From Pseudomonas sp. ML2-2023-3 (lineage in GTDB: Bacteria > Pseudomonadota > Gammaproteobacteria > Pseudomonadales > Pseudomonadaceae), in contig NZ_CP146343.1 in NCBI RefSeq assembly GCF_037055275.1, positions 72,001 through 136,000 of the forward strand: a DNA stretch of 64,000 nt. Reading direction: 5' to 3'. Each line of letters opens with the position of its first letter. Positions within the stretch are counted from its first letter, which is position 1. The notes below the pieces were generated by a model that was not told where the DNA came from, ran no database searches, and worked only from the letters and a program-made list of their open reading frames with translations. This document shows positions 1 through 64,000 of the stretch, piece after piece. The position numbers and the translations under genes are program-made.

Positions 1-379
1 CCTGCACCAGAACGCCGTATTCCCAGCTCGGGATATTGTCCAAAAAGATGCCCGGTGGAAGACGGTCATTGGACAGATACCCGCCCGGCTTGTTGAGCAA
101 CGTACCGGCCACGGTCTTGAGGGTTTCGACGGTGGTGAAGCCCGGCACCATCTGCTTGCCTTCTTTCTCGGCCGCCAGCTGGGCGTTTTGCTGCACAGGG
201 AACAGGTCCGGTTCCTGGCTCCAGTACCAGCCAAGCCCCAGGTTCACCACCACGAAAATCGCCACCAGCACGGCGATGGAGCGGCTCAGCAGAATGCTTT
301 TGAAATAGCCACGCGACTGTGTTTTGGTCTCTTTTACCGACTCGCGGGCACTGCCCTCACGTTTTTTCCAGTCCAGCAT
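1..379 (-). CDS. DUF2333 family protein, N-terminal part (runs off the left edge)
   Basis: An open minus-strand frame starts at the ATG at 377-379 and continues to the window edge, giving about 126 residues. The protein begins MLDWKKREGSARESVKE and has one hydrophobic segment at about residues 31-50 (SIAVLVAIFVVVNLGLGWYW), followed by a soluble part. This matches the N-terminus of the DUF2333 family of Pseudomonas, whose function is not known to me. It is transcribed divergently from gcbA. The C-terminal part lies outside the window, so nothing can be said about it. Confidence 0.75.
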   Translation of the reverse strand, partial: MLDWKKREGSARESVKETKTQSRGYFKSILLSRSIAVLVAIFVVVNLGLGWYWSQEPDLFPVQQNAQLAAEKEGKQMVPGFTTVETLKTVAGTLLNKPGGYLSNDRLPPGIFLDNIPSWEYGVLVQ

Positions 380-645
380 GGCTATGTCCTTTCATCTGCT
401 TGATTCAACGGTTCGACCATAACCCTAACCCATCGTGCCTTGGGTGCACGCTTTTAAATCGGGGCCGGGCTTCCTGCCGTATCGCAGGGGCCATTTACGC
501 CCGGCACTATAGAACAAGCACGCGGGCGATGGGCAAAATGGCTACCCACCCGTTAATTTCAAGTAGAAACTCGTACATTTGAAACGAGCTGCTAGCATAG
601 AGCCACTATTTCATTTCAGCATGCTCACTTACCAGCAGCCAGGAT
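380..645. promoter_or_regulatory. Divergent intergenic region between DUF2333 gene and gcbA
   Basis: These 266 bases must carry the promoters of both divergent genes. I see no convincing -35/-10 pair with correct spacing and no clear operator. The gcbA start has only a weak, very close purine run (AGGA one base before the ATG). Confidence 0.4.
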
Positions 646-2289
646 ATGACAGAGCTAGAAGACCCCAGTCGCGAACGCCTGAAACACCACTTTGCCCAGC
701 GTGTCACCCACCAGGCACGCCAGATCCTTGAGCTCTGGCAGCGTTTACAAGCTAATGAATGGTCACCCGCAAGCCTGGCCGAACTCGACGACGCCAACCT
801 GCGCCTGCTGCGTTTTGCCAAGCGTTTTGAACAGCCGGAGCACACCGAGCTGGCTCGGGCGATCAACGTTGCGCTGCAAGACATGGCAGCCAATCAAAGT
901 CGCCTGAGCAGCCAGCTCATCACCGAGCTCAACCGTTTGATGCAGCGCCTGTCGCGCACCGGCCTGCGCCAGGGCGACGTGGACGCCAACATCCGCCTGC
1001 CGCCGCTGCGCAAGCCTGTGTATATCTTGCTGCAGGATCTGGAGCGGGCGGACCGCCTGGCCAGGCAACTGGAGTTTTTTGAACTCAGCGTCCAGGCCTT
1101 CAACAACCCGATGAACTTTCGCCACGCCATGGCCGAGCGCCATCCGGCCGCGATTGTGATGGACGTCGATTTCGGCGGTCCGGGCCTTGGCCTGGAACTG
1201 GCCGCCGAAGCCCAGGTCGGCCTTGAGCAGAAACTGCCGCTGCTGTTTTTCAGCCTGCATGAAACCGACACCCCGACGCGCCTGGCCGCCGTGCGCGCAG
1301 GAGGGCAAGCGTTCATGACCGGCACCCTCGAAGCGTCCAGCCTGATGGAAAAGGTCGAAGTGCTGACCTGTGTCGCTCAGTACGAACCTTACAAAGTGCT
1401 GATCATTGACGACTCCCGGGCCCAGACGTTGCTTACCGAGCGCCTGCTCAACAGCGCGGGAATTGTCACCCGCACCCTGACCGATCCGATCCAGACCATG
1501 GCCCAGCTTGCAGACTTCCAGCCGGACCTGATCATCCTCGACATGTACATGCCCAGCTGTACGGGCACCGAGCTGGCCAAGGTCATCCGCCACAACGATC
1601 GCTATGTGAGTGTGCCGATCATTTATCTGTCAGCCGAAGACGACATGGACAAGCAACTCGACGCCATGAGCGAAGGCGGCGATGACTTCCTGACCAAACC
1701 CATCCAGCCGCGCCATCTGATCACCACCGTACGCAATCGGGCCGCCCGTGCCCGCCACCTCAAGGCGCGCATGGTGCGGGACAGCCTGACCGGTCTGTAT
1801 AACCACACCCATATCCTGCAACTGCTCGAAGACTGCACCTTTCGCGCGCGCCGTGAAAATCGTCCATTGAGCTTTGCGATGCTCGACCTGGACCACTTCA
1901 AACACGTCAACGATGGCTACGGCCACCCAATGGGCGATCGGGTGATCAAAAGCCTGGCGCTGTTTCTCAAGCAACGCCTGCGTAAAACCGACTTTATTGG
2001 CCGATACGGCGGCGAAGAGTTTGCGATTGTGATGCCCGATACGGACCAAGAGTCGGCTTACAAGGTGCTCAATCAGATTCGCCAACGTTTTTCGGAGATT
2101 CACTACCCCGCCCAGCCGACCGATCTGTCGTGCTCGTTCAGCGCCGGCGTGGTGCAAATGCAGGACGAGGCTGACAGCCTGCTGATGGCCTCACAGGCAG
2201 ACGAAGCCCTTTACCGAGCCAAGAACAGCGGCCGCAATCAGGTGCAGCGCTTCACCCAGACAAGGCCAATTGCCACTATTTGCTCGTAA
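646..2289 (+). CDS. gcbA: Diguanylate cyclase GcbA (REC-GGDEF)
   Basis: Predicted cytoplasmic enzyme making cyclic di-GMP from two GTP. The 547 residues contain a helical N-terminus, a degenerate receiver-like segment at about 125-240, a canonical receiver at about 250-365 with the phospho-acceptor Asp at about 299 (LIILDMYMPS), and a GGDEF domain from about 380. The active-site loop is GGEEF at 455-459 and the inhibitory I-site RxxD (RKTD) is at 446-449, so the enzyme should be active and product-inhibited. Family knowledge: GcbA (PA4843 in P. aeruginosa, Pfl01 homologue in P. fluorescens Pf0-1) promotes surface attachment and represses flagellar motility. The following ctpL and dsbD genes are also its neighbours in PAO1, which supports the name. 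Confidence 0.85.
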   Translation: MTELEDPSRERLKHHFAQRVTHQARQILELWQRLQANEWSPASLAELDDANLRLLRFAKRFEQPEHTELARAINVALQDMAANQSRLSSQLITELNRLMQRLSRTGLRQGDVDANIRLPPLRKPVYILLQDLERADRLARQLEFFELSVQAFNNPMNFRHAMAERHPAAIVMDVDFGGPGLGLELAAEAQVGLEQKLPLLFFSLHETDTPTRLAAVRAGGQAFMTGTLEASSLMEKVEVLTCVAQYEPYKVLIIDDSRAQTLLTERLLNSAGIVTRTLTDPIQTMAQLADFQPDLIILDMYMPSCTGTELAKVIRHNDRYVSVPIIYLSAEDDMDKQLDAMSEGGDDFLTKPIQPRHLITTVRNRAARARHLKARMVRDSLTGLYNHTHILQLLEDCTFRARRENRPLSFAMLDLDHFKHVNDGYGHPMGDRVIKSLALFLKQRLRKTDFIGRYGGEEFAIVMPDTDQESAYKVLNQIRQRFSEIHYPAQPTDLSCSFSAGVVQMQDEADSLLMASQADEALYRAKNSGRNQVQRFTQTRPIATICS

Positions 2290-2299
2290 CCCCTGTTTC

Positions 2300-2317
2300 C
2301 CGTCATACCGCTGTAAC
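2300..2317 (+). promoter_or_regulatory. Pho-box-like PhoB site before ctpL
   Basis: CCGTCATACCGCTGTAAC has two CTGTCA-like half repeats in the 11-base period of a Pho box and matches about 14 of 18 positions of the enterobacterial consensus. About 8 bases downstream lies TGCAATAAC, a possible extended -10. The ctpL ATG is 52 bases further on. In P. aeruginosa ctpL is known to be induced by phosphate limitation through PhoB. Confidence 0.5.
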
Positions 2318-2369
2318 TTAAGTGCAATAACTTCTGCCGCTTCTGACTGTGTTGTAGGCAAAATCCCAC

Positions 2370-4331
2370 ATGCGCCTGAAGCTGCTAACCAATCTCAACA
2401 CACTGTTGCTGGTCGCCGTGTGCCTCGCCCTGGGCGCAACCTTGTGGTGGTCACAACAGGCACTGGAACGGCCCTTCCTGTTGATGGAGCGCTACCTGAG
2501 CCTCTCGCAGCAGTTCCAGAATAAGGTGGCACGCAATATCGAGGACTACCTGGCCAGCGGCGATGCCCTGCGCCTGAGCGATGCCAACAGCGCCCTCGAC
2601 ACGCTCAAGGACGAACTCAAGCCATTACCTGTGGCGCTGGCCGATGCGCTGCGCCCCAGCCTTGAAGACCTGAGCACCTACAGCAATACCCAGTTGCTGG
2701 CTGCCGGCAAATTGGCCGGTGATCCCCAGGCCTTGCTGCTGCAAGCCGAACGCGAGCTGGGCGCCAGCCTCGAACAACTCAGCCAGTACGCCAGCGATGC
2801 CGCCTCACCCGAGGCCCGCGCCTACCTGCCCTGGTTGCTTGGCGCCTCGCAACACTTGGCCAAGCTGTCTCTTGCTCGCGACAAGCTGGTCAGTAGCGGG
2901 CGCAGTGAGCTGGCGGGCGACGTGGCGCGTGAGCTGGACGGCATTGAGCGCCAGGTCCGGCAAATCGACGCCTTGCCCCTGCTGGGGGTGAGCAGCAAAA
3001 GCGCTTCGGACACCGACGACTTTGCCGCGATGATGGGCCTGGAATCCACCGCCACAGCCCAGGCCGAAGACGCCGGAATTGGCCTCAAGCGCGAACTCAA
3101 CAGCCTGCTGAGCCGTTACCCGGCGGAGCTCAAGCGCACCCGGAACCAGATAGAACAACGCGCTCAACTCAGCGCCGCCACCCACCTGAAACTCGATGCA
3201 GTGCAGCAGGCCATCGCCGGGCTGGAGCCGGTGGTACGCGCCGAACACGGGCAGATCCAGAACGAAGTGCGGTTGATTCAGGGACTGATGATTGGCCTGA
3301 TCCTGCTGATTGCGCTGCTGATCGACACCCTGCAACGCAAACTGGCGCGGGTGCTGACGTATTTGGCACCACTGCTTTCGACATGGGCCGAGGGTGACTT
3401 CAGCCGCGACATTCAGCTGGGCAAAACCAACCGGGAATTGCGCGACATCGAATCATCACTCAACCGGCTGCGCAGCTATCTGGTGAATCTGGTGGGCACC
3501 CTGCGCCTGAATGCCGAGCAGGTTGCCGGCAGCAGCCAGACCCTGGCCGAACTGAGCACGGGACTGCACAGCGGCGCACAACGCCAGGCAGGTGATACCG
3601 CGCAAATCCGCGACGCACTGGGTGAGCTGGAGGCCACCATTTCTCAGGTGGCTGGCGATGCCAGCCAGGCCGCCGACGCCAGTCGCAGCGCCGGGCTGGC
3701 CGTGGCACAAGGGCAACGGGTGATCGGCCAGAGCCTGACCGGGCTGCACGCCCTGGTGGGAGAAGTGCAAGGCAATGCGCAGACCATCGAACGTCTTGCA
3801 GAAGAATCGGCCACCATCGGCGGGGTCCTGACCGTGATTCGCTCCATTGCGGACCAGACCAATCTGCTGGCGCTCAATGCCGCCATCGAGGCTGCCCGCG
3901 CCGGTGAAATGGGCCGTGGCTTTGCGGTGGTCGCCGAAGAGGTGCGTTCCCTGGCGCAACGTACTGCGGGTGCGACCAACGAAATACAGGTACTCATTGG
4001 TGGGCTGCAACTGGCCGCCCGCCAATCGGTCGAGGGCATCCGTGCGCAAGTGACCCACGCCCAGGCCACCGCCCAGCAAGCCCAGGACGCGGACGGTGCC
4101 CTGGATGAGATTGTCGGGGCGATTGCAACCATCTCAGACACCGCCGTGCGCATTGCCGACGTCACGGCACAACAAACGGGCGCCGTCAGCGAGATTCGCG
4201 ATCACAGCGAGCGCATTCACGTGCTGGGGGACGAAAACCTGCAACGCATCGGCATTGCCCGCGACCAGAGCCAGCAGCTACTGACGCTGGGGTCAGAACT
4301 CAACACCGCGGTGCAGGCGTTTCGGGTGTAA
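2370..4331 (+). CDS. ctpL: Methyl-accepting chemotaxis protein, CtpL type
   Basis: Inner-membrane chemoreceptor of 653 residues. It has an N-terminal membrane helix at about 7-29, a long helical periplasmic sensor at about 30-305 (consistent with a helical bimodular HBM domain), a second membrane helix at about 305-325, a HAMP region and a cytoplasmic signalling domain. The invariant hairpin tip is clear near residue 490-535 ([19 protein letters not shown], then [17 protein letters not shown]). No C-terminal CheR-binding pentapeptide is present. Position between gcbA and dsbD equals PA4844 (ctpL), the receptor for inorganic phosphate taxis in P. aeruginosa. The phosphate role is transferred from that homologue and from the upstream Pho-like box; the ligand itself cannot be read from the sequence. 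Confidence 0.8.
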
Positions 4332-4397
4332 CCCGCTCCCACACACATACCCATGCACCGCGCTATCATGCCCGCACGTTCGACTTGCGAGATTCCT

Positions 4398-6164
4398 ATG
4401 CGCCGCCTGTTTCTGCTTCTGTGTTTGCTGTTTGCCGTGCCCGCCCTGGGCGCGGGGTTACTGGATAACCGACCCAGTGCGACCCTGGGTGCAATCAATA
4501 ACAGCAGCGACTTCTTGCCGGTTCGCGAAGCGTTCAAGCTCAACCTGATCAGCAGTACACCCGAGTCGATAAAGCTGCGCTTTGTCCCCACCGAAGGCTA
4601 CTACCTGTATCGGCACAAGTTCGCCTTCAAGACCGAACCCGCCGACATCGCCCTGGGCGCCGCGCAACTGCCTCCCGGCGAAGCAAAACACGACGAATAC
4701 TTTGGCAACGTCGAGGTCTATCACGGCATTCTCGATGTGGATATCCCACGCCCGGCCAACGATTCGCGCCCTTTCACCCTCGTGGTTACCTACCAGGGCT
4801 GCGCCGACAAGGGCCTGTGCTACCCGCCTGAAACCGAGCGACTGACCATCGAGGGCACCGCCCCCCCTGCCACCGGCCAACCCGAAAAATCGTGGAACTG
4901 GCGCGAACTGGCTCTGTTTTTCCTCGCAGGTATTGGCCTGACGTTCACCCCCTGCGTCTTGCCGATGCTGCCGATTCTGTCCGGCGTGGTATTGCGGGGC
5001 CAGGTCGGCGGCTTGCGCGGTTTCAGCCTGTCACTGGCCTACGTGCTGCCGATGGCTGCGTGCTTTGCCTTGCTGGGCGCCCTGATGGGCCTGTTCGGGG
5101 CTCAGCTCAATCTGCAGGCACGCCTGCAATCGGTGTGGGTACTGGTGCCATTTGCCCTGTTTTTCGGGGTTTTTGCCCTCGCGATGTTTGGCGTGTTTGA
5201 GCTGAAATTGCCGCAAGCCATCAGCAATCGCCTCGATCGCGTGGCCAATCGCACTCAGGGTGGTTCGCTGTGGGGAGCCGCCGTGCTGGGCGTGGTCTCC
5301 AGCCTGCTGGTGTCACCTTGCGTGTCGGCTCCGCTGGCCGGGGCCTTGCTCTATATCAGTGCCAGTGGCGATGCGCTGGGGGGTGGCTTGAAGCTGTTCG
5401 CCCTCGGTCTGGGCATGGGTGCGCCGCTGCTGCTGGTCGCCACCGGTGGCGCGGCCTGGCTGCCGAAAAGCGGGCCTTGGCTGGTCAATGTGAAAAACGC
5501 CATTGGCGTGCTGCTGCTCGGCCTGGCCATTGGCTTGCTCAGCCGCGTATTGCCGGGGCCCGTGACCTTGCTTCTGATCGGTGCGCTGGCGGCGGGCGTG
5601 AGCGTGTTTCTCGGCACCCTGGAATTTACCGCTAAAGCCCCGCGCCAGCGTCTGGCCCAGTTACTCGGGCTGTTTTTGCTGGTCTATGGACTGGCCTGCT
5701 GGTACGGCGCACTGAGCGGTCAAAGTGATCCGTTCAACCCCATCGGCCAGTCGCAACCCGCAAACACGGCAGTGACCGCCAGCGCCCAACCGGCCGACCA
5801 GTGGCTGACCGTCAGCACCCCGGCCGAGCTGGACAGCGCACTGGCTCAGGCCAAGGCCGCTGGTCAGCCACTGTTGCTGGACTGGTACGCCGACTGGTGC
5901 ATCAGTTGCAAAGTGATCGAGCACGAAGTGTTGAACAACCCCCGCGTGGTCGATCTGCTCAAAGGTTATCGGCTGGTGCGTTTCGATATCACTGCCAGCA
6001 ATGCCGAGCAACGTGCCCTGCTCGATCACTACTCATTGTTCGGCCCGCCAGCGCTGATGTTCTTCGGAAAAAACGGCGCCGAAAAAAGTGACCAGCGGGT
6101 CATCGGCGAGATCAATGCCGCAGACTTCGCCGAACGTGTCGCTATCGCGAATGACCAGATCTAG
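4398..6164 (+). CDS. dsbD: Thiol:disulfide interchange protein DsbD
   Basis: Membrane electron shuttle that carries reducing power from cytoplasmic thioredoxin to periplasmic DsbC/DsbG and cytochrome c maturation proteins. At 588 residues it has a signal peptide (MRRLFLLLCLLFAVPALG), an N-terminal periplasmic domain with the redox cysteines in QGCADKGLCYPP, a central membrane domain with the paired cysteines in FTPCVLPMLP and VSPCVSAPLAG, and a C-terminal thioredoxin-like domain with the active site WCISC. The ATG at 4398 is chosen because the signal peptide starts there; an in-frame ATG at 4353 would add an unlikely 15-residue extension. It lies 66 bases after ctpL, as in PAO1 (PA4845, dipZ). 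Confidence 0.93.
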   Translation: MRRLFLLLCLLFAVPALGAGLLDNRPSATLGAINNSSDFLPVREAFKLNLISSTPESIKLRFVPTEGYYLYRHKFAFKTEPADIALGAAQLPPGEAKHDEYFGNVEVYHGILDVDIPRPANDSRPFTLVVTYQGCADKGLCYPPETERLTIEGTAPPATGQPEKSWNWRELALFFLAGIGLTFTPCVLPMLPILSGVVLRGQVGGLRGFSLSLAYVLPMAACFALLGALMGLFGAQLNLQARLQSVWVLVPFALFFGVFALAMFGVFELKLPQAISNRLDRVANRTQGGSLWGAAVLGVVSSLLVSPCVSAPLAGALLYISASGDALGGGLKLFALGLGMGAPLLLVATGGAAWLPKSGPWLVNVKNAIGVLLLGLAIGLLSRVLPGPVTLLLIGALAAGVSVFLGTLEFTAKAPRQRLAQLLGLFLLVYGLACWYGALSGQSDPFNPIGQSQPANTAVTASAQPADQWLTVSTPAELDSALAQAKAAGQPLLLDWYADWCISCKVIEHEVLNNPRVVDLLKGYRLVRFDITASNAEQRALLDHYSLFGPPALMFFGKNGAEKSDQRVIGEINAADFAERVAIANDQI

Positions 6165-6294
6165 AGCACCGGTCACAAACTTTTCGCGAACATCGGTCAT
6201 CGTGCTGGCTATTGCAGTTAACTGGACAGCGAATCCGCTTTTCGGCATAGTCGCCCGGCACTGACAACTGCACATAGATAATAAGGAACAGCAG

Positions 6295-6750
6295 ATGGCG
6301 ACTTTTCTGGTACTGCACGGCCCCAACCTGAACCTGCTTGGCACCCGCGAGCCGGGCGTCTACGGCGCAACTACCCTGGCGCAAATCAATCAGGATCTGG
6401 AACAGAGAGCCCGTGATGCCGGCCACCATTTGCTCTACCTGCAAAGCAATGCCGAGTATGAATTGATCGACCGCGTACACGCTGCCCGCAACGAAGGCGT
6501 GGACTTTATTCTGATCAACCCGGCGGCTTTTACCCACACCAGCGTGGCATTACGTGACGCGCTGCTGGCGGTGAGCATCCCATTCATCGAAGTGCATTTG
6601 TCTAACGTGCACAAACGCGAACCTTTCCGCCATCACTCCTACTTCTCCGACGTTGCGGTAGGTGTGATCTGCGGCCTTGGCGCCAGCGGTTATCGACTGG
6701 CCTTGGAGGCCGCCCTGGAACAGCTTGAACTACAAGCTAAACGCCCCTGA
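6295..6750 (+). CDS. aroQ: Type II 3-dehydroquinate dehydratase
   Basis: Catalyses the third step of the shikimate pathway, 3-dehydroquinate to 3-dehydroshikimate, as a cytoplasmic dodecamer. The 151 residues are the normal family length and show all signature blocks: [12 protein letters not shown] at the N-terminus, the lid tyrosine in [20 protein letters not shown] with the catalytic His region, and [20 protein letters not shown]. An AGGAACAG purine run precedes the ATG. It stands 25 bases ahead of accB and is probably cotranscribed with accBC, the usual order in Pseudomonas. Confidence 0.95.
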
Positions 6751-6775
6751 CAGACCCATTGGGAGTTGACGATTC

Positions 6776-7237
6776 ATGGATATCCGTAAAGTTAAGAAGC
6801 TGATCGAACTGCTGGAAGAGTCCGGCATCGACGAGCTGGAAATTAAAGAAGGCGAAGAGTCCGTACGCATCAGCCGTCACAGCAAGACTCCAGCTCAGCA
6901 GTTCTACGCACCGGCACCAATGCAACAAGCTCCAGCCGCGGCTCCCGTTGCTGTTGCTCCGGTTGCCACCGTGACCGAAGCGCCTGCTGCACCAAAACTG
7001 AACGGTTTTGTGGTCAAGTCGCCAATGGTCGGTACGTTCTACCGCACCCCGGCTCCAACCTCGCCTGCCTTCGTTGAAGTTGGCCAGACCGTCAAGGTTG
7101 GCGACACCATTTGCATCGTTGAAGCGATGAAAATGATGAACCACATCACGGCTGAAAAAGCCGGCGTTATCGAATCCATCCTGGTCGAAAACGGTCAGCC
7201 GGTTGAGTTCGACCAACCGCTGTTCACCATCGTTTGA
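6776..7237 (+). CDS. accB: Acetyl-CoA carboxylase biotin carboxyl carrier protein
   Basis: Carries CO2 on biotin between the carboxylase and transferase parts of acetyl-CoA carboxylase, the first committed step of fatty acid synthesis. The 153 residues comprise an N-terminal helical region ([17 protein letters not shown]), a flexible Ala/Pro/Val-rich linker at about 42-80, and a biotinyl domain with the modified lysine in EAMKMMN. A good GGGAG ribosome site precedes the start. The gene is 17 bases ahead of accC, the standard accBC operon. Confidence 0.96.
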
Positions 7238-7254
7238 ACCGCGGGGAGCCAACG

Positions 7255-8613
7255 ATGCTGAAGCCTCAGAAGCTGGAAAAAGTCCTGATCGCCAACCGTG
7301 GCGAGATTGCTTTGCGCATCCTGCGGGCGTGCAAGGAAATGGGGATCAAGACCGTCGCGGTGTACTCCACTGCCGACAAAGAGCTGATGCACCTGGGTCT
7401 GGCAGACGAAACCGTCTGCATCGGCCCGGCACCGGCCAACCTGTCTTACCTGCACATTCCGGCCATCATCGCGGCCGCTGAAGTGACCGGCGCCACGGCG
7501 ATTCACCCGGGCTACGGCTTTTTGGCTGAAAACGCCGATTTCGCCGAGCAAGTCGAGAAATCCGGCTTTGCCTTCATCGGCCCGAAAGCCGACACCATTC
7601 GCCTGATGGGCGACAAGGTTTCGGCCAAGCACGCCATGATCGCTGCAGGCGTACCTACGGTTCCAGGTTCTGACGGCCCGCTGCCTGAAGACGAAGAAAC
7701 CGCACTGCGCATCGGCCGTGAAGTCGGCTACCCGGTGATCATCAAGGCAGCAGGCGGCGGCGGTGGCCGTGGCATGCGCGTTGTACACCGTGAAGAAGAC
7801 CTGATCGAAGCTGCCAAGCAGACCCGCGAAGAAGCCGGCGCCTGGTTCAGCAACCCGATGGTCTACCTCGAAAAATACCTGACCAACCCACGTCACGTGG
7901 AAGTTCAGGTCATTTCCGATGGCCAGGGTAACGCGATCCACCTGGGCGACCGCGATTGCTCGCTGCAACGTCGTCACCAGAAAGTGCTGGAAGAAGCACC
8001 GGCACCGGGCATCGACGAAACCGCACGCGCTGAAGTTCTGGCTCGCTGCGTAAAAGCCTGTGTCGACATCAACTACCGTGGCGCGGGTACTTTCGAGTTC
8101 CTGTACGAAAACGGTCGCTTCTACTTCATCGAGATGAACACTCGTGTGCAAGTAGAGCACCCGGTGTCTGAAATGGTTACTGGCATCGACATCTTGAAAG
8201 AGATGTTGAGCATCGCAGCCGGTAACAAGCTGTCCTTCACCCAGGCTGACGTGAACATTCACGGTCACTCGCTGGAGTGCCGGATCAACGCTGAAGACCC
8301 TGCGACGTTCATGCCGAGCCCTGGCATGGTCAAGCACTTCCACGCTCCGGGCGGCAACGGCGTTCGCGTCGATTCGCACCTGTACAGCGGCTACAAGGTT
8401 CCGTCCAACTACGACTCCCTGATCGGCAAGCTGATCACCTGGGGTTCGACCCGTGACGAAGCCATGGCGCGCATGCGCAATGCCCTGGACGAAATCGTGG
8501 TCGACGGTATCAAGACCAACATCCCGCTGCACCGCGACCTGGTGAATGACGAAGGCTTCTGCAAAGGCGGCGTCAACATTCACTACCTGGAACACAAACT
8601 GGCTAACCAGTAA
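7255..8613 (+). CDS. accC: Acetyl-CoA carboxylase biotin carboxylase subunit
   Basis: ATP-dependent carboxylation of the biotin on AccB. The 452-residue protein has the N-terminal [15 protein letters not shown] block, the ATP-grasp glycine loop [13 protein letters not shown], the catalytic [15 protein letters not shown] region and [18 protein letters not shown]. The ATG at 7255 is preceded by GGGGAG at ideal spacing and is preferred over an in-frame GTG/ATG-like start seven codons upstream. The last gene of the aroQ-accBC unit; a strong terminator follows 15 bases after the stop. Confidence 0.96.
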
Positions 8614-8628
8614 GTTTGTCATCCGATC

Positions 8629-8660
8629 AACAAAGCCGCTTTCGAGCGGCTTTGTTGTTT
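8629..8660 (+). terminator. Rho-independent terminator of the aroQ-accBC unit
   Basis: Perfect 12-bp stem AACAAAGCCGCT / AGCGGCTTTGTT closed by a TTCG tetraloop at 8641-8644 and followed by a T-rich tail. It lies directly after the accC stop codon. Confidence 0.9.
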
Positions 8661-8677
8661 CTGAGCTTGCAATACCT

Positions 8678-8727
8678 GTAGTCGCTGACGAGGTACGAGG
8701 CTGCGATGGGCTGCGCAGCCGTGATCG
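8678..8727. repeat. Single family-A REP element
   Basis: GTAGTCGCTGACGAGGTACG followed by AGGCTGCGA is one half of the palindromic repeat that occurs as inverted pairs elsewhere in the window (for example 36471-36614). No second arm is present here, only the degenerate tail GGGCTGCGCAGCC. Confidence 0.7.
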
Positions 8728-8832
8728 CTTTTCATCGTTTTTGATTACCCCCCTGCCTGCCCGCTCGCGTAAACTTGCGCGCTTCTCGCAGCCCGACCGG
8801 CTGCACACTCCTATTTTTCAAAGGTGCCCGCC

Positions 8833-9711
8833 ATGCCTTGGCTGCAAGTACGCCTCGCCATCAGCCCGGAACAAGCCGAAACCTACGAAGACGCGTTCCT
8901 CGAAGTCGGTGCCGTTTCTGTGACGTTCATGGACGCCGAAGATCAACCGATTTTCGAACCTGAACTCAACACCACCCCCCTGTGGTCGCACACCCATTTG
9001 CTGGCATTGTTCGAAGGCGGCACCGAAGCCGACCTCGTGCTGTCCCATCTGGAACTGCTCACCGGCTCGCCACTGCCTGAGCACCACGCCGAAGTCATCG
9101 AAGACCAGGACTGGGAGCGCAGCTGGATGGACAACTTCCATCCGATGCGCTTCGGCCAGCGCCTGTGGATCGTGCCAAGCTGGCACGCAGCCCCGGAACC
9201 TGATGCGGTCAACCTGCTGCTCGATCCGGGCCTGGCGTTCGGCACCGGCACCCACCCGACCACCGCACTGTGCCTGGAATGGCTCGACGGCCAGGATTTG
9301 AAAGACTGCAACGTGCTGGACTTCGGCTGCGGCTCGGGGATTCTGGCCATTGCCGCCCTGCTGCTGGGCGCCAGGGAAGCCATCGGCACCGATATCGACG
9401 TGCAGGCGCTGGAAGCCTCCCGCGATAACGCCGGGCGCAACAATGTCGCCGAAGCACTGTTCCCGTTGTACCTGCCTGAAGACCTGCCACAGGTTCAGGC
9501 CGACGTGGTGGTTGCCAACATCCTGGCAGGCCCGCTGGTATCCCTCGCACCGCAATTGTCGAGCCTGGTCAAGCCGGGTGGCCGCCTGGCACTGTCGGGC
9601 ATCCTCGCCGAACAGGGCGAAGAAGTGGCTGCGGCGTACGCCAAGGACTTCGATCTGGATCCGATTGCCAATCGCGATGGCTGGGTGCGCATCAGTGGCC
9701 GTCGGCGCTAG
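8833..9711 (+). CDS. prmA: Ribosomal protein L11 methyltransferase
   Basis: SAM-dependent enzyme that trimethylates ribosomal protein L11. Its 292 residues have the N-terminal L11-recognition domain ([16 protein letters not shown]) and a C-terminal Rossmann methyltransferase domain with the SAM motif [15 protein letters not shown] and the NILAGPL motif. The start at 8833 fits the conserved MPWLQ N-terminus; the ATG three codons upstream would add only MPA. In PAO1 this gene also follows accC (PA4850). Confidence 0.94.
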
Positions 9712-9741
9712 AATGCACGCCTGCTCAATCCGGATGGCCGC

Positions 9742-10995
9742 ATGAACGATAGCTTCGTTACCCAGTGCCCACATTGCCAAACCAGCTTTCGCGTGCGCCA
9801 CGCCCAATTGGGCATGGCTCGCGGAGTGGTGCGCTGCGGCGCCTGCCTGCAAGTGTTCAATGCCGCACAGCAACTGCTGAACCAGAGCACTGAAACAGAG
9901 CAGCCGCCCGCCGTGGTGACACCTGCCGTTGCCGCGCCCGAAGTAATCGAGCCGACACCCGTCCAGGCCCCTGCCACACCTGTGCCGGCCAGCCCGGCAC
10001 CGTGGCAGGCCAACGCGATGGACCTCGACCATCTGGATCTGGACGAAGAGCTGGCCAAGCTCGAAGAGCGTGAAATACAGCCCAGCAAAAGCTTCGGCCA
10101 GCCCCACACGCCCAAAAGCAGCTCACTGAGTGCTCGTCGCGAAAGCAATGACGCTGAAGAAAACGAATGGTCTGACAGCCTGTTCAGTGAATCTGCAGCC
10201 GACCGCGCCGAGACGGCCAAGGATGCCGAAAAAGCCGTAGAGCTCTCCAAGACAGGGCGTACCGAACCGTCAGTGTCATTGGATCTCGACGAACCGGACG
10301 ACACACCGCCGCTCCAGCTTTCGCTGGACGACGACCTTGAGCCGCCGCTGCCGGGCGAGCGCCTGTCGGCGACCGATGACGATGACGACGAGCTCCCTGA
10401 ACCTGCGCCGGTCAGCAAAGACAAGCGCAAGCGCAGCGAGCCAGCCATGCGCGAAGATCCGTTGATGGATCTGGTCGACGATCCGCTGCACCTGGACTGG
10501 CAGAAGCGCCGTACCCCCTGGGGCAAGCGCCTGCTCTGGACCTTGCTGGTATTGCTGGCCGCGGCGGCATTGGCCGGGCAGTACATTGCCAACCACTTCG
10601 ACGAGCTGGCACGCCAGGATCAATACCGTCCGATCTTCCAGCAACTGTGTCCGCAGATCGGCTGCACGGTGCCGTCCAAAGTCGATATCGACCGCATCAA
10701 AAGCAGCAATCTGGTGGTGCGCAGCCATCCCGAGTTCACCGGAGCGCTGGTGGTGGATGCCATCCTCTACAACCGCGCACCGTTCTCCCAGCCCTTCCCG
10801 TTACTGGAACTGCGTTTTGCCGACCTCAACGGCAAAATGATTGCCAGTCGTCGGTTTAAACCCGGCGAATACCTGACCGGGGATTTGTCAAAAGCCGAAA
10901 TGCCCCCGCAAACCCCCATCCATATTGCGCTGGACATCCTCGACCCGGGTCCCAAGGCCGTGAACTACAGCCTGAGCTTTCACTCGCCCGAATAA
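9742..10995 (+). CDS. Zinc-ribbon and DUF3426 membrane protein
   Basis: Protein of 417 residues with an N-terminal zinc ribbon of the MJ0042 type (CPHC at about 9-12 and CGAC at about 33-36). A long acidic, low-complexity middle follows (Asp/Glu-rich, about 90-240). A single membrane helix is at about 258-278 (LLWTLLVLLAAAALAGQYI), and a C-terminal DUF3426 domain ends the protein. The topology suggests a cytoplasmic zinc ribbon with a periplasmic C-terminus. The function is unknown; it is a conserved neighbour of prmA and dusB in pseudomonads. Confidence 0.85.
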   Translation: MNDSFVTQCPHCQTSFRVRHAQLGMARGVVRCGACLQVFNAAQQLLNQSTETEQPPAVVTPAVAAPEVIEPTPVQAPATPVPASPAPWQANAMDLDHLDLDEELAKLEEREIQPSKSFGQPHTPKSSSLSARRESNDAEENEWSDSLFSESAADRAETAKDAEKAVELSKTGRTEPSVSLDLDEPDDTPPLQLSLDDDLEPPLPGERLSATDDDDDELPEPAPVSKDKRKRSEPAMREDPLMDLVDDPLHLDWQKRRTPWGKRLLWTLLVLLAAAALAGQYIANHFDELARQDQYRPIFQQLCPQIGCTVPSKVDIDRIKSSNLVVRSHPEFTGALVVDAILYNRAPFSQPFPLLELRFADLNGKMIASRRFKPGEYLTGDLSKAEMPPQTPIHIALDILDPGPKAVNYSLSFHSPE

Positions 10996-11014
10996 CCGCG
11001 CTACGCTTTGAGTG

Positions 11015-11073
11015 ACAAACCGCAAGCGGCAAGTGCCGGGCTCTTAGCCCCCCACTTGCCGCTTGCGGTTTGT
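11015..11073. repeat. Long inverted repeat with 21-bp perfect arms, possible bidirectional terminator
   Basis: The arm at 11015-11035 (ACAAACCGCAAGCGG...) is the exact reverse complement of the arm at 11053-11073. The loop carries a smaller GGGCT/AGCCC hairpin. The element sits 19 bases after the DUF3426 gene and before dusB. There is no T tract, so it may be a REP-like palindrome rather than a simple terminator. Confidence 0.7.
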
Positions 11074-11192
11074 GTCTTGCGGCTAATTGTTCAAAATTCA
11101 TCCAATTGCGTCTTTAACCAGTCATCGAGAGCGGGTATCATGCCAACCCTTTTTCGAACTCCCAAGATCCGGCCCCACAACAGGGAAGTCCT

Positions 11193-12206
11193 ATGTCGGC
11201 GGTACGCATCGGCCCATATACATTGCACAACGGTTTGATTCTCGCCCCTATGGCGGGTGTCACCGACCAGCCCTTTCGTCAGCTTTGTCGACGGATGGGT
11301 GCAGGCCTGGTTGTTTCGGAAATGGTCACCAGTGACATGAGTCTCTGGAACAGCCGCAAATCGCGCCTGCGCATGATTCACGACGGTGATCCCGAGCCAC
11401 GCTCGGTACAGATCGCCGGCGGTGACGCGCAAATGCTGGCAGACGCCGCCAGGGCCAATGTGGAACTGGGCGCACAGATAATTGACATCAACATGGGTTG
11501 CCCGGCAAAAAAGGTCTGCAACAAGGCCGCCGGCTCCGCGTTGCTAAAAGATGAAGCACTGGTAAACGAGATCCTGCAGGCCGTCGTGGCTGCGGTTGAT
11601 GTGCCGGTTACCCTGAAGATCCGTACCGGCTGGGACCGGGACAACAAGAACGGCATTACGGTGGCAAAGATCGCCGAACAGGCCGGCATTACCGCTCTGG
11701 CGGTGCACGGCAGAACCCGTGCCGACCTGTACACCGGCGAAGCCGAGTACGACACCATTGCCGCGATCAAGCAGGCGGTGTCGATACCGGTCTTTGCCAA
11801 CGGCGACATTGATTCACCCCACAAGGCCCTGCACGTGTTGAACGCGACCGGGGCTGACGGACTATTGATAGGCAGGGCGGCTCAAGGGCGGCCCTGGATT
11901 TTCCGCGAAATTGATCACTTTCTGCGCACCGGGCAACTGATGCCGGCACCGCAGTTGAGTGAAGTGGAACGTATTCTGCTGGAGCACCTGACTGCATTGC
12001 ATACCTTCTATGGGGAGGTGCTGGGCGTACGCATTGCCCGCAAGCATGTCGGCTGGTATCTGGCAACCTTGCCGGGCGCCAAGGAGTTTCGCGCCCACTT
12101 CAATCGTTTAGAAGATACGGAAGCACAATGCGCCAACGTTCAGGCGTTTTTCGCCGAACGACACAAGAGCCTGGTAACAGGGGACGAAGGATGGGTGGCC
12201 GCATGA
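11193..12206 (+). CDS. dusB: tRNA-dihydrouridine synthase B
   Basis: FMN- and NADPH-dependent reductase that makes dihydrouridine in tRNA. The 337 residues show the family blocks [18 protein letters not shown], the FMN/active-site region [19 protein letters not shown] with the catalytic cysteine, and [12 protein letters not shown]. It overlaps fis in an ATGA arrangement (12203-12206), the dusB-fis operon known throughout gamma-proteobacteria, so the two are translationally coupled. Confidence 0.95.
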
Positions 12207-12523
12207 CGATGATGACCGAGACATTAGTGAGTGGAACAACGCCCGTGAGCGACAACGTCAACTTGAAACAGCACCTCAATACACCGAGCGAAGAAGGCCA
12301 GACCCTTCGCGGGAGTGTCGAAAAGGCGCTGCACAATTATTTCGCCCACCTGGAGGGCGCTGAAGTCACGGACGTCTACAACCTGGTACTTTCCGAAGTC
12401 GAGGCTCCCCTTCTCGAGTGCGTCATGAACTACGTCAAGGGCAACCAGACCAAGGCCTCCGAGCTGCTGGGCCTCAATCGCGGCACCTTGCGCAAAAAGC
12501 TCAAACAGTACGATCTGCTGTAA
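12203..12523 (+). CDS. fis: DNA-binding protein Fis
   Basis: Nucleoid-associated DNA-bending protein that also activates rRNA and tRNA promoters. The 106-residue product beginning [18 protein letters not shown] corresponds to the Pseudomonas Fis N-terminus. The C-terminal helix-turn-helix is the highly conserved block [20 protein letters not shown]. The ATG at 12203 overlaps the dusB stop; a longer in-frame start exists at 12128 but lies inside dusB and encodes no conserved sequence. Confidence 0.95.
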
Positions 12524-12540
12524 GCATTCAATCAAACCTG

Positions 12541-12574
12541 AAAGGCGTCCTGATAAAACAGGCCGCCTTTTTTG
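12541..12574 (+). terminator. Rho-independent terminator after dusB-fis
   Basis: AAAGGCG and CCTG pair with CAGG and CGCCTTT across an ATAAAA loop, and six T residues follow. It is 18 bases after the fis stop codon. Confidence 0.88.
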
Positions 12575-12604
12575 CTGACTCCTTTGCTTTTGATGGAAAT
12601 CGAG

Positions 12605-14212
12605 ATGACCGATCAGACTACCCGCCTGCCGATCCGCCGCGCTCTAATCAGCGTTTCCGACAAAACCGGAATCCTTGATTTCGCCCGTGAACTGGAAGCC
12701 CTCGGCGTCGAGATCCTGTCCACTGGCGGTACGTTCAAGCTGCTGCAAGACAACGGCGTAGCCGCCGTTGAAGTGGCGGACTACACCGGCTTTGCAGAAA
12801 TGATGGACGGTCGGGTGAAAACCCTGCACCCGAAAATCCACGGTGGCATTCTGGGCCGTCGCGGCATCGACGACGACATCATGAGCGAGCACGGCATCAA
12901 GCCGATCGACCTGGTAGCCGTTAACCTCTACCCGTTCGAAGCCACCATCTCCAAGCCAGGCTGCGACCTGCCGACCGCCATCGAGAACATCGACATCGGC
13001 GGCCCGACCATGGTCCGTTCGGCTGCAAAAAACCACAAAGACGTGGCCATCGTGGTGAATGCCAGCGATTACGCCAACGTTCTGGAAAACCTCAAGGCCG
13101 GTGGCCTGACCTACGCACAGCGTTTCGACCTGATGCTCAAGGCGTTTGAACACACCGCGGCCTACGACGGCATGATCGCCAACTACCTGGGCACCGTGAA
13201 CCAGGCCGCTGAAGTACTGAGCACCGAAGACCGCGGCCTGTTCCCGCGCACCTTCAACAGCCAGTTCATCAAGGCCCAGGAAATGCGCTACGGCGAGAAC
13301 CCGCACCAGAAAGCGGCGTTCTACGTTGAAGCCAAGCCGACCGAAGTCAGCATCGCGACGGCAACCCAGCTGCAAGGCAAGGAACTGTCGTTCAACAACG
13401 TGGCCGACACCGACGCCGCGCTGGAATGCGTAAAAAGCTTCGTCAAACCGGCTTGCGTGATCGTCAAGCACGCCAACCCGTGCGGCGTAGCCGTGAGCCC
13501 GGACGCTGAAGGCGGCATCCGCCAGGCGTACGAACTGGCTTACGCCACGGATACCGAATCGGCGTTCGGCGGCATCATCGCCTTCAACCGTGAACTGGAC
13601 GCCGAAACGGCCAAGGCCATTGTTGAGCGTCAGTTCGTTGAAGTGATCATCGCCCCGTCCGTGAGCGAGGAAGCCCGCGCCATCGTCGCGGCCAAAGCCA
13701 ACGTGCGCCTGCTGGCCTGCGGCCAGTGGAGCGAAGATCGCGCCCCGGCCTGGGACTTCAAGCGCGTCAACGGCGGCCTGCTGGTTCAAAGCCGTGACAT
13801 CGAGATGATCGGCAGCGAAGACCTGAAAGTCGTGACCAAGCGCGCACCGACCGAGCAAGAGATCAACGACCTGATCTTCGCCTGGAAAGTAGCCAAGTAC
13901 GTGAAGTCCAACGCCATCGTCTACGCCAAGGGCCGTCAGACCATCGGTGTCGGCGCGGGCCAGATGAGCCGCGTAAACTCGGCCCGTATTGCCGCGATCA
14001 AGGCCGAGCACGCCGGTCTGCAAGTACAGGGTGCCGTCATGGCATCGGACGCCTTCTTCCCGTTCCGTGACGGCATCGACAACGCGGCCAAGGCCGGTAT
14101 CACTGCGGTGATCCAGCCGGGCGGCTCGATGCGTGACAGCGAAGTGATTGCAGCTGCAGACGAAGCCGGTATTGCCATGGTGTTCACCGGCATGCGCCAC
14201 TTCCGTCACTAA
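12605..14212 (+). CDS. purH: Bifunctional AICAR transformylase / IMP cyclohydrolase
   Basis: Last two steps of de novo purine synthesis. The 535 residues are the standard length. The N-terminal IMP cyclohydrolase domain has [19 protein letters not shown] and STGGTFKLL, and the C-terminal transformylase domain has [13 protein letters not shown], the catalytic KHANPCGVA and the end block FTGMRHFRH. The start at 12605 ([13 protein letters not shown]) is preceded by GGAAATCGAG; a start at 12572 would add an unconserved tail. purD follows after a REP pair. Confidence 0.96.
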
Positions 14213-14236
14213 TCACTTTTGAGCGCACCGCAACCC

Positions 14237-14329
14237 TGTAGTCGCTGCCGAAGGCTGCGATGGGATTTGCAGGGAGCCTGAGATAACGGGTTGCTTCGCA
14301 ACCCTTCGCAGCCTTCGGCAGCGACTACA
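14237..14329. repeat. REPIN, family A, between purH and purD
   Basis: Inverted pair of REP sequences: TGTAGTCGCTGCCGAAGGCT at the left and its reverse complement at the right (14306-14329). A further small hairpin GGGTTGCTTCGCAACCC sits inside. The flanks CACCGCAACC/GGTTGCGGTG extend the symmetry outward. The pair may also act as a transcription or RNA-stability boundary between the genes. Confidence 0.85.
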
Positions 14330-14380
14330 GGCTCAGGTTGCGGTGCTCACCAGAATTCAGCGTCATCCGAGGTTTTTGAA

Positions 14381-15679
14381 ATGAATGTTTTGATCATTGG
14401 CAGCGGTGGCCGCGAACACGCACTGGCCTGGAAAGTAGCTCAGGACCCACGTGTCGCTAAAGTATTCGTTGCCCCGGGCAACGCCGGCACCGCCATTGAA
14501 GCCAAATGCGAGAACGTCGCCATCGACGTGCTGGCCCTTGAGCAGCTGGCAGATTTCGCCGAGAAGAATGTCTCCCTGACCATCGTGGGTCCGGAAGTAC
14601 CTCTGGTAGCCGGTGTGGTAGATCTGTTCCGCGCCCGTGGCCTGGACTGCTTCGGCCCTACCGCCGGCGCTGCTCAGCTGGAAGGCTCCAAGGCGTTCAC
14701 CAAGGACTTCCTGGCACGCCACAAGATCCCGACCGCCGACTACCAGAATTTCACTGAAATCGAACCGGCTCTGGCTTATCTGCAGAAAGTCGGCGCGCCG
14801 ATCGTGATCAAGGCCGACGGCCTGGCCGCAGGTAAAGGCGTAATCGTCGCCATGACCCTGACCGAAGCCAAAGACGCCGTACGCGACATGCTCGCAGGCA
14901 ACGCCTTTGGCGAAGCCGGTTCACGGGTCGTGATCGAAGAGTTCCTCGACGGCGAAGAAGCCAGCTTCATCGTGATGGTCGACGGCAAGAACGTTCTGCC
15001 AATGGCCACCAGCCAGGACCACAAACGTGTTGGCGATGGCGACACCGGCCCGAACACCGGCGGCATGGGCGCTTACTCCCCTGCCCCGGTCGTGACCGCC
15101 GACGTTCACCAGCGCGTGATGGATCTGGTGATCTGGCCTACCGTGCGCGGCATGGCTGACGAAGGCAACGTCTACACCGGTTTCCTGTACGCAGGCCTGA
15201 TGATCGACAAAGCCGGCAACCCGAAAGTCATCGAGTTCAACTGCCGCTTCGGCGACCCTGAAACCCAACCGGTGATGCTGCGTCTGCAATCGAGCCTGGT
15301 TCTGCTGGTTGAGGCCGCACTGGCCCAGGCGCTGGACAAGGTTGAAGCGCAATGGGATCCGCGCCCAAGCCTGGGCATCGTCCTGGCTGCCGGTGGCTAC
15401 CCTGGCGATTACGCCAAGGGCACGGTCATCCACGGTCTGGATGCCGCAGCCAAGCTGGAAGGCAAGGTTTTCCATGCAGGTACGGCACTTAATCAAGCCG
15501 GTGAAGTCGTAACCTCGGGTGGCCGAGTACTGTGCGCAACCGCAATGGGTGACACCGTTGAAGCGGCACAACACAAGGCCTACGAACTGGCCAAGGCCAT
15601 CGAGTGGGAAGGTTGCTTCTACCGTAACGATATTGGCTACCGAGCCATTGCACGCGAACGCGGTGACGACCAGGAATAA
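14381..15679 (+). CDS. purD: Phosphoribosylamine-glycine ligase
   Basis: ATP-grasp enzyme making glycinamide ribonucleotide in purine synthesis. The 432-residue product begins with the classical MNVLIIGSGGREHALAWK and has GPEVPLVAGVVD, the ATP-binding KADGLAAGKGVIVA and the metal-binding EFNCRFGDPETQPV. The start at 14381 is preceded by CCGAGG. The order purH-purD-retS equals PA4854-PA4856 in PAO1. Confidence 0.95.
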   Translation: MNVLIIGSGGREHALAWKVAQDPRVAKVFVAPGNAGTAIEAKCENVAIDVLALEQLADFAEKNVSLTIVGPEVPLVAGVVDLFRARGLDCFGPTAGAAQLEGSKAFTKDFLARHKIPTADYQNFTEIEPALAYLQKVGAPIVIKADGLAAGKGVIVAMTLTEAKDAVRDMLAGNAFGEAGSRVVIEEFLDGEEASFIVMVDGKNVLPMATSQDHKRVGDGDTGPNTGGMGAYSPAPVVTADVHQRVMDLVIWPTVRGMADEGNVYTGFLYAGLMIDKAGNPKVIEFNCRFGDPETQPVMLRLQSSLVLLVEAALAQALDKVEAQWDPRPSLGIVLAAGGYPGDYAKGTVIHGLDAAAKLEGKVFHAGTALNQAGEVVTSGGRVLCATAMGDTVEAAQHKAYELAKAIEWEGCFYRNDIGYRAIARERGDDQE

Positions 15680-15778
15680 GCAATCCACATAGATAGGCGG
15701 GGGCTGCCTGCCCTTGCCTAACTATTCCAGGCCCGCGCATAGTTATCATCTGGCTTCACTTTACGAAGGGATTTCGCC

Positions 15779-18559
15779 GTGCGCTGGCTCAGGATCGCCA
15801 TAGCTTTTACCATCACGTTGCTGGGCTCTGTGCTCGGCATGATGCCTGTGCAGGCTGCATCAGGTACCAGCTGGTCTGTATTGCCAGACCCTCAGGCTAC
15901 CCTGCAACTGAGTGATGTGCGCTCACCCCGGCTATCCAGCCAGTTCAGCCCTGTCGAACTCGACCGAATAGCCGCTGCAGAACCCGGCGAAGCCCTGTGG
16001 CTGCGGGTACACCTGCAACCCGACAAGCATGAACAGATCCTGCGGATATTCGCCCCCGATCTGGCAAACCTCGACATGTATGTCTTCGATGATCAAAAAC
16101 TGATCAGCCAGACCAACACCGGCACGGCATTACCCATCAACAGCAAGCCCGTGCCCAGCAGCGACTACCTGCTGCCCCTGCCCCAAAGCTCACAACCTCT
16201 GGATGTCTACCTGCGCATGGTCTCGGACCATCAGTTGCGCCCCCACATTACCCTCGACACTGCCGTCATGCTGGCTGCCAACCAGACCAAGCCCTTGCTC
16301 TATGGCTTGCTGCTGGGCTGCATGTCGATGCTGTTGCTGCACAACCTTATTCGCTTCGCCTTCAGCCGTTCGCCCAGCAGCCTGTGGCTGGCCATCTGTG
16401 AAATCCTGCTGATGGCCAGTTCGGCGCTGTTCCTGAACCTGCTGGACCCCTGGCTCCCTGACTGGCACGCCATCCAGACCCCCGGCGCGTACCTGACGCT
16501 GCTGCTGACAGCCCCTTGCGGGCTGATGTTTACCTACAGCTTTTTCTCGACCCGTGGTGCGCACCGGCTGCACAAGCTGCTGCTGCTGGATATCCTGATC
16601 ATCGGCCTCGGCGGCCTGTTGCTCCTGTTTATCGATAATCTGCCGCTGAACGTGATGACCTACGCCCTGGTCGGACTGGCAAGCGTCAGCATCCTGGCCG
16701 TCTCGGTCTACCACTGGCAAAAGGGCTATCGGCCCGCGCGCATGTTTGTCATGGCGATGGTGATTTTCAACATCGGCACCCTGGTGATTCTCCCCGCGTT
16801 GCTGGGCTTGACCCTCATCGCGCCGCAGGAGCTGGTCCTGGCCCTGATGGTGATCATCTGCATCAGCGGGTTGCTGATGAGCATCGCCCTGAGCGAGCGC
16901 AACCGCAGCATTACTCAGGCCCAATTCAGTATTAGCCGCGAGCTGGCCGCCAGTAATGCCGAAGTGAATGCCAAGGCCGAGTTTCTGGCCAAGATCAGCC
17001 ATGAAATCCGCACCCCCATGAACGGGGTGCTGGGCATGACCGAGCTACTGTTGGGCACGCCGCTGTCGGTCAAGCAACGTGACTACGTCCAGACCATCCA
17101 CAGCGCGGGCAACGAACTGCTGACACTGATTAACGAAATCCTCGATATTTCCAAGCTCGAATCGGGGCAAATCGAGCTTGATGACGTGCAATTCGATCTC
17201 AATGCCCTGATCGAAGACTGCCTGAGTATTTTTCGCACCAAGGCCGAACAGCAGAACGTCGAACTCATCAGTTTTATCCAGCCACAAGTGCCACGGGTCA
17301 TCAGCGGTGACCCTACGCGTTTGCGCCAAACACTGCTGAGCCTGCTCGAAAGTTCCCTGAAAAAGACTGACGAGGGCGAGATCCTCATCGTTGTCGCACT
17401 GGAGGAACGCAGTGGCCCGCCGCGACTGCGCATTGCCATTCAGGACTCTGGCCAACCGATGGATGAACAGGAGCGTGATGCCCTGTTGCACGCCGAATTG
17501 CACAGCAAGAACTTCCTCGCCGCGACCCGCCTGGGGGGCCATCTGGGTCTGGTAATCGCTCGCCAGCTGATCATGTTGATGGGCGGTGAATTCGGCATAA
17601 AGCCCGGACAAACCACCGGCAGCAACCTGTGGCTGACACTGCCCCTGGACCCGCAACACCTTGAGCACCCGACTTCCGACCTGGACAGCCCGCTCAAGGG
17701 CGCACGGGTGCTGGTGGTGGACGACAATGACACCTGCCGCAAAGTGCTGGTACAGCAATGTTGCGCCTGGGGTTTGAATGTCAGTGCTGCGGCATCGGGC
17801 AAGGAAGCCCTGGCCTTGCTGCGCACCAAGGCTCACTTGCGTGATTACTTCGACATCGTGCTGCTGGACCAGAACATGCCCGGCATGACCGGCATGCAAC
17901 TGGCCGCCAAAATCAAGGAAGACCCGAGCCTGAACCACGACATCCTGCTGGTCATGCTCACGGGGATCAGCAACGCACCGAGCAAGATCATTGCACGCAA
18001 CTGCGGGATCAAACGCATCCTCGCCAAACCGGTGGCCGGCTACACCCTCAAAACCACCCTGGCCGATGAGCTGACCCAACGCAACAAGGGCCATGCCACC
18101 GCGCACACCACCGCCAACGGCCCCGCCGCCGTGCCTGTTTCAGTGCCCAATGACTTTCGCATCCTGGTGGCCGAAGACAACAACATCTCCACCAAGGTCA
18201 TTCGCGGCATGCTGGGCAAGCTCAACCTGAACCCGGACACCGCCTGCAACGGTGAAGAAGCACTCAAAGCCATGAAAGCCCGGCAATACGATCTGGTGCT
18301 GATGGACTGTGAAATGCCCGTGCTGGACGGTTTCTCAGCCACGGAGCAATTGCGCGCCTGGGAAGTCAGCCATCAGCGCATACGCACCCCGGTGGTCGCA
18401 TTGACCGCGCACATCCTCACCGAACACAAGGAGCGCGCCCGTCAGGCCGGCATGGACGGCCACATGTCCAAACCCGTAGAACTGTCGCAACTGCGAGAAC
18501 TGGTGGAGTTTTGGGTTGAACAACGTGAGTTGCGTCAATCCACGGCACAACTGTCCTAA
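15779..18559 (+). CDS. retS: Hybrid sensor kinase RetS
   Basis: Inner-membrane regulator that controls the Gac/Rsm switch between acute and biofilm lifestyles by binding and silencing GacS. Domains in the 926 residues: signal/first helix 1-27, a periplasmic 7TMR-DISMED2 sensor at about 40-165, seven membrane helices at about 172-375, and a HisKA domain with the histidine in KISHEIRTPMNG (H408). A degenerate ATPase domain follows, then receiver 1 with Asp697 (LLDQNMPG) and receiver 2 with Asp843 (LMDCEMPV). These residues align with H424, D713 and D858 of P. aeruginosa RetS, and the gene follows purD as there. Start is GTG at 15779, with GAAGGGA eight bases upstream. Confidence 0.92.
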   Translation: MRWLRIAIAFTITLLGSVLGMMPVQAASGTSWSVLPDPQATLQLSDVRSPRLSSQFSPVELDRIAAAEPGEALWLRVHLQPDKHEQILRIFAPDLANLDMYVFDDQKLISQTNTGTALPINSKPVPSSDYLLPLPQSSQPLDVYLRMVSDHQLRPHITLDTAVMLAANQTKPLLYGLLLGCMSMLLLHNLIRFAFSRSPSSLWLAICEILLMASSALFLNLLDPWLPDWHAIQTPGAYLTLLLTAPCGLMFTYSFFSTRGAHRLHKLLLLDILIIGLGGLLLLFIDNLPLNVMTYALVGLASVSILAVSVYHWQKGYRPARMFVMAMVIFNIGTLVILPALLGLTLIAPQELVLALMVIICISGLLMSIALSERNRSITQAQFSISRELAASNAEVNAKAEFLAKISHEIRTPMNGVLGMTELLLGTPLSVKQRDYVQTIHSAGNELLTLINEILDISKLESGQIELDDVQFDLNALIEDCLSIFRTKAEQQNVELISFIQPQVPRVISGDPTRLRQTLLSLLESSLKKTDEGEILIVVALEERSGPPRLRIAIQDSGQPMDEQERDALLHAELHSKNFLAATRLGGHLGLVIARQLIMLMGGEFGIKPGQTTGSNLWLTLPLDPQHLEHPTSDLDSPLKGARVLVVDDNDTCRKVLVQQCCAWGLNVSAAASGKEALALLRTKAHLRDYFDIVLLDQNMPGMTGMQLAAKIKEDPSLNHDILLVMLTGISNAPSKIIARNCGIKRILAKPVAGYTLKTTLADELTQRNKGHATAHTTANGPAAVPVSVPNDFRILVAEDNNISTKVIRGMLGKLNLNPDTACNGEEALKAMKARQYDLVLMDCEMPVLDGFSATEQLRAWEVSHQRIRTPVVALTAHILTEHKERARQAGMDGHMSKPVELSQLRELVEFWVEQRELRQSTAQLS

Positions 18560-18618
18560 CAGACAGCCGATCCCCTGATAGACTTTCGGGCGCCCCCCCT
18601 TCGATATGAGCCAAGACC

Positions 18619-19215
18619 ATGCTTCATATGCTGTTCAGTGTGTATTTGAAGATGCTGGTGCTCTACAGCCCGTTTTTCGTGCTGTCGTGCTTTATCAGCC
18701 TGACCCGGGGTTACTCGAACAAGGAACGCCGTCGCCTGGCCTGGAAGGTGGCGCTGGCAACGCTGATCTCCAGCGTACTGCTGTACCTGTTTGGGCGCGC
18801 GATCTTCAATGTGTTTGGCATTACCGTCGACGCCTTCCGCATCGGTGCCGGCAGCGTGCTGTTTATTTCGGCACTGGGCATGGCCCAGGGTAAATCGGCC
18901 GTCCAGACCGACAACGTGCAGCAAGACGTGACCATAGTTCCGCTGACCATTCCGCTGACCGTCGGCCCCGGCACCATTGGTGCGTTGCTGGTCATGGGGG
19001 TCAGTCAGCCCCATTGGGACGACAAGCTGATGGCGATCACCAGTATTGCGCTGGCGAGCCTGACGGTTGGCGTGGTGCTTTACCTCTCCAACCGAATCGA
19101 ACGGATACTGGGCGAACAGGGGCTGCAGATCGTCAGTCGCCTGATGGGCCTGTTTGTCTGCGCCCTGGCGGCCCAGATCATCTTCACCGGGATCCGGGGC
19201 TACATGGTTCCCTGA
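18619..19215 (+). CDS. MarC family integral membrane protein
   Basis: 198 residues with six predicted hydrophobic segments, including PFFVLSCFISLTRG near the N-terminus and the family-typical VPLTIPLTVGPGTIGALLV in the middle. MarC/UPF0056 proteins are inner-membrane proteins of unknown transport function; despite the name they are not established multidrug transporters. It follows retS by 59 bases on the same strand. Confidence 0.85.
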   Translation: MLHMLFSVYLKMLVLYSPFFVLSCFISLTRGYSNKERRRLAWKVALATLISSVLLYLFGRAIFNVFGITVDAFRIGAGSVLFISALGMAQGKSAVQTDNVQQDVTIVPLTIPLTVGPGTIGALLVMGVSQPHWDDKLMAITSIALASLTVGVVLYLSNRIERILGEQGLQIVSRLMGLFVCALAAQIIFTGIRGYMVP

Positions 19216-19220
19216 CAATG

Positions 19221-19246
19221 ACGCGCCTGTCGCCAATCAGGCGCGT
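19221..19246. terminator. Hairpin between convergent MarC and DUF6124 genes
   Basis: ACGCGCCTG and CAGGCGCGT form a 9-bp stem with an 8-base loop in the 37-base gap between two convergent genes. It lacks a long T tract in either direction, so it is only a candidate bidirectional terminator. Confidence 0.55.
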
Positions 19247-19252
19247 GCTGCC

Positions 19253-19600
19253 TTAGTGCGTTGCCAGCGTGTCCAGCGACGTGTCGACATACCCCTTGGC
19301 CAGCTCCACCAGGTGCATGACCGACAACACCAAATCGCGCGCAGGCCCGCTCAAGCCATTCCCCGCCTCATTCGCGCAGGCAGCCGCACAGCGCAACAAG
19401 TCTGACGCCTGGGCCAAAGCCGCTTCTGAATTGACACTGTGCGGGATGGCCAGCATGGCCGTGCCCATGGGGCGTTGAGGCTTATGGTTTTGCAGGTAAT
19501 AATTGAGCGCACGTTCGACGGCGGCACGATCCAGCAACGGGTCGTGACTGTCAGCAGCATCGAGGGGTAAAGCAGGGGGATCGGGGGTGATTTTTTTCAT
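19253..19600 (-). CDS. DUF6124 family protein
   Basis: Small soluble protein of 115 residues: a Pro-rich N-terminus (MKKITPDPPALPLD), a short helix around AAVERALNYYLQ, then an Ala-rich helical C-terminal half (ASDLLRCAAACANEAG and VLSVMHLVELAKGYVD). This matches the architecture of the DUF6124/DUF3077-type proteins that occur in several copies in P. fluorescens-group genomes. Their function is unknown to me. A GGAG ribosome site lies 11 bases before the ATG, and a long structured leader is upstream. Confidence 0.7.
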   Translation of the reverse strand: MKKITPDPPALPLDAADSHDPLLDRAAVERALNYYLQNHKPQRPMGTAMLAIPHSVNSEAALAQASDLLRCAAACANEAGNGLSGPARDLVLSVMHLVELAKGYVDTSLDTLATH

Positions 19601-19830
19601 GGCTTAACTCCAAACACGTTAAGGGAGCTGCCACTTTTCGCTACTAAACAAATGGGTGGCAGCCGTGCACAGGTTAGTAGACCGGCGTGTTTGGGAACCG
19701 GCGTGCCCGAGGGCACCCTGCGCACGGCCACCATAAAACGCAGGCCGTAAAAAAGCGCCTCGAAAAGGTGGCGCCTTGCGCCAAACACTAAAGCCGGGCT
19801 ACTAAACCCGATCGCTGATTTTGCAGCGAT
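19601..19830 (-). promoter_or_regulatory. Structured 5' leader of the DUF6124 gene
   Basis: Read on the minus strand, this gene-free stretch contains several strong hairpins: GGCGC-AAG-GCGCC, GTGCCC-TC-GGGCAC and TTAAC...GTTAA next to the ribosome site. It also has two direct copies of TTTAGTAGC and an inverted TCTACTAA. The remaining gap, 19831-19950, shows no gene or clear motif. The leader may be a regulatory RNA structure; this is inference. Confidence 0.45.
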
Positions 19831-19950
19831 TGGCCGAGACTATTCCCCGAAATGGACAGGCGCAAGCGAGCGGAATCTTCTCGGATGTTTCACGAGAATG
19901 AAAGCGAAACGTCGTACGAAATGACTGATTTCCAAGGCCTGAACAACACG

Positions 19951-20048
19951 TGTAGTCGCTGCCGCAGGCTGCGATAAGGGCCGAAGGACCTTCAAGCAGG
20001 GTCGCTGCGCAACCCCTCGCAGCCTCGCTCCGCTCCTCAGCGACTACA
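19951..20048. repeat. REPIN, family A with unlike arms, downstream of cobJ
   Basis: The left arm is TGTAGTCGCTGCCGCAGGCT and the right arm is the reverse complement of the variant with GAGGAGCGGAGCGAGG in the stem. Two subtypes of the same REP family are therefore paired. It lies 8 bases beyond the cobJ stop codon. Confidence 0.8.
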
Positions 20049-20056
20049 GGCTTTTG

Positions 20057-21724
20057 TCAGGGTTTCTCGCCATACCAGCGCGGCGTGTACACCCACTGCG
20101 TGCCATCGACCCGCGGGAATGTGCAGGTGGTCGACGACCCCACCAGCACCATCGTGCGCATATCCACCTGATCCGGCGTCAGTTCGCCCAAGGTAGTCAC
20201 CCGCAGGGTCTGCCCCGGACGACCGATATCGCGTCCCAGTACCACCGGTGTTTGCGCCGTGCGATGGCGCCTGACGATATCCAGCGCCACACCCAGCTGC
20301 CACGGGCGCGAACGGGAAATCGGGTTGTAGAACGCCAGCGCCAGATCCGCCTCAGCGGCCAGGTCCAGGCGCTTTTCAATGATGCTCCACGGCTTGAGGT
20401 TGTCCGACAGCGACATCACGCAGAAGTCATGCCCCAACGGCGCTCCCGCCTGCGCCGCCGTGGCCAGCGAGGCCGACACCCCCGGCAACATCTCCAGGTC
20501 AACGCTGTGCCACTGCGGGTCCGTGGACTCGTGCAGGGCCTCAAGCACGGCCGCCGCCATGGCAAACACCCCCGGATCCCCCGAAGACACCACCACCACC
20601 GAACGACCTTGAGCCGCCAGCTCGAAGGCGTGGCGGGCGCGCTGCATTTCTTCGCGGTTGTCGGTGCAATGCATCACCTGATCGTCGCGAAACGGGCCGG
20701 CCATGCGCACATACGTCTCATAGCCCAACACATCATTGGCCCGCGCCAGCTCGGCCTTGACCGCAGGCACCATCAACTCGGCGGCGCCAGGGCCCAGGCC
20801 GATCACGGCCAGACGGCCACGGGCCCGACCCAGCTGCAACGGGTCCAATGGCGCGGGGGCAACGCCCAGGGACATGTCATTGCCCACCTCGCGCCAGACA
20901 GCAGGCACTACCGGCTCACCCGCGCTGACAAAGCGCAGGGGCACCGCCAGTTCAAGGGCTGTTTCACGCAATTGCGCGCTGGCCATCAAGGTATCGTCGG
21001 CGACGATGCACGCCAGTGATTGCCACGCCAGCTTCGCGTTATGCAAGGCCTGGCGAATGGCCTGTGGCAACACTTCAGCAGCCACTTTCACCAACACATT
21101 ACGGGGATAGATCAGCAGTTCGTCGGCGGCCGGTTCACGTTCGGCACTGCCAATATGAATGGCCAGCCGTGCCTGCTGACTTTCAGGCAGTTGAGCGCTG
21201 GCCAGCCATGGCGCATCCCCTTCGATCCGCACCGACTCGCCCGCCAGCAGGTCCGAGACAAAGCGCTTGCCCAGCTCAAGATCACCCAGCGCATAACCCG
21301 CTGGCGGATTGAGCAGGCAGGTGCCAAAACGCAGCTCACCACTGGTGGTAATTGCCGGGGCAATACCCAGGCCTGCAGCGATATTGCGGGCCATATCATT
21401 CACGCCACCCAGCCCGCCCAGCAGCGGCACCACCGCGCTGGCGTCTTCGGCCACGGCCAGTACCGGCGGCTCGGCGCCCTTCTCCAGCAACAACGGTGCC
21501 AGCGTGCGGATCACAATCCCCGCCGCGCACAGCGCAATAATCGGTGTGCCCTGTTGATACAGCTCACGCAGGGTGGCGCCAAAATCGCTGTAACCGCGAT
21601 CAACGTCCTCAACCCGCCCTGCAAGACCGTAAATCAGCGCCTCGGGATAGCACTGTTGAATACGCTGCGCGGTATTCAGGCTGCCATTGCCCAGAATGAC
21701 AATGGCTGGCGCTGGACGACTCAT
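20057..21724 (-). CDS. cobJ: CbiG-CobJ fusion: precorrin-3B C17-methyltransferase
   Basis: Ring-contraction methyltransferase of cobalamin synthesis carried on a two-domain, 555-residue protein. Residues 1 to about 290 resemble CbiG ([32 protein letters not shown]; a C-terminal CobE-like part [16 protein letters not shown]). Residues from about 305 to the end are the SAM-dependent CobJ/CbiH methyltransferase ([49 protein letters not shown]). The fusion is the common Pseudomonas form. The start at 21724 gives an ATGA overlap with cobI; an ATG three codons upstream is also possible. Last gene of cobGHIJ. Confidence 0.92.
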
Positions 21725-22452
21725 CCCTGCCACCGTTCGCCGGGCACGATGATCAGCGAGAAGTACGGCGAAGACATCGGTTCCACTTCGTTGAGCGGGA
21801 CGATTTTCTGATTGCTCATGGTGGCGCGCTCGACATACAGCGCACGCTCGGCCAGCCCCAGTTCACCCAGCACTTCACGCACTTTATGAAAGTTGCGGCC
21901 CAGTTTCATGATCACCGCCGCATCGGCAACCGCCAGGCGCGACTTGAGTTCGTCATGGGGCAGCACGCCCGAGAGCACCGACAGGCTCTGATTGCGATAC
22001 ACCAGCGGCACGCCCAGCACCGAGGCGCCACCCAGCATCGAGCACACGCCCGGCACTACCTGCGCTTCAAAACGCTGGGCCAGACGGTCGTGCAGGTACA
22101 TGTAGGAACCATAGAAGAACGGGTCGCCTTCGCAGATCACCGCCACATCGCGACCGGCGTCCAGATGCACGGCCACTTCGACGGCAGCCTGATCGTAAAA
22201 ATCGCTGATCACCTGCTCGTACGACAATGGCTCGGGCAACACTTCAGTGGTCACCGGATACACCAGCGGCATCTGGGTTTGCGCGTCTTGCAGATGAGCT
22301 TCGATGATGCCGAAGGCATTGCCCTTTTTGCCCTTGGCGACGAAGTACGCCACCACCGGCGACTCACGCAGCAGGCGCAAGGCTTTAACGGTAATCAGCT
22401 CCGGGTCCCCGGGGCCAACGCCCAGACCGATCAAACGTCCTGGCTGCGTCAT
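21721..22452 (-). CDS. cobI: Precorrin-2 C20-methyltransferase
   Basis: Adds the C20 methyl group to precorrin-2 using SAM. The 243 residues show the family N-terminus [20 protein letters not shown], the [20 protein letters not shown] motif and the [20 protein letters not shown] block. It overlaps cobJ by 4 bases and cobH by 1 base (TAATG), implying translational coupling. Confidence 0.94.
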
Positions 22453-23078
22453 TATTCGATCTCCGTTGCCAGTGCATTGACCGCGGCGGCGGCCATCGCG
22501 CTGCCGCCACGGCGGCCCTGCATGATCACAAACGGCACGCCGCGACTGTCTGCCGCCAGCATGGCCTTGGACTCAGCCGCGCCAACAAACCCCACCGGGA
22601 AGCCCAGGATCAGCGCTGGTTTGGGCGCGCCTGCGTCGATCATTTCCAGCAGGTAAAACAGCGCGGTGGGCGCGTTGCCGATCACCACCACACTGCCTTC
22701 CAGATACGGGCGCCACAGCTCAAGGGCCACGGCCGAGCGGGTGTTGCCCTTTTCCAGCGCCAGTTCGGGCACGCCTTCTTCACGCAGGGTACAAATCACC
22801 GGGTTGTTGGCCGGCAAGCGGGTACGGGTGACGCCTTCGGAGACCATGCGCGCATCGCACAAAATTGCAGCGCCAGCGGCCAGGGCATCGCGCCCGGCCT
22901 TGCCTGCACCCGGAGAAAAGCGCAGGTCTTCAATGGCGTCGACCATGCCGCAGGCATGAATCACCCGCACCGCGAGTTTTTCCAGATCCGCCGGGATGCT
23001 GTCCAGGTTGGCCTCGGCACGAATAATGGCGAACGAGTTGCGATAGATCTCTTGACCATCGCGGATGTAATCAATCAT
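22452..23078 (-). CDS. cobH: Precorrin-8X methylmutase
   Basis: Moves a methyl group from C11 to C12, giving hydrogenobyrinic acid. 208 residues from the ATG at 23078 ([20 protein letters not shown]), with the conserved [15 protein letters not shown] (catalytic His), [11 protein letters not shown] and [11 protein letters not shown] motifs. The frame stays open 52 codons upstream, but that part lies inside cobG and shows no homology. It overlaps the end of cobG by 8 bases. Confidence 0.94.
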
Positions 23079-24423
23079 CGGTGTTGCTCCGTTGGCGGGC
23101 CTCAAGCCAGGCGCCTGCCGCTTCAATAGTAAGGTTGCGCTCACGCAGAACACCGAATCCCGGCTGCTCTGGGGCACGTAAATAAAGGTCGTAATGACCG
23201 GGCGCCACGGCCAGCAATGTGACCGGCGCAACATGGGCTGCCGCGCAAGAACGCAGGCAGCCGGTCAAATGGATCGTCTTGGGCGCAGTCAACAACGCGG
23301 CCAACTGGCGGGCATCCTGCTTGGTGTCGGCCAGGCCTTTGGCACAGGCGCTGGAGCCGGTGCAGGCGATCAGGTGCGCCAGCGGCAGGGCCGCATCACA
23401 GCTCAACCCCAGCCCGTGTAACTGGCGCGTGACGGTTGGCGCATCTGCAGCCCGCAGGTTGGGCAGCAGCACACTTTGCCACGGGGTAAACCGCAACGTG
23501 CCATCACCATACTCCCGGGCCAGATGCGCCAACCCCTCAAGCATGATCGCACTCAGCCGTCCCAGCGGCGGAGCGGCGCCGATATAGACCCGTTCCGTGT
23601 CGCGTTGTGGGTACGTTCCGATGTGCAAGGACGCCGCGCCGGGCTCCCGTCGCCAGCTCGAAAGCGCAATGAGCGGTACCGGCAGGCGCTGTGCCAACTG
23701 CGCCATAAACGTCTCGACCGGCAGCTCTTTGAGCAGGTGGCGCATGCGAATGTGCTCGAGGCGGGCCAGGTCGAGGAACAGCGTAAGTACCGCCAGCACC
23801 ACTGCATGCCCGTGCTCGACGGGCACGCCAGCCAGGGCAGGATCGTGTGCCGGGCAGCCTGCCAGACCAAAGGCCAGTAGCGTCTGGCCATTTAGGTCAA
23901 CGGTAGACAACCAAAGGTCGTGATGATGTTCAAGCATCGCCAGCGCTTCACCGCCGTCCAGTTGCACGGCGAACTTGGCGGACAACTCGGCAAAACGCGC
24001 CGTGTTTTGCAGGCTGTCGAGGACTTGATGGGCCAGAGGCCAGGTATCGATCAACAGATCCCGGTCAATACCTGCCGTGGGGCTGAGCATCAGGTTGCGC
24101 ACATCATCACTGGCAGCCGTGGCGGGCCCCAGCCCTGCGTCCAGCAAGGGACCGATCAACGCGGCATGCTGCGGACCAACCCCTCGAATTTGCAGGTTGC
24201 CCCGGTTAGTCGCCTCGATCACACCACTGGCATAGCGCTGGCTAACATCGGCCACCGCGAGCGCCTGTGCGGCCGTAATAGAGCCGCCGTCCAGCTTGAC
24301 CCGACAGATACCGCCATCCATCGCCTGGACAATGCGCAGTAGCCCCGGGCACGCCGAAGGGCGCACAGGCGTCGTGACAGAAGGTTCAGGTGGCAAAATC
24401 AAAGGGTTATCCAGAGCAGGCAA
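23071..24423 (-). CDS. cobG: Precorrin-3B synthase
   Basis: Oxygen-dependent monooxygenase of the aerobic cobalamin route, related to sulfite and nitrite reductases. The 450 residues contain two ferredoxin/sulfite-reductase-like halves and, near the C-terminus, cysteines for a [4Fe-4S] cluster ([11 protein letters not shown] and [14 protein letters not shown]). It is the first gene of cobGHIJ. The 178 bases separating it from divergent cobL contain no recognisable cobalamin riboswitch. Confidence 0.9.
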
Positions 24424-24601
24424 TTCGCTATTGCAGGTGGCGCATTATGCCTGCTTTGGACAGCCTCATGAAAAGCCTGCCGGACGGAATGAATGCACAA
24501 GGCATCTGCAGCCCGAGGCTGCGCTATCATGCGGCCTGATTCCACGGGCCATGCAGACCCGCTGGCGGATGGAACATTTGGCGTTGAACAAGAGGATTGG
24601 C

Positions 24602-25813
24602 ATGTCGCCCTGGCTAACAATTGTGGGAATCGGTGAAGACGGCTTTAGCGGGCTGGGCAAAAATGCGCGTCGCACCTTGCTCGGCGCAGCCACGGTGTTC
24701 GGCGCCCAGCGTCAGCTCAACCTGCTGCCCGCCTGTATTCGCGCCGAACGCCAAGCGTGGCCAAGTCCCTTTTCCCTGGCGCCAGTGCTGGCATTGCGCG
24801 GCCAGCCGGTCTGCGTTCTGGCCAGCGGCGACCCGATGCTGTTTGGGGTCGGCGCCAGCCTGGCGCGAGTGATTGCCAGCGATGAGATGCAAGTGCTGTC
24901 GTCACCGTCATCCTTCTCTCTGGCGGCCGCTCGCCTGGGTTGGCCACTGCAGGACGTGGTCACGCTGTCTGTGGTGGCCCGCCCGGTGGCGGCCCTTAAC
25001 GCGCACCTGCACAGCGGCGTACGCCTGCTGGTCTTGAGCAATGACGGTAAAAGCCCGGCCGCCATCGCCGCCCTGCTGCGCGAACGTGGCTTTGGCCCCA
25101 GCCGCCTGCATGTGCTGGAACACGTGGGCGGCCCGGCGGAACGACGGGTAGAAGCCAGTGCCAATGACTGGAGCGACCCGCCCATCGCCGCCCTTAACTT
25201 GATTGCCATCGACTGCCTGGCCGACGACAGCGCCCAGCCGCTGTCACGCACCGGCGGGCTCCCGGACAGCGCCTTTGCCCATGATGGCCAGCTGACCAAG
25301 CGCGATGTGCGCGCCATCACCCTTGCCCGCCTAGCCCCCTTGCCCGGCCAATTGCTCTGGGACGTGGGCGCGGGCAGCGGCTCGATTGGCATCGAGTGGA
25401 TGCGCACCTGGCCCAGCTGCCGCACCCTGGCGATTGAAGCGGATACCGGGCGCCAGCAATTGATTGAACACAACCGCGATGCCCTGGGCGTACCCGGCTT
25501 GCAACTGATTCGTGGCAAGGCCCCGCAAGCCCTTGAAGGGCTGGAGCGCCCGGACGCGATCTTTATTGGCGGCGGCGTGACCCGCGAAGGTGTGCTCGAC
25601 ACGTGCTGGCAGCAGCTCAAGCCCGGCGGGCGACTGGTGGCCAATGCCGTCACCCTGCAAAGTGAAATGCTCTTGATGAGCTGGCGTGAGCGCCATGGCG
25701 GTGAGCTGACACGGGTCCACATCGCCCAGGCACAACCCTTGGGCGAGTTCGACACCTGGCGCCAGGCGTTGCCCATTACTCTTCTAGACGTGACCAAACC
25801 CCTCGATGCGTGA
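24602..25813 (+). CDS. cobL: Precorrin-6Y C5,15-methyltransferase (decarboxylating)
   Basis: Bifunctional enzyme that methylates C5 and C15 and removes the C12 acetate carboxyl. The N-terminal CbiE-like methyltransferase starts with [16 protein letters not shown] and contains [13 protein letters not shown]. The C-terminal CbiT-like domain has the SAM loop [18 protein letters not shown] and [14 protein letters not shown]. 403 residues. The ATG at 24602 matches the MSPWLT start of Pseudomonas CobL; an AGAGGA site lies 8 bases upstream. It overlaps cbiD by 8 bases. Confidence 0.93.
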
Positions 25814-26903
25814 CGAAACCGGCGAACAACCCGCTCCGCTGCGCAGTGGCCTGACCACCGGCAGCTGCGCCACCGCCACCAGCCTGGCCGCTGCCCGCTT
25901 GCTGCTGGGCGGCGCCAGCCACGACGCGGTGGAAATCACCTTGCCCAAGGGTAAAAAGGTGCAGATGCGCCTGGAGTTCTGCCGCCTGAGCGAAGACGGC
26001 GCCGAAGCGGGCACCATCAAGGATGCGGGCGACGACCCGGACGTCACCCACGGCGCACTGCTGTACTCGCGGGTGCGTCTGCGCCCGGAACCGGGTATCG
26101 GTTTTGTCGCCGGACGCGGCGTCGGCACCGTGACCCGTCCGGGGCTGGTGCTGAACGTGGGCGAGCCGGCGATCAATCCAGTGCCGCGCAAGATGATCAC
26201 CGACCATTTGCAGCAACTGGCCAGCGAGCTGAATTACAACGGCGGCTTTGAAGTGACCGTCAACGTGCAGGACGGCGAAGCCCTGGCCCTGAAAACCATG
26301 AATCCGCGCCTGGGCATTCTCGGCGGGTTGTCGATCCTGGGCACCAGCGGCATTGTCCGCCCGTTTTCCTGCGCAGCCTATATCGCCTCGATCCATCAAG
26401 GCATCGACGTGGCCAAAACCAATGGCTACCTGCATATCGCCGCCTGCACCGGCAATGCCAGCGAAGACACCATGCGCCGGGTGTACAACCTGCCTGAAAT
26501 CGCCCTGATCGAAATGGGTGACTTCGTCGGCGCGGTACTCAAGCACCTGCGCAAAGTCCCTGTGGATAAGTTGAGCATTTGCGGCGGCTTCGGAAAAATC
26601 AGCAAGCTGGCTGCCGGGCATATGGACCTGCACAGCCGTCACTCCAGCATCGACCTGCCACAACTGGCCCGGTGGGCCGCCGACATGGGTGCAGACCAGG
26701 CGCTGCAAGAGGCGATTCGTCAGGCCAACACCAGCCAGCAAGCCTTGGCGATGGCCAGCGCGGCAGGTATCGCGCTGGGCGATGCGGTGTGCCAGCACGC
26801 ACTGGATTTTGCCCGCAGCGTGGTGCCTGCCCAGGTGCAGGTTGAAGTATTTGCCATCGACCGTCAGGGCGGGATCGTTGGCCACGCAGGAGCCTTTGCA
26901 TGA
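25806..26903 (+). CDS. cbiD: Cobalt-precorrin-5B C1-methyltransferase
   Basis: Methylates C1 during corrin ring synthesis, the CbiD type normally associated with the anaerobic route. 365 residues with [19 protein letters not shown] near the N-terminus, [21 protein letters not shown], and [15 protein letters not shown]. It sits between cobL and cobK, overlapping both (8 and 4 bases). In Pseudomonas CbiD stands in for the missing CobF; that is family knowledge, not proven here. Confidence 0.92.
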
Positions 26904-27631
26904 AGCGGATACTGTTGCTCGGTGGCGTCACCGAAGCGCTGGCCATCGCCCGCACCCTGGGCCCGCAACATGTCTACAGCCTGGCCGGTGTAGGCCGGGT
27001 GCCGACGGACCTGACCTGCGAGGTACGGGTGGGCGGTTATGGCGGCGCTGAAGGTCTGGCCCGGTACATTCGCGACGAGGGTATCGATTTGCTGCTGGAC
27101 GCCACTCACCCCTACGCCGCGCAAATCAGCCAGAACGCGGCCCTCGCCGCGGCCGCCAGCACTATCCCGTGCTGGGCCCTGCGCCGCCCCGCGTGGGTTG
27201 CGCAACCGGATGATGACTGGCGCGAAGTGGCGCACTGGAGCGAACTGGTCCAAGCCCTCAAGCCTTTCAAGCGCCCGCTGTTCACCTTGGGCCGCGAGCC
27301 GCTGGAGCATGTGCATGAGATCCCCGAACAGCAGTTCTGGACCTTGCGCGCCCTCGACGTCTATCCGGGCAATGAGCGTTGCGAAGTGATCGGCGCACGG
27401 GGCCCGTTCCTGATCGACGAAGAGCGCGCCTTGTTCGAGCAGCGCCGGATCGATGTGTTGATCAGCAAGAACAGCGGCAGCAGCGCCACCGAGCCCAAGC
27501 TGGAAGTGGCCCGTGAACGCGGGGTGCCCGTGTTGATCCTCAAGCGGCCGGTGTTGGCACAGGTGGATCGGGAGTTTTTGACGACCAAGGACGTGCTGGA
27601 GGCGTTGGCGCAGGAACGTTGTCTGTTGTGA
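26900..27631 (+). CDS. cobK: Precorrin-6A reductase
   Basis: NADPH-dependent reduction of precorrin-6A to 6B. The 243-residue protein has the N-terminal [17 protein letters not shown] motif, [17 protein letters not shown] and the C-terminal [20 protein letters not shown] block. It overlaps cbiD by ATGA at 26900-26903 and is the last gene of the plus-strand cob operon. The interrupted REP pair with the IS110 element begins 11 bases after its stop. Confidence 0.93.
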
Positions 27632-27696
27632 ACAGCCCCCAACCTGTGGGAGCAACTGTCATTGAGGATTTATTTTCAAATAATCCTTTCGGACAT

Positions 27697-27739
27697 GGCT
27701 TCGCCAGCGATACCGCGTAGCGGTATTACTGGCGAAGCC
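27697..27739. repeat. Near-perfect hairpin in the right end of the IS110 element
   Basis: Outer arms GGCTTCGCCAG / CTGGCGAAGCC and inner arms ATACCGC / GCGGTAT, separated by 2-base bulges, close a GTA loop. It lies 22 bases downstream of the transposase stop codon. It could end transposase transcription, protect the mRNA, or block reading into the element from cobK. Confidence 0.75.
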
Positions 27740-27760
27740 CTCGCTTCAGTAAAGTGCCCC

Positions 27761-28720
27761 TCATTTGTTATCAAAATGCGGGGCCTGAGATTTCTTCTCC
27801 CTCCAACCCGTGCCATCTCGCAGCATTGCGTTAAGACGAATCAATAGCTTGCGCATGCATGCCACAACAGCGACCTTCGCAAGCTTGCCTCGCGCTCGCA
27901 GAGCCTCATATTCGGCTTTGACTTGCGGATCGTGCTGGACCATTGACCAGGTCGACATATAGGTTGCGCCACGCACTGTATAGCGCCCGCCCTCGATTGA
28001 TCTGGGGCCGCTCTTCTTGCCACTATCGTTGTTGTAGGGCGCTAACCCTGCCAAAGCCGCAATCTTGCGTCCCGACACGGTTCCGAGCTCAGGAAGAAAT
28101 GCCAAGAGCGTTGCGCAGGTGATGGCTCCGATCCCTTTCACCGACCTCAGTCGTCTGGCTTTCTCCTGATCCAGCACGGTCGAGGCATCTTCAATCTCCT
28201 TACCCAATGACTTGATCTGGCCCTCCAGGTAAGCGATGTGATCGGTGTAAGTGGATATGGCTTTAGCGCATGTGGTTTGCTTCATCCGGCGCTTGTCGCT
28301 GTCCCGGCTCTTGACCAAGCTGCCTCGCAGCTTGAGCAATTCGCCCAGCTCATCCCGATCCTTATTCGGTTCAACATGCGGCAAGTCCTCGAAATCTCTC
28401 GCAAACTTCGCCAGCATCTGAGCATCGATCTTATCGGTTTTAGCTATCTTGCCCATAGCTCTCGCATAGTCGCGAGCGCGTTTGGGATTGACGCGAAAGA
28501 CATTCAAACCCTCCAACCGCAAGGCTCTGAGCAATGCCCTTTCATAGCCGCCGGTGGCTTCAAGCAAGATCCGCCCCACCTCAAGCTCGTTCAGGCATGT
28601 GATCAGCCGAGTGAAGCCCTCAAGGTCATTACTGACCTGAAACTGCGGGTAATTTGCAGGAAGAAACCCCACATCCACAGTCGCTTTCGAAACATCGAGA
28701 CCAACGTAGTAGGAAATCAT
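27761..28720 (-). CDS. IS110 family transposase (RNA-guided DEDD/serine recombinase)
   Basis: 319-residue recombinase. The N-terminal RuvC-like DEDD domain has D9 (YYVGLDVSK), E54 (ILLEATGGYE), and D96 and D99 (KTDKIDA). A coiled-coil region follows at about 120-190. The C-terminal Transposase_20 domain has a helix-hairpin-helix segment (RSVKGIGAITCATLLAFLPE) and the candidate nucleophile S233 in APYNNDSGKKSG. All catalytic positions appear intact, so the enzyme is probably functional. The ATG at 28718-28720 is preceded by AGAGGA; an in-frame TTG two codons upstream is too close to that site. The bridge-RNA-like region lies immediately upstream. Confidence 0.9.
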   Translation of the reverse strand: MISYYVGLDVSKATVDVGFLPANYPQFQVSNDLEGFTRLITCLNELEVGRILLEATGGYERALLRALRLEGLNVFRVNPKRARDYARAMGKIAKTDKIDAQMLAKFARDFEDLPHVEPNKDRDELGELLKLRGSLVKSRDSDKRRMKQTTCAKAISTYTDHIAYLEGQIKSLGKEIEDASTVLDQEKARRLRSVKGIGAITCATLLAFLPELGTVSGRKIAALAGLAPYNNDSGKKSGPRSIEGGRYTVRGATYMSTWSMVQHDPQVKAEYEALRARGKLAKVAVVACMRKLLIRLNAMLRDGTGWREKKSQAPHFDNK

Positions 28721-28744
28721 CGCCAAGTCCTCTTACACTCAAGA

Positions 28745-28901
28745 AGTGAGAGCACTCTGACCTATCCCTAGCTTGTGATTTCGAGTTTGCCGCTCATCCA
28801 ACTGTTCGGGCTTCTTGTCAGAGTGAGAGGTGGATGGCGACTTGGCTCCCACTCGTGCTTTAAGCACCGCTGGCTTTCAGTCTGCCATCCACTGCTCTCA
28901 C
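28745..28901 (-). ncRNA. Candidate IS110 bridge (seek) RNA
   Basis: Minus-strand non-coding left end of the element, with two stem-loops. Loop 1 is closed by GTGGATGGC (28884-28892) and GCCATCCAC (28830-28838), extended by GTGAGAG/CTCTCAC. It contains AAGCCAGC (28869-28876), equal to the left target, and GTGGGAGC (28845-28852), complementary to the right target. Loop 2 is closed by CACTCTGAC (28817-28825) and GTCAGAGTG (28753-28761). It contains ACAGTTG (28799-28805), equal to the element's right end, and CACAAGC (28771-28777), complementary to its left end. The order of guides agrees with the published IS621 bridge RNA design. RNA ends are approximate. Confidence 0.8.
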
Positions 28902-28932
28902 CCTTCTGAGTTTAAGATACCTTGAAGACACA

Positions 28933-29012
28933 AGCTGGCTTGCCTGCGATGCAAACGACGCGGTCTGCTTGGTAAAACCAGCAGATGCCATCGCGAGCAA
29001 GCCCGCTCCCAC
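28933..29012. repeat. REPIN, family B, split by the IS110 element
   Basis: The right part of an inverted REP pair ends with CGCGAGCAAGCCCGCTCCCA at about 28991-29010. The first 11 bases of the other arm (CCTGTGGGAGC) are at 27643-27653 on the far side of the element. Together they form a normal family-B REPIN like those at 44441 and 54505. Confidence 0.85.
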
Positions 29013-29145
29013 AGATTGGCCCGATGAGGAGTACAAAACCCGCATCCGCTATACTTGCGCGACACTTCGCCACACCTGCTCTTTTTACTTACGCCGATCA
29101 TTCAGGCTAAATAGCCGCCTGATCGCTTCACTCATGGAATTGCTC
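29013..29145 (+). promoter_or_regulatory. Upstream region of the copper-associated cluster
   Basis: Gene-free stretch between the split REPIN and the first DUF2946 gene. It should contain the promoter of the cluster. I see CGCTATACTTGCGCG (a possible -10, TATACT) but no partner -35 at good spacing, and no operator I can assign. Confidence 0.35.
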
Positions 29146-29544
29146 ATGTCCCGACAACGGTTTGCATTTGCCTGGATCGCCTGCTTTGCAGTGCTGTTCA
29201 ACATGCTCGCCATGTCGACGGCCGGCGCGATGGGTGACGCCAAAAACGCTGTAACCGAGCAATTCATGTGGAGCAGCTTTTGCACCTCCACCGGCACCAA
29301 GATGGTCGCCGTTTCCCTGGGCAAGCTTGACGCCGGCGACAGCCAGAAAGACGAACACTCCACCATGCAGCATTGCTGGTGCTGTTCAGGCGCAGCCCCG
29401 CTGGTGGCGTTGCCCGCGCATGTTCCCTCGCTGTATTTTGCAGCCATCGAGCACGGCCACAGCCTGGTCCCCGATCACCTCAAACGCCCCACCCCGCGCC
29501 AGCAATGGCCGAGCCTCAACCCCCGCGCCTCACCCCTGGTCTGA
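29146..29544 (+). CDS. DUF2946 family protein (copper-cluster associated)
   Basis: 132-residue protein with a signal-like N-terminal helix (FAFAWIACFAVLFNMLAM) and a Cys/His-rich centre HSTMQHCWCCSG, typical of DUF2946 proteins, which in Pseudomonas are found next to copper uptake and PCuAC genes. Its precise role is not known; metal binding is an inference from the CWCC and nearby His and Met. The start at 29146 follows GGAAT at fair spacing; an in-frame ATG at 29134 is possible. Confidence 0.7.
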   Translation: MSRQRFAFAWIACFAVLFNMLAMSTAGAMGDAKNAVTEQFMWSSFCTSTGTKMVAVSLGKLDAGDSQKDEHSTMQHCWCCSGAAPLVALPAHVPSLYFAAIEHGHSLVPDHLKRPTPRQQWPSLNPRASPLV

Positions 29545-29594
29545 TCTTCATCCTCGCAACCCCTTTGCGTTTTGAATCGTTCCGGAGAATTGCC

Positions 29595-30089
29595 ATGTTG
29601 AACCTTTCCCTGTTCAAGCACGTCGTGATCGCGGCGGCTGTGTTGCTGCCTGCCTGTTTTGCCAACGCCCATGAATACAAAAGCGGCGACCTTGAAATCG
29701 CCCACCCCTGGTCGCAAGAGCTGCCGCCCAACGCCCCGACCGTGGCTGCCTATTTCGTCATTCACAACACCGGCAGCAGCGCCGACCGCCTGGTCAGCGT
29801 CGACACGCCCATTGCCGATAAAGCCGAACTGCATCAGCACGTGATGGAGGGCGACTTGATGAAAATGCTGCCCGTCGCCAGCGTCGACGTGCCGCCCGGT
29901 GGCACCGTCACGTTTGCGCCCATGGCGTACCACGTGATGATGTTCGGCCTCAAGGACCGCAGCCTGCTGCAGGACGGCAAGCACTTCCCGCTGACCCTGC
30001 ATTTTGAAAAGGCAGGCGCCGTACCGGTTGAGGTCAATGTGCAGAAACAGGCCCCGGCCGACAGCATGGAACACATGCACGCCCACTAA
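29595..30089 (+). CDS. Periplasmic copper chaperone PCuAC
   Basis: 164-residue exported protein that binds Cu(I) and is thought to deliver it to cytochrome oxidase assembly. It has a signal peptide (VVIAAAVLLPACFANA), the domain start EIAHPWSQELPPNAPTVAAY, and copper ligands in the family pattern H(M)-x10-M-x21-HxM (AELHQHVMEG, FAPMAYHVMMF). A His/Met-rich tail ends HMHAH. The CGGAGAA ribosome site precedes the ATG at 29595. It lies between two DUF2946 genes and ahead of an OprC-like receptor, which fits a copper-handling operon. Confidence 0.88.
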   Translation: MLNLSLFKHVVIAAAVLLPACFANAHEYKSGDLEIAHPWSQELPPNAPTVAAYFVIHNTGSSADRLVSVDTPIADKAELHQHVMEGDLMKMLPVASVDVPPGGTVTFAPMAYHVMMFGLKDRSLLQDGKHFPLTLHFEKAGAVPVEVNVQKQAPADSMEHMHAH

Positions 30090-30137
30090 CGGCCAAGGTT
30101 TCTGACCCCCGTGCGCGAACCTCGCGCCAGGCACACC

Positions 30138-30509
30138 ATGTCGCCCATTCGCGGCAGCTGGCTGAGCCTGTTTGCCATGTTGATGATCTTTATCGGCCCG
30201 CTGATTTCCCAGTCGATGCCGATGGATCATCACGACTCCATGCCAATGCCCATGTCGATGGATATGGGCATGGACATGTCTGCGCACGCCGAACATAAAC
30301 AACCCTCCACCGACCACCATGCCATCTGGGCAAAGTGCGGCTACTGCACGTTGCTGTTCAGTTGCCCGGCACTACCCGGCACGCCCGACCTGGCCCTTCA
30401 CAGCGCGCCAACACTCAACAGCTATCTGGCTGCCAACCCCCGCCTGGGCCATGCCCGGCAACCGGTCTTCCCCGGCGCCCGCTCCCGCGCACCGCCTGTA
30501 TTCCTTTAA
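30138..30509 (+). CDS. Second DUF2946 family protein, Met/His-rich
   Basis: 123 residues from the ATG at 30138: a hydrophobic N-terminal segment (LSLFAMLMIFIGPLIS), then a strikingly Met/His-rich stretch (residues about 29-50: MPMDHHDSMPMPMSMDMG and on), then a CGYC motif. The Met/His run looks like a periplasmic copper-binding segment. An in-frame GTG at 30111 would add nine Arg-rich residues; neither start has a strong ribosome site. Located 49 bases after PCuAC and 98 bases before the receptor gene. Confidence 0.7.
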   Translation: MSPIRGSWLSLFAMLMIFIGPLISQSMPMDHHDSMPMPMSMDMGMDMSAHAEHKQPSTDHHAIWAKCGYCTLLFSCPALPGTPDLALHSAPTLNSYLAANPRLGHARQPVFPGARSRAPPVFL

Positions 30510-30606
30510 GCACCGACACAACTCTTCATCCGGCCAACCTGCAGGCGCTGCTTAGACAGCCGCAGGTGCGTGGCCGTGTTGTATTCGCTTGAATATTGGA
30601 ATGCTT

Positions 30607-32664
30607 ATGTCCCGTTTTACTGCTGCCTCCCGTTTACCTTTTGCCCTTGGCACCCTGAGCTGCGCAATTCTGGCGTCCACCGCCGTGGCCGACGAACAGG
30701 CCGGGCACACCCATGAATTGAGCCCGCTGGTGATCACCGCCGTCGCGCCCAGCTCGCCCCTGACCGTCGTCACCAACCCCAAAGATCCGCGCCAGCCAGT
30801 GCCCGCCAGCGATGGCGGTGATTACCTGAAAACCATCCCCGGCTTCGCCCTGATCCGCAACGGCGGCACCAATGGCGACCCGGTGTTGCGCGGCATGTTC
30901 GGTTCGCGCCTGAACATCCTCACCAACGGCGGCATGATGCTCGGTGCCTGCCCCGGCCGCATGGATGCGCCAACGTCCTATATCTCCCCCGAAACCTACG
31001 ACAAGCTCACCGTGATCAAAGGCCCGCAAACAGTGCTTTGGGGGCCTGGCGCATCCGCGGGCACCATCCTGTTCGAACGTGAGCCCGAGCACTTCGGCGA
31101 ACTCGGCACACGGGTCAACGCCAGCCTGCTGGCCGGCTCCAACGGCCGCTTCGACAAAACCATCGATGCCGCCGCCGGTGGTCCGCTGGGTTATGTACGG
31201 GTGATCGGCAACACCGCTCATGCCGACGACTACAAAGACGGCAATGGCGACACCGTGCCCTCGCGCTACGACAAGTGGAACGGCGATATCGCCCTCGGCT
31301 GGACCCCGGACGCCGACACCCTGCTGGAACTGACCGCTGGCAAGGGCGATGGCGAAGCCCGCTCTGCAGGCCGCGGCATGGATGGCAGCCAGTACAAGCG
31401 AGAAAGCCTGGGGCTGCGCTTTGAGAAGTCCAATATCGGCGACGTTCTCGACAAGATCGAAGCTCAGGTCTACTACAACTACGCCGACCATGTGATGGAC
31501 AACTACACCCTGCGCACCCCGTCGGGCACCGGCATGATGGCGGGGCCGATGGCGTCCAACGTCGACCGCCGAACCCTTGGCGCACGGGTCAAAGCCACCT
31601 GGCGCTGGGCTGACTACCAGTTGATCAGCGGCATCGATGCGCAAACCAACGAACACCGCAAACGTTCTGGCATGGGCATCGACACCTACAAGGATAAGAA
31701 CTGGAGCAAAGACGCCGACTTCCACAACTATGGTGCATTTGGCGAACTGACCTGGTACGCCGCCGAGCGTGACCGGGTAATCGGCGGCGCCCGCCTGGAT
31801 CGAGCTTCTGCCAAGGATTACCGCGCGCGCCTGGGCTCGGGAATGATGAGCAAACCCAACCCGACCCTGGACAAAACCCGAGCCGACACCCTGCCCAGCG
31901 GCTTTGTACGCTATGAGCACGACCTGGCCGACAGCCCGACCACGCTGTACGCAGGTCTGGGTCACACCCAACGCTTCCCGGATTACTGGGAACTGTTTTC
32001 CCCAAGCTCGGGCCCGGCCGGCTCGGTGAACGCGTTCGATGCCATCAAGCCCGAAAAAACCACCCAGCTGGACGTGGGCCTGCAATACAAAACCCAGAAT
32101 CTGGAAGCTTGGGCATCGGCCTACGCGGGCATAGTCCAGGACTACATCTTGTTCGACTACGCCCAGGGCTACTCTCAGGCGCAGAACATCAACGCCCGGA
32201 TCATGGGCGGTGAAGTGGGTGCGGCTTATCAGCTGACCTCCAACTGGAAAGCCGACGCCACCCTGGCCTACGCTTGGGGCAAGAACACCAGCGATGGCAA
32301 GGCATTGCCTCAAATGCCGCCGCTGGACACCCGTCTGGGCCTGACCTACAGCGAAGCTGACTGGAGTGCAGGCGCCTTGTGGCGGGTGGTGGCACCCCAG
32401 GGCCGTATCGACCGCAATGCGGGCAACGTAGTGGGCAAGGATTTCGACAAAAGTGCAGGTTTTGGCGTGTTCTCGCTCAATGGCGCCTACCGCATCAACA
32501 AAAACCTCAAGGTCAGCGCCGGCGTCGACAACCTGCTGGATAAAAACTACAGCGAGCACCTGAACATGGCGGGCAACGCCGGTTACGGCTACCCGGCCAA
32601 TGACCCGAGGGCGATCAATGAACCGGGCCGCACCTTGTGGACCAAGGTGGATGTGAGTTTCTGA
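30607..32664 (+). CDS. oprC: TonB-dependent copper receptor, OprC/NosA type
   Basis: Outer-membrane beta-barrel of about 685 residues. A signal peptide ends near AVADEQAGHTHE; a plug domain follows (GDYLKTIPGFALIRNGGTNG; VIKGPQTVLWGPGASAGTIL) and then a 22-strand barrel ending in the terminal Phe (VDVSF). In the plug, MLGACPGRMDAPTSYI places Cys115 and Met119 in the CxxxM copper site known in P. aeruginosa OprC. Start: ATG at 30607 with TGGA upstream; ATG at 30601 and TTG at 30589 are alternatives. It is the main import gene of the copper cluster. Confidence 0.88.
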   Translation: MSRFTAASRLPFALGTLSCAILASTAVADEQAGHTHELSPLVITAVAPSSPLTVVTNPKDPRQPVPASDGGDYLKTIPGFALIRNGGTNGDPVLRGMFGSRLNILTNGGMMLGACPGRMDAPTSYISPETYDKLTVIKGPQTVLWGPGASAGTILFEREPEHFGELGTRVNASLLAGSNGRFDKTIDAAAGGPLGYVRVIGNTAHADDYKDGNGDTVPSRYDKWNGDIALGWTPDADTLLELTAGKGDGEARSAGRGMDGSQYKRESLGLRFEKSNIGDVLDKIEAQVYYNYADHVMDNYTLRTPSGTGMMAGPMASNVDRRTLGARVKATWRWADYQLISGIDAQTNEHRKRSGMGIDTYKDKNWSKDADFHNYGAFGELTWYAAERDRVIGGARLDRASAKDYRARLGSGMMSKPNPTLDKTRADTLPSGFVRYEHDLADSPTTLYAGLGHTQRFPDYWELFSPSSGPAGSVNAFDAIKPEKTTQLDVGLQYKTQNLEAWASAYAGIVQDYILFDYAQGYSQAQNINARIMGGEVGAAYQLTSNWKADATLAYAWGKNTSDGKALPQMPPLDTRLGLTYSEADWSAGALWRVVAPQGRIDRNAGNVVGKDFDKSAGFGVFSLNGAYRINKNLKVSAGVDNLLDKNYSEHLNMAGNAGYGYPANDPRAINEPGRTLWTKVDVSF

Positions 32665-32681
32665 CGCAAGTCGCCACCCCC

Positions 32682-32768
32682 TGTGGGAGCGGGCTTGCTC
32701 GCGATTGCATCATCGCGGTCAGCCAGACAGACCGCGCTGCCGGCATCGCGCGCAAGCCCGCTCCCACA
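32682..32768. repeat. REPIN, family B, between oprC and the PepSY gene
   Basis: TGTGGGAGCGGGCTTGCTCG and its reverse complement at 32749-32768 frame a spacer with the usual GCGGTC...GACCGC inner symmetry. Confidence 0.88.
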
Positions 32769-32806
32769 CTAAAAAATAAACAATGCAACCTTGCGGAGCC
32801 GCTCAC

Positions 32807-34183
32807 ATGAGCCAACCAACACCGTCTTTCTACAACCTGGCCTGGCGCTGGCATTTCTATGCCGGCCTGTTTGTCGCCCCCTTCATGATCCTGCTGGCGC
32901 TGACCGGGATTATCTACCTGTTCAAGCCCCAGCTTGACTCCCTGATGTACGACCATCTGCTCAACGTCACCCCGGCCCATCACAGCCTCAGCGCCGATGA
33001 GCAGCTCAGCCGCGTGAAAGCCGCTTATCCACAAGGCCACATCAGCCAGTACCTGCCGCCGATCAATCCTGAACGCAGTGCTCAGTTCGTGCTCCACAAC
33101 GACGGGCGTGAGCTCAACGTGTTTATCAACCCGTACAGCGGCGCCATACGGGGCGAGCAAGACGCCAAGCTCAACCTGCAAGCCGTGGCCCGGGCGCTGC
33201 ATGGCGAGCTGATGATCGGCACCCTCGGCGACCGGCTGGTGGAGCTGGCTGCAGGCTGGGGCGTGGTGCTGGTGGTTTCCGGCCTGTACCTGTGGTGGCC
33301 AAGGGGGCAATCGGCCGCCGGGATACTGTGGCCACGCCTGAGCCGTCGCGGACGCGTGCTGTGGCGTGACTTTCACGCCGTGACCGGTTTCTGGGGCGCT
33401 GCCCTGCTGCTGTTCATGCTGATCAGCGGCATGACCTGGACCGGCTTCTGGGGCAAGCAATACGCTGACGTGTGGAACCAGTTCCCGGCAGCGATGTGGA
33501 ACAACGTACCCACGTCGGATATTGAGGCCCGCAGCCTCAACACCGTCACTCGCCAAACCGTGCCCTGGGCGCTGGAAAATACGCCGATGCCGGTCTCCGG
33601 GGCCCATGCCGAACACATGGGCCACGGCGCCATGCCAAGCGGCCCGGCGGCACCGGGCATCACGTTGCAGGACGTGGTCAACACTGCCATCGAACGCAAG
33701 GTCGAACCCGGCTACAGCATCACGCTGCCAACCACCGCCACCGGCGTCTTTACCGTGGCCGTCTTCGCCGACGACCCGCGCAACGATGCCACCCTGCATG
33801 TTGATCAATACACCGGCCAGGTGCTGGCGGATGTGCGCTGGCAGCACTACGGCCCTGTCGCCCGCGCCACTGAAATGGGGGTGATGCTGCACGAGGGCAA
33901 ACTCTTCGGCTCGCTGAACCAGATCGCAATCCTGGTGGTGTGCCTGATGATCCTGCTCAGCTCGGTCAGCGGTCTGGTGATCTGGTGGAAGCGCAGGCCC
34001 CAGGGTCGCCTGGGCGTACCGCCGTTGCGTCATGATTTGCCGACCTGGAAAACCGGCGTGGTCATCATGCTCGCCCTGGCAATTGTGTTCCCGCTGGTAG
34101 CCGCTTCCCTGGTTGCGGTGTGGGTGCTTGATCGTTTGCTGCTGTTGATGCGCAAAAAACGCCCACGTGAGCACCTCTCATAA
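32807..34183 (+). CDS. PepSY-associated transmembrane protein
   Basis: 458-residue inner-membrane protein with four membrane segments: about 10-35 (FYAGLFVAPFMILLALTGIIY), about 145-165 (GVVLVVSGLYLWWP), about 195-215 and about 365-450. Between them are PepSY repeats (VNTAIERKVEPGYSITLP and VDQYTGQVLADVRWQHYG). Proteins of this family often sit beside TonB receptors and are suspected metal or flavin-linked reductases acting on incoming metal complexes. Start at 32807 (MSQPTPSFYNLAWRWH) has GCGGAG upstream; an earlier ATG at 32783 is unlikely. It closes the copper cluster. Confidence 0.82.
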   Translation: MSQPTPSFYNLAWRWHFYAGLFVAPFMILLALTGIIYLFKPQLDSLMYDHLLNVTPAHHSLSADEQLSRVKAAYPQGHISQYLPPINPERSAQFVLHNDGRELNVFINPYSGAIRGEQDAKLNLQAVARALHGELMIGTLGDRLVELAAGWGVVLVVSGLYLWWPRGQSAAGILWPRLSRRGRVLWRDFHAVTGFWGAALLLFMLISGMTWTGFWGKQYADVWNQFPAAMWNNVPTSDIEARSLNTVTRQTVPWALENTPMPVSGAHAEHMGHGAMPSGPAAPGITLQDVVNTAIERKVEPGYSITLPTTATGVFTVAVFADDPRNDATLHVDQYTGQVLADVRWQHYGPVARATEMGVMLHEGKLFGSLNQIAILVVCLMILLSSVSGLVIWWKRRPQGRLGVPPLRHDLPTWKTGVVIMLALAIVFPLVAASLVAVWVLDRLLLLMRKKRPREHLS

Positions 34184-34348
34184 TGCGCATGAGGCATCCG
34201 AGAGGCGCATTCCAGAGCCATTGCTATAATGGAACGCCAGTATCACACCCGAAATAAGTGTTACTGTATAACAAAGTAATTTAAGCTCCATTACCCGCCG
34301 CCAGGAGGCAGCGGGGACACCTCTTGAAATAAGCGACTCACTGCCCCG
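34184..34348 (+). promoter_or_regulatory. Promoter region of the TonB receptor / ABC operon
   Basis: Contains a perfect TATAAT at 34225-34230 (no good -35 partner) and, 25 bases further on, the Zur-like palindrome. A GGAGG-containing run (CCAGGAGGCAGCGGGG) at about 34301-34316 lies some 30 bases before the ATG, too far to be the ribosome site. Confidence 0.45.
34256..34276. promoter_or_regulatory. Zur-like operator
   Basis: AAGTGTTACTGTATAACAAAG matches the gamma-proteobacterial Zur box at about 14 of 21 positions, with all positions of the core half-sites TGTTA and TATAACA correct. It lies about 75 bases before the receptor ATG. The homologous PAO1 genes PA2911-PA2914 are reported to respond to zinc starvation and Zur. 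Confidence 0.6.
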
Positions 34349-36463
34349 ATGAACACGTACCTTTTTTCCAGCCTCTGCCTGCTGGCGATGAACAGCGCCC
34401 AGGCCGATGACAGTGCCCCTTCCCTGATATTGCCAGCCGCGAGTATTACCGCCCCTGAAGTCGATCGTGAAAGCATCGACCTCAAGACCGCTACCAGCGC
34501 CGGTTCGCGCCTGAACCTCAACAGCCTCCAGACACCGGCCAGCGTCGAAAGCCTGACCGGTGCGCAAATCCGTGCCCGTGGTGACCGCAGTGTGCAGGAC
34601 GCCGTGACCCGTACCACCGGCATCAGCAACACCGGCACACCGGGCAACGGCGGCTCGTCGTACTCGGCCCGGGGCTTTGTGGGCCAGGGTTCGGTGATGC
34701 AGTTGTATGACGGGATTCGCATGTACAGCGGCGCAGGCACCGTAACGTTCCCGGTGGACGACTGGTCGGTGGAACGCATCGACGTGCTCCGCGGCCCGGC
34801 CTCAGTGTTGTATGGCGAAGGTGCCACCGGCGCGGTGATCAACGTGATCCCGAAAAAACCCTTCAGCGGTGAAATCGAGAACCATGTCCGCCTGGGCTAC
34901 GGCTCCTACGATGCCCGCCAACAGGCGCTGGACAGTGGAGGCTCGCTCACCGACACCCTGAGCTACCGGTTGAACATCAACCACACGCAGAGCAATGGCT
35001 GGATCGACCACGGCGACTCCGAAAACACCTTTATCAGTGCCGCCCTGCGCTGGCAGGCCAACGACGACCTGGCATTCACCCTGAGCCACGACTACGGCGA
35101 CCAGGAGCCGCAGAACGACTTTGGTGTGCCGCTGATCAATGGCCGTTATCACAAGAGCCTGCGCGACAAGAACTACAACGTGCGCGATGCCAAGCTGCAT
35201 TACAACGACCAGTGGACGCGCCTGAACACCGAATGGCAGATCAGCGACGACCTCAGCGCCAGCAACGAGCTTTATTACCTCAAGGCCCAGCGCCGCTGGC
35301 AGAACGCCGAGCGCCATGCCTGGAATGAAGACCGCCAGACCTTGCTGCGCAGCGGTTACTTCAGCATCAAACATGAGCAGGAACAGGTCGGCGACCGCCA
35401 GACCTTTACCCTCAACCACGACCTGTTCGGCCTCAAAAGCAGAACCCTGGTGGGGGCGGACTACAACCGTATCCACTTCAACCTGCACAGCAACTCGCCG
35501 TACACCGATGTGAACAACGGCCAGCCGATCGACCTGTACCACCCGGATCGTGGCCAGTTCGAAAGCCGCTCGCCGTACCTCGACCAGTTCAAGACCACCA
35601 CGCAGCAGGTCTCGCTGTTTGCCGAAAACCGCACCGAACTGACGGATCAGTTGTCGTTGGTGACGGGAGTGAGGCGCGACATCGTGCACCTGGACAACAA
35701 TGATCTGGTCAAAGACACACGCAGCGACCGCAGCCTGTCGGCCAACAGCTGGAAAGTCGGACTGGTGTATGAGTTGACGCCGGACATGTCGATCTATGCA
35801 CAGCAGGCCACCAGCGTTGATGGGGTGGCCGGGCTGATCAGCCTGTACCCGGACGAGCAGGTCTTCGACCTGGCCCGCGCCCGCCAGACCGAAATCGGCT
35901 TCAAGCAGATGTTCTGGGACCAGCGCGGCGAATGGACTGTGGCGGCGTATCACATCGTCAAGAAAGACCTGATCACGTCCGACCCGAACAATCCGGGCAA
36001 ATCACAGCAAGTCGGCGAGCAGTCCTCCAGCGGCCTGGAAGCCAGCCTCGACCTGCAACTGCCGCAGCGCTGGCAGTTGCAGGCCAATGCCTCGGTGGCG
36101 CGGGCGCAATACGACACATTCGATGACGAAGGGGTATCGCGCAAGGGCAATCGCCCCACCGACGTACCCCGTCGCACTGCCAACCTGTGGTTGAGCAAGG
36201 CCGTTACCGATGACGTGAACGCAGGGGCTGGCGTGCGCTATGTCGACTCGCGTTATGCCGACATGGCCAACAACGTCGAGCTGCCGAGCTACACCGTGGT
36301 AGACGCCACCGTCAGCTGGAAAGCGTTGCCGGGAACCACCCTGGGGCTGCGCCTGAACAATTTGTTCAACCGCCAGTACGCCGTAACCCAATACAATAAC
36401 GGCCAGCAATGGATCATGGGCGAGCCGCGCTCGCTCTTCGTGACCGCAGACTACGCCTTCTGA
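34349..36463 (+). CDS. TonB-dependent receptor of a metal/metallophore uptake system
   Basis: 704-residue outer-membrane receptor of the siderophore-receptor subclass. It has a short signal region, then a plug with SLTGAQIRARGDRSVQDAVTR, SARGFVGQGSVMQLYDGIRM and IDVLRGPASVLYGEGATGAV, and a barrel ending RSLFVTADYAF. It is followed by an ABC importer (ATPase, binding protein, permease) in the order of PA2911-PA2914, next to cob genes as in PAO1. Annotation as a siderophore receptor is likely by similarity, but the Zur-like box suggests that zinc or another divalent metal chelate is the cargo. The substrate is unproven. Confidence 0.82.
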   Translation: MNTYLFSSLCLLAMNSAQADDSAPSLILPAASITAPEVDRESIDLKTATSAGSRLNLNSLQTPASVESLTGAQIRARGDRSVQDAVTRTTGISNTGTPGNGGSSYSARGFVGQGSVMQLYDGIRMYSGAGTVTFPVDDWSVERIDVLRGPASVLYGEGATGAVINVIPKKPFSGEIENHVRLGYGSYDARQQALDSGGSLTDTLSYRLNINHTQSNGWIDHGDSENTFISAALRWQANDDLAFTLSHDYGDQEPQNDFGVPLINGRYHKSLRDKNYNVRDAKLHYNDQWTRLNTEWQISDDLSASNELYYLKAQRRWQNAERHAWNEDRQTLLRSGYFSIKHEQEQVGDRQTFTLNHDLFGLKSRTLVGADYNRIHFNLHSNSPYTDVNNGQPIDLYHPDRGQFESRSPYLDQFKTTTQQVSLFAENRTELTDQLSLVTGVRRDIVHLDNNDLVKDTRSDRSLSANSWKVGLVYELTPDMSIYAQQATSVDGVAGLISLYPDEQVFDLARARQTEIGFKQMFWDQRGEWTVAAYHIVKKDLITSDPNNPGKSQQVGEQSSSGLEASLDLQLPQRWQLQANASVARAQYDTFDDEGVSRKGNRPTDVPRRTANLWLSKAVTDDVNAGAGVRYVDSRYADMANNVELPSYTVVDATVSWKALPGTTLGLRLNNLFNRQYAVTQYNNGQQWIMGEPRSLFVTADYAF

Positions 36464-36470
36464 CCGAATC

Positions 36471-36614
36471 TGTAGTCGCTGACGAGGTACGAGGCTGCGA
36501 TCGAGTGCGAAGCAGTCGCAAACCAGGCGCCTCGGGGTATCAGTTGCATTGAGACCTCAGGTTTTACGAGCGCTTCGCACTCGATCGCAGCCTCGTACCT
36601 CGTCAGCGACTACA
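36471..36614. repeat. REPIN, family A, with 43-bp perfect arms
   Basis: The left arm at 36471-36513 and the right arm at 36572-36614 are exact reverse complements over 43 bases (TGTAGTCGCTGACGAGGTAC onward, to GCGAAGC). The unpaired middle is about 58 bases. It separates the receptor gene from the ABC genes. Confidence 0.9.
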
Positions 36615-36649
36615 GGGATCTTTCTCAATATTGGCCAACCCGGATTTTT

Positions 36650-37438
36650 ATGACCCGCCTCACCCTCACCCAACTCGCCTGGACCCCTTTGGGCCACGGC
36701 CATTGTCATCACCAGTTCAAGCTGCGTGATGCCAACCTGCACGTCGCGGCAGGTGAGTTCGTGGGGTTGATCGGCCCGAACGGCAGCGGCAAGACCAGCC
36801 TGTTGCGCTGCGCTTATCGCTTCAGCAAACCCGAGTCGGGCGAGGTCCATCTGGGCCCGCACAACCTCTGGCAGCAATCGCCCCGCTGGTGCGCCCGGCG
36901 CATTGCGGTGGTGTTGCAGGAATTTCCCGATGCCTTTGGCCTGACCGTCGATGAAGTCGTCGCCATGGGCCGTACCCCGCACAAGGGCCTGTTCGACGGC
37001 GACACCGAAGCCGACCGTGAACTGGCCAAAAACGCTCTCCAGTCAGTCGGCCTCAACGGCTTTGAAGACCACGCCTTCGCCACCCTCTCGGGGGGTGAAA
37101 AACAGCGTGTGATCCTCGCCCGGGCCCTGACCCAGCAACCCGAACTGTTGATCCTCGACGAGCCGACCAATCACCTCGACCCGCGCTATCAGCTGGAGCT
37201 GCTGCAACTGGTCAAGCGCCTGAAGATCGGCACCATGGCCAGCATTCATGACCTCAACCTGGCCGCCGCGTTTTGCGACCGGCTGTACGTGATCAACCAC
37301 GGCAAGATCATCGCCAGCGGCACCCCGCGCGAAGTGCTGACCGTCGAACTGTTGCGCGATGTCTTTGGCGTAGCGGCATTGATCGACGACCACCCGCTGT
37401 CCGGCTACCCGCGCATTACCTGGATAACCCAACCATGA
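36650..37438 (+). CDS. ABC transporter ATP-binding protein (FecE/BtuD type)
   Basis: Cytoplasmic ATPase of a metal-chelate importer, 262 residues. Walker A is GPNGSGKTSLLR, the Q-loop is in VVLQEFPDAFG, the signature is TLSGGEKQRVILARAL, Walker B is LLILDEPTNHLDPR and the H-loop is ASIHDLNLAAAF. All ATPase motifs are intact. It overlaps the binding-protein gene by ATGA (37435-37438) and probably energises the permease at 38382. Confidence 0.9.
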   Translation: MTRLTLTQLAWTPLGHGHCHHQFKLRDANLHVAAGEFVGLIGPNGSGKTSLLRCAYRFSKPESGEVHLGPHNLWQQSPRWCARRIAVVLQEFPDAFGLTVDEVVAMGRTPHKGLFDGDTEADRELAKNALQSVGLNGFEDHAFATLSGGEKQRVILARALTQQPELLILDEPTNHLDPRYQLELLQLVKRLKIGTMASIHDLNLAAAFCDRLYVINHGKIIASGTPREVLTVELLRDVFGVAALIDDHPLSGYPRITWITQP

Positions 37439-38385
37439 AGCTGATCCGCCTCGCACTCGGCCTTTGCGCCGTATTGGGTGCCCAACTGGCCCAGGCCCAG
37501 ACCACGCAGTACCCGCTGACGATCAAGAGCTGCAACCGCGACGTGACCTTTACCCAGGCCCCGAAGCACGCGGTCAGCCACGACATCAACATGACCCGGA
37601 TGATGCTCGCCCTGGGCCTCAAGCCGCATATGGCCGGCTACAGCGGCATCAGTGGCTGGAAGGCGGTGACGCCCGAGATGAACGTGATCCTCGACGGCCT
37701 GCCGGAACTGGCCAGCAAATACCCGTCGGTGGAAACCCTGCTCAATGCCAACGTCGACTTCTTCTTCGCGGGCTGGGATTACGGCATGCGCGTAGGCGGC
37801 GACCTGACCCCGCAAACCCTGACTCCGCTGGGCATCAATGTGTATGAGCTGACCGAGTCCTGCGCTTTCGTGATGAAGCGCCCGCCTGCCAGCCTGCAAG
37901 ACACCTACGACGACTTGCTCAACCTGGGCAGGATCTTCAACGTGCAAGACCGCGCCCATGAGGTGGTCGTGCACATGCAGCAAAAAATCGCCGAGGTGCA
38001 AGCCTCCTTGCCCGCCACAAAACCCCGGGTGTTTCTGTATGACAGCGGCGAAGACCGTGCCATGACCTCGGGCAAGCTGGGCATCCCCCACGCCCTGATC
38101 GAAGCGGCAGGCGGCAATGACATCCTCAGCGACATCGACGCCAGCTGGACCCGCATCAACTGGGAAACCGTGGTCGAGCGCAACCCCGAGGTGATCGTGA
38201 TTGTCGACTACAGCGAAGTCACGGCCGAGCAGAAACAACGTTTCCTGGAAACCAACCCGGCCCTGCAATCGGTGGACGCCATCCGTAACAAGCGCTTTAT
38301 CGTCATCCCTTATGTGCAAGCCACGCCGGGTATCGACAACGTGCTCGCCATCGAAACTCTGGCCAAAGGCTTTCACCCACAATGA
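37435..38385 (+). CDS. Periplasmic substrate-binding protein of the ABC importer
   Basis: 316 residues: signal peptide (LIRLALGLCAVLGAQLAQA), then a TroA/FepB-like bilobed fold with AVSHDINMTRMMLALGLKP, VETLLNANVDFFFAGWDYG and VERNPEVIVIVDYSEV. It presents captured substrate to the permease. Two cysteines (SCNRDV and ESCAFV) may form a disulfide. The ligand is not evident. Overlaps both neighbours by 4 bases, so the three ABC genes are one translational unit. Confidence 0.85.
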   Translation: MKLIRLALGLCAVLGAQLAQAQTTQYPLTIKSCNRDVTFTQAPKHAVSHDINMTRMMLALGLKPHMAGYSGISGWKAVTPEMNVILDGLPELASKYPSVETLLNANVDFFFAGWDYGMRVGGDLTPQTLTPLGINVYELTESCAFVMKRPPASLQDTYDDLLNLGRIFNVQDRAHEVVVHMQQKIAEVQASLPATKPRVFLYDSGEDRAMTSGKLGIPHALIEAAGGNDILSDIDASWTRINWETVVERNPEVIVIVDYSEVTAEQKQRFLETNPALQSVDAIRNKRFIVIPYVQATPGIDNVLAIETLAKGFHPQ

Positions 38386-39392
38386 TGGCTCGTCGCTACG
38401 CCCTGTTGCTGATCGGCCTCGGCGCACTGCTGCTGGTGTCGTGCGTGGTGTCGCTGGGTTTTGGCCCGGCGCGGGTGCCGGTGGACGTGGTGTGGCACAT
38501 TTTGCTGAACAAGCTGTTCGGCCTTGGCGACGTGAGCTGGAGCCCGGGCCAGGAGCACATCGTGTGGCTGATCCGGGTGCCGCGCATGCTCCTGGGAGCG
38601 CTGGTGGGCGCCGGGCTGGCATTGATCGGTGCCGTGCTGCAAGCGGTCACCCGCAACCCGCTGGCTGACCCGCACCTGCTCGGCGTCACCAGTGGCGCCA
38701 CCCTGGGTGCTGTGATTGTGGTGCTGCATGTGGGCGAAATCGTCGGCCTGCTGACCCTGCCCATCGCCGCGTTTATCGGGGCCTTGTTGAGCATGCTGCT
38801 GGTACTGGCGATCGCCAGCCGTCATGGCCGCCTGGACAGTGACCGCCTGCTGTTATGCGGGGTCGCGGTGTCATTTGTGATGATGGCTGTGGCCAACACG
38901 CTGCTGTTTTTGGGCGACCATCGCGCCAGCTCCGCCGTGCTGTTCTGGATGCTCGGCGGGCTGGGCCTGGCGCGCTGGGAACTGCTGGCCATCCCCAGCG
39001 CCAGCGTGCTGCTGGGGCTGGTGTTGCTGCTGGGCATGGCCCGCCCGTTGAACGCCCTGATGGCTGGCGAGCAGACCGCCGTGACCCTGGGCCTGAATGC
39101 GCGCAACGTACGCTTGCGGGTGTTTTTGATCGCCTCGCTGATGACCGGCGTACTGGTGGCTATCAGCGGTTCGATCGGCTTTGTCGGCCTGATGATCCCG
39201 CACATTGCGCGGCGTTTGGTGGGCGCCGAACACCGGCGTTTATTGCCGGTGTCGGCGCTGCTGGGCAGCGTGTTTCTGGTGTGGGTCGATGTGGCGGCCC
39301 GCACCCTGATCGCTCCCGAGGACCTGCCCATCGGCGTGGCCACGGCAGCGATAGGCGGGCTGTTCTTTATTGGCTTGATGCGTAAACGCTAA
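38382..39392 (+). CDS. FecCD/BtuC family permease
   Basis: 336-residue inner-membrane channel subunit with about nine to ten membrane helices and the family motifs RVPRMLLGALVGAGLALIGA, QAVTRNPLADPHLLGVTSGA and GSIGFVGLMIPHIARRLVG. It works with the preceding ATPase and binding protein. Its stop codon overlaps the end of the convergent DUF4329 gene by 4 bases (39389-39392), so there is no intergenic terminator. Confidence 0.9.
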   Translation: MMARRYALLLIGLGALLLVSCVVSLGFGPARVPVDVVWHILLNKLFGLGDVSWSPGQEHIVWLIRVPRMLLGALVGAGLALIGAVLQAVTRNPLADPHLLGVTSGATLGAVIVVLHVGEIVGLLTLPIAAFIGALLSMLLVLAIASRHGRLDSDRLLLCGVAVSFVMMAVANTLLFLGDHRASSAVLFWMLGGLGLARWELLAIPSASVLLGLVLLLGMARPLNALMAGEQTAVTLGLNARNVRLRVFLIASLMTGVLVAISGSIGFVGLMIPHIARRLVGAEHRRLLPVSALLGSVFLVWVDVAARTLIAPEDLPIGVATAAIGGLFFIGLMRKR

Positions 39393-42300
39393 AGCTCATC
39401 GCGCACCGGCCCCACTTTCAACTGCACCACCGGCATACCGGGGGTCGTGCCTTCATAGTCAAACGCCACAGGTTGCGTCGACACGGTAAGGCGGGTGTTG
39501 ACCGCCCCGGCTCGCGGCCAGGTGCTGCTCGGTTCCAATACCCGCAGACCGCCTGAGTTGAGCACACGGGTCAGGGTATCGCTGGGCAGGGCCGGGGTTC
39601 GGGTCGGGCTGCTGTTTTCAATGAAGTAGCGCTCGTAGGTGACACTGGCGCCGCTCACATATTCACACAGCCGGTCATTGGCCTCTTTGTCACCGCGCCA
39701 GTACCTCAACAGCCCACCGTCATCGGTCGAGAGGTACAGAAAATCAACACTGACGTCGCTCAACTCCCGGTGAAGTGTTCGGGTGGCGTAGCAAATGTCG
39801 ACCGGCCAAAACATGTTTTTCAGCAGATTGGTTTCAATCGCAGTGCCCGCCACCTGCCCGCTGACCTCACGGGCGAAATGCAGGGATTTGATGGCATAGC
39901 CACCGGGCAACACCGTTCTGGCAGCCGGCACGTTCGGCAGCGACAAGTGCGTACCCAGAATCATCTGCGCCACATTCACCGGCTCATCGTTTTCCATCAA
40001 TTGCAGGGCCACGTAAGTGTCGTAATCGGGGTGACGCAACACGCCCCCCATCATATTGGCCACGCACGGATGCTTGAGGTGTTGATGCTCATACCGCGCC
40101 GCATCGTCGGGGTGACTGAACACGGGGCCCAAGGCAAAGAACCGGATGTTGCTGGCCGTCGCAGCGGGCAATTCCAGACCATAAGGTTGCCAGCCCGCGC
40201 TGACACGCCCCGCACGGGTCCAGACCGGGTTGGTTTTGATCACCTGTAAATCACCCGCCATCGCCACCTTGCGCACATAGTCCAGCGGCGTGAGCCGCAG
40301 GGCTGTCAGTTGATCAAGCGTGGCCTGACCGCCCTCCCTGAATACGCCGCTGGCCAACTGCACCTGCGATGACCTGTCGATATAGCGCAACAGCGCACCG
40401 TCGCTGCTGGACAGGTAAAGCACCGCAGCCGCAGGCACCAAACCAATTTGCGCCTTGATACTGTCACTGAGCGCCAGTGCCCGGGCGAAATCCACCGGCG
40501 ACACAAATGCCTCGTAAATGCGCCTGGTGTCCAACCCTTCCACGCCTGCCGCCACCCTGGGGGCTGCCACATAGACGGCCTGGAGCTTGAAACCCGGCGG
40601 CAGTCGGTGCTGGTCGGTCACTGCATCCCGGGCAAACAATCGGTCCAGGGTAAATTCCCCGCCTTCCAGTGGCAGGGTCGCTACGTATTCGTCCCCGTGA
40701 AGACTGGCGAGTATCACCCCGTATTGAGACGTTTGCGCAAACGTCAGACCGTTGTGCACATAGCGCACGGCATCCTCCAATTGAGTAAATACCGGGCTGC
40801 AAGCCAGAGGCCGTAGCGCCTCTGTCGCAGCTGGCACGGCACCCGGCTTGAAGTCCGCCGCTACCTTGCCGGGCTGCCCCCACAACGCACTGCCCACCAC
40901 AACCTGCAAATCCCCCGCCTGAGCGACCTGACGAACGTAGTCCACGGGTTTGATCGAGTTGGCCCGCAGGGTCATGTGCATCGCGTTGCGCCGAACATTT
41001 TCGGGATGCTCCACAGGCGGCGCGATCTGCGTGCGCAGCGCCCGTTCAAGGGGAGAGTCGCTGGGGGTGTATTTGAGCAAGGTGCCGTTGCGCGCCGAAA
41101 AATAGCGGATGCTGGCCCACTCACGATCCCGGATGGCCGCATTGAGCTCGTGGGGTTCAAGCATGTTGCGCCACACCTGTTCCTGCGAGGCTGAACGCCA
41201 CAGCCACAACGGATGCACACGGTGGGTGTGATAAACCGCCACCACGGCACACCCGTGGGGGGTGAGGGCGATGAGTTCTGGTGGCAGCACGCAGGCGGGA
41301 TCGAAGCTCTCGTTATGGCAGGCCAGGGGCTCAGTGGCGACAAAACGATTGTCCAGCCGCTGATAGATCAGGCCGCCGTAGACCTTGTCATCTCGCCCGG
41401 CAATCTGTTCGTGGGCGTAACGCGCGGCATCATCAGCCGAGATGAAAGACGGGCTCATGGCCCGCCGGTAAAAGCCATCATAGGGTTGCCAGGCGGGTGT
41501 CACCCGCCCCTCCCTGCTCCACAAGTCACTGGTGTGCAGCACGCTTAACTCGCCCACGCGGGAAAGCTCGCGAATAAACGCGCTGGTGAGCGTCACGCCG
41601 CTGAGCAGCTCCCGCGTAATCGCCAACCCTTCACCCTGGGTGAGCGGCGCCAGCAAGGTGTGCTCGGCCGGGGTCAACGTCGAGACGTATTTCAGGACAG
41701 CGCCATCGGTGGTGCAGATAAACAGCGGCACTGCGCGCGCGGCCGATGGCCCGGCCAATGCCTGGGCAGCCTTGACCCCATTGGCCAGGGCCTGGGGAAA
41801 CAGGAAATTCTTGAATACCGAAGGCTCTTGCACAGGCACCAGGCTCGGATCGCGGTAAAAACCGTCGCGGCAATACAAGCCTGCCACCTCGTAATAAGGG
41901 GGTATGAGACCCGGAGTGGAGGCCGTCGAGGGGAAAATCTTCGACAGCGAGAAATCCAGCTCCCCCGAAACCGGTTCCGAAGCGACAAACACGGGCTGGC
42001 CTTTGTGTTCGAGGATGATCCCGTACACGCTGTCACTGGTTTGATTGACCCGCGCCCGCATCTCTTTGACGGCCTGCTCGATGCTCTCACTGATAGGCCC
42101 AAACGCGGGCTGCTGCACGATCACCGGGGCAATATCCAGAGACTCTGACGGTGTGAACACCTTGAAGTCCCCCCGCAACAGCCCCGGCTTTGCGCCCCAT
42201 ATTTCAGTGGACTGAATCACCCGTAACGTCCCGACCCTGGCTGCCGCCTGGATGTATTGGGCGATGGTGGGAAATGTCAGTTTCCCCTCGCTGGTATCGA

Positions 42301-42886
42301 GGGCAATTCGTTCTGTGAGCGCTTCTTCCAGAGGCGATCCGCTGGCGATGTATTTGAGCAGCGAGCCATTGACCCCCGACAAATAATGGGCGACAGCAAA
42401 ATAGGCATTGAGCCGATTGAGCACCATGTCCGCAGTAGAAAAGCTGTTGATGGCGGTTTGAATGTCCTGGGGTGGCCATGATTTTAAAACACCTTGCAGC
42501 TTGTCGTAGTTCGCCGGGTGCGAATGGTACAAGGCCACGCAGGTATAACCGGGGGGGGTGATAAACATACCTTTGGCATCGGTTGAAATGACCAATGTCG
42601 GATCAAACGAGCTTTGTCTTCCTCTTACCGGGCGCGTTGCGAAATAGCGTCCCTGGGTGTCTTGAAGGATAGCGCCACCGTACTCGACGGTGCGGTAGTC
42701 CGCGATCAGTTGGTGGGCAAAGCGGGCGGCATCATCGGCATTGATAAAGGCCGGGCTTAGCGTCGGCAATACGGTTTGCACATTGGGATGTGCGTTGCGC
42801 TTTTCACGGTTCTCGGTGTAGTCCATAGCAATGGCATCCTTGATCAAAGAAGGGAGATCGGCCAAGGCCAGATCTCCTTTCATCAT
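39389..42886 (-). CDS. Large DUF4329-type protein with five tandem repeats
   Basis: About 1165 residues made of five diverged repeats of about 220 residues starting near 44, 260, 478, 697 and 921. Each has an opening block like FINADDAARFAHQLI, a YGG strand, a region ending in A-Y-H-x-H or its remnant, a G-(S/T/A)-L-L-K/R-Y block and a closing (G)-x-L-x-V ... W ... GRV segment. The metal-site-like HxH occurs only in repeats 1 (H121, H123; YHSHP) and 3 (H553, H555; YHTHR) and is lost in 2, 4 and 5. No signal peptide or membrane helix is seen. I recognise the repeat as DUF4329-like; function unknown. Start is uncertain: ATG at 42886 or 42883, or TTG about 20 bases on, behind AAAGGAG. Confidence 0.7.
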   Translation of the reverse strand: MMKGDLALADLPSLIKDAIAMDYTENREKRNAHPNVQTVLPTLSPAFINADDAARFAHQLIADYRTVEYGGAILQDTQGRYFATRPVRGRQSSFDPTLVISTDAKGMFITPPGYTCVALYHSHPANYDKLQGVLKSWPPQDIQTAINSFSTADMVLNRLNAYFAVAHYLSGVNGSLLKYIASGSPLEEALTERIALDTSEGKLTFPTIAQYIQAAARVGTLRVIQSTEIWGAKPGLLRGDFKVFTPSESLDIAPVIVQQPAFGPISESIEQAVKEMRARVNQTSDSVYGIILEHKGQPVFVASEPVSGELDFSLSKIFPSTASTPGLIPPYYEVAGLYCRDGFYRDPSLVPVQEPSVFKNFLFPQALANGVKAAQALAGPSAARAVPLFICTTDGAVLKYVSTLTPAEHTLLAPLTQGEGLAITRELLSGVTLTSAFIRELSRVGELSVLHTSDLWSREGRVTPAWQPYDGFYRRAMSPSFISADDAARYAHEQIAGRDDKVYGGLIYQRLDNRFVATEPLACHNESFDPACVLPPELIALTPHGCAVVAVYHTHRVHPLWLWRSASQEQVWRNMLEPHELNAAIRDREWASIRYFSARNGTLLKYTPSDSPLERALRTQIAPPVEHPENVRRNAMHMTLRANSIKPVDYVRQVAQAGDLQVVVGSALWGQPGKVAADFKPGAVPAATEALRPLACSPVFTQLEDAVRYVHNGLTFAQTSQYGVILASLHGDEYVATLPLEGGEFTLDRLFARDAVTDQHRLPPGFKLQAVYVAAPRVAAGVEGLDTRRIYEAFVSPVDFARALALSDSIKAQIGLVPAAAVLYLSSSDGALLRYIDRSSQVQLASGVFREGGQATLDQLTALRLTPLDYVRKVAMAGDLQVIKTNPVWTRAGRVSAGWQPYGLELPAATASNIRFFALGPVFSHPDDAARYEHQHLKHPCVANMMGGVLRHPDYDTYVALQLMENDEPVNVAQMILGTHLSLPNVPAARTVLPGGYAIKSLHFAREVSGQVAGTAIETNLLKNMFWPVDICYATRTLHRELSDVSVDFLYLSTDDGGLLRYWRGDKEANDRLCEYVSGASVTYERYFIENSSPTRTPALPSDTLTRVLNSGGLRVLEPSSTWPRAGAVNTRLTVSTQPVAFDYEGTTPGMPVVQLKVGPVRDEL

Positions 42887-42961
42887 CAAGAGCGGTGGGC
42901 TGAGCGGGCGGTAAATAGTTAAGTTGCCCTGCGAAACCGCCCCCTCCTGGGGCGAACGGCC

Positions 42962-42988
42962 CCAGGCAGGCGATTTATGCCTGCCTGG
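42962..42988. repeat. Hairpin upstream of the urt operon
   Basis: CCAGGCAGGC and GCCTGCCTGG form a 10-bp stem around GATTTAT, next to a second stem CGCCCC/GGGGCG at about 42943-42960. It lies between the divergent DUF4329 gene and urtA and abuts the upstream NtrC-like site. No T tract follows. Confidence 0.6.
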
Positions 42989-43023
42989 CACCAAGGCAGC
43001 GCACTCAAGCCCCCAACTGGTGC
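42988..43023. promoter_or_regulatory. Tandem NtrC-type enhancer sites upstream of urtA
   Basis: Two sites of the form GCAC-N7-GTGC, each with one mismatch: GCAC-N7-GCGC at 42988-43002 and GCCC-N7-GTGC at 43009-43023. Their centres are 21 bases apart (two helical turns), and they lie about 65-90 bases upstream of the sigma-54 promoter. Confidence 0.55.
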
Positions 43024-43077
43024 GCCATGACGCCCGATTTTCGCGCAAAGCCCCGTTGCAGAGCCTTATTTCAACTC

Positions 43078-43093
43078 CGGCACAGCCCTTGCT
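43078..43093 (+). promoter_or_regulatory. Sigma-54 promoter of the urt operon
   Basis: CGGCACAGCCCTTGCT has the invariant GG (43079-43080) and GC (43091-43092) ten bases apart and matches TGGCACG-N4-TTGCW except at two positions. The urtA ATG is about 60 bases downstream. Confidence 0.75.
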
Positions 43094-43151
43094 AAGACCT
43101 TCTCAGTGTTCAGATCAATCCTCTAAAAATCAGATACCTGGAGATCGCACC

Positions 43152-44417
43152 ATGAAGCGTCGCAGCTTGATCAAGGCTTTCACCCTGACCGCCTCCATCG
43201 CGGCAATGGGCCTGACCTGGACGGTGCAAGCCGCCGAGACCATCAAGGTGGGGATTTTGCATTCCCTGTCCGGAACCATGGCGATCTCCGAAACCTCGCT
43301 CAAAGACATGGCGCTGATGACCATTGACGAGATCAATGCCAAGGGCGGCGTCAACGGCAAGATGCTCGAAGCGGTGGTGGTGGACCCGGCCTCCAACTGG
43401 CCTCTGTTTGCCGAAAAGGGCCGCCAGTTGCTGACCCAGGACAAAGTGGCCGTGGTATTCGGTTGCTGGACGTCGGTGTCGCGCAAATCGGTATTGCCGG
43501 TGTTTGAAGAACTCAACGGCCTGCTGTTTTACCCGGTGCAATACGAAGGCGAAGAGATGTCGCCCAACGTGTTCTACACCGGTGCAGCCCCTAACCAGCA
43601 GGCCATTCCGGCCGTTGAATACCTGATGAGCGAAGACGGCGGCAGTGCCAAGCGCTTTGTGTTGCTGGGCACCGACTACGTGTACCCGCGCACCACCAAC
43701 AAGATCCTGCGCGCGTTCCTGCACTCCAAAGGCGTGGCCGACAAGGACATCGAAGAGGTCTACACCCCGTTTGGCCACAGCGATTACCAGACCATTGTGT
43801 CCAACATCAAAAAGTTCTCGGCAGGCGGCAAAACGGCGGTGATCTCCACGGTCAACGGCGACTCCAACGTACCGTTCTATAAAGAGCTGGCCAACCAGGG
43901 CCTGAAAGCCACCGACGTTCCGGTGATCGCGTTCTCGGTGGGTGAAGAGGAACTGCGCGGCATCGACACCAAACCGCTGGTGGGCAACCTGGCCGCCTGG
44001 AACTACTTCCAGTCGGTAGAGAACCCGGCCAACGATAAGTTCGTCGCCGACTGGAAAGCCTACGCCAAGAAACACAACCTGCCGGGCGCCGACAAAGCCG
44101 TGACCAACGACCCGATGGAAGCCACCTACGTGGGCATTCACATGTGGGCCCAGGCCGCCGAAAAAGCCAAGTCCACCGACGTGGATAAAGTGCGCGAAGC
44201 CCTGGCCGGCCAGACGTTTGCCGCGCCGTCGGGCTACACCCTGACGATGGACAAGACCAACCACCACCTGCACAAGCCGGTGATGATCGGCGAGATCCAG
44301 CCTGACGGTCAGTTCAGCGTGGTGTGGCAGACCGAAGGCCCGATCCGCGCCCAGCCGTGGAGCCCTTACATCTCGGGCAACGACAAAAAGCCGGATTACG
44401 CGGTGAAGGGTAACTGA
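43152..44417 (+). CDS. urtA: Urea ABC transporter substrate-binding protein
   Basis: Periplasmic urea-binding protein of 421 residues. It has a twin-Arg-like signal region (MKRRSLIKAFTLTASIAAMG), the domain start ETIKVGILHSLSGTMAISE, and the highly conserved VFGCWTSVSRKSVLPVFEE and GLLFYPVQYEGEE motifs of UrtA rather than branched-chain amino acid binders. First gene of urtABCDE, directly behind a sigma-54 promoter and NtrC-like sites, and followed by urease genes, so urea is the clear substrate. Corresponds to PA4858. Confidence 0.95.
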   Translation: MKRRSLIKAFTLTASIAAMGLTWTVQAAETIKVGILHSLSGTMAISETSLKDMALMTIDEINAKGGVNGKMLEAVVVDPASNWPLFAEKGRQLLTQDKVAVVFGCWTSVSRKSVLPVFEELNGLLFYPVQYEGEEMSPNVFYTGAAPNQQAIPAVEYLMSEDGGSAKRFVLLGTDYVYPRTTNKILRAFLHSKGVADKDIEEVYTPFGHSDYQTIVSNIKKFSAGGKTAVISTVNGDSNVPFYKELANQGLKATDVPVIAFSVGEEELRGIDTKPLVGNLAAWNYFQSVENPANDKFVADWKAYAKKHNLPGADKAVTNDPMEATYVGIHMWAQAAEKAKSTDVDKVREALAGQTFAAPSGYTLTMDKTNHHLHKPVMIGEIQPDGQFSVVWQTEGPIRAQPWSPYISGNDKKPDYAVKGN

Positions 44418-44440
44418 GGCCAGCCTCATCGTTGTGCTTT

Positions 44441-44527
44441 TGTGGGAGCGGGCTTGCTCGCGATGCAATCAACACGGTTTCACTGAAAGACCGCGTTGCC
44501 TGAATCGCGAGCAAGCCCGCTCCCACA
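44441..44527. repeat. REPIN, family B, between urtA and urtB
   Basis: TGTGGGAGCGGGCTTGCTCG and its reverse complement at 44508-44527 frame a spacer. Its place right after the abundant binding-protein gene could let it stabilise the urtA part of the mRNA. Confidence 0.88.
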
Positions 44528-44566
44528 GGTGTGTTGAATTGCTTCTATCTGTGCAAGGCCATAACT

Positions 44567-46069
44567 ATGCCCACTGCCCTTTACCGCGTTATCGTCGCGC
44601 TACTGCTGTTGCTGCCCCTGGCCGCACAGGCCGATGACGCCAGCGACTTCGCCGCTGCCAACAATTCACAGCAGGCCCAACTGCTCGAACGCTGGGCCGC
44701 GCACCCCGTCCCTGCCCGCGTCGAACTGATCAACAGCCTGCAACAAGGTCAGCTCACGGTAGACGGCCAGTCCAAAACCCTGCGCCTGAACAACCGTCTG
44801 CGCGGGCTGATCGACACGGCATTGGCCAGCCATCAGTTGCTTGCCAGCGATCCCAAGCTGCGCCTGAGTGCGGCGCAACACCTGCAAAAATCCGCAAGCC
44901 CTGCACAACTCTCATTCCTCGACCGGCAACTGGCTGGCGAAACCGACAGCGATGTACACACCGCCCTGAGCCTGGCGCTGGCCAATCTGCAACTGGTCGA
45001 CCCCGACCCTGCCGTGCGTCTGGCCGCCGTGCGCCTGCTCGGAGAAACCGGCGAACCGCTGGCCCGCACCCGTCTTGAAACCCTGCTGCAACCTGGCGTC
45101 GAAACCGATGCCACGGTACACACCGCAGCCGAAACCAGCCTGTCCCAGGTCAAGCGCAAACTGCTGATCGGCGACCTGCTGGGGCAGGCGTTCAGTGGTT
45201 TGTCCCTGGGGTCGATTCTGCTGCTGGCGGCACTCGGGCTGGCCATTACCTTCGGCCTGCTGGGCGTGATCAATATGGCCCACGGCGAGATGCTGATGCT
45301 CGGCGCCTATTCCACGTACTGCGTGCAGTTGCTGTTCCAGCGCTTTGCTCCTGGCGCCATCGAGTTCTACCCCTTGCTGGCATTGCCGGTCGCATTCTTT
45401 GTCACCGCTGCCGTGGGCATGGTGCTGGAGCGCACGATCATTCGTCACCTCTACGGCCGTCCACTGGAAACCCTGCTCGCCACCTGGGGCATCAGCCTGA
45501 TCCTGATCCAGCTGGTACGCGTCATGTTCGGTGCACAAAACGTTGAAGTGGCCAACCCGGCATGGCTGTCGGGCGGGCTGCAAGTGCTGCCCAACCTTGT
45601 ACTGCCGTACAACCGCCTGGTGATCATCGTCTTCGCATTGGCCGTGGTGGTACTGACCTGGCTGCTGCTGAACAAGACCCGCCTGGGCCTCAATGTTCGC
45701 GCCGTCACCCAGAACCGCAACATGGCCGCCTGCTGCGGCGTACCCACCGGGCGTGTGGACATGCTCGCCTTCGGCCTCGGCTCGGGGATTGCCGGGCTCG
45801 GCGGCGTAGCCTTGAGCCAGGTCGGCAACGTCGGCCCGGACCTGGGCCAGGGCTACATCATCGATTCGTTCCTGGTGGTGGTGCTGGGCGGTGTCGGGCA
45901 ACTGGCAGGCACTGTTTACGCGGCCTTTGGCCTGGGCATCGCCAACAAGATTCTTGAACCGCAGATCGGCGCCGTACTCGGCAAAATCCTGATCCTGGGG
46001 CTGATCATTCTGTTTATCCAGAAGCGTCCGCAAGGGCTCTTCGCGCTAAAAGGACGGGTGATCGACTGA
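44567..46069 (+). CDS. urtB: Urea ABC transporter permease UrtB
   Basis: 500-residue LivH-type permease with an unusually long periplasmic N-terminal domain typical of UrtB: a signal-like helix (YRVIVALLLLLPLAAQA), then a helical HEAT-like region to about residue 195. The membrane domain follows, with GSILLLAALGLAITFGLLGV, INMAHGEMLMLGAYSTY and GQLAGTVYAAFGLGIANKI. Start at 44567 fits the signal sequence; an upstream ATG-like start at 44531 is in the REPIN-flanking DNA. Stop and urtC start share TGATG. Confidence 0.94.
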   Translation: MPTALYRVIVALLLLLPLAAQADDASDFAAANNSQQAQLLERWAAHPVPARVELINSLQQGQLTVDGQSKTLRLNNRLRGLIDTALASHQLLASDPKLRLSAAQHLQKSASPAQLSFLDRQLAGETDSDVHTALSLALANLQLVDPDPAVRLAAVRLLGETGEPLARTRLETLLQPGVETDATVHTAAETSLSQVKRKLLIGDLLGQAFSGLSLGSILLLAALGLAITFGLLGVINMAHGEMLMLGAYSTYCVQLLFQRFAPGAIEFYPLLALPVAFFVTAAVGMVLERTIIRHLYGRPLETLLATWGISLILIQLVRVMFGAQNVEVANPAWLSGGLQVLPNLVLPYNRLVIIVFALAVVVLTWLLLNKTRLGLNVRAVTQNRNMAACCGVPTGRVDMLAFGLGSGIAGLGGVALSQVGNVGPDLGQGYIIDSFLVVVLGGVGQLAGTVYAAFGLGIANKILEPQIGAVLGKILILGLIILFIQKRPQGLFALKGRVID

Positions 46070-47148
46070 TGAATCAGCCTCTGATGGTCACTGCGGCACA
46101 AAAAGCCGGGCCCACCGTTACAACCCTGGTGGGTGGCCTGGTCCTGCTGGTATTGCTGGCCTTGCCGCTGCTCTCCCTGTTGCCTGCCGACAGCCCGTTT
46201 CAGGTCTCGGCCTACACCCTCACGCTGGTGGGCAAGATCCTCTGCTACGCCATTGTCGCGCTGGCGCTGGATCTGGTCTGGGGCTACGCCGGGCTGCTGT
46301 CCCTGGGGCACGGCCTGTTCTTCGCCCTGGGTGGCTACGCGATGGGCATGTACCTGATGCGCCAGGCCTCGGGCGATGAATTGCCCGCCTTCATGACCTT
46401 TTTGTCGTGGACTGAGCTGCCCTGGTACTGGGTCGGCACCGAACACTTCTGGTGGGCCATGTGCCTGGTCGTACTGGCTCCCGGCTTGCTGGCACTGGTG
46501 TTCGGCTTTTTCGCCTTCCGCTCGCGAATCAAGGGCGTGTATTTCTCGATCATGACCCAGGCCCTGACCTTCGCCGGGATGCTGCTGTTTTTCCGCAACG
46601 AAACCGGGTTTGGCGGCAACAACGGCTTCACCAACTTTCGCAGCATCCTGGGCTTTGGCATCACCGAACCCGGCACCCGTGCCGCGCTGTTCTTCGCCAC
46701 GGTGCTGTTGCTGGTGGTCAGTCTGTTTCTCGGCTGGCGGCTGGCGCGCAGCAAGTTTGGCCGCGTACTGACCGCGCTGCGCGATGCGGAAAACCGCCTG
46801 ATGTTCTGCGGCTACGACCCCCGTGGCTTCAAGCTGTTTGTGTGGGTGTTGAGCGCTGTGCTGTGCGGCCTGGCCGGTGCCTTGTATGTGCCGCAAGTCG
46901 GCATCATCAACCCCGGCGAAATGTCGCCGACCAACTCCATCGAAGCCGCCGTGTGGGTAGCCCTGGGTGGACGCGGCACCCTGATCGGCCCGCTGCTGGG
47001 TGCAGGCGTGGTCAACGGCATGAAAAGCTGGTTCACCGTGGCCTTCCCCGAATACTGGCTGTTCTTCCTGGGGGCGCTGTTCATCATCGTGACCCTGTAC
47101 CTGCCCAAAGGCGTGATCGGCCTGTTGAAGAAAAAGGCCGACCAATGA
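46069..47148 (+). CDS. urtC: Urea ABC transporter permease UrtC
   Basis: LivM-type second permease subunit, 359 residues with about nine membrane helices. Conserved parts are LDLVWGYAGLLSLGHGLFFALGGYAMG, FSIMTQALTFAGMLLF and EAAVWVALGGRGTLIGPLLG. It overlaps urtB by one base and ends at TGA within the first possible start of urtD. Confidence 0.94.
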   Translation: MNQPLMVTAAQKAGPTVTTLVGGLVLLVLLALPLLSLLPADSPFQVSAYTLTLVGKILCYAIVALALDLVWGYAGLLSLGHGLFFALGGYAMGMYLMRQASGDELPAFMTFLSWTELPWYWVGTEHFWWAMCLVVLAPGLLALVFGFFAFRSRIKGVYFSIMTQALTFAGMLLFFRNETGFGGNNGFTNFRSILGFGITEPGTRAALFFATVLLLVVSLFLGWRLARSKFGRVLTALRDAENRLMFCGYDPRGFKLFVWVLSAVLCGLAGALYVPQVGIINPGEMSPTNSIEAAVWVALGGRGTLIGPLLGAGVVNGMKSWFTVAFPEYWLFFLGALFIIVTLYLPKGVIGLLKKKADQ

Positions 47149-47156
47149 GGAATGTC

Positions 47157-47990
47157 ATGTTCGAACCTATCCTCGACCCCAACAAAGACGCGGGCAGCAG
47201 CCGTGACGCCATCAGCTTTGGCCAGCGCGTTGAACCGGGCCTGAACACCCGCCACGGCACCATCCTGACCCTGGAAGACATCAGCGTCAGCTTCGATGGC
47301 TTCAAAGCGCTGAACAACCTCAACCTGTACATCGGCGTTGGCGAATTGCGCTGCATCATCGGCCCCAATGGCGCGGGCAAGACCACCATGATGGACGTGA
47401 TCACCGGCAAGACCCGGCCCAGCGAAGGGCAGGCCTGGTTCGGCGAAACCCTGGACCTGCGCCAGATGAGTGAAGTGCAGATTGCCCAGGCCGGGATCGG
47501 GCGCAAGTTCCAGAAGCCCACGGTGTTCGAAGCCTTGAGCGTGTTTGAAAACCTGGAGCTGGCGCAAAAGACCGACAAGTCGGTGTGGGCCAGCCTGCGG
47601 GCAACGCTGAGCGGCGAGCAAAAGGACCGCATCGGCGAAGTGCTGCACACCATCCGCCTGAGCGGCTCGGCCCATCGACCTGCCGGGTTGTTGTCCCACG
47701 GCCAGAAGCAGTTTCTGGAAATCGGCATGCTGTTGATGCAAGACCCGCAACTGTTGCTGCTCGACGAACCGGTGGCGGGCATGACCGACGCCGAAACCGA
47801 GTTCACCGCCGAACTGTTCAAGAGCCTGGCGGGCAAGCATTCGCTGATGGTGGTGGAACACGACATGGGGTTTGTCGGCTCGATTGCCGACCATGTGACC
47901 GTGCTGCACCAAGGCAGCGTGTTGGCCGAGGGCTCGCTGGAACAGGTTCAGGCGAATGAGCGGGTCATCGAGGTGTATCTGGGCCGCTGA
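47157..47990 (+). CDS. urtD: Urea ABC transporter ATP-binding protein UrtD
   Basis: LivG-type ATPase, 277 residues from the ATG at 47157 (MFEPILDPNKDAG). Walker A is GPNGAGKTTMMDVITG, the Q-loop is in GRKFQKPTVFEAL, the signature appears as LLSHGQKQFLEIGMLL (LSHGQ in place of LSGGQ, normal for UrtD), and Walker B is LLLLDEPVAGM. GAGGA five bases upstream supports 47157; an ATG at 47145, overlapping the urtC stop, is the alternative. Confidence 0.93.
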   Translation: MFEPILDPNKDAGSSRDAISFGQRVEPGLNTRHGTILTLEDISVSFDGFKALNNLNLYIGVGELRCIIGPNGAGKTTMMDVITGKTRPSEGQAWFGETLDLRQMSEVQIAQAGIGRKFQKPTVFEALSVFENLELAQKTDKSVWASLRATLSGEQKDRIGEVLHTIRLSGSAHRPAGLLSHGQKQFLEIGMLLMQDPQLLLLDEPVAGMTDAETEFTAELFKSLAGKHSLMVVEHDMGFVGSIADHVTVLHQGSVLAEGSLEQVQANERVIEVYLGR

Positions 47991-47999
47991 ATGATTACC

Positions 48000-48100
48000 T
48001 GTAGTCGCTGCCGAAGGCTGCGATAAGGCCCGAAGGGGCTTCAACCATTTCAAGAGCGCGACCGCTACGCGCTCGATCGCAGCCTCCGGCAGCGGCTACA
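48000..48100. repeat. REPIN, family A, between urtD and urtE
   Basis: The left arm TGTAGTCGCTGCCGAAGGCT and the right arm ending CGGCAGCGGCTACA are inverted, with an extra inner hairpin GAGCGCG-ACCGCTA-CGCGCTC. It interrupts the otherwise tightly packed urt operon. Confidence 0.85.
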
Positions 48101-48130
48101 GAAGCGGCGCAGTTCAAAAAGGAAATCAAC

Positions 48131-48829
48131 ATGCTAAACGTCCAGAAACTGCATCAGTACTACGGCGGCAGCCACATCCTGCGCGGTCTGTCGTTTGAAG
48201 TGAAAGTCGGCGAGGTCACTTGCCTGCTGGGCCGCAATGGCGTGGGCAAAACCACATTGCTCAAATGCCTGATGGGCTTGCTGCCGGTCAAGGAAGGCGA
48301 TGTGCAGTGGGAAGGTAAAACCATCACCACGCTCAAACCCCACCAGCGGGTCCACTCCGGTATCGCTTACGTGCCCCAGGGCCGGGAGATTTTCGGGCGC
48401 CTGACGGTGGAGGAAAACCTGCTCATGGGCCTCTCGCGTTTCCCCGGTTCCGAGGCCAGGGAAGTTCCGGCGTTTATCTACGAGCTGTTCCCGGTATTGC
48501 TGCAAATGAAGCATCGACGCGGCGGCGATTTGTCCGGTGGCCAGCAGCAACAATTGGCCATTGGCCGCGCGCTGGCCAGCCGTCCGCGCTTGCTGATCCT
48601 CGATGAGCCGACTGAAGGCATCCAGCCTTCGGTGATCAAGGAGATCGGGGCCGTGATCAAAATGCTCGCCGCACGGGGGGATATGGCGATTTTGCTGGTG
48701 GAGCAGTTTTATGATTTTGCCGAGGAACTGGCTGACCAGTATCTGGTGATGTCACGGGGCGAAATCGTGCAGCAAGGCCGTGGCGAAAATATGCAAACAG
48801 AAGGTGTACGCGGGCTGGTAACGATTTAA
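48131..48829 (+). CDS. urtE: Urea ABC transporter ATP-binding protein UrtE
   Basis: LivF-type ATPase of 232 residues: Walker A GRNGVGKTTLLKCLMG, signature DLSGGQQQQLAIGRAL, Walker B LLILDEPTEGIQPS. AAGGAAAT precedes the start. With UrtD it energises urea import. ureD follows after 32 bases, suggesting urtABCDE and ureDAB(C) can be transcribed together. Confidence 0.94.
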   Translation: MLNVQKLHQYYGGSHILRGLSFEVKVGEVTCLLGRNGVGKTTLLKCLMGLLPVKEGDVQWEGKTITTLKPHQRVHSGIAYVPQGREIFGRLTVEENLLMGLSRFPGSEAREVPAFIYELFPVLLQMKHRRGGDLSGGQQQQLAIGRALASRPRLLILDEPTEGIQPSVIKEIGAVIKMLAARGDMAILLVEQFYDFAEELADQYLVMSRGEIVQQGRGENMQTEGVRGLVTI

Positions 48830-48861
48830 TCTGCGTCTCTATTTAGTGAAAAGTCCTACAT

Positions 48862-49701
48862 ATGAACCTGCCTGCCAACGCTCCATTGTTCACCCCCAGC
48901 TGGCACGCCGAGCTGGAGCTGGGCTATGGCCGTTTTGGCGACAGCACGCGCCCTACCCTGCGTCGTCATGTCGGCCCGTTGCGGGTGCAAAAGCACCTGT
49001 ACGCCGAAGGGCCGCAGGTTTGCCAGCACATCATCGTCCATCCACCGGGCGGGATTGCCGGTGGCGATCAACTCAACATCAGTGCCAGCGTCGGCCCGGA
49101 TGCCTGGGCACAACTGACCAGCCCCGGTGCGGCCAAATGGTATCGCGCTGCCGGGCCAGCCTGTCAGAACCTGACATTGAAGGTCGCACCCGGCGCGACT
49201 CTGGAATGGCTGCCACAAGAAACCATCGTCTTCAGCGCGGCCCAGGCCGAACTCGCGACCCGTATCGAACTTGAGGGCGATGCCCGGTTGTTTTACTGGG
49301 ACATGGTGGCGCTGGGTCGACTGGCCAGTGGCGAGCGTTTCGAGCACGGGCACTTCCAGTCGCGGCTGGATCTGCGCCGCGACGGCCAACTGCTCTGGCA
49401 TGAGCGCCAGCGCATTGTGGGCGGCGACGGGCTGCTGGATTCGCCCATTGGCCTGGACGGCAACCCGGTGTTTGCCACGTTGCTGGTGACGGGCGAGATC
49501 AGCGCCCAATTACTGGAAACCTGTCGCTCGCTGCCCAATCCGGTGCGCGGCGACTTGACCCAGTTACCGGGTTTGCTGGTAGCCCGCTGCCTGGCGGGTG
49601 AAGCCTTGCAGGCACGGGCCTGGCTGATTGATTTATGGCGTCTGTTGCGTCCGGCGCTGCTGGGGCGAGAAGCGCTGGCCCCCAGGATCTGGAGTACTTG
49701 A
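48862..49701 (+). CDS. ureD: Urease accessory protein UreD
   Basis: Chaperone that binds apo-urease with UreF and UreG during nickel insertion. 279 residues with [19 protein letters not shown] at the N-terminus, [25 protein letters not shown] and [14 protein letters not shown], all UreD/UreH family blocks. The ribosome site is weak. The partner genes ureF and ureG are not in the window; ureE begins at 63646. Confidence 0.95.
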
Positions 49702-49753
49702 GCCGCCCGCTCCCACACTCAACATTTTTAAACTGCCGAACACGGACCCGATC

Positions 49754-50056
49754 ATGGACCTGACCCCTCGCGAAAAAGACAAGATGCTGATCTTCACCGC
49801 CGGCCTGCTGGCGGAACGTCGACTGGCCCGCGGCGTGATGCTCAATTACCCGGAAACCATCGCCTATATCTCGGCCGCCCTGCTCGAAGGCGCCCGCGAT
49901 GGCCGCACCGTGGCCGAACTGATGCACTACGGCACCACCCTGCTGACCCGCGATCAGGTGATGGAAGGCATCCCGGAAATGATCCCCGACATCCAGGTCG
50001 AGGCCACCTTCCCGGACGGCACAAAACTGGTCACTGTCCATCAACCCATCGCCTGA
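49754..50056 (+). CDS. ureA: Urease subunit gamma
   Basis: Smallest structural subunit of urease, 100 residues, full length ([58 protein letters not shown]). An ATG at 49754 fits the universal [10 protein letters not shown] start. It stands 9 bases ahead of an acetyltransferase gene instead of ureB. Confidence 0.97.
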
Positions 50057-50065
50057 GGCCGCGCC

Positions 50066-51441
<1,376 letters not shown>

Positions 51442-51446
<5 letters not shown>

Positions 51447-51533
51447 TCGCTGCCGCAGGCTGCGAAGGGTTGCACCGCAACCCGTTTCCCCTACCCCTTA
51501 CACATCTGCTCGCAGCCTTCGGCAGCGACTACA
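51442..51533. repeat. REPIN, family A, overlapping the ureB stop codon
   Basis: The left arm TGTAGTCGCTGCCGCAGGCT starts inside the last codons of ureB and contains its TAG; the right arm ends at 51533. It fills most of the 113-base gap between ureB and ureC. Confidence 0.88.
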
Positions 51534-51559
51534 AAGTGAATCACACACAGGAACCGACC

Positions 51560-53260
51560 ATGAAAATATCCCGTCAGGCCTACGCCGACATGTTCGGCCC
51601 CACCGTAGGTGACAAGGTTCGTTTGGCCGATACCGAGCTGTGGGTCGAGGTCGAGCAGGACTTCACCACCTACGGAGAAGAAGTGAAGTTTGGCGGCGGC
51701 AAAGTGATTCGCGACGGTATGGGCCAAAGCCAGTTGCTCGCCAGCGAGGTGGTCGACACCCTGATCACCAACGCACTGATCATCGATCACTGGGGCATCG
51801 TCAAGGCCGATGTGGGCCTCAAGAACGGTCGCATCCACGCCATCGGCAAAGCCGGCAACCCGGATATCCAGCCCAATGTGACCATTGCCATCGGCGCCAG
51901 CACCGAAGTGATCGCGGGCGAAGGCATGATCCTCACCGCAGGCGGTATCGACACCCATATCCACTTCATCTGCCCGCAGCAGATCGAAGAAGCGCTCAAC
52001 AGCGGCGTCACCACCATGATCGGCGGCGGCACCGGCCCGGCCACCGGCACCAATGCCACCACCTGCACCCCAGGCCCCTGGCATATGGCGCGCATGCTCC
52101 AGGCCGCCGATTCGTTCCCGATGAACATGGGCTTTACCGGCAAGGGCAACGCCAGCCTGCCGCAACCGCTGATCGAACAGGTCGAGGCCGGGGCCATCGG
52201 CCTCAAGCTGCACGAAGACTGGGGCACCACCCCCGCGTCCATCGACAACTGCCTGAATGTCGCCGACCTGTATGACGTGCAAGTGGCGATTCACAGCGAC
52301 ACCCTGAACGAGTCGGGCTTTGTCGAAACCACCCTCGCCGCCTTCAAGGGCCGCACCATCCACACCTATCACACCGAAGGGGCCGGTGGAGGCCATGCGC
52401 CGGACATCATCAAGGCCTGCGGCCTGGTCAATGTGCTGCCCAGCTCCACCAACCCGACCCGGCCTTTTACCCGCAACACCATCGACGAACACCTCGACAT
52501 GTTGATGGTGTGCCATCACCTCGACCCGAGCATCGCCGAGGACGTGGCCTTCGCCGAAAGCCGTATCCGCCGTGAAACCATTGCCGCCGAAGACATCCTC
52601 CATGACCTGGGCGCGTTCTCGATGATCAGCTCCGACAGCCAGGCCATGGGCCGGGTGGGCGAAGTGATCACCCGCACCTGGCAGACCGCCGACAAAATGA
52701 AGAAGCAGCGCGGCCCATTGCCCGAAGATGCCGTGGGCAACGATAACTTCCGCGCCAAACGCTACATCGCCAAGTACACCATCAACCCGGCCATCACCCA
52801 CGGCGTGAGCCATGAAGTGGGGTCGATCGAGGTGGGCAAGTGGGCCGATCTGGTGCTGTGGCGCCCGGCGTTTTTTGGGGTCAAGCCCACGCTGATCCTC
52901 AAGGGTGGCGCCATTGCCGCAAGCCTGATGGGTGATCCCAACGCCTCCATCCCCACCCCGCAACCCGTGCATTACCGCCCGATGTTCGCCAGCTACGGTG
53001 GCTCGCGCCATGCCACCTGCCTGACCTTTATCAGCCAGGCCGCTTTCGACGCAGGCGTACCCGCAGCGCTGGGTTTGCAAAAGCAAATCGCGGTGGTCAA
53101 GGGCTGCCGTGATGTGCAAAAAACCGACCTGATTCACAACGGTTATTTGCCCAGGATCGAAGTCGACCCCCAGACCTATCAGGTCAAGGCCGACGGTGTG
53201 TTGCTGTGGTGTGAACCGGCTGATGTGTTGCCGATGGCACAGCGCTACTTTCTGTTCTGA
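51560..53260 (+). CDS. ureC: Urease subunit alpha
   Basis: Catalytic subunit of nickel urease, 566 residues (normal length). Active-site residues are all visible: metal-binding His in [14 protein letters not shown], the carbamylated Lys in [11 protein letters not shown], His in [14 protein letters not shown] and in [12 protein letters not shown], the flap His in [14 protein letters not shown], and the metal-binding Asp in [22 protein letters not shown] precedes the ATG at 51560; an in-frame frame extension to 51470 runs through the REPIN and is rejected. Confidence 0.97.
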
Positions 53261-53364
53261 TGCCCTGCGTTTGCAGGGGATTGGCGGTTGTATTGAAAAG
53301 CTGCTTTTGGCGTTAAGATGCGTCACCTTTCAATACAGCCGCTCTTGCAGCAAGGTTTGTGGCC

Positions 53365-54498
53365 ATGCGCCTATCTGAATTCATCGTTCACAATGTTGAT
53401 CGTATCGTCGATGAATGGGAGCAATTTGCCGAAACCATCACACCGGCTGCCGACTCCATGACCAGCCTGGCGTTGCGCGACCATGCCAAGGAGATCCTGC
53501 TGGCCGCATCCCGGGACATGAACACTGCACAAACGGCCAGCGAGCAGCAGGCCAAGGCCGAGGGCGAAGGCCCCGAGACCAGCCCCGCCCTGGATGAAGC
53601 CGCCGCCAGCCATGGCGAACTGCGCCATACCGTGGGGTTTGATCTGGTACAGATGACCTCGGAGTTCCGCCATTTGCGCGCCTGCGTGATCCGCCTGTGG
53701 GTCGCCAGCATCGACGCCCCGGCCCTCTCGCACATGCAGGACATGATCCGTTTCAACGAGGCCATCGATCAGGCCCTGGCCGAGTCAACGGCGGCCTACG
53801 CCGAACAGGTAAACCGCTCGCGGGATATCTTCCTCGCCATCCTCGGCCATGACCTGCGCGCACCGCTGCAGGCGGTGAGCATGTCCACTGAAATGCTGGA
53901 ACGCAAAGCCCGGCTCGACGCCGATGCGTTGAATTATGTGCTGGCCATCAAGAATGGTGCCCGCCATATGGGGACGATGGTCAATGACCTGCTGGAGTTT
54001 GTGCGCAGCCGCCTGGGCAGCAACCTGCCGATTGAACCCAAGGCCATGGATTTGGCCGTCGCCTGCCAGGCAGCGCTGGACGAAGCCTGTGCCGGGCAAC
54101 CCGACCGCGCCCCGAGGCTGCAGGTTGAAGGCGATGTGCAAGGCCATTGGGATCCGCGCAGGCTGGGGCAGCTGCTTCAGAACCTGATCGGCAATGCGCT
54201 GCAGCACGGTGCCCGCAAAGGCCAGGTGACGTTGAGCCTGAGCGGGGACGCGAGCGACGTGACCTTGCGCGTCCACAACCTTGGCCTGCCCATTGCCCAG
54301 GACGCCATTGCCACCCTGTTCGACCCGCTGGTACGCAGCCCGAGCGAAGACATCACCCAGCCGGGCACGTCGACCAGCCTGGGGCTTGGCCTGTTTATCA
54401 TCAAGGAAGTGGTGGACGCCCATAAGGGCAGCATCGACGTGACCTCGACCGAAGCCGAGGGCACGACGTTTACCGTGGTGTTGCCTAGAAACGCCTGA
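53365..54498 (+). CDS. Cytoplasmic sensor histidine kinase with RsbRD-like N-terminus
   Basis: 377 residues without membrane segments. Residues 1-150 form a helical domain resembling the RsbRD N-terminal domain (RIVDEWEQFAETITPAAD, HTVGFDLVQMTSEFRHLR). HisKA follows, with the phosphorylated His162 in FLAILGHDLRAPLQAV, then a HATPase domain with the N-box LLQNLIGNALQHGA and the G-box STSLGLGLFIIKEV. No response regulator gene is adjacent, so the partner is unknown. Start ATG at 53365 with AAGG upstream. Confidence 0.85.
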   Translation: MRLSEFIVHNVDRIVDEWEQFAETITPAADSMTSLALRDHAKEILLAASRDMNTAQTASEQQAKAEGEGPETSPALDEAAASHGELRHTVGFDLVQMTSEFRHLRACVIRLWVASIDAPALSHMQDMIRFNEAIDQALAESTAAYAEQVNRSRDIFLAILGHDLRAPLQAVSMSTEMLERKARLDADALNYVLAIKNGARHMGTMVNDLLEFVRSRLGSNLPIEPKAMDLAVACQAALDEACAGQPDRAPRLQVEGDVQGHWDPRRLGQLLQNLIGNALQHGARKGQVTLSLSGDASDVTLRVHNLGLPIAQDAIATLFDPLVRSPSEDITQPGTSTSLGLGLFIIKEVVDAHKGSIDVTSTEAEGTTFTVVLPRNA

Positions 54499-54504
54499 GC
54501 CATC

Positions 54505-54590
54505 TGTGGGAGCGGGCTTGCTCGCGATGGCATCACCGCGATGTGCCGTCAGACCGCGTCGTCTGCATCGCAGGCAAGCCAGCGCCCACA
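54505..54590. repeat. REPIN, family B, between the kinase gene and cbpM
   Basis: TGTGGGAGCGGGCTTGCTCG pairs with a diverged right arm GCAGGCAAGCCAGCGCCCAC in the gap between two convergent genes; the inner GACCGCGTCG spacer resembles the one at the split REPIN. Confidence 0.85.
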
Positions 54591-54608
54591 AAGCCTGTGG
54601 GCATGCTT

Positions 54609-54914
54609 CTATTGCGTCACAAAGCGCCCCAACTGCTGCTTGAGCCGCTGGTTTTCGGCCCGCAACTGCTGCACTTCTTCGAGCAGGTCCAGCGCCAGGG
54701 CGACGCCTTCCCACTCTATGTGCAGATCATCACGCAGCTTGGCCGCACGCCTGGCGATGACCAATTCGTAGTCTTCAAAACGCCACACGTCAGGCGTGCG
54801 GCCCTGAGGTTCGATAATTCCGTGTTCGACAATCTCTATCACGTAAGTGGCCGGGATATTGGCCTCTTCGCAGAACCTTTCCATGTCCAGCTGAACGATC
54901 AGGGTGCTGCTCAT
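54609..54914 (-). CDS. cbpM: CbpA modulator protein CbpM
   Basis: 101-residue MerR-like small protein (MERFCEEANIPATYVIEIVE, then GRTPDVWRFEDYEL) ending in a short coiled coil (LLEEVQQLRAENQRLKQQL). CbpM binds the J domain of CbpA and inhibits both its co-chaperone and DNA-binding activity. It lies 2 bases after cbpA in the same operon. Confidence 0.92.
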   Translation of the reverse strand: MSSTLIVQLDMERFCEEANIPATYVIEIVEHGIIEPQGRTPDVWRFEDYELVIARRAAKLRDDLHIEWEGVALALDLLEEVQQLRAENQRLKQQLGRFVTQ

Positions 54915-54916
54915 GA

Positions 54917-55828
54917 TCAGTTACTCCATTGTTCTCTCGGGTCAAATGCAGCTTTGTCGGCGAGTTCTTGCCACAGTGCTTTGGTGGCCTCGTCGGTCTG
55001 TTTGGGCATGACCACTTTCAATTGGGCATACAAATCACCGCGCTGGCCTTTCTTGTCCGCCAGGCCGTGGCCCTTGATGCGCAAGCGCTGACCGCTCTGG
55101 CTGTCAGGGCGAATGGTCATCATCACCTTGCTGGTCAGGGTCGGTATCGCCACCTTGGTGCCCAGCGCAGCTTCCCACGGGGCCAATGGCACCGTGATGA
55201 CCAGGTCGTGGCCTTCGACATCGAATTTAGGGTGCGGCGCAAAACGGATGATCAGGTACAGATCACCGTTTGCTCCGCCGCCCATGCCCGGCGCGCCCTG
55301 CCCTTTAAGGCGGATGCGTTCGCCGTCGGTCACACCGGCAGGAATTTTCACGCTCAGGGTCTTGCTGGTATCGCCGATCTGGAAGCTGATCTGCTTCGAC
55401 TCACCAGACAGGGTTTCTTCAAGAAAAATCGGCAATTCCATTTCTACATCCTGCCCGCGACGGCCCGCACTGCGGCCCGATTGCCCACCAAATCCATTAC
55501 CGCGCGAACCGAAGATCGAGCTGAAAAAGTCTGAAAAATCGCCGTTGTTCTCGAAACCACCACTGGAATGACCCTGCCAGCCCGGCGGCCCCTGGAAGGG
55601 CTGGCCATGCTGGCCGTACTGACGAATCTCATCGTATTCCGCGCGTTTTTCGGCACTTTTCAGTGCTTCATACGCTTCGTTGACGTCCTTGAACTTGCTC
55701 TCGGCGTCCTTTTCCTTGCTGACATCCGGGTGATATTTGCGCGCCAGCTTGCGATAGGCGGTCTTGATCGCCTTGTCGTCAGCCGTGGGCTCGACACCCA
55801 GGATCTTGTAATAGTCTTTGAAGTCCAT
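54917..55828 (-). CDS. cbpA: DnaJ-family co-chaperone CbpA
   Basis: 303-residue DnaJ analogue without zinc finger. The J domain ([20 protein letters not shown]) has the HPD motif in KYHPDVSKE, a Gly/Phe-rich linker follows at about 75-125, and two C-terminal substrate-binding domains end it ([35 protein letters not shown]). It stimulates DnaK and can bind curved DNA in E. coli. ATG at 55828 fits the J-domain start; the longer frame to 55921 is not conserved. Confidence 0.94.
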
Positions 55829-56121
55829 GTAAGGATCACCATCCGTTATCAATATCGCGCCGTTCCAGGTCACCCAGAATGCTCTGGCTGACCGGCCTGT
55901 CGATTGACCGGTCTCAATCATGTGACGGAACGCCGCTGCAAAAGTTTATCGGCAGCCTACGGGCTTCACTCAATCGCCTGACAACTACCAAGCCAATGTC
56001 TGGAAGTTTGGGGGTGAAGGATAGTCTTTCAAGTGGATTAAAACCTACGAATTAGCGAATCGTCGCCCTTCGATTCTTCAGCGGTCTGACATACACTGCG
56101 CGGCCGTTTTTTAACCGGAAC
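55829..56121. promoter_or_regulatory. Divergent region between cbpA and the Hsp70-like gene
   Basis: 293 bases that must contain promoters for two chaperone genes facing apart. I see no clear heat-shock (sigma-32) promoter. AT-rich tracts occur at 56030-56060 and 56108-56115. Confidence 0.35.
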
Positions 56122-57396
56122 ATGAAAGACATGAAAAGCGCCTCTCCAGCACGTGCCTGCGGTATCGACTTCGGCACGTCCAACTCCACCGTCGGCTGGC
56201 TTCGCCCAGGCGTGGAAACCCTCATCGCGCTGGAGGACGACAAGATCACCCTGCCCTCAGTGGTGTTCTTCAATATTGAAGAACGCCGCCCGGTGTATGG
56301 CCGTCTGGCGCTGCATGAGTACCTGGAAGGCTACGAAGGCCGCCTGATGCGCTCGCTCAAGAGCCTGCTGGGCTCCAAGCTGATCAAGCACGACACCAGC
56401 GTTCTGGGCACGGCGATGCCGTTCAAGGACTTGCTGGGGCTGTTTATCGCTCAGCTTAAAAAACGCGCCGAAGCGACCGCCGGTCGAGAATTTGAAGAAG
56501 TGGTGCTGGGACGCCCGGTTTTTTTCGTCGATGACGATCCCCTGGCCGACCAGGAAGCCGAAAACACCCTGACCGACGTGGCCCGTGCCATCGGGTTCAA
56601 GGAAGTGTCCTTCCAGTACGAACCGATCGCGGCGGCATTCGACTATGAGTCCACTATCGAACGCGAAGAGCTGGTACTGATCGTCGACATCGGTGGCGGT
56701 ACCTCCGACTTCTCCCTGGTGCGTCTGTCGCCCGAGCGTCGTGGCATGGACAACCGCCAGGACGATATCCTCGCCACCGGCGGTGTGCACGTGGGCGGGA
56801 CCGACTTCGACAAACAACTGAGCCTGCAAGGCGTGATGCCGCTGTTCGGCTACGGCAGCCGCATGAAAAGCGGGGCCTACATGCCCACCAGCCACCACAT
56901 GAACCTGGCGACCTGGCACACCATCAACTCGGTGTACTCGCAAAAATCCCAGTTGGCCCTGGGCAGCATGCGCTACGACATTGAGGACACCGGTGGCATC
57001 GACCGTCTGTTCAAGCTGATCGAGCAGCGTGCCGGTCACTGGCTGGCGATGGAAATCGAAGAAACCAAGATCCAGTTGACCCACAACGACAGCCGTCACT
57101 TGCCGCTGGATCGGGTTGAAGCGGGGCTGAGCGTGGACTTGAGCCGCGGGATGTTCGAAGCCGCCATCGACAATCAGCTGGAGCGCATCCGCAACAGCGT
57201 GACCAACCTGCTCACCAGTGCAGGCGTGGGTGTCGAGCAGGTGGATACAGTGTTCTTCACCGGGGGTTCGAGCGGCATTCCGGCATTGCGCCAGAGCGTA
57301 GCAGCCATGCTGCCCAATGCCCGACACGTTGAAGGCAACATCTTCGGCAGCATCGGCAGCGGTTTGGCGATTGAAGCTAAAAAGCGTTACGGCTAA
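56122..57396 (+). CDS. yegD: Hsp70-like ATPase of the YegD type
   Basis: 424 residues, consisting of the actin-like ATPase domain of Hsp70 only; the usual substrate-binding and lid domains of DnaK are absent. Motifs: phosphate 1 CGIDFGTSNSTVGW, phosphate 2 LVLIVDIGGGTSDFSLV, adenosine FFTGGSSGIPALRQ. YegD-type proteins are conserved but their clients are unknown. Placed back to back with cbpA, which could supply a J partner; that link is inference. Confidence 0.85.
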   Translation: MKDMKSASPARACGIDFGTSNSTVGWLRPGVETLIALEDDKITLPSVVFFNIEERRPVYGRLALHEYLEGYEGRLMRSLKSLLGSKLIKHDTSVLGTAMPFKDLLGLFIAQLKKRAEATAGREFEEVVLGRPVFFVDDDPLADQEAENTLTDVARAIGFKEVSFQYEPIAAAFDYESTIEREELVLIVDIGGGTSDFSLVRLSPERRGMDNRQDDILATGGVHVGGTDFDKQLSLQGVMPLFGYGSRMKSGAYMPTSHHMNLATWHTINSVYSQKSQLALGSMRYDIEDTGGIDRLFKLIEQRAGHWLAMEIEETKIQLTHNDSRHLPLDRVEAGLSVDLSRGMFEAAIDNQLERIRNSVTNLLTSAGVGVEQVDTVFFTGGSSGIPALRQSVAAMLPNARHVEGNIFGSIGSGLAIEAKKRYG

Positions 57397-57400
57397 TACC

Positions 57401-57441
57401 CTCACCCCAACCCTCTCCCACCGGGAGAGGGTCAGGGTGAG
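57401..57441. terminator. Bidirectional hairpin between convergent yegD and AI-2E genes
   Basis: CCCTCTCCC and GGGAGAGGG form a 9-bp stem with an ACC loop, flanked by CTCACCC/GGGTGAG outer arms. It lies 5 bases after the yegD stop and just after the stop of the converging gene. Confidence 0.7.
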
Positions 57442-57444
57442 CTG

Positions 57445-58455
57445 TTAAACCAGCCCCACCTGCTTCAACTCACTCTTCAGGTACGCATAGTAAATCGGCC
57501 CGGCTACCACACCCGGCAGGCCGAAGGCGGCCTCGAATACCAGCATCGCCAGCAGCAATTCCCACGATTTGGCGCTGATCTGCCCGCCCACAATTCTGGC
57601 GTTGAGAAAGTACTCCAGCTTGTGGATAACGATCAGGTAGCCCAACGCACCCACCGCCACCCAGATCGACAGCGACAAGCCGACTATGGTGATCAGCGTG
57701 TTGGAGATCAGGTTGCCGATCACCGGCAGCAAGCCCAGCAGGAAAGTCAGCACGATCAGGGTTTTGGTCAGCGGCAAGTGAACGCCAAGCAGCGGCAGGA
57801 TCACGGCCAGAAAGACTCCGGTAAACGCGGTGTTGAGCAGCGCAATCTTGATCTGCGCGAACACAATATTGCGAAACGCCTGTACCAGCAGGTGCAGACG
57901 CTCGAACAGCGCGGCAGACAGCGGCTTGCGACGGCTGATATCGGGAATGGTCTGCAAGGCCATGATGGCCCCCAGCACCATGCCGATCAGCAGGGTCACG
58001 AACATGTGTGCCGCGTCTTTGCCCACCAGTTGCAGATCGCTGAGGTGCTTGTTCATCCACTGCCCGATGGCAATCCGAAACTCGGCAGCGCTGGCAGGCA
58101 GGTAACTGTCCAGAAACGGCGGCAATTGACCCCGAGCCCGGTCAACCACGGCCATGAATTTGTTGAGTGATGCCCCAGGGTTTTCGGCTTCATGCAGCAA
58201 AAAGCTGATGGCTCCGGCAAAAATCAGCGCCAGCACACTGACAATCAGCGTGCCCAGCAACGCCACTGCCAGCCACCGCGCACGACGCCCGGCAATCAGG
58301 CGCTGCAGTTGGGGGGTGAGCATGTTGACCAGTTCGAACACCAACAACCCTGCCAGCAGGCTGGGCAACAAACGCAACGGAAAGACCAGTAGCAAGCCGC
58401 CAGCAATGATGATGTAGCTGGCCAACACGATGTGACGCTGAGAAAACGATGGCAT
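57445..58455 (-). CDS. AI-2E family transporter (PerM/YdiK type)
   Basis: 336-residue integral membrane protein with about seven to eight helices, a large loop at about 95-145, and family motifs such as FAQIKIALLNTAFTGVFLAV, LLPVIGNLISNTLITIVGLS and FEAAFGLPGVVAGPIYYAY. The family was named for E. coli TqsA, but most members are not shown to move autoinducer-2; others are Na+/H+ or unknown exporters. Nothing in the context identifies the substrate. Confidence 0.85.
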   Translation of the reverse strand: MPSFSQRHIVLASYIIIAGGLLLVFPLRLLPSLLAGLLVFELVNMLTPQLQRLIAGRRARWLAVALLGTLIVSVLALIFAGAISFLLHEAENPGASLNKFMAVVDRARGQLPPFLDSYLPASAAEFRIAIGQWMNKHLSDLQLVGKDAAHMFVTLLIGMVLGAIMALQTIPDISRRKPLSAALFERLHLLVQAFRNIVFAQIKIALLNTAFTGVFLAVILPLLGVHLPLTKTLIVLTFLLGLLPVIGNLISNTLITIVGLSLSIWVAVGALGYLIVIHKLEYFLNARIVGGQISAKSWELLLAMLVFEAAFGLPGVVAGPIYYAYLKSELKQVGLV

Positions 58456-58534
58456 ACAGCCTCAAAACTGACAGCGTGAAAGGAAAGGCAGTCTGCCAGC
58501 CTTCGGCGGGGAGCACTAGAATTTACACACCCCT

Positions 58535-58632
58535 TGTAGCCGCTGAGGAGCGGAGCGAGGCTGCGACCGGCGACGTAGTCGTCGTAAATGCAGTCCTCGA
58601 TCGCAGCCTCGCTCCGCTCCTCAGCGGCTACA
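58535..58632. repeat. REPIN, family A, between psiF and the AI-2E gene
   Basis: TGTAGCCGCTGAGGAGCGGA and its reverse complement at 58613-58632 form arms of about 30 bases, using the GAGGAGCGGAGCGAGG stem subtype also found in the right arm at 20048. Confidence 0.85.
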
Positions 58633-58642
58633 CAGGCAGGCT

Positions 58643-58924
58643 TTATTTTTTCTTCAGGCAATCACTCATGAAGGCTTTGCGCGCATCGCCCTTGAGGTCC
58701 TGGGTACCGGCGGTGGCGTTGCAGGTTTTCATTTTGTCTTGCTGCGTGGCCGGTTTGGCTTTGAGGCAGGTGCTCATAAAGGCTTTGCGCTCATCACCCT
58801 TGAGGGCTTTGGCACTGGCGTCAGCGTTACAGGTGGTCATTTTGTTCTGCTGGGCAGTGGCCGCAAAACCCTGGGAGCACAGCAGCAGACCGATCAGCAG
58901 CAGAGGAACACGCAACATCTTCAT
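58643..58924 (-). CDS. psiF: PsiF repeat-containing exported protein
   Basis: 93 residues: signal peptide (LRVPLLLIGLLLCSQGFA) followed by two PsiF repeats, QNKMTTCNADASAKALKG-DERKAFMSTCL and QDKMKTCNATAGTQDLKG-DARKAFMSDCL, each with two cysteines. The name comes from a phosphate-starvation-inducible E. coli gene; the biochemical role is unknown. A GGAG site precedes the ATG at 58924. I looked for a Pho box upstream and found none that is convincing. Confidence 0.85.
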   Translation of the reverse strand: MKMLRVPLLLIGLLLCSQGFAATAQQNKMTTCNADASAKALKGDERKAFMSTCLKAKPATQQDKMKTCNATAGTQDLKGDARKAFMSDCLKKK

Positions 58925-59084
58925 GGAGTTTTCTCCTTGTTGACGCGCCAAGTGGCAGCGCAATTCACTGAAGTGTAGACAAACTCTGTTACATCGTTAT
59001 CCGTTGCACCCTCTGGCGCTCAAACATCGCGACTTGCTGGCTGACAGTGGATAATCGCCGCTTATTAATCGTGTGGTTGTCCTG

Positions 59085-59960
59085 ATGCAATACGCTTACC
59101 CGCTACTGGCCATTTTTATCTGGGCCGGCAATACCGTGATTAACAAGTTGGCAGTGGGCGCAATCTTCCCCTCCGAAATCGGCTTTTACCGCTGGCTGCT
59201 GGCCGGCCTGCTGTTCACGCCCTTTATGCTCAAACCGGTCATGGCCAACTGGCCTGTCATCCGTGCGAACCTGGGCAAGATCTTCGTCCTCGGCGTGCTT
59301 GGCATGGCGATTTACCAAAGCCTGGCCTACTACGCGGCAGCCCGGACCTCAGCCACCAATATGGGCATTATCCTGTCGCTGATGCCATTGATGGTGCTTG
59401 CGATGTCGATCATCAGCCTGGGCCAGCGCCTGACGGCCGGAGCATTGGTGGGCGCCATTGTCTCGTTTGTCGGGGTACTGGTGGTGGTGTCGAGCGGCAG
59501 TCTCGCGGCCTTGCTCGATCATGGCCTGAACCTGGGCGACGCGATGATGCTGGTCGCCACCCTGGCCTACGCGATTTACAGCACGCTGCTGAAAAAATGG
59601 CAGCTGCGCCTGCCGCCACTGCAGATGCTGTACATGCAGGTGCTCGTGGCGATTGTGGTGCTGTTCCCGCTGTACCTGGCCTCCCCCAAGGTCGGCCCGT
59701 CCGTTCACAACATGGGACTGGTGCTCTACGCCTGTGTGCTGGCGTCGATGATCGCGCCCTTGGCCTGGATGAAAGCCGTCGCCACCCTGGGCCCGAGTCG
59801 CACCACGCTGTTTTTCAATCTGTTGCCGTTGATTACGGCACTGATTGCTGCCGTGGTGTTGAAAGAGCAATTGCATGCCTACCACCTGATTGGCGGCGCA
59901 CTGACCCTGGGCGGTGTGATTCTGTCGGAACGGTGGACTACGCCACTTCGCAAAGCCTGA
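59085..59960 (+). CDS. EamA/DMT family transporter
   Basis: 291-residue inner-membrane protein with ten predicted helices in two EamA repeats (YPLLAIFIWAGNTVINKL; GDAMMLVATLAYAIYSTLLK). The drug/metabolite transporter superfamily exports amino acids, nucleosides or drugs; the substrate here cannot be inferred. ATG at 59085 is chosen over GTG at 59073. Confidence 0.85.
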   Translation: MQYAYPLLAIFIWAGNTVINKLAVGAIFPSEIGFYRWLLAGLLFTPFMLKPVMANWPVIRANLGKIFVLGVLGMAIYQSLAYYAAARTSATNMGIILSLMPLMVLAMSIISLGQRLTAGALVGAIVSFVGVLVVVSSGSLAALLDHGLNLGDAMMLVATLAYAIYSTLLKKWQLRLPPLQMLYMQVLVAIVVLFPLYLASPKVGPSVHNMGLVLYACVLASMIAPLAWMKAVATLGPSRTTLFFNLLPLITALIAAVVLKEQLHAYHLIGGALTLGGVILSERWTTPLRKA

Positions 59961-59976
59961 TCGCTCTGTCTCAACC

Positions 59977-60061
59977 TGTGGCCGCTGCCGCAGGCTGCGA
60001 TGGGCAGCGCAGCGGCCCTCTTTGGCATTCAAGGCAAAGGCCTTGCGGTGGCAGCGGCTAG
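59977..60061. repeat. Degenerate REPIN, family A
   Basis: TGTGGCCGCTGCCGCAGGCT at the left and CGGTGGCAGCGGCTA at the right form a decayed inverted pair in the gap between the EamA gene and asmA. The right arm has several mismatches. Confidence 0.6.
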
Positions 60062-60077
60062 ATCCGTTCAGCAGGGC

Positions 60078-62144
60078 TTATTTCACCGTTTTCGGCACTT
60101 TGCCCTGCTGCATTTGCTGCAGCAGTGGCGCGCACTGGTTGGGTTCGCCGCCACTTGGCGCAACCAATGCCAGCAACCCTGCCGCCGGGCCTGCAATCAC
60201 GCCCAGCGCCACCATGCCGGCACCGCGCAACAGCAACGGTACGGCTTGCACGCCCGCCGAGGGGTTGGCGAAGGTACCGCGCACATACAGCGGTGAACGC
60301 AGCGAAAACAAGCGCAGGCCCTTGGACTCAGGGGTGATTTTCAAGTCGAGCTGCTCGGTGGCGAAGTTGACCGTACCGTCGATGTAGATAATCGCGTTCT
60401 CGGTATCGAACACAAACAGCCGGGAGCTGGCCAGACCGCTCTTGATCCCGAAGCCCGCTGCCGCGCAGTTGATTTTGACGTCTTCGTCGCCAAAAATCTT
60501 GCCCACCACGTAGTTGCCCACGTTCAAGCCAGCTATCTCCATCAGGCTGCGACTGATGGCGCCATCATTGATGATCATTTTCAAATCACCATTGGCAGTA
60601 CCCAACAACTTGGCCACCGAGTTGCCGGTCCCGGCAATCGTGGCATCGCCATTGAGTTCACCGAAGCTGGTCTTCATCGGTTCAAACGTGGGAAACAGCT
60701 GCTTGAGCTTGAAGTTGCGCGCCGTCAATTTGGCGCTGCCTTTCAACGGCGTCGCACGACCATTGAGGCGGATCTGCGCATCCAGCTTGCCGCCCGCCAC
60801 GCCAAAGCGCAGCGGCTCAAGGCTCAGCTCGCCGTCATTGAGTACCAGATGGGTGAACAGGTCGGTAAACGGCAACTCGGCGCTCTGCACGATGCGCTTG
60901 CCGGTGAGTTCAACGTCGGCGTCCATGTCGCGCCAGCGCTCGGTGCGAAATTCTTCGACCGGCAGCACTTTACCCGCTGGCTGCTTGCTTTCACCGCCCC
61001 GGGCCTTTTGCTGGGTGTTGGAGTCGGCGCCGATCAAAGGAGCCAGGTCAGCCATCAGCAGTTGGTTGGACACCAGCTTGCCAGACAGCTTCGGCCGCGG
61101 CTGGCTGGCCACGTATTTCAGGTCGCCGTGAATATCACTGCTACCGATTTTGCCGTTGAAGTTTTCATAGCTGAAGGTGGCTCCACCGGGGTCACGCAAT
61201 TGGGCGATCAAATGCCCGTCGGTCGAGTACGGCGGTGAATCCGGCAAGGTCACGCCGGTCAACGGATAGAGGTTGCTCAGGCTGGTACCGGCCAGCTTCA
61301 GGCGCAGGTTCAGCGCTCCCAGATTCAGCGGATCGGTCAAGGTCCCGGCCAGCGCTACCTGTGTATCGGCAATGCTGACCTGGGCTTGCAGCGGGAAAGG
61401 CCTGGTCGCGTCCTGCAAGGCCAGCAGGCCGCCAATCTTGCCCGTACCGTTGAGTTTCTGGTCGTGGTACTGGCCTTTGACCTTGAGGGCGAAGGCATAG
61501 TCTTGCGCCTGGCCACCTTTCTCCAGGGCCTTTTTCGCGTCCGCTTCGCCGACGATTTCCCTGAAGGGGACAGGTTTGCCCAGTGGATCGATCAGCACAT
61601 CCAGTCGGGCTTTGAGGGTTTGGTCATTTAACGTCACGTGGCCCTTGTCGAAGCCGATGGCGCCTATATCAACGGTCCACGCTGACGGCTCGGCGTTCGG
61701 GTCCTTGGGGTCGAACGTGAAGTTCCAGTTCGCCCGGCCATCGGCCAGACGCTCAAGGTTGGCGCTGGGCTCGGTCAGGTTGATGCGCGGGATATCCACC
61801 GTTTGGGTCAGCAGTGCCAGCGGCGACAGGCGCAGCTCGACTTTCTTGAGGCTGGCCATTTGCGCCGTTTTCGACCATTCAGGATTGCCAAGGGTCAGGT
61901 CTTGGGCAATCACATGGGGCCAGGGCACCCAGGCGCGCCACCCGCCCTCGTCCTCTTCACGCTGCCAGCGCACGGCCAGATCACCGTTGATGGCAAACGG
62001 GCGATGAAGGATTTCGGACACTTTGGTGTTGAGGGTCGGCTTGATGCGGTTCCAGTCGAAGGTAGCGAGAATCACCACCAGCACGGCCACCAACAGCACG
62101 AGAATACCGCCTGTCCAGGCAAGGGTTTTACGGGTGCGCGTCAT
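60078..62144 (-). CDS. AsmA family protein
   Basis: 688-residue protein anchored by one N-terminal helix (GGILVLLVAVLVVILATF) with a large periplasmic part rich in beta structure. It shows the AsmA N-terminal start (DWNRIKPTLNTKVSEILHRP) and the C-terminal AsmA-2 block (GSAKLTARNFKLKQLFPTFE; ISRSLMEIAGLNVGNYVVG). AsmA-like proteins are thought to act in outer-membrane biogenesis, possibly phospholipid transfer between membranes. Monocistronic by position. Confidence 0.88.
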   Translation of the reverse strand: MTRTRKTLAWTGGILVLLVAVLVVILATFDWNRIKPTLNTKVSEILHRPFAINGDLAVRWQREEDEGGWRAWVPWPHVIAQDLTLGNPEWSKTAQMASLKKVELRLSPLALLTQTVDIPRINLTEPSANLERLADGRANWNFTFDPKDPNAEPSAWTVDIGAIGFDKGHVTLNDQTLKARLDVLIDPLGKPVPFREIVGEADAKKALEKGGQAQDYAFALKVKGQYHDQKLNGTGKIGGLLALQDATRPFPLQAQVSIADTQVALAGTLTDPLNLGALNLRLKLAGTSLSNLYPLTGVTLPDSPPYSTDGHLIAQLRDPGGATFSYENFNGKIGSSDIHGDLKYVASQPRPKLSGKLVSNQLLMADLAPLIGADSNTQQKARGGESKQPAGKVLPVEEFRTERWRDMDADVELTGKRIVQSAELPFTDLFTHLVLNDGELSLEPLRFGVAGGKLDAQIRLNGRATPLKGSAKLTARNFKLKQLFPTFEPMKTSFGELNGDATIAGTGNSVAKLLGTANGDLKMIINDGAISRSLMEIAGLNVGNYVVGKIFGDEDVKINCAAAGFGIKSGLASSRLFVFDTENAIIYIDGTVNFATEQLDLKITPESKGLRLFSLRSPLYVRGTFANPSAGVQAVPLLLRGAGMVALGVIAGPAAGLLALVAPSGGEPNQCAPLLQQMQQGKVPKTVK

Positions 62145-62398
62145 GTCGCGGCTCCTTGAATTCGACTCAACGTCCCAGTTACGACGCCTCTGAATGTACG
62201 ACTGGCAAAGACGTCTGAAGGTTTAACCCCGGTACGACTTTCGTGTAAAAAACCTCGGAAGCCTCAGGCTAGAGCCCCCGAACCTGAACAATCAATTCTG
62301 TCGATTATCACCATTGCCCGTATGAACTTTGATATCCGGTAGCCAAGCGTAGCATTGCCACAACACCTACTTAGTTGCACTGCTACGGAGCACACACC
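62145..62398. other. Intergenic region between asmA and the small secreted protein gene
   Basis: 254 bases between divergent genes. No repeat, RNA gene or operator recognised. A GGAG ribosome site for the downstream gene is at about 62387-62390. Confidence 0.4.
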
Positions 62399-62671
62399 AT
62401 GAAACGCCCATTACTGCTTGGCCTTACCCTTTCACTTTTCGCCGTCAACGCTTTTGCCCTGCCAGCCGACGACGAGCCAACCCCAATGGTACAACCTGCA
62501 TCGAGCACGTTGAGCCAACCCCTCAACCCGGTGGCTGAAGATGGCGCGCAACGTACCCTGGATCAGCAAAATCGCGTCGCTGAAGATGGCTACGATCACA
62601 CCCCAAGCAATCAGTTTGTCGCCGAAGGTGGCGCTGATCGTCTGGCCGAGCGCAATCAACGTGCAAGCTGA
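62399..62671 (+). CDS. Small exported protein with VAE(D/G)G repeats
   Basis: 90 residues: signal peptide (KRPLLLGLTLSLFAVNAFA), then a short mature part carrying three copies of a V-A-E-(D/G)-G unit (VAEDGAQRTLDQQNR, VAEDGYDHTPSNQF, VAEGGADRLAERNQR), each about 14-16 residues. I recall similar small Pseudomonas proteins with VAEGGADR repeats, without known function. The GGAG site 8 bases before the ATG at 62399 supports this start over the upstream one at 62375. Confidence 0.75.
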   Translation: MKRPLLLGLTLSLFAVNAFALPADDEPTPMVQPASSTLSQPLNPVAEDGAQRTLDQQNRVAEDGYDHTPSNQFVAEGGADRLAERNQRAS

Positions 62672-62683
62672 GTCATCTGTTTG

Positions 62684-62770
62684 TGTGGGAGCGGGCCTGC
62701 TCGCAACAGCATCCCCGTCGATAGCCCGATAGAACACGCCGCCTGCATCGCGAGCGAGCCCGCCCCCACA
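62684..62770. repeat. REPIN, family B, before desT
   Basis: TGTGGGAGCGGGCCTGCTCG and the inverted right arm GCGAGCGAGCCCGCCCCCAC show slight decay (GGGCCTGC, GCCCCC) relative to the other family-B copies. Confidence 0.85.
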
Positions 62771-62851
62771 CTTTGTGCAGCACACCGTTCGACGCCATCA
62801 AAGCCGATTTGCTAGAGTGCGCCGCTGTACTTGTCTGGAATACCAGCCCCG

Positions 62852-63484
62852 ATGCTGCCCCGCGCCGAACAGAAGCAACAAACCCGCCTTGCGCTGATGG
62901 ATGCTGCCCGCCACTTGATGGAATCGGGTCGCGGCTTTGGCAGCCTGAGCCTGCGCGAAGTCGCAAAAACGGCGGGCATCGTGCCTACCGGTTTTTATCG
63001 TCACTTCAGCGACATGGACCAGCTGGGCCTGGCACTGGTCAGTGAAGTCGGCCAGACCTTTCGCGAAACCATTCGCCTGGTGCGCCACAACGAACTGTTC
63101 ATGGGCGGCGTGATCAACGCGTCGGTGCGCATCTTTCTCGACGTGGTAGAGGCCAATCGCTCGCAGTTTCTGTTTTTGGCCCGCGAGCAGTACGGCGGTT
63201 CCCAACCGGTTCGCCAGGCCATTGGCGCACTGCGTGAAGACATCACGTCGGACCTGGCAGCAGATCTTGGCTCCAAGCCCAAGTTGCAGCACCTGGACCA
63301 TGCCGGCCTGACCGTGATCGCCGATCTGGTGGTCAAAAGCGTGTTTGCCGCCCTGCCCGACGTGATTGATCCGCCTGCTGACACCCTGCCCGATCACCTG
63401 CAACCCCAGGCCAAAATCAGCCAGCAGCTGCGATTTATCTTTATCGGGCTCAAGCACTGGAAAGGTTTGGGCAGCACGGAGTAA
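62852..63484 (+). CDS. desT: TetR-family regulator of unsaturated fatty acid synthesis, DesT
   Basis: 210-residue TetR repressor. The N-terminal helix-turn-helix is in [25 protein letters not shown], and the start [16 protein letters not shown] matches P. aeruginosa DesT (PA4890), which senses acyl-CoA saturation and controls the desCB desaturase operon. In PAO1 desCB lies next to desT; here the upstream side holds the small secreted protein and asmA, so its target is elsewhere or different. ureE follows, as in PAO1. Start ATG at 62852 rather than TTG at 62831. Confidence 0.85.
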
Positions 63485-63492
63485 TCGTTGGC

Positions 63493-63507
63493 GCACTGTG
63501 TTGGTGC
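63493..63507. promoter_or_regulatory. NtrC enhancer site upstream of ureE
   Basis: GCACTGTGTTGGTGC is a perfect GCAC-N7-GTGC palindrome and fits the classical NtrC consensus. Its centre is about 95 bases before the -24 element of the sigma-54 promoter. Confidence 0.75.
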
Positions 63508-63553
63508 GCCTTCGCACCCCCTGCGCACCCGTTTGGAACACCCTCATCGTCCT

Positions 63554-63568
63554 GCACCCTTTTTGGGC
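63554..63568. promoter_or_regulatory. Second, weaker NtrC-like site upstream of ureE
   Basis: GCACCCTTTTTGGGC is GCAC-N7-GGGC, one mismatch from the NtrC pattern, about 34 bases upstream of the -24 element. Confidence 0.45.
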
Positions 63569-63593
63569 CTGTATTTGCACCCGTCACCCGGGT

Positions 63594-63609
63594 TGGCAAG
63601 CCCCTTGCT
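63594..63609 (+). promoter_or_regulatory. Sigma-54 promoter of ureE
   Basis: TGGCAAGCCCCTTGCT matches TGGCACG-N4-TTGCW at all but one position, with GG (63595-63596) and GC (63607-63608) ten bases apart. The ureE ATG is about 37 bases downstream. Confidence 0.82.
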
Positions 63610-63645
63610 CTGGCTTGGGTAATGTCAATTGCAGGATGCCTTCCG

Positions 63646-64000
63646 ATGTTGGTGATTCATCGCAGAATCCAGCCCCACCCCGTGTGGAGCGCCGAGCTAC
63701 ACCTCAACTTCGAAGCCCGGAGCAAAAGCCGCCTGCGCTGTTTCAGCAGCAGTGGCGAAGACGTGGGACTGTTCCTTGACCGCGGCCAGGCGCCCTTGAA
63801 TGACGGCGAATTTCTCCAGGCCCAGGACGGACGAATCGTACGCGTGTGCGCCAGCCCGGAAAAACTGCTGCATGTCACCTGCCGCGATGCCTTTGAACTG
63901 ACCCGTGCGGCTTATCACCTGGGCAACCGCCATGTTGCCCTGCAAGTGGGTGATGGCTGGTTGCGCCTGCTCGATGACTATGTGCTCAAGGCCATGCTGG
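63646..64000 (+). CDS. ureE: Urease accessory protein UreE, N-terminal part (runs off the right edge)
   Basis: Nickel chaperone that delivers Ni to the urease assembly complex. The frame from the ATG at 63646 is open to the window end, about 118 residues: [56 protein letters not shown] and [20 protein letters not shown], the latter being the UreE metal-binding domain with its conserved His. The C-terminal His-rich tail, if any, is outside. ureE is separated from ureC by about 10 kb, as in PAO1 (PA4891), and has its own sigma-54 promoter. Confidence 0.93.

Follow-up and report, generated by a model that had tools for sequence, protein, structure and literature searches.

The window, a stretch of 64,000 nucleotides of Pseudomonas DNA, contains an insertion sequence that lies on the minus strand and splits a REP doublet (Table 1). 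The junctions of the element read CATCGCAGGCAAGCCAG-CT on the left and CT-CCCACAG on the right, and the non-coding left end, upstream of the transposase gene, spans approximately 212-213 nt versus approximately 110 nt at the right end. The transposase matches the NCBIfam entry 'IS110 family RNA-guided transposase' with 208 bits (cutoff 140) and contains both IS110 Pfam domains. Among solved recombinase structures, it matches those of IS621 (8wt6, E 2.8e-27) and ISCro4 (E 3.2e-26). Residues D9, E54, D96, D99 and S233 align with the catalytic DEDD and serine of IS621, which have been described as D11, E60, D102, D105 and S241 (PMC11208158), and all five are invariant in an alignment of 14 sequences. 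Judged by its sequence, the element belongs to the IS110 group, of the bridge RNA (IS621) type. Membership of the IS1111 group, in which the RNA lies downstream of the transposase gene and the subterminal inverted repeats measure 11-13 bp, was considered and rejected, as the long end lies upstream and only a short GACA/TGTC repeat at the joined ends is visible by eye.

Table 1. Positions of the element, its flanks and the parts of its predicted bridge RNA in the window. Junctions and cores are marked with a hyphen.
Feature	Position	Strand	Basis or remark
Whole IS110 element, 1282 bp including a single CT core copy	27651..28932	-	Junctions common to six genomic copies with differing outer flanks
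Left core copy	28934-28933	-	
Right core copy	27652-27651	-	
Transposase/recombinase gene, 319 aa	27764..28720	-	DEDD_Tnp_IS110 and Transposase_20; sole gene of the element
Left flank, REP doublet (REPIN) split by the insertion, GTGGGAGC through TCGCAGGCAAGCCAG-CT	28933..29012	-	Left core copy included
Right flank CTCCCACAGG, remaining part of the split REP	27643..27652	-	Right core copy included
Right non-coding end, ~110 nt	27651..27760	-	Long hairpin 27696-27739; ends with GACAGTTG
Predicted bridge RNA: outer stem (28901-28894/28753-28746), target loop, donor loop	28745..28901	-	Fold, covariation, matches of model R1
Target-binding loop on covarying stem	28830..28893	-	In relatives, both partners vary in 12 of 14 pairs
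Left target guide AAGCCAGC	28869..28876 (read 28876-28869)	-	
Right target guide GTGGGAG(C)	28846..28852	-	C at 28845 pairs with position 7 G
Donor-binding loop on covarying stem	28755..28823	-	In relatives, both partners vary in 5 of 6 outer pairs
Left donor guide ACAGTTG	28799..28805	-	Equals the element's right end; ACAGTT invariant in relatives
Right donor guide CACAAG(C)	28772..28777, C at 28771	-	ACAAGC invariant in relatives
Putative donor-loop handshake guide CU	28770..28771	-	C (28771) complementary to target G7, U (28770) to target A6

Two other RNA matches were recorded elsewhere in the window. At 19652-19843 (minus strand), Rfam matches to C4 antisense RNA, its a1/b1 targets and isrK adjoin one another, an arrangement that suggests a prophage or satellite immunity region. 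At 51707-51992 (minus strand), there is a match of 116 bits to Rfam 5_ureB_sRNA, the family of a Helicobacter ureB antisense RNA; this match may simply reflect a urease gene.

Fold and guides of the predicted bridge RNA

The left end (28727-28932) folds into two stem-loops with a free energy of -78.7 kcal/mol (z = -4.7), and none of 200 shuffled sequences was equally stable. This two-loop fold had been proposed in the earlier note from reading the letters, together with four guides, and on re-reading the coordinates all four lie where it placed them within 28745-28901. The target loop comes first and the donor loop second, with the 5' side of each loop complementary to the bottom strand and the 3' side to the top strand. 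Read against the junctions, the guides of loop 1 match both sides of the target and those of loop 2 match both ends of the element. The likeness to IS621 suggested previously (left guide 5', right guide 3', target loop before donor loop) agrees with the loop order and guide placement described for the IS621 bridge RNA (PMC11208160, PMC11208158). In its own genome, model R1 gives six strong matches, one per copy of the element, along with six weak antisense matches over the same six copies; as every R1 match falls in these copies, a bridge RNA without a transposase was not found in this genome.

Relatives at E 1e-60 or better are present in 18 of 298 genomes of the genus, the own genome included. 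The nearest among the best 80 loci from a scan of named genomes is that of P. bharatica CSV86 (78% identity; guides and target unchanged); within those 80, ends were read for L098-L124. From 29 distinct left ends, 27 were aligned, leaving out the own copies L002 and L003. Earlier exclusions comprised L029 (left end missed by the pattern), L033 and L118 (broken gene start) and L119-L124 (distant), while L016, L034 and L045 were excluded as repeats of the own copies. RNAalifold predicts 40 pairs for the 27 left ends, 21 of them with compensatory changes. In the 39-pair structure that includes the outer stem, 96.1% of cells are paired (88.5% in shuffles), 19 of the 39 pairs are changed on both sides (9.1 in shuffles) and the covariation score reaches 0.289 (0.138 in shuffles), values reached in 0/500 shuffles each; the best of the slid controls pairs 46.7%. 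The number of further pair types was not above that of shuffles (344 of 500). The outer stem, at only 89.4% pairing, has no pair with changes on both sides, and so the covariation supports the stems of both loops rather than the outer stem.

The guides also change with their targets. Among rows with a left flank of 9 bases or more, the left guide matches its target at a mean of 5.97 of 8 positions compared with 4.75 after permutation (0/20000 permutations, uncorrected for relatedness; 19 distinct combinations), with a one-base shift allowed for observed and permuted sets alike. These left-guide matches are imperfect, ranging from 4.5 to 8 of 8: guides of the L021 and L022 types close with A or G in place of the expected core C, and in L027/L040, where the guide GCCCG lies opposite the target GCCCC, one further base is missed. 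For the right guide, 27 of 28 distinct combinations are exact across 7 nt; they fall into the three guide/target types GTGGGAG/CTCCCAC (18), GTAGGAG/CTCCTAC (8) and TTAGGAAG/CTTCCTA (1), the single miss being the own copy L006. Four changes of right-guide type fall on the transposase tree, two of them separating sister rows (L024/L025 and L026/L115); the run on independent pairs had the same trait entered twice, and hence shows the existence of these four changes only. A GTGGGAG stretch that recalls part of the target loop is also found in the right non-coding ends of L021, L022, L027, L028, L030 and L031.

Site choice in the host genome

The genome carries six copies of the element that are 99-100% identical, and all of them break a REP doublet at one point, after AAGCCAG, with differing outer flanks. 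The left junction reads CATCGCAGGCAAGCCAG-CT in all six, and the right junction CT-CCCACAG in five and CT-CCCATCA in L006, where the right half CTCCCAT has one mismatch to the guide. The five other copies sit at sites that match the target guides, one of them with this single right-half mismatch, as the earlier note would have them. Copy L002 (C1:4734016-4735297) is one base shorter, with a change of the transposase frame near the C terminus.

Unbroken AAGCCNGCTCCCAC occurs 410 times in the genome, 398 times as AAGCCC and twice as AAGCCAG, so that there are 398 empty sites of the form AAGCCCGCTCCCAC versus two of the form AAGCCAGCTCCCAC. One base thus separates the common host REP from the guide, and this REP holds none of the six copies. 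With an exact CTCCCAC right half, five of seven A-type sites are occupied versus 0/408 sites with a different base at that position (Fisher 2e-10), and the value becomes 4e-12 once the sixth copy, with its CTCCCAT right half, is added; as the site pattern ended in CTCCCAC, empty AAGCCAG sites followed by CTCCCAT were counted only among the 20 sites with TCGCAGGCAAGCCAG, where there are none. Those 20 places comprise the six occupied sites, two empty sites with a perfect CTCCCAC and twelve empty sites whose right half differs or whose core is broken (CGCCCAC, TCCCCAC, CTCCCGC, CTCCTAC, TTCCCAC twice, CTCTCAC, GCTCCCAC, CTTCCAC, CTCACCA and CTCCTGC twice). A right half beginning CTCCCA follows TCGCAGGCAAGCCAG in 6/6 occupied and 2/14 empty cases (p 7e-4), and the two perfectly matching sites remain empty. 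One empty REP doublet of the target class, with the right half CGCCCAC and a broken CT core, lies in the window itself at 54568-54595 (plus strand). In a search for an orthologous empty site, the neighbouring gene was matched in 36 of 57 genomes (nearest 81%), and the REP doublet was kept in none of the six intergenic stretches inspected.

The fold, the guides, the site choice, the co-variation and the CT core together form the sequence basis for reading this element as an insertion sequence of the IS110 group whose own bridge RNA guides it into one class of Pseudomonas REP doublets, an interpretation to which we give a probability of roughly 0.94. It is improbable that the left end is instead mainly a regulatory 5' leader, acted on by an antisense RNA and masking the transposase ribosome site through its fold, with the protein alone recognising the REP palindrome. 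Such a leader is described for ISPpu9, an IS110 element in REPs, where a 244-nt 5' leader with a fold likely to cover the ribosome site is accompanied by the antisense RNA Asr9 (PMC8450116), and the minimum-energy fold of the present element likewise pairs the 5' part of the leader with the region of AAGAGG ahead of the start codon. However, recognition by the protein alone does not predict that the letters of the RNA change along with the target, nor that a REP present in 398 copies and different at a single guide base would hold none of the six copies. The leader could have a regulatory role in addition to that of bridge RNA.

It is hardly credible that chance alone put the matching guide words into a structured, GC-rich leader: although single words of 6-7 nt occur in 2-11% of shuffles, AAGCCAG, GTGGGAG, ACAGTTG and ACAAGC occur all together in 0/20000 dinucleotide shuffles of the left end (3.3e-6 as the product of the single-word frequencies in such shuffles), and the matches recur with altered letters in relatives. 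An equally negligible chance attaches to the idea that TCGCAGGCAAGCCAG, identical over 17 bases to the left of all six copies, is part of the element and the target match an artefact of its boundary, given that TCGCAGGCAAGCCAG without the element is found at 14 places in the same genome (two of which continue CTCCCAC), marking the shared left flank as host DNA outside the element, and that in relatives the left flank differs between copies of one element (such as L026/L039 and L105/L106).

Core, possible junction promoter and putative handshake

Either GC or CT, within a shared GCT, had been predicted as the core. For L019, L027/L040, L028 and L031, CC closes the left flank ahead of TTGTG and the right end reads GTTG-CT, which leaves CT as the only letters that both junctions share. 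Since these relatives without a G before CT share CT alone, the prediction holds for CT and fails for GC. Read from these sequences, the core is CT, the G of GCT is position 7 and the C pairing with that G is a handshake base outside the core.

Joining the two ends gives the predicted circle junction ACAGTTGCTTGTG, in which, by letters and spacing only, the TTG of the right end falls at a -35-like place and the TA...T of the left end at a -10-like place. The TA...T is found in 27/27 left ends, and the spacer between TTGCTT and TA...T measures 17 nt, or 16 in L026 and L115. As a circle-junction promoter has been published for IS621 (PMC11208160), a promoter re-formed at the joined ends is by analogy the likely source of the bridge RNA.

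In IS621, each right guide is followed by two bases that pair with the other DNA once strands have been exchanged, and covariation of this handshake has been published for position 7 (PMC11208158). In the present element, the C and U that follow the right donor guide are complementary to G7 and A6 of the target, a point absent from the earlier note. While the IS621 test pair is tC7 and dT7 (PMC11208158), target and donor here share G at position 7, and a handshake base at this position therefore cannot discriminate between them. A survey of 116 loci yielded 75 with readable ends, 51 of them (25 distinct) in the subfamily of elements with a TTGTGTC left end and 24 (23 distinct) in distant IS110 elements. 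In the subfamily, position 6 is paired in 25/25 distinct rows (36/20000 permutations, again uncorrected for relatedness), with A-U in the lineage of the window, T-A in L113 and C-G in the remaining 23. The RNA base for position 7 is C throughout, so that this position, paired in 22/25, gives no signal. In the distant elements, position 7 is paired in 21/23 (0/20000) and position 6 in 5/23 (7189/20000). The position-6 signal rests on two deviating lineages, and L113 is ambiguous, since target and donor share TG there and its A is equally explained by the donor. Every further element that was read carries C in the target at position 6, with G as the RNA base, adding no new state.

As target and donor mostly share the G at position 7, the discriminating handshake may have moved to position 6 in this REP-targeting subfamily, and the guides may evolve in parallel with each host's class of REP, so that host REP families and IS110 guides would co-diversify; we regard this combined proposal as tentative and somewhat doubtful. 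The handshake at position 6, as read from the sequences, is put forward as a mildly new lead rather than a result.

Proposed mechanism, distribution and known systems

Transcription, circle formation, cutting and strand exchange are reconstructed by analogy with IS621. The recombinase would excise the element as a circle, the joined ends would bring the -35-like TTG upstream of the -10-like TA...T, and the RNA would be made from the circle. Loop 1 would then pair with both strands of the REP (AAGCCAG-CT-CCCAC) and loop 2 with both strands of the joined ends (ACAGTTG-CT-TGTG), upon which a recombinase tetramer would cut after the CT core. The CU after the right donor guide could pair with G7 and A6 of the target, aiding strand exchange.

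Scans with model R1 of 149, 369 and 398 genomes gave matches in 13, 2 and 39 genomes respectively, the own genome included. Among 25 loci from the 149-genome scan (L208-L232), a transposase neighbour was matched in 17, weakly so in L214 (E 4e-7); seven of the other eight are cut by the contig end, and L219 is a remnant. L214 (~1470-1655) and L219 (~1470-1680) are bridge-RNA-like and have no intact adjoining transposase, and the left guide GCGCG of L214 matches its flank GCGCG. A tandem pair in G265 (L247) was set aside, as it contains N and is probably an assembly fault. All relatives found among 1136 plasmid records have less than 60% identity, and a scan of viral contigs gave two distant loci. 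The class-wide protein search matched 8 of 369 genomes, the own genome included, and the donor-loop pattern was not found in the seven non-own loci.

Bridge RNAs were published in 2024 (PMC11208160, PMC11208158), as was the related seekRNA (PMC11187229), and the present element, which is IS621- and ISPpu10-like, is a further example of a mechanism published earlier for its family. It resembles IS621 of E. coli in its recombinase family, aligned catalytic residues, bridge RNA in a long left end, order of loops and guides, CT core and REP target as these are described (PMC11208160, PMC11208158), but the protein similarity is distant (99 bits over the whole chain) and the REP is a different one. 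ISPpu9 and ISPpu10 of P. putida KT2440 were reported in 2006 as IS110 elements, with 7/7 copies of each lying at a common point in REPs (PMC1525189), and ISPpu10 is among six elements with a bridge RNA drawn in PMC11208160. Published descriptions provide the likeness to both; the repeat left by ISPpu9 is AG, or CT when read on the opposite strand, and a point of difference is the additional downstream RNA, Ssr9, of 5 of its 7 copies (PMC8450116). The nearest counterpart among the 80 loci is the element of Pseudomonas bharatica CSV86 (L098), which has the same target guides, the same handshake CU and the target AAGCCAG-CTCCCACAG, but occurs in another species with a transposase that is 78% identical (one copy examined). 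ISPa11 and the IS1111 group share an RNA-guided DEDD recombinase and a REP target, but are described with the RNA downstream of the transposase gene, long subterminal inverted repeats and guides in reverse order (PMC11187229). A text search for literature joining the terms 'bridge RNA' and 'REPIN' found none.

The authors of the ISPpu9 study suggest that the ssr9 segment between the A and B boxes may move alone (PMC8450116). If so, this segment would be a mini-element with RNA only, and a candidate for a non-autonomous bridge-RNA element. In the genome studied here, one guide base separates a handful of used sites from approximately 400 near-identical unused ones, which makes it an unusually legible natural test of RNA-guided insertion. 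The subfamily offers natural variants of the target guides and of the second handshake base, useful for the choice of compact recombinases and for working out pairing rules.
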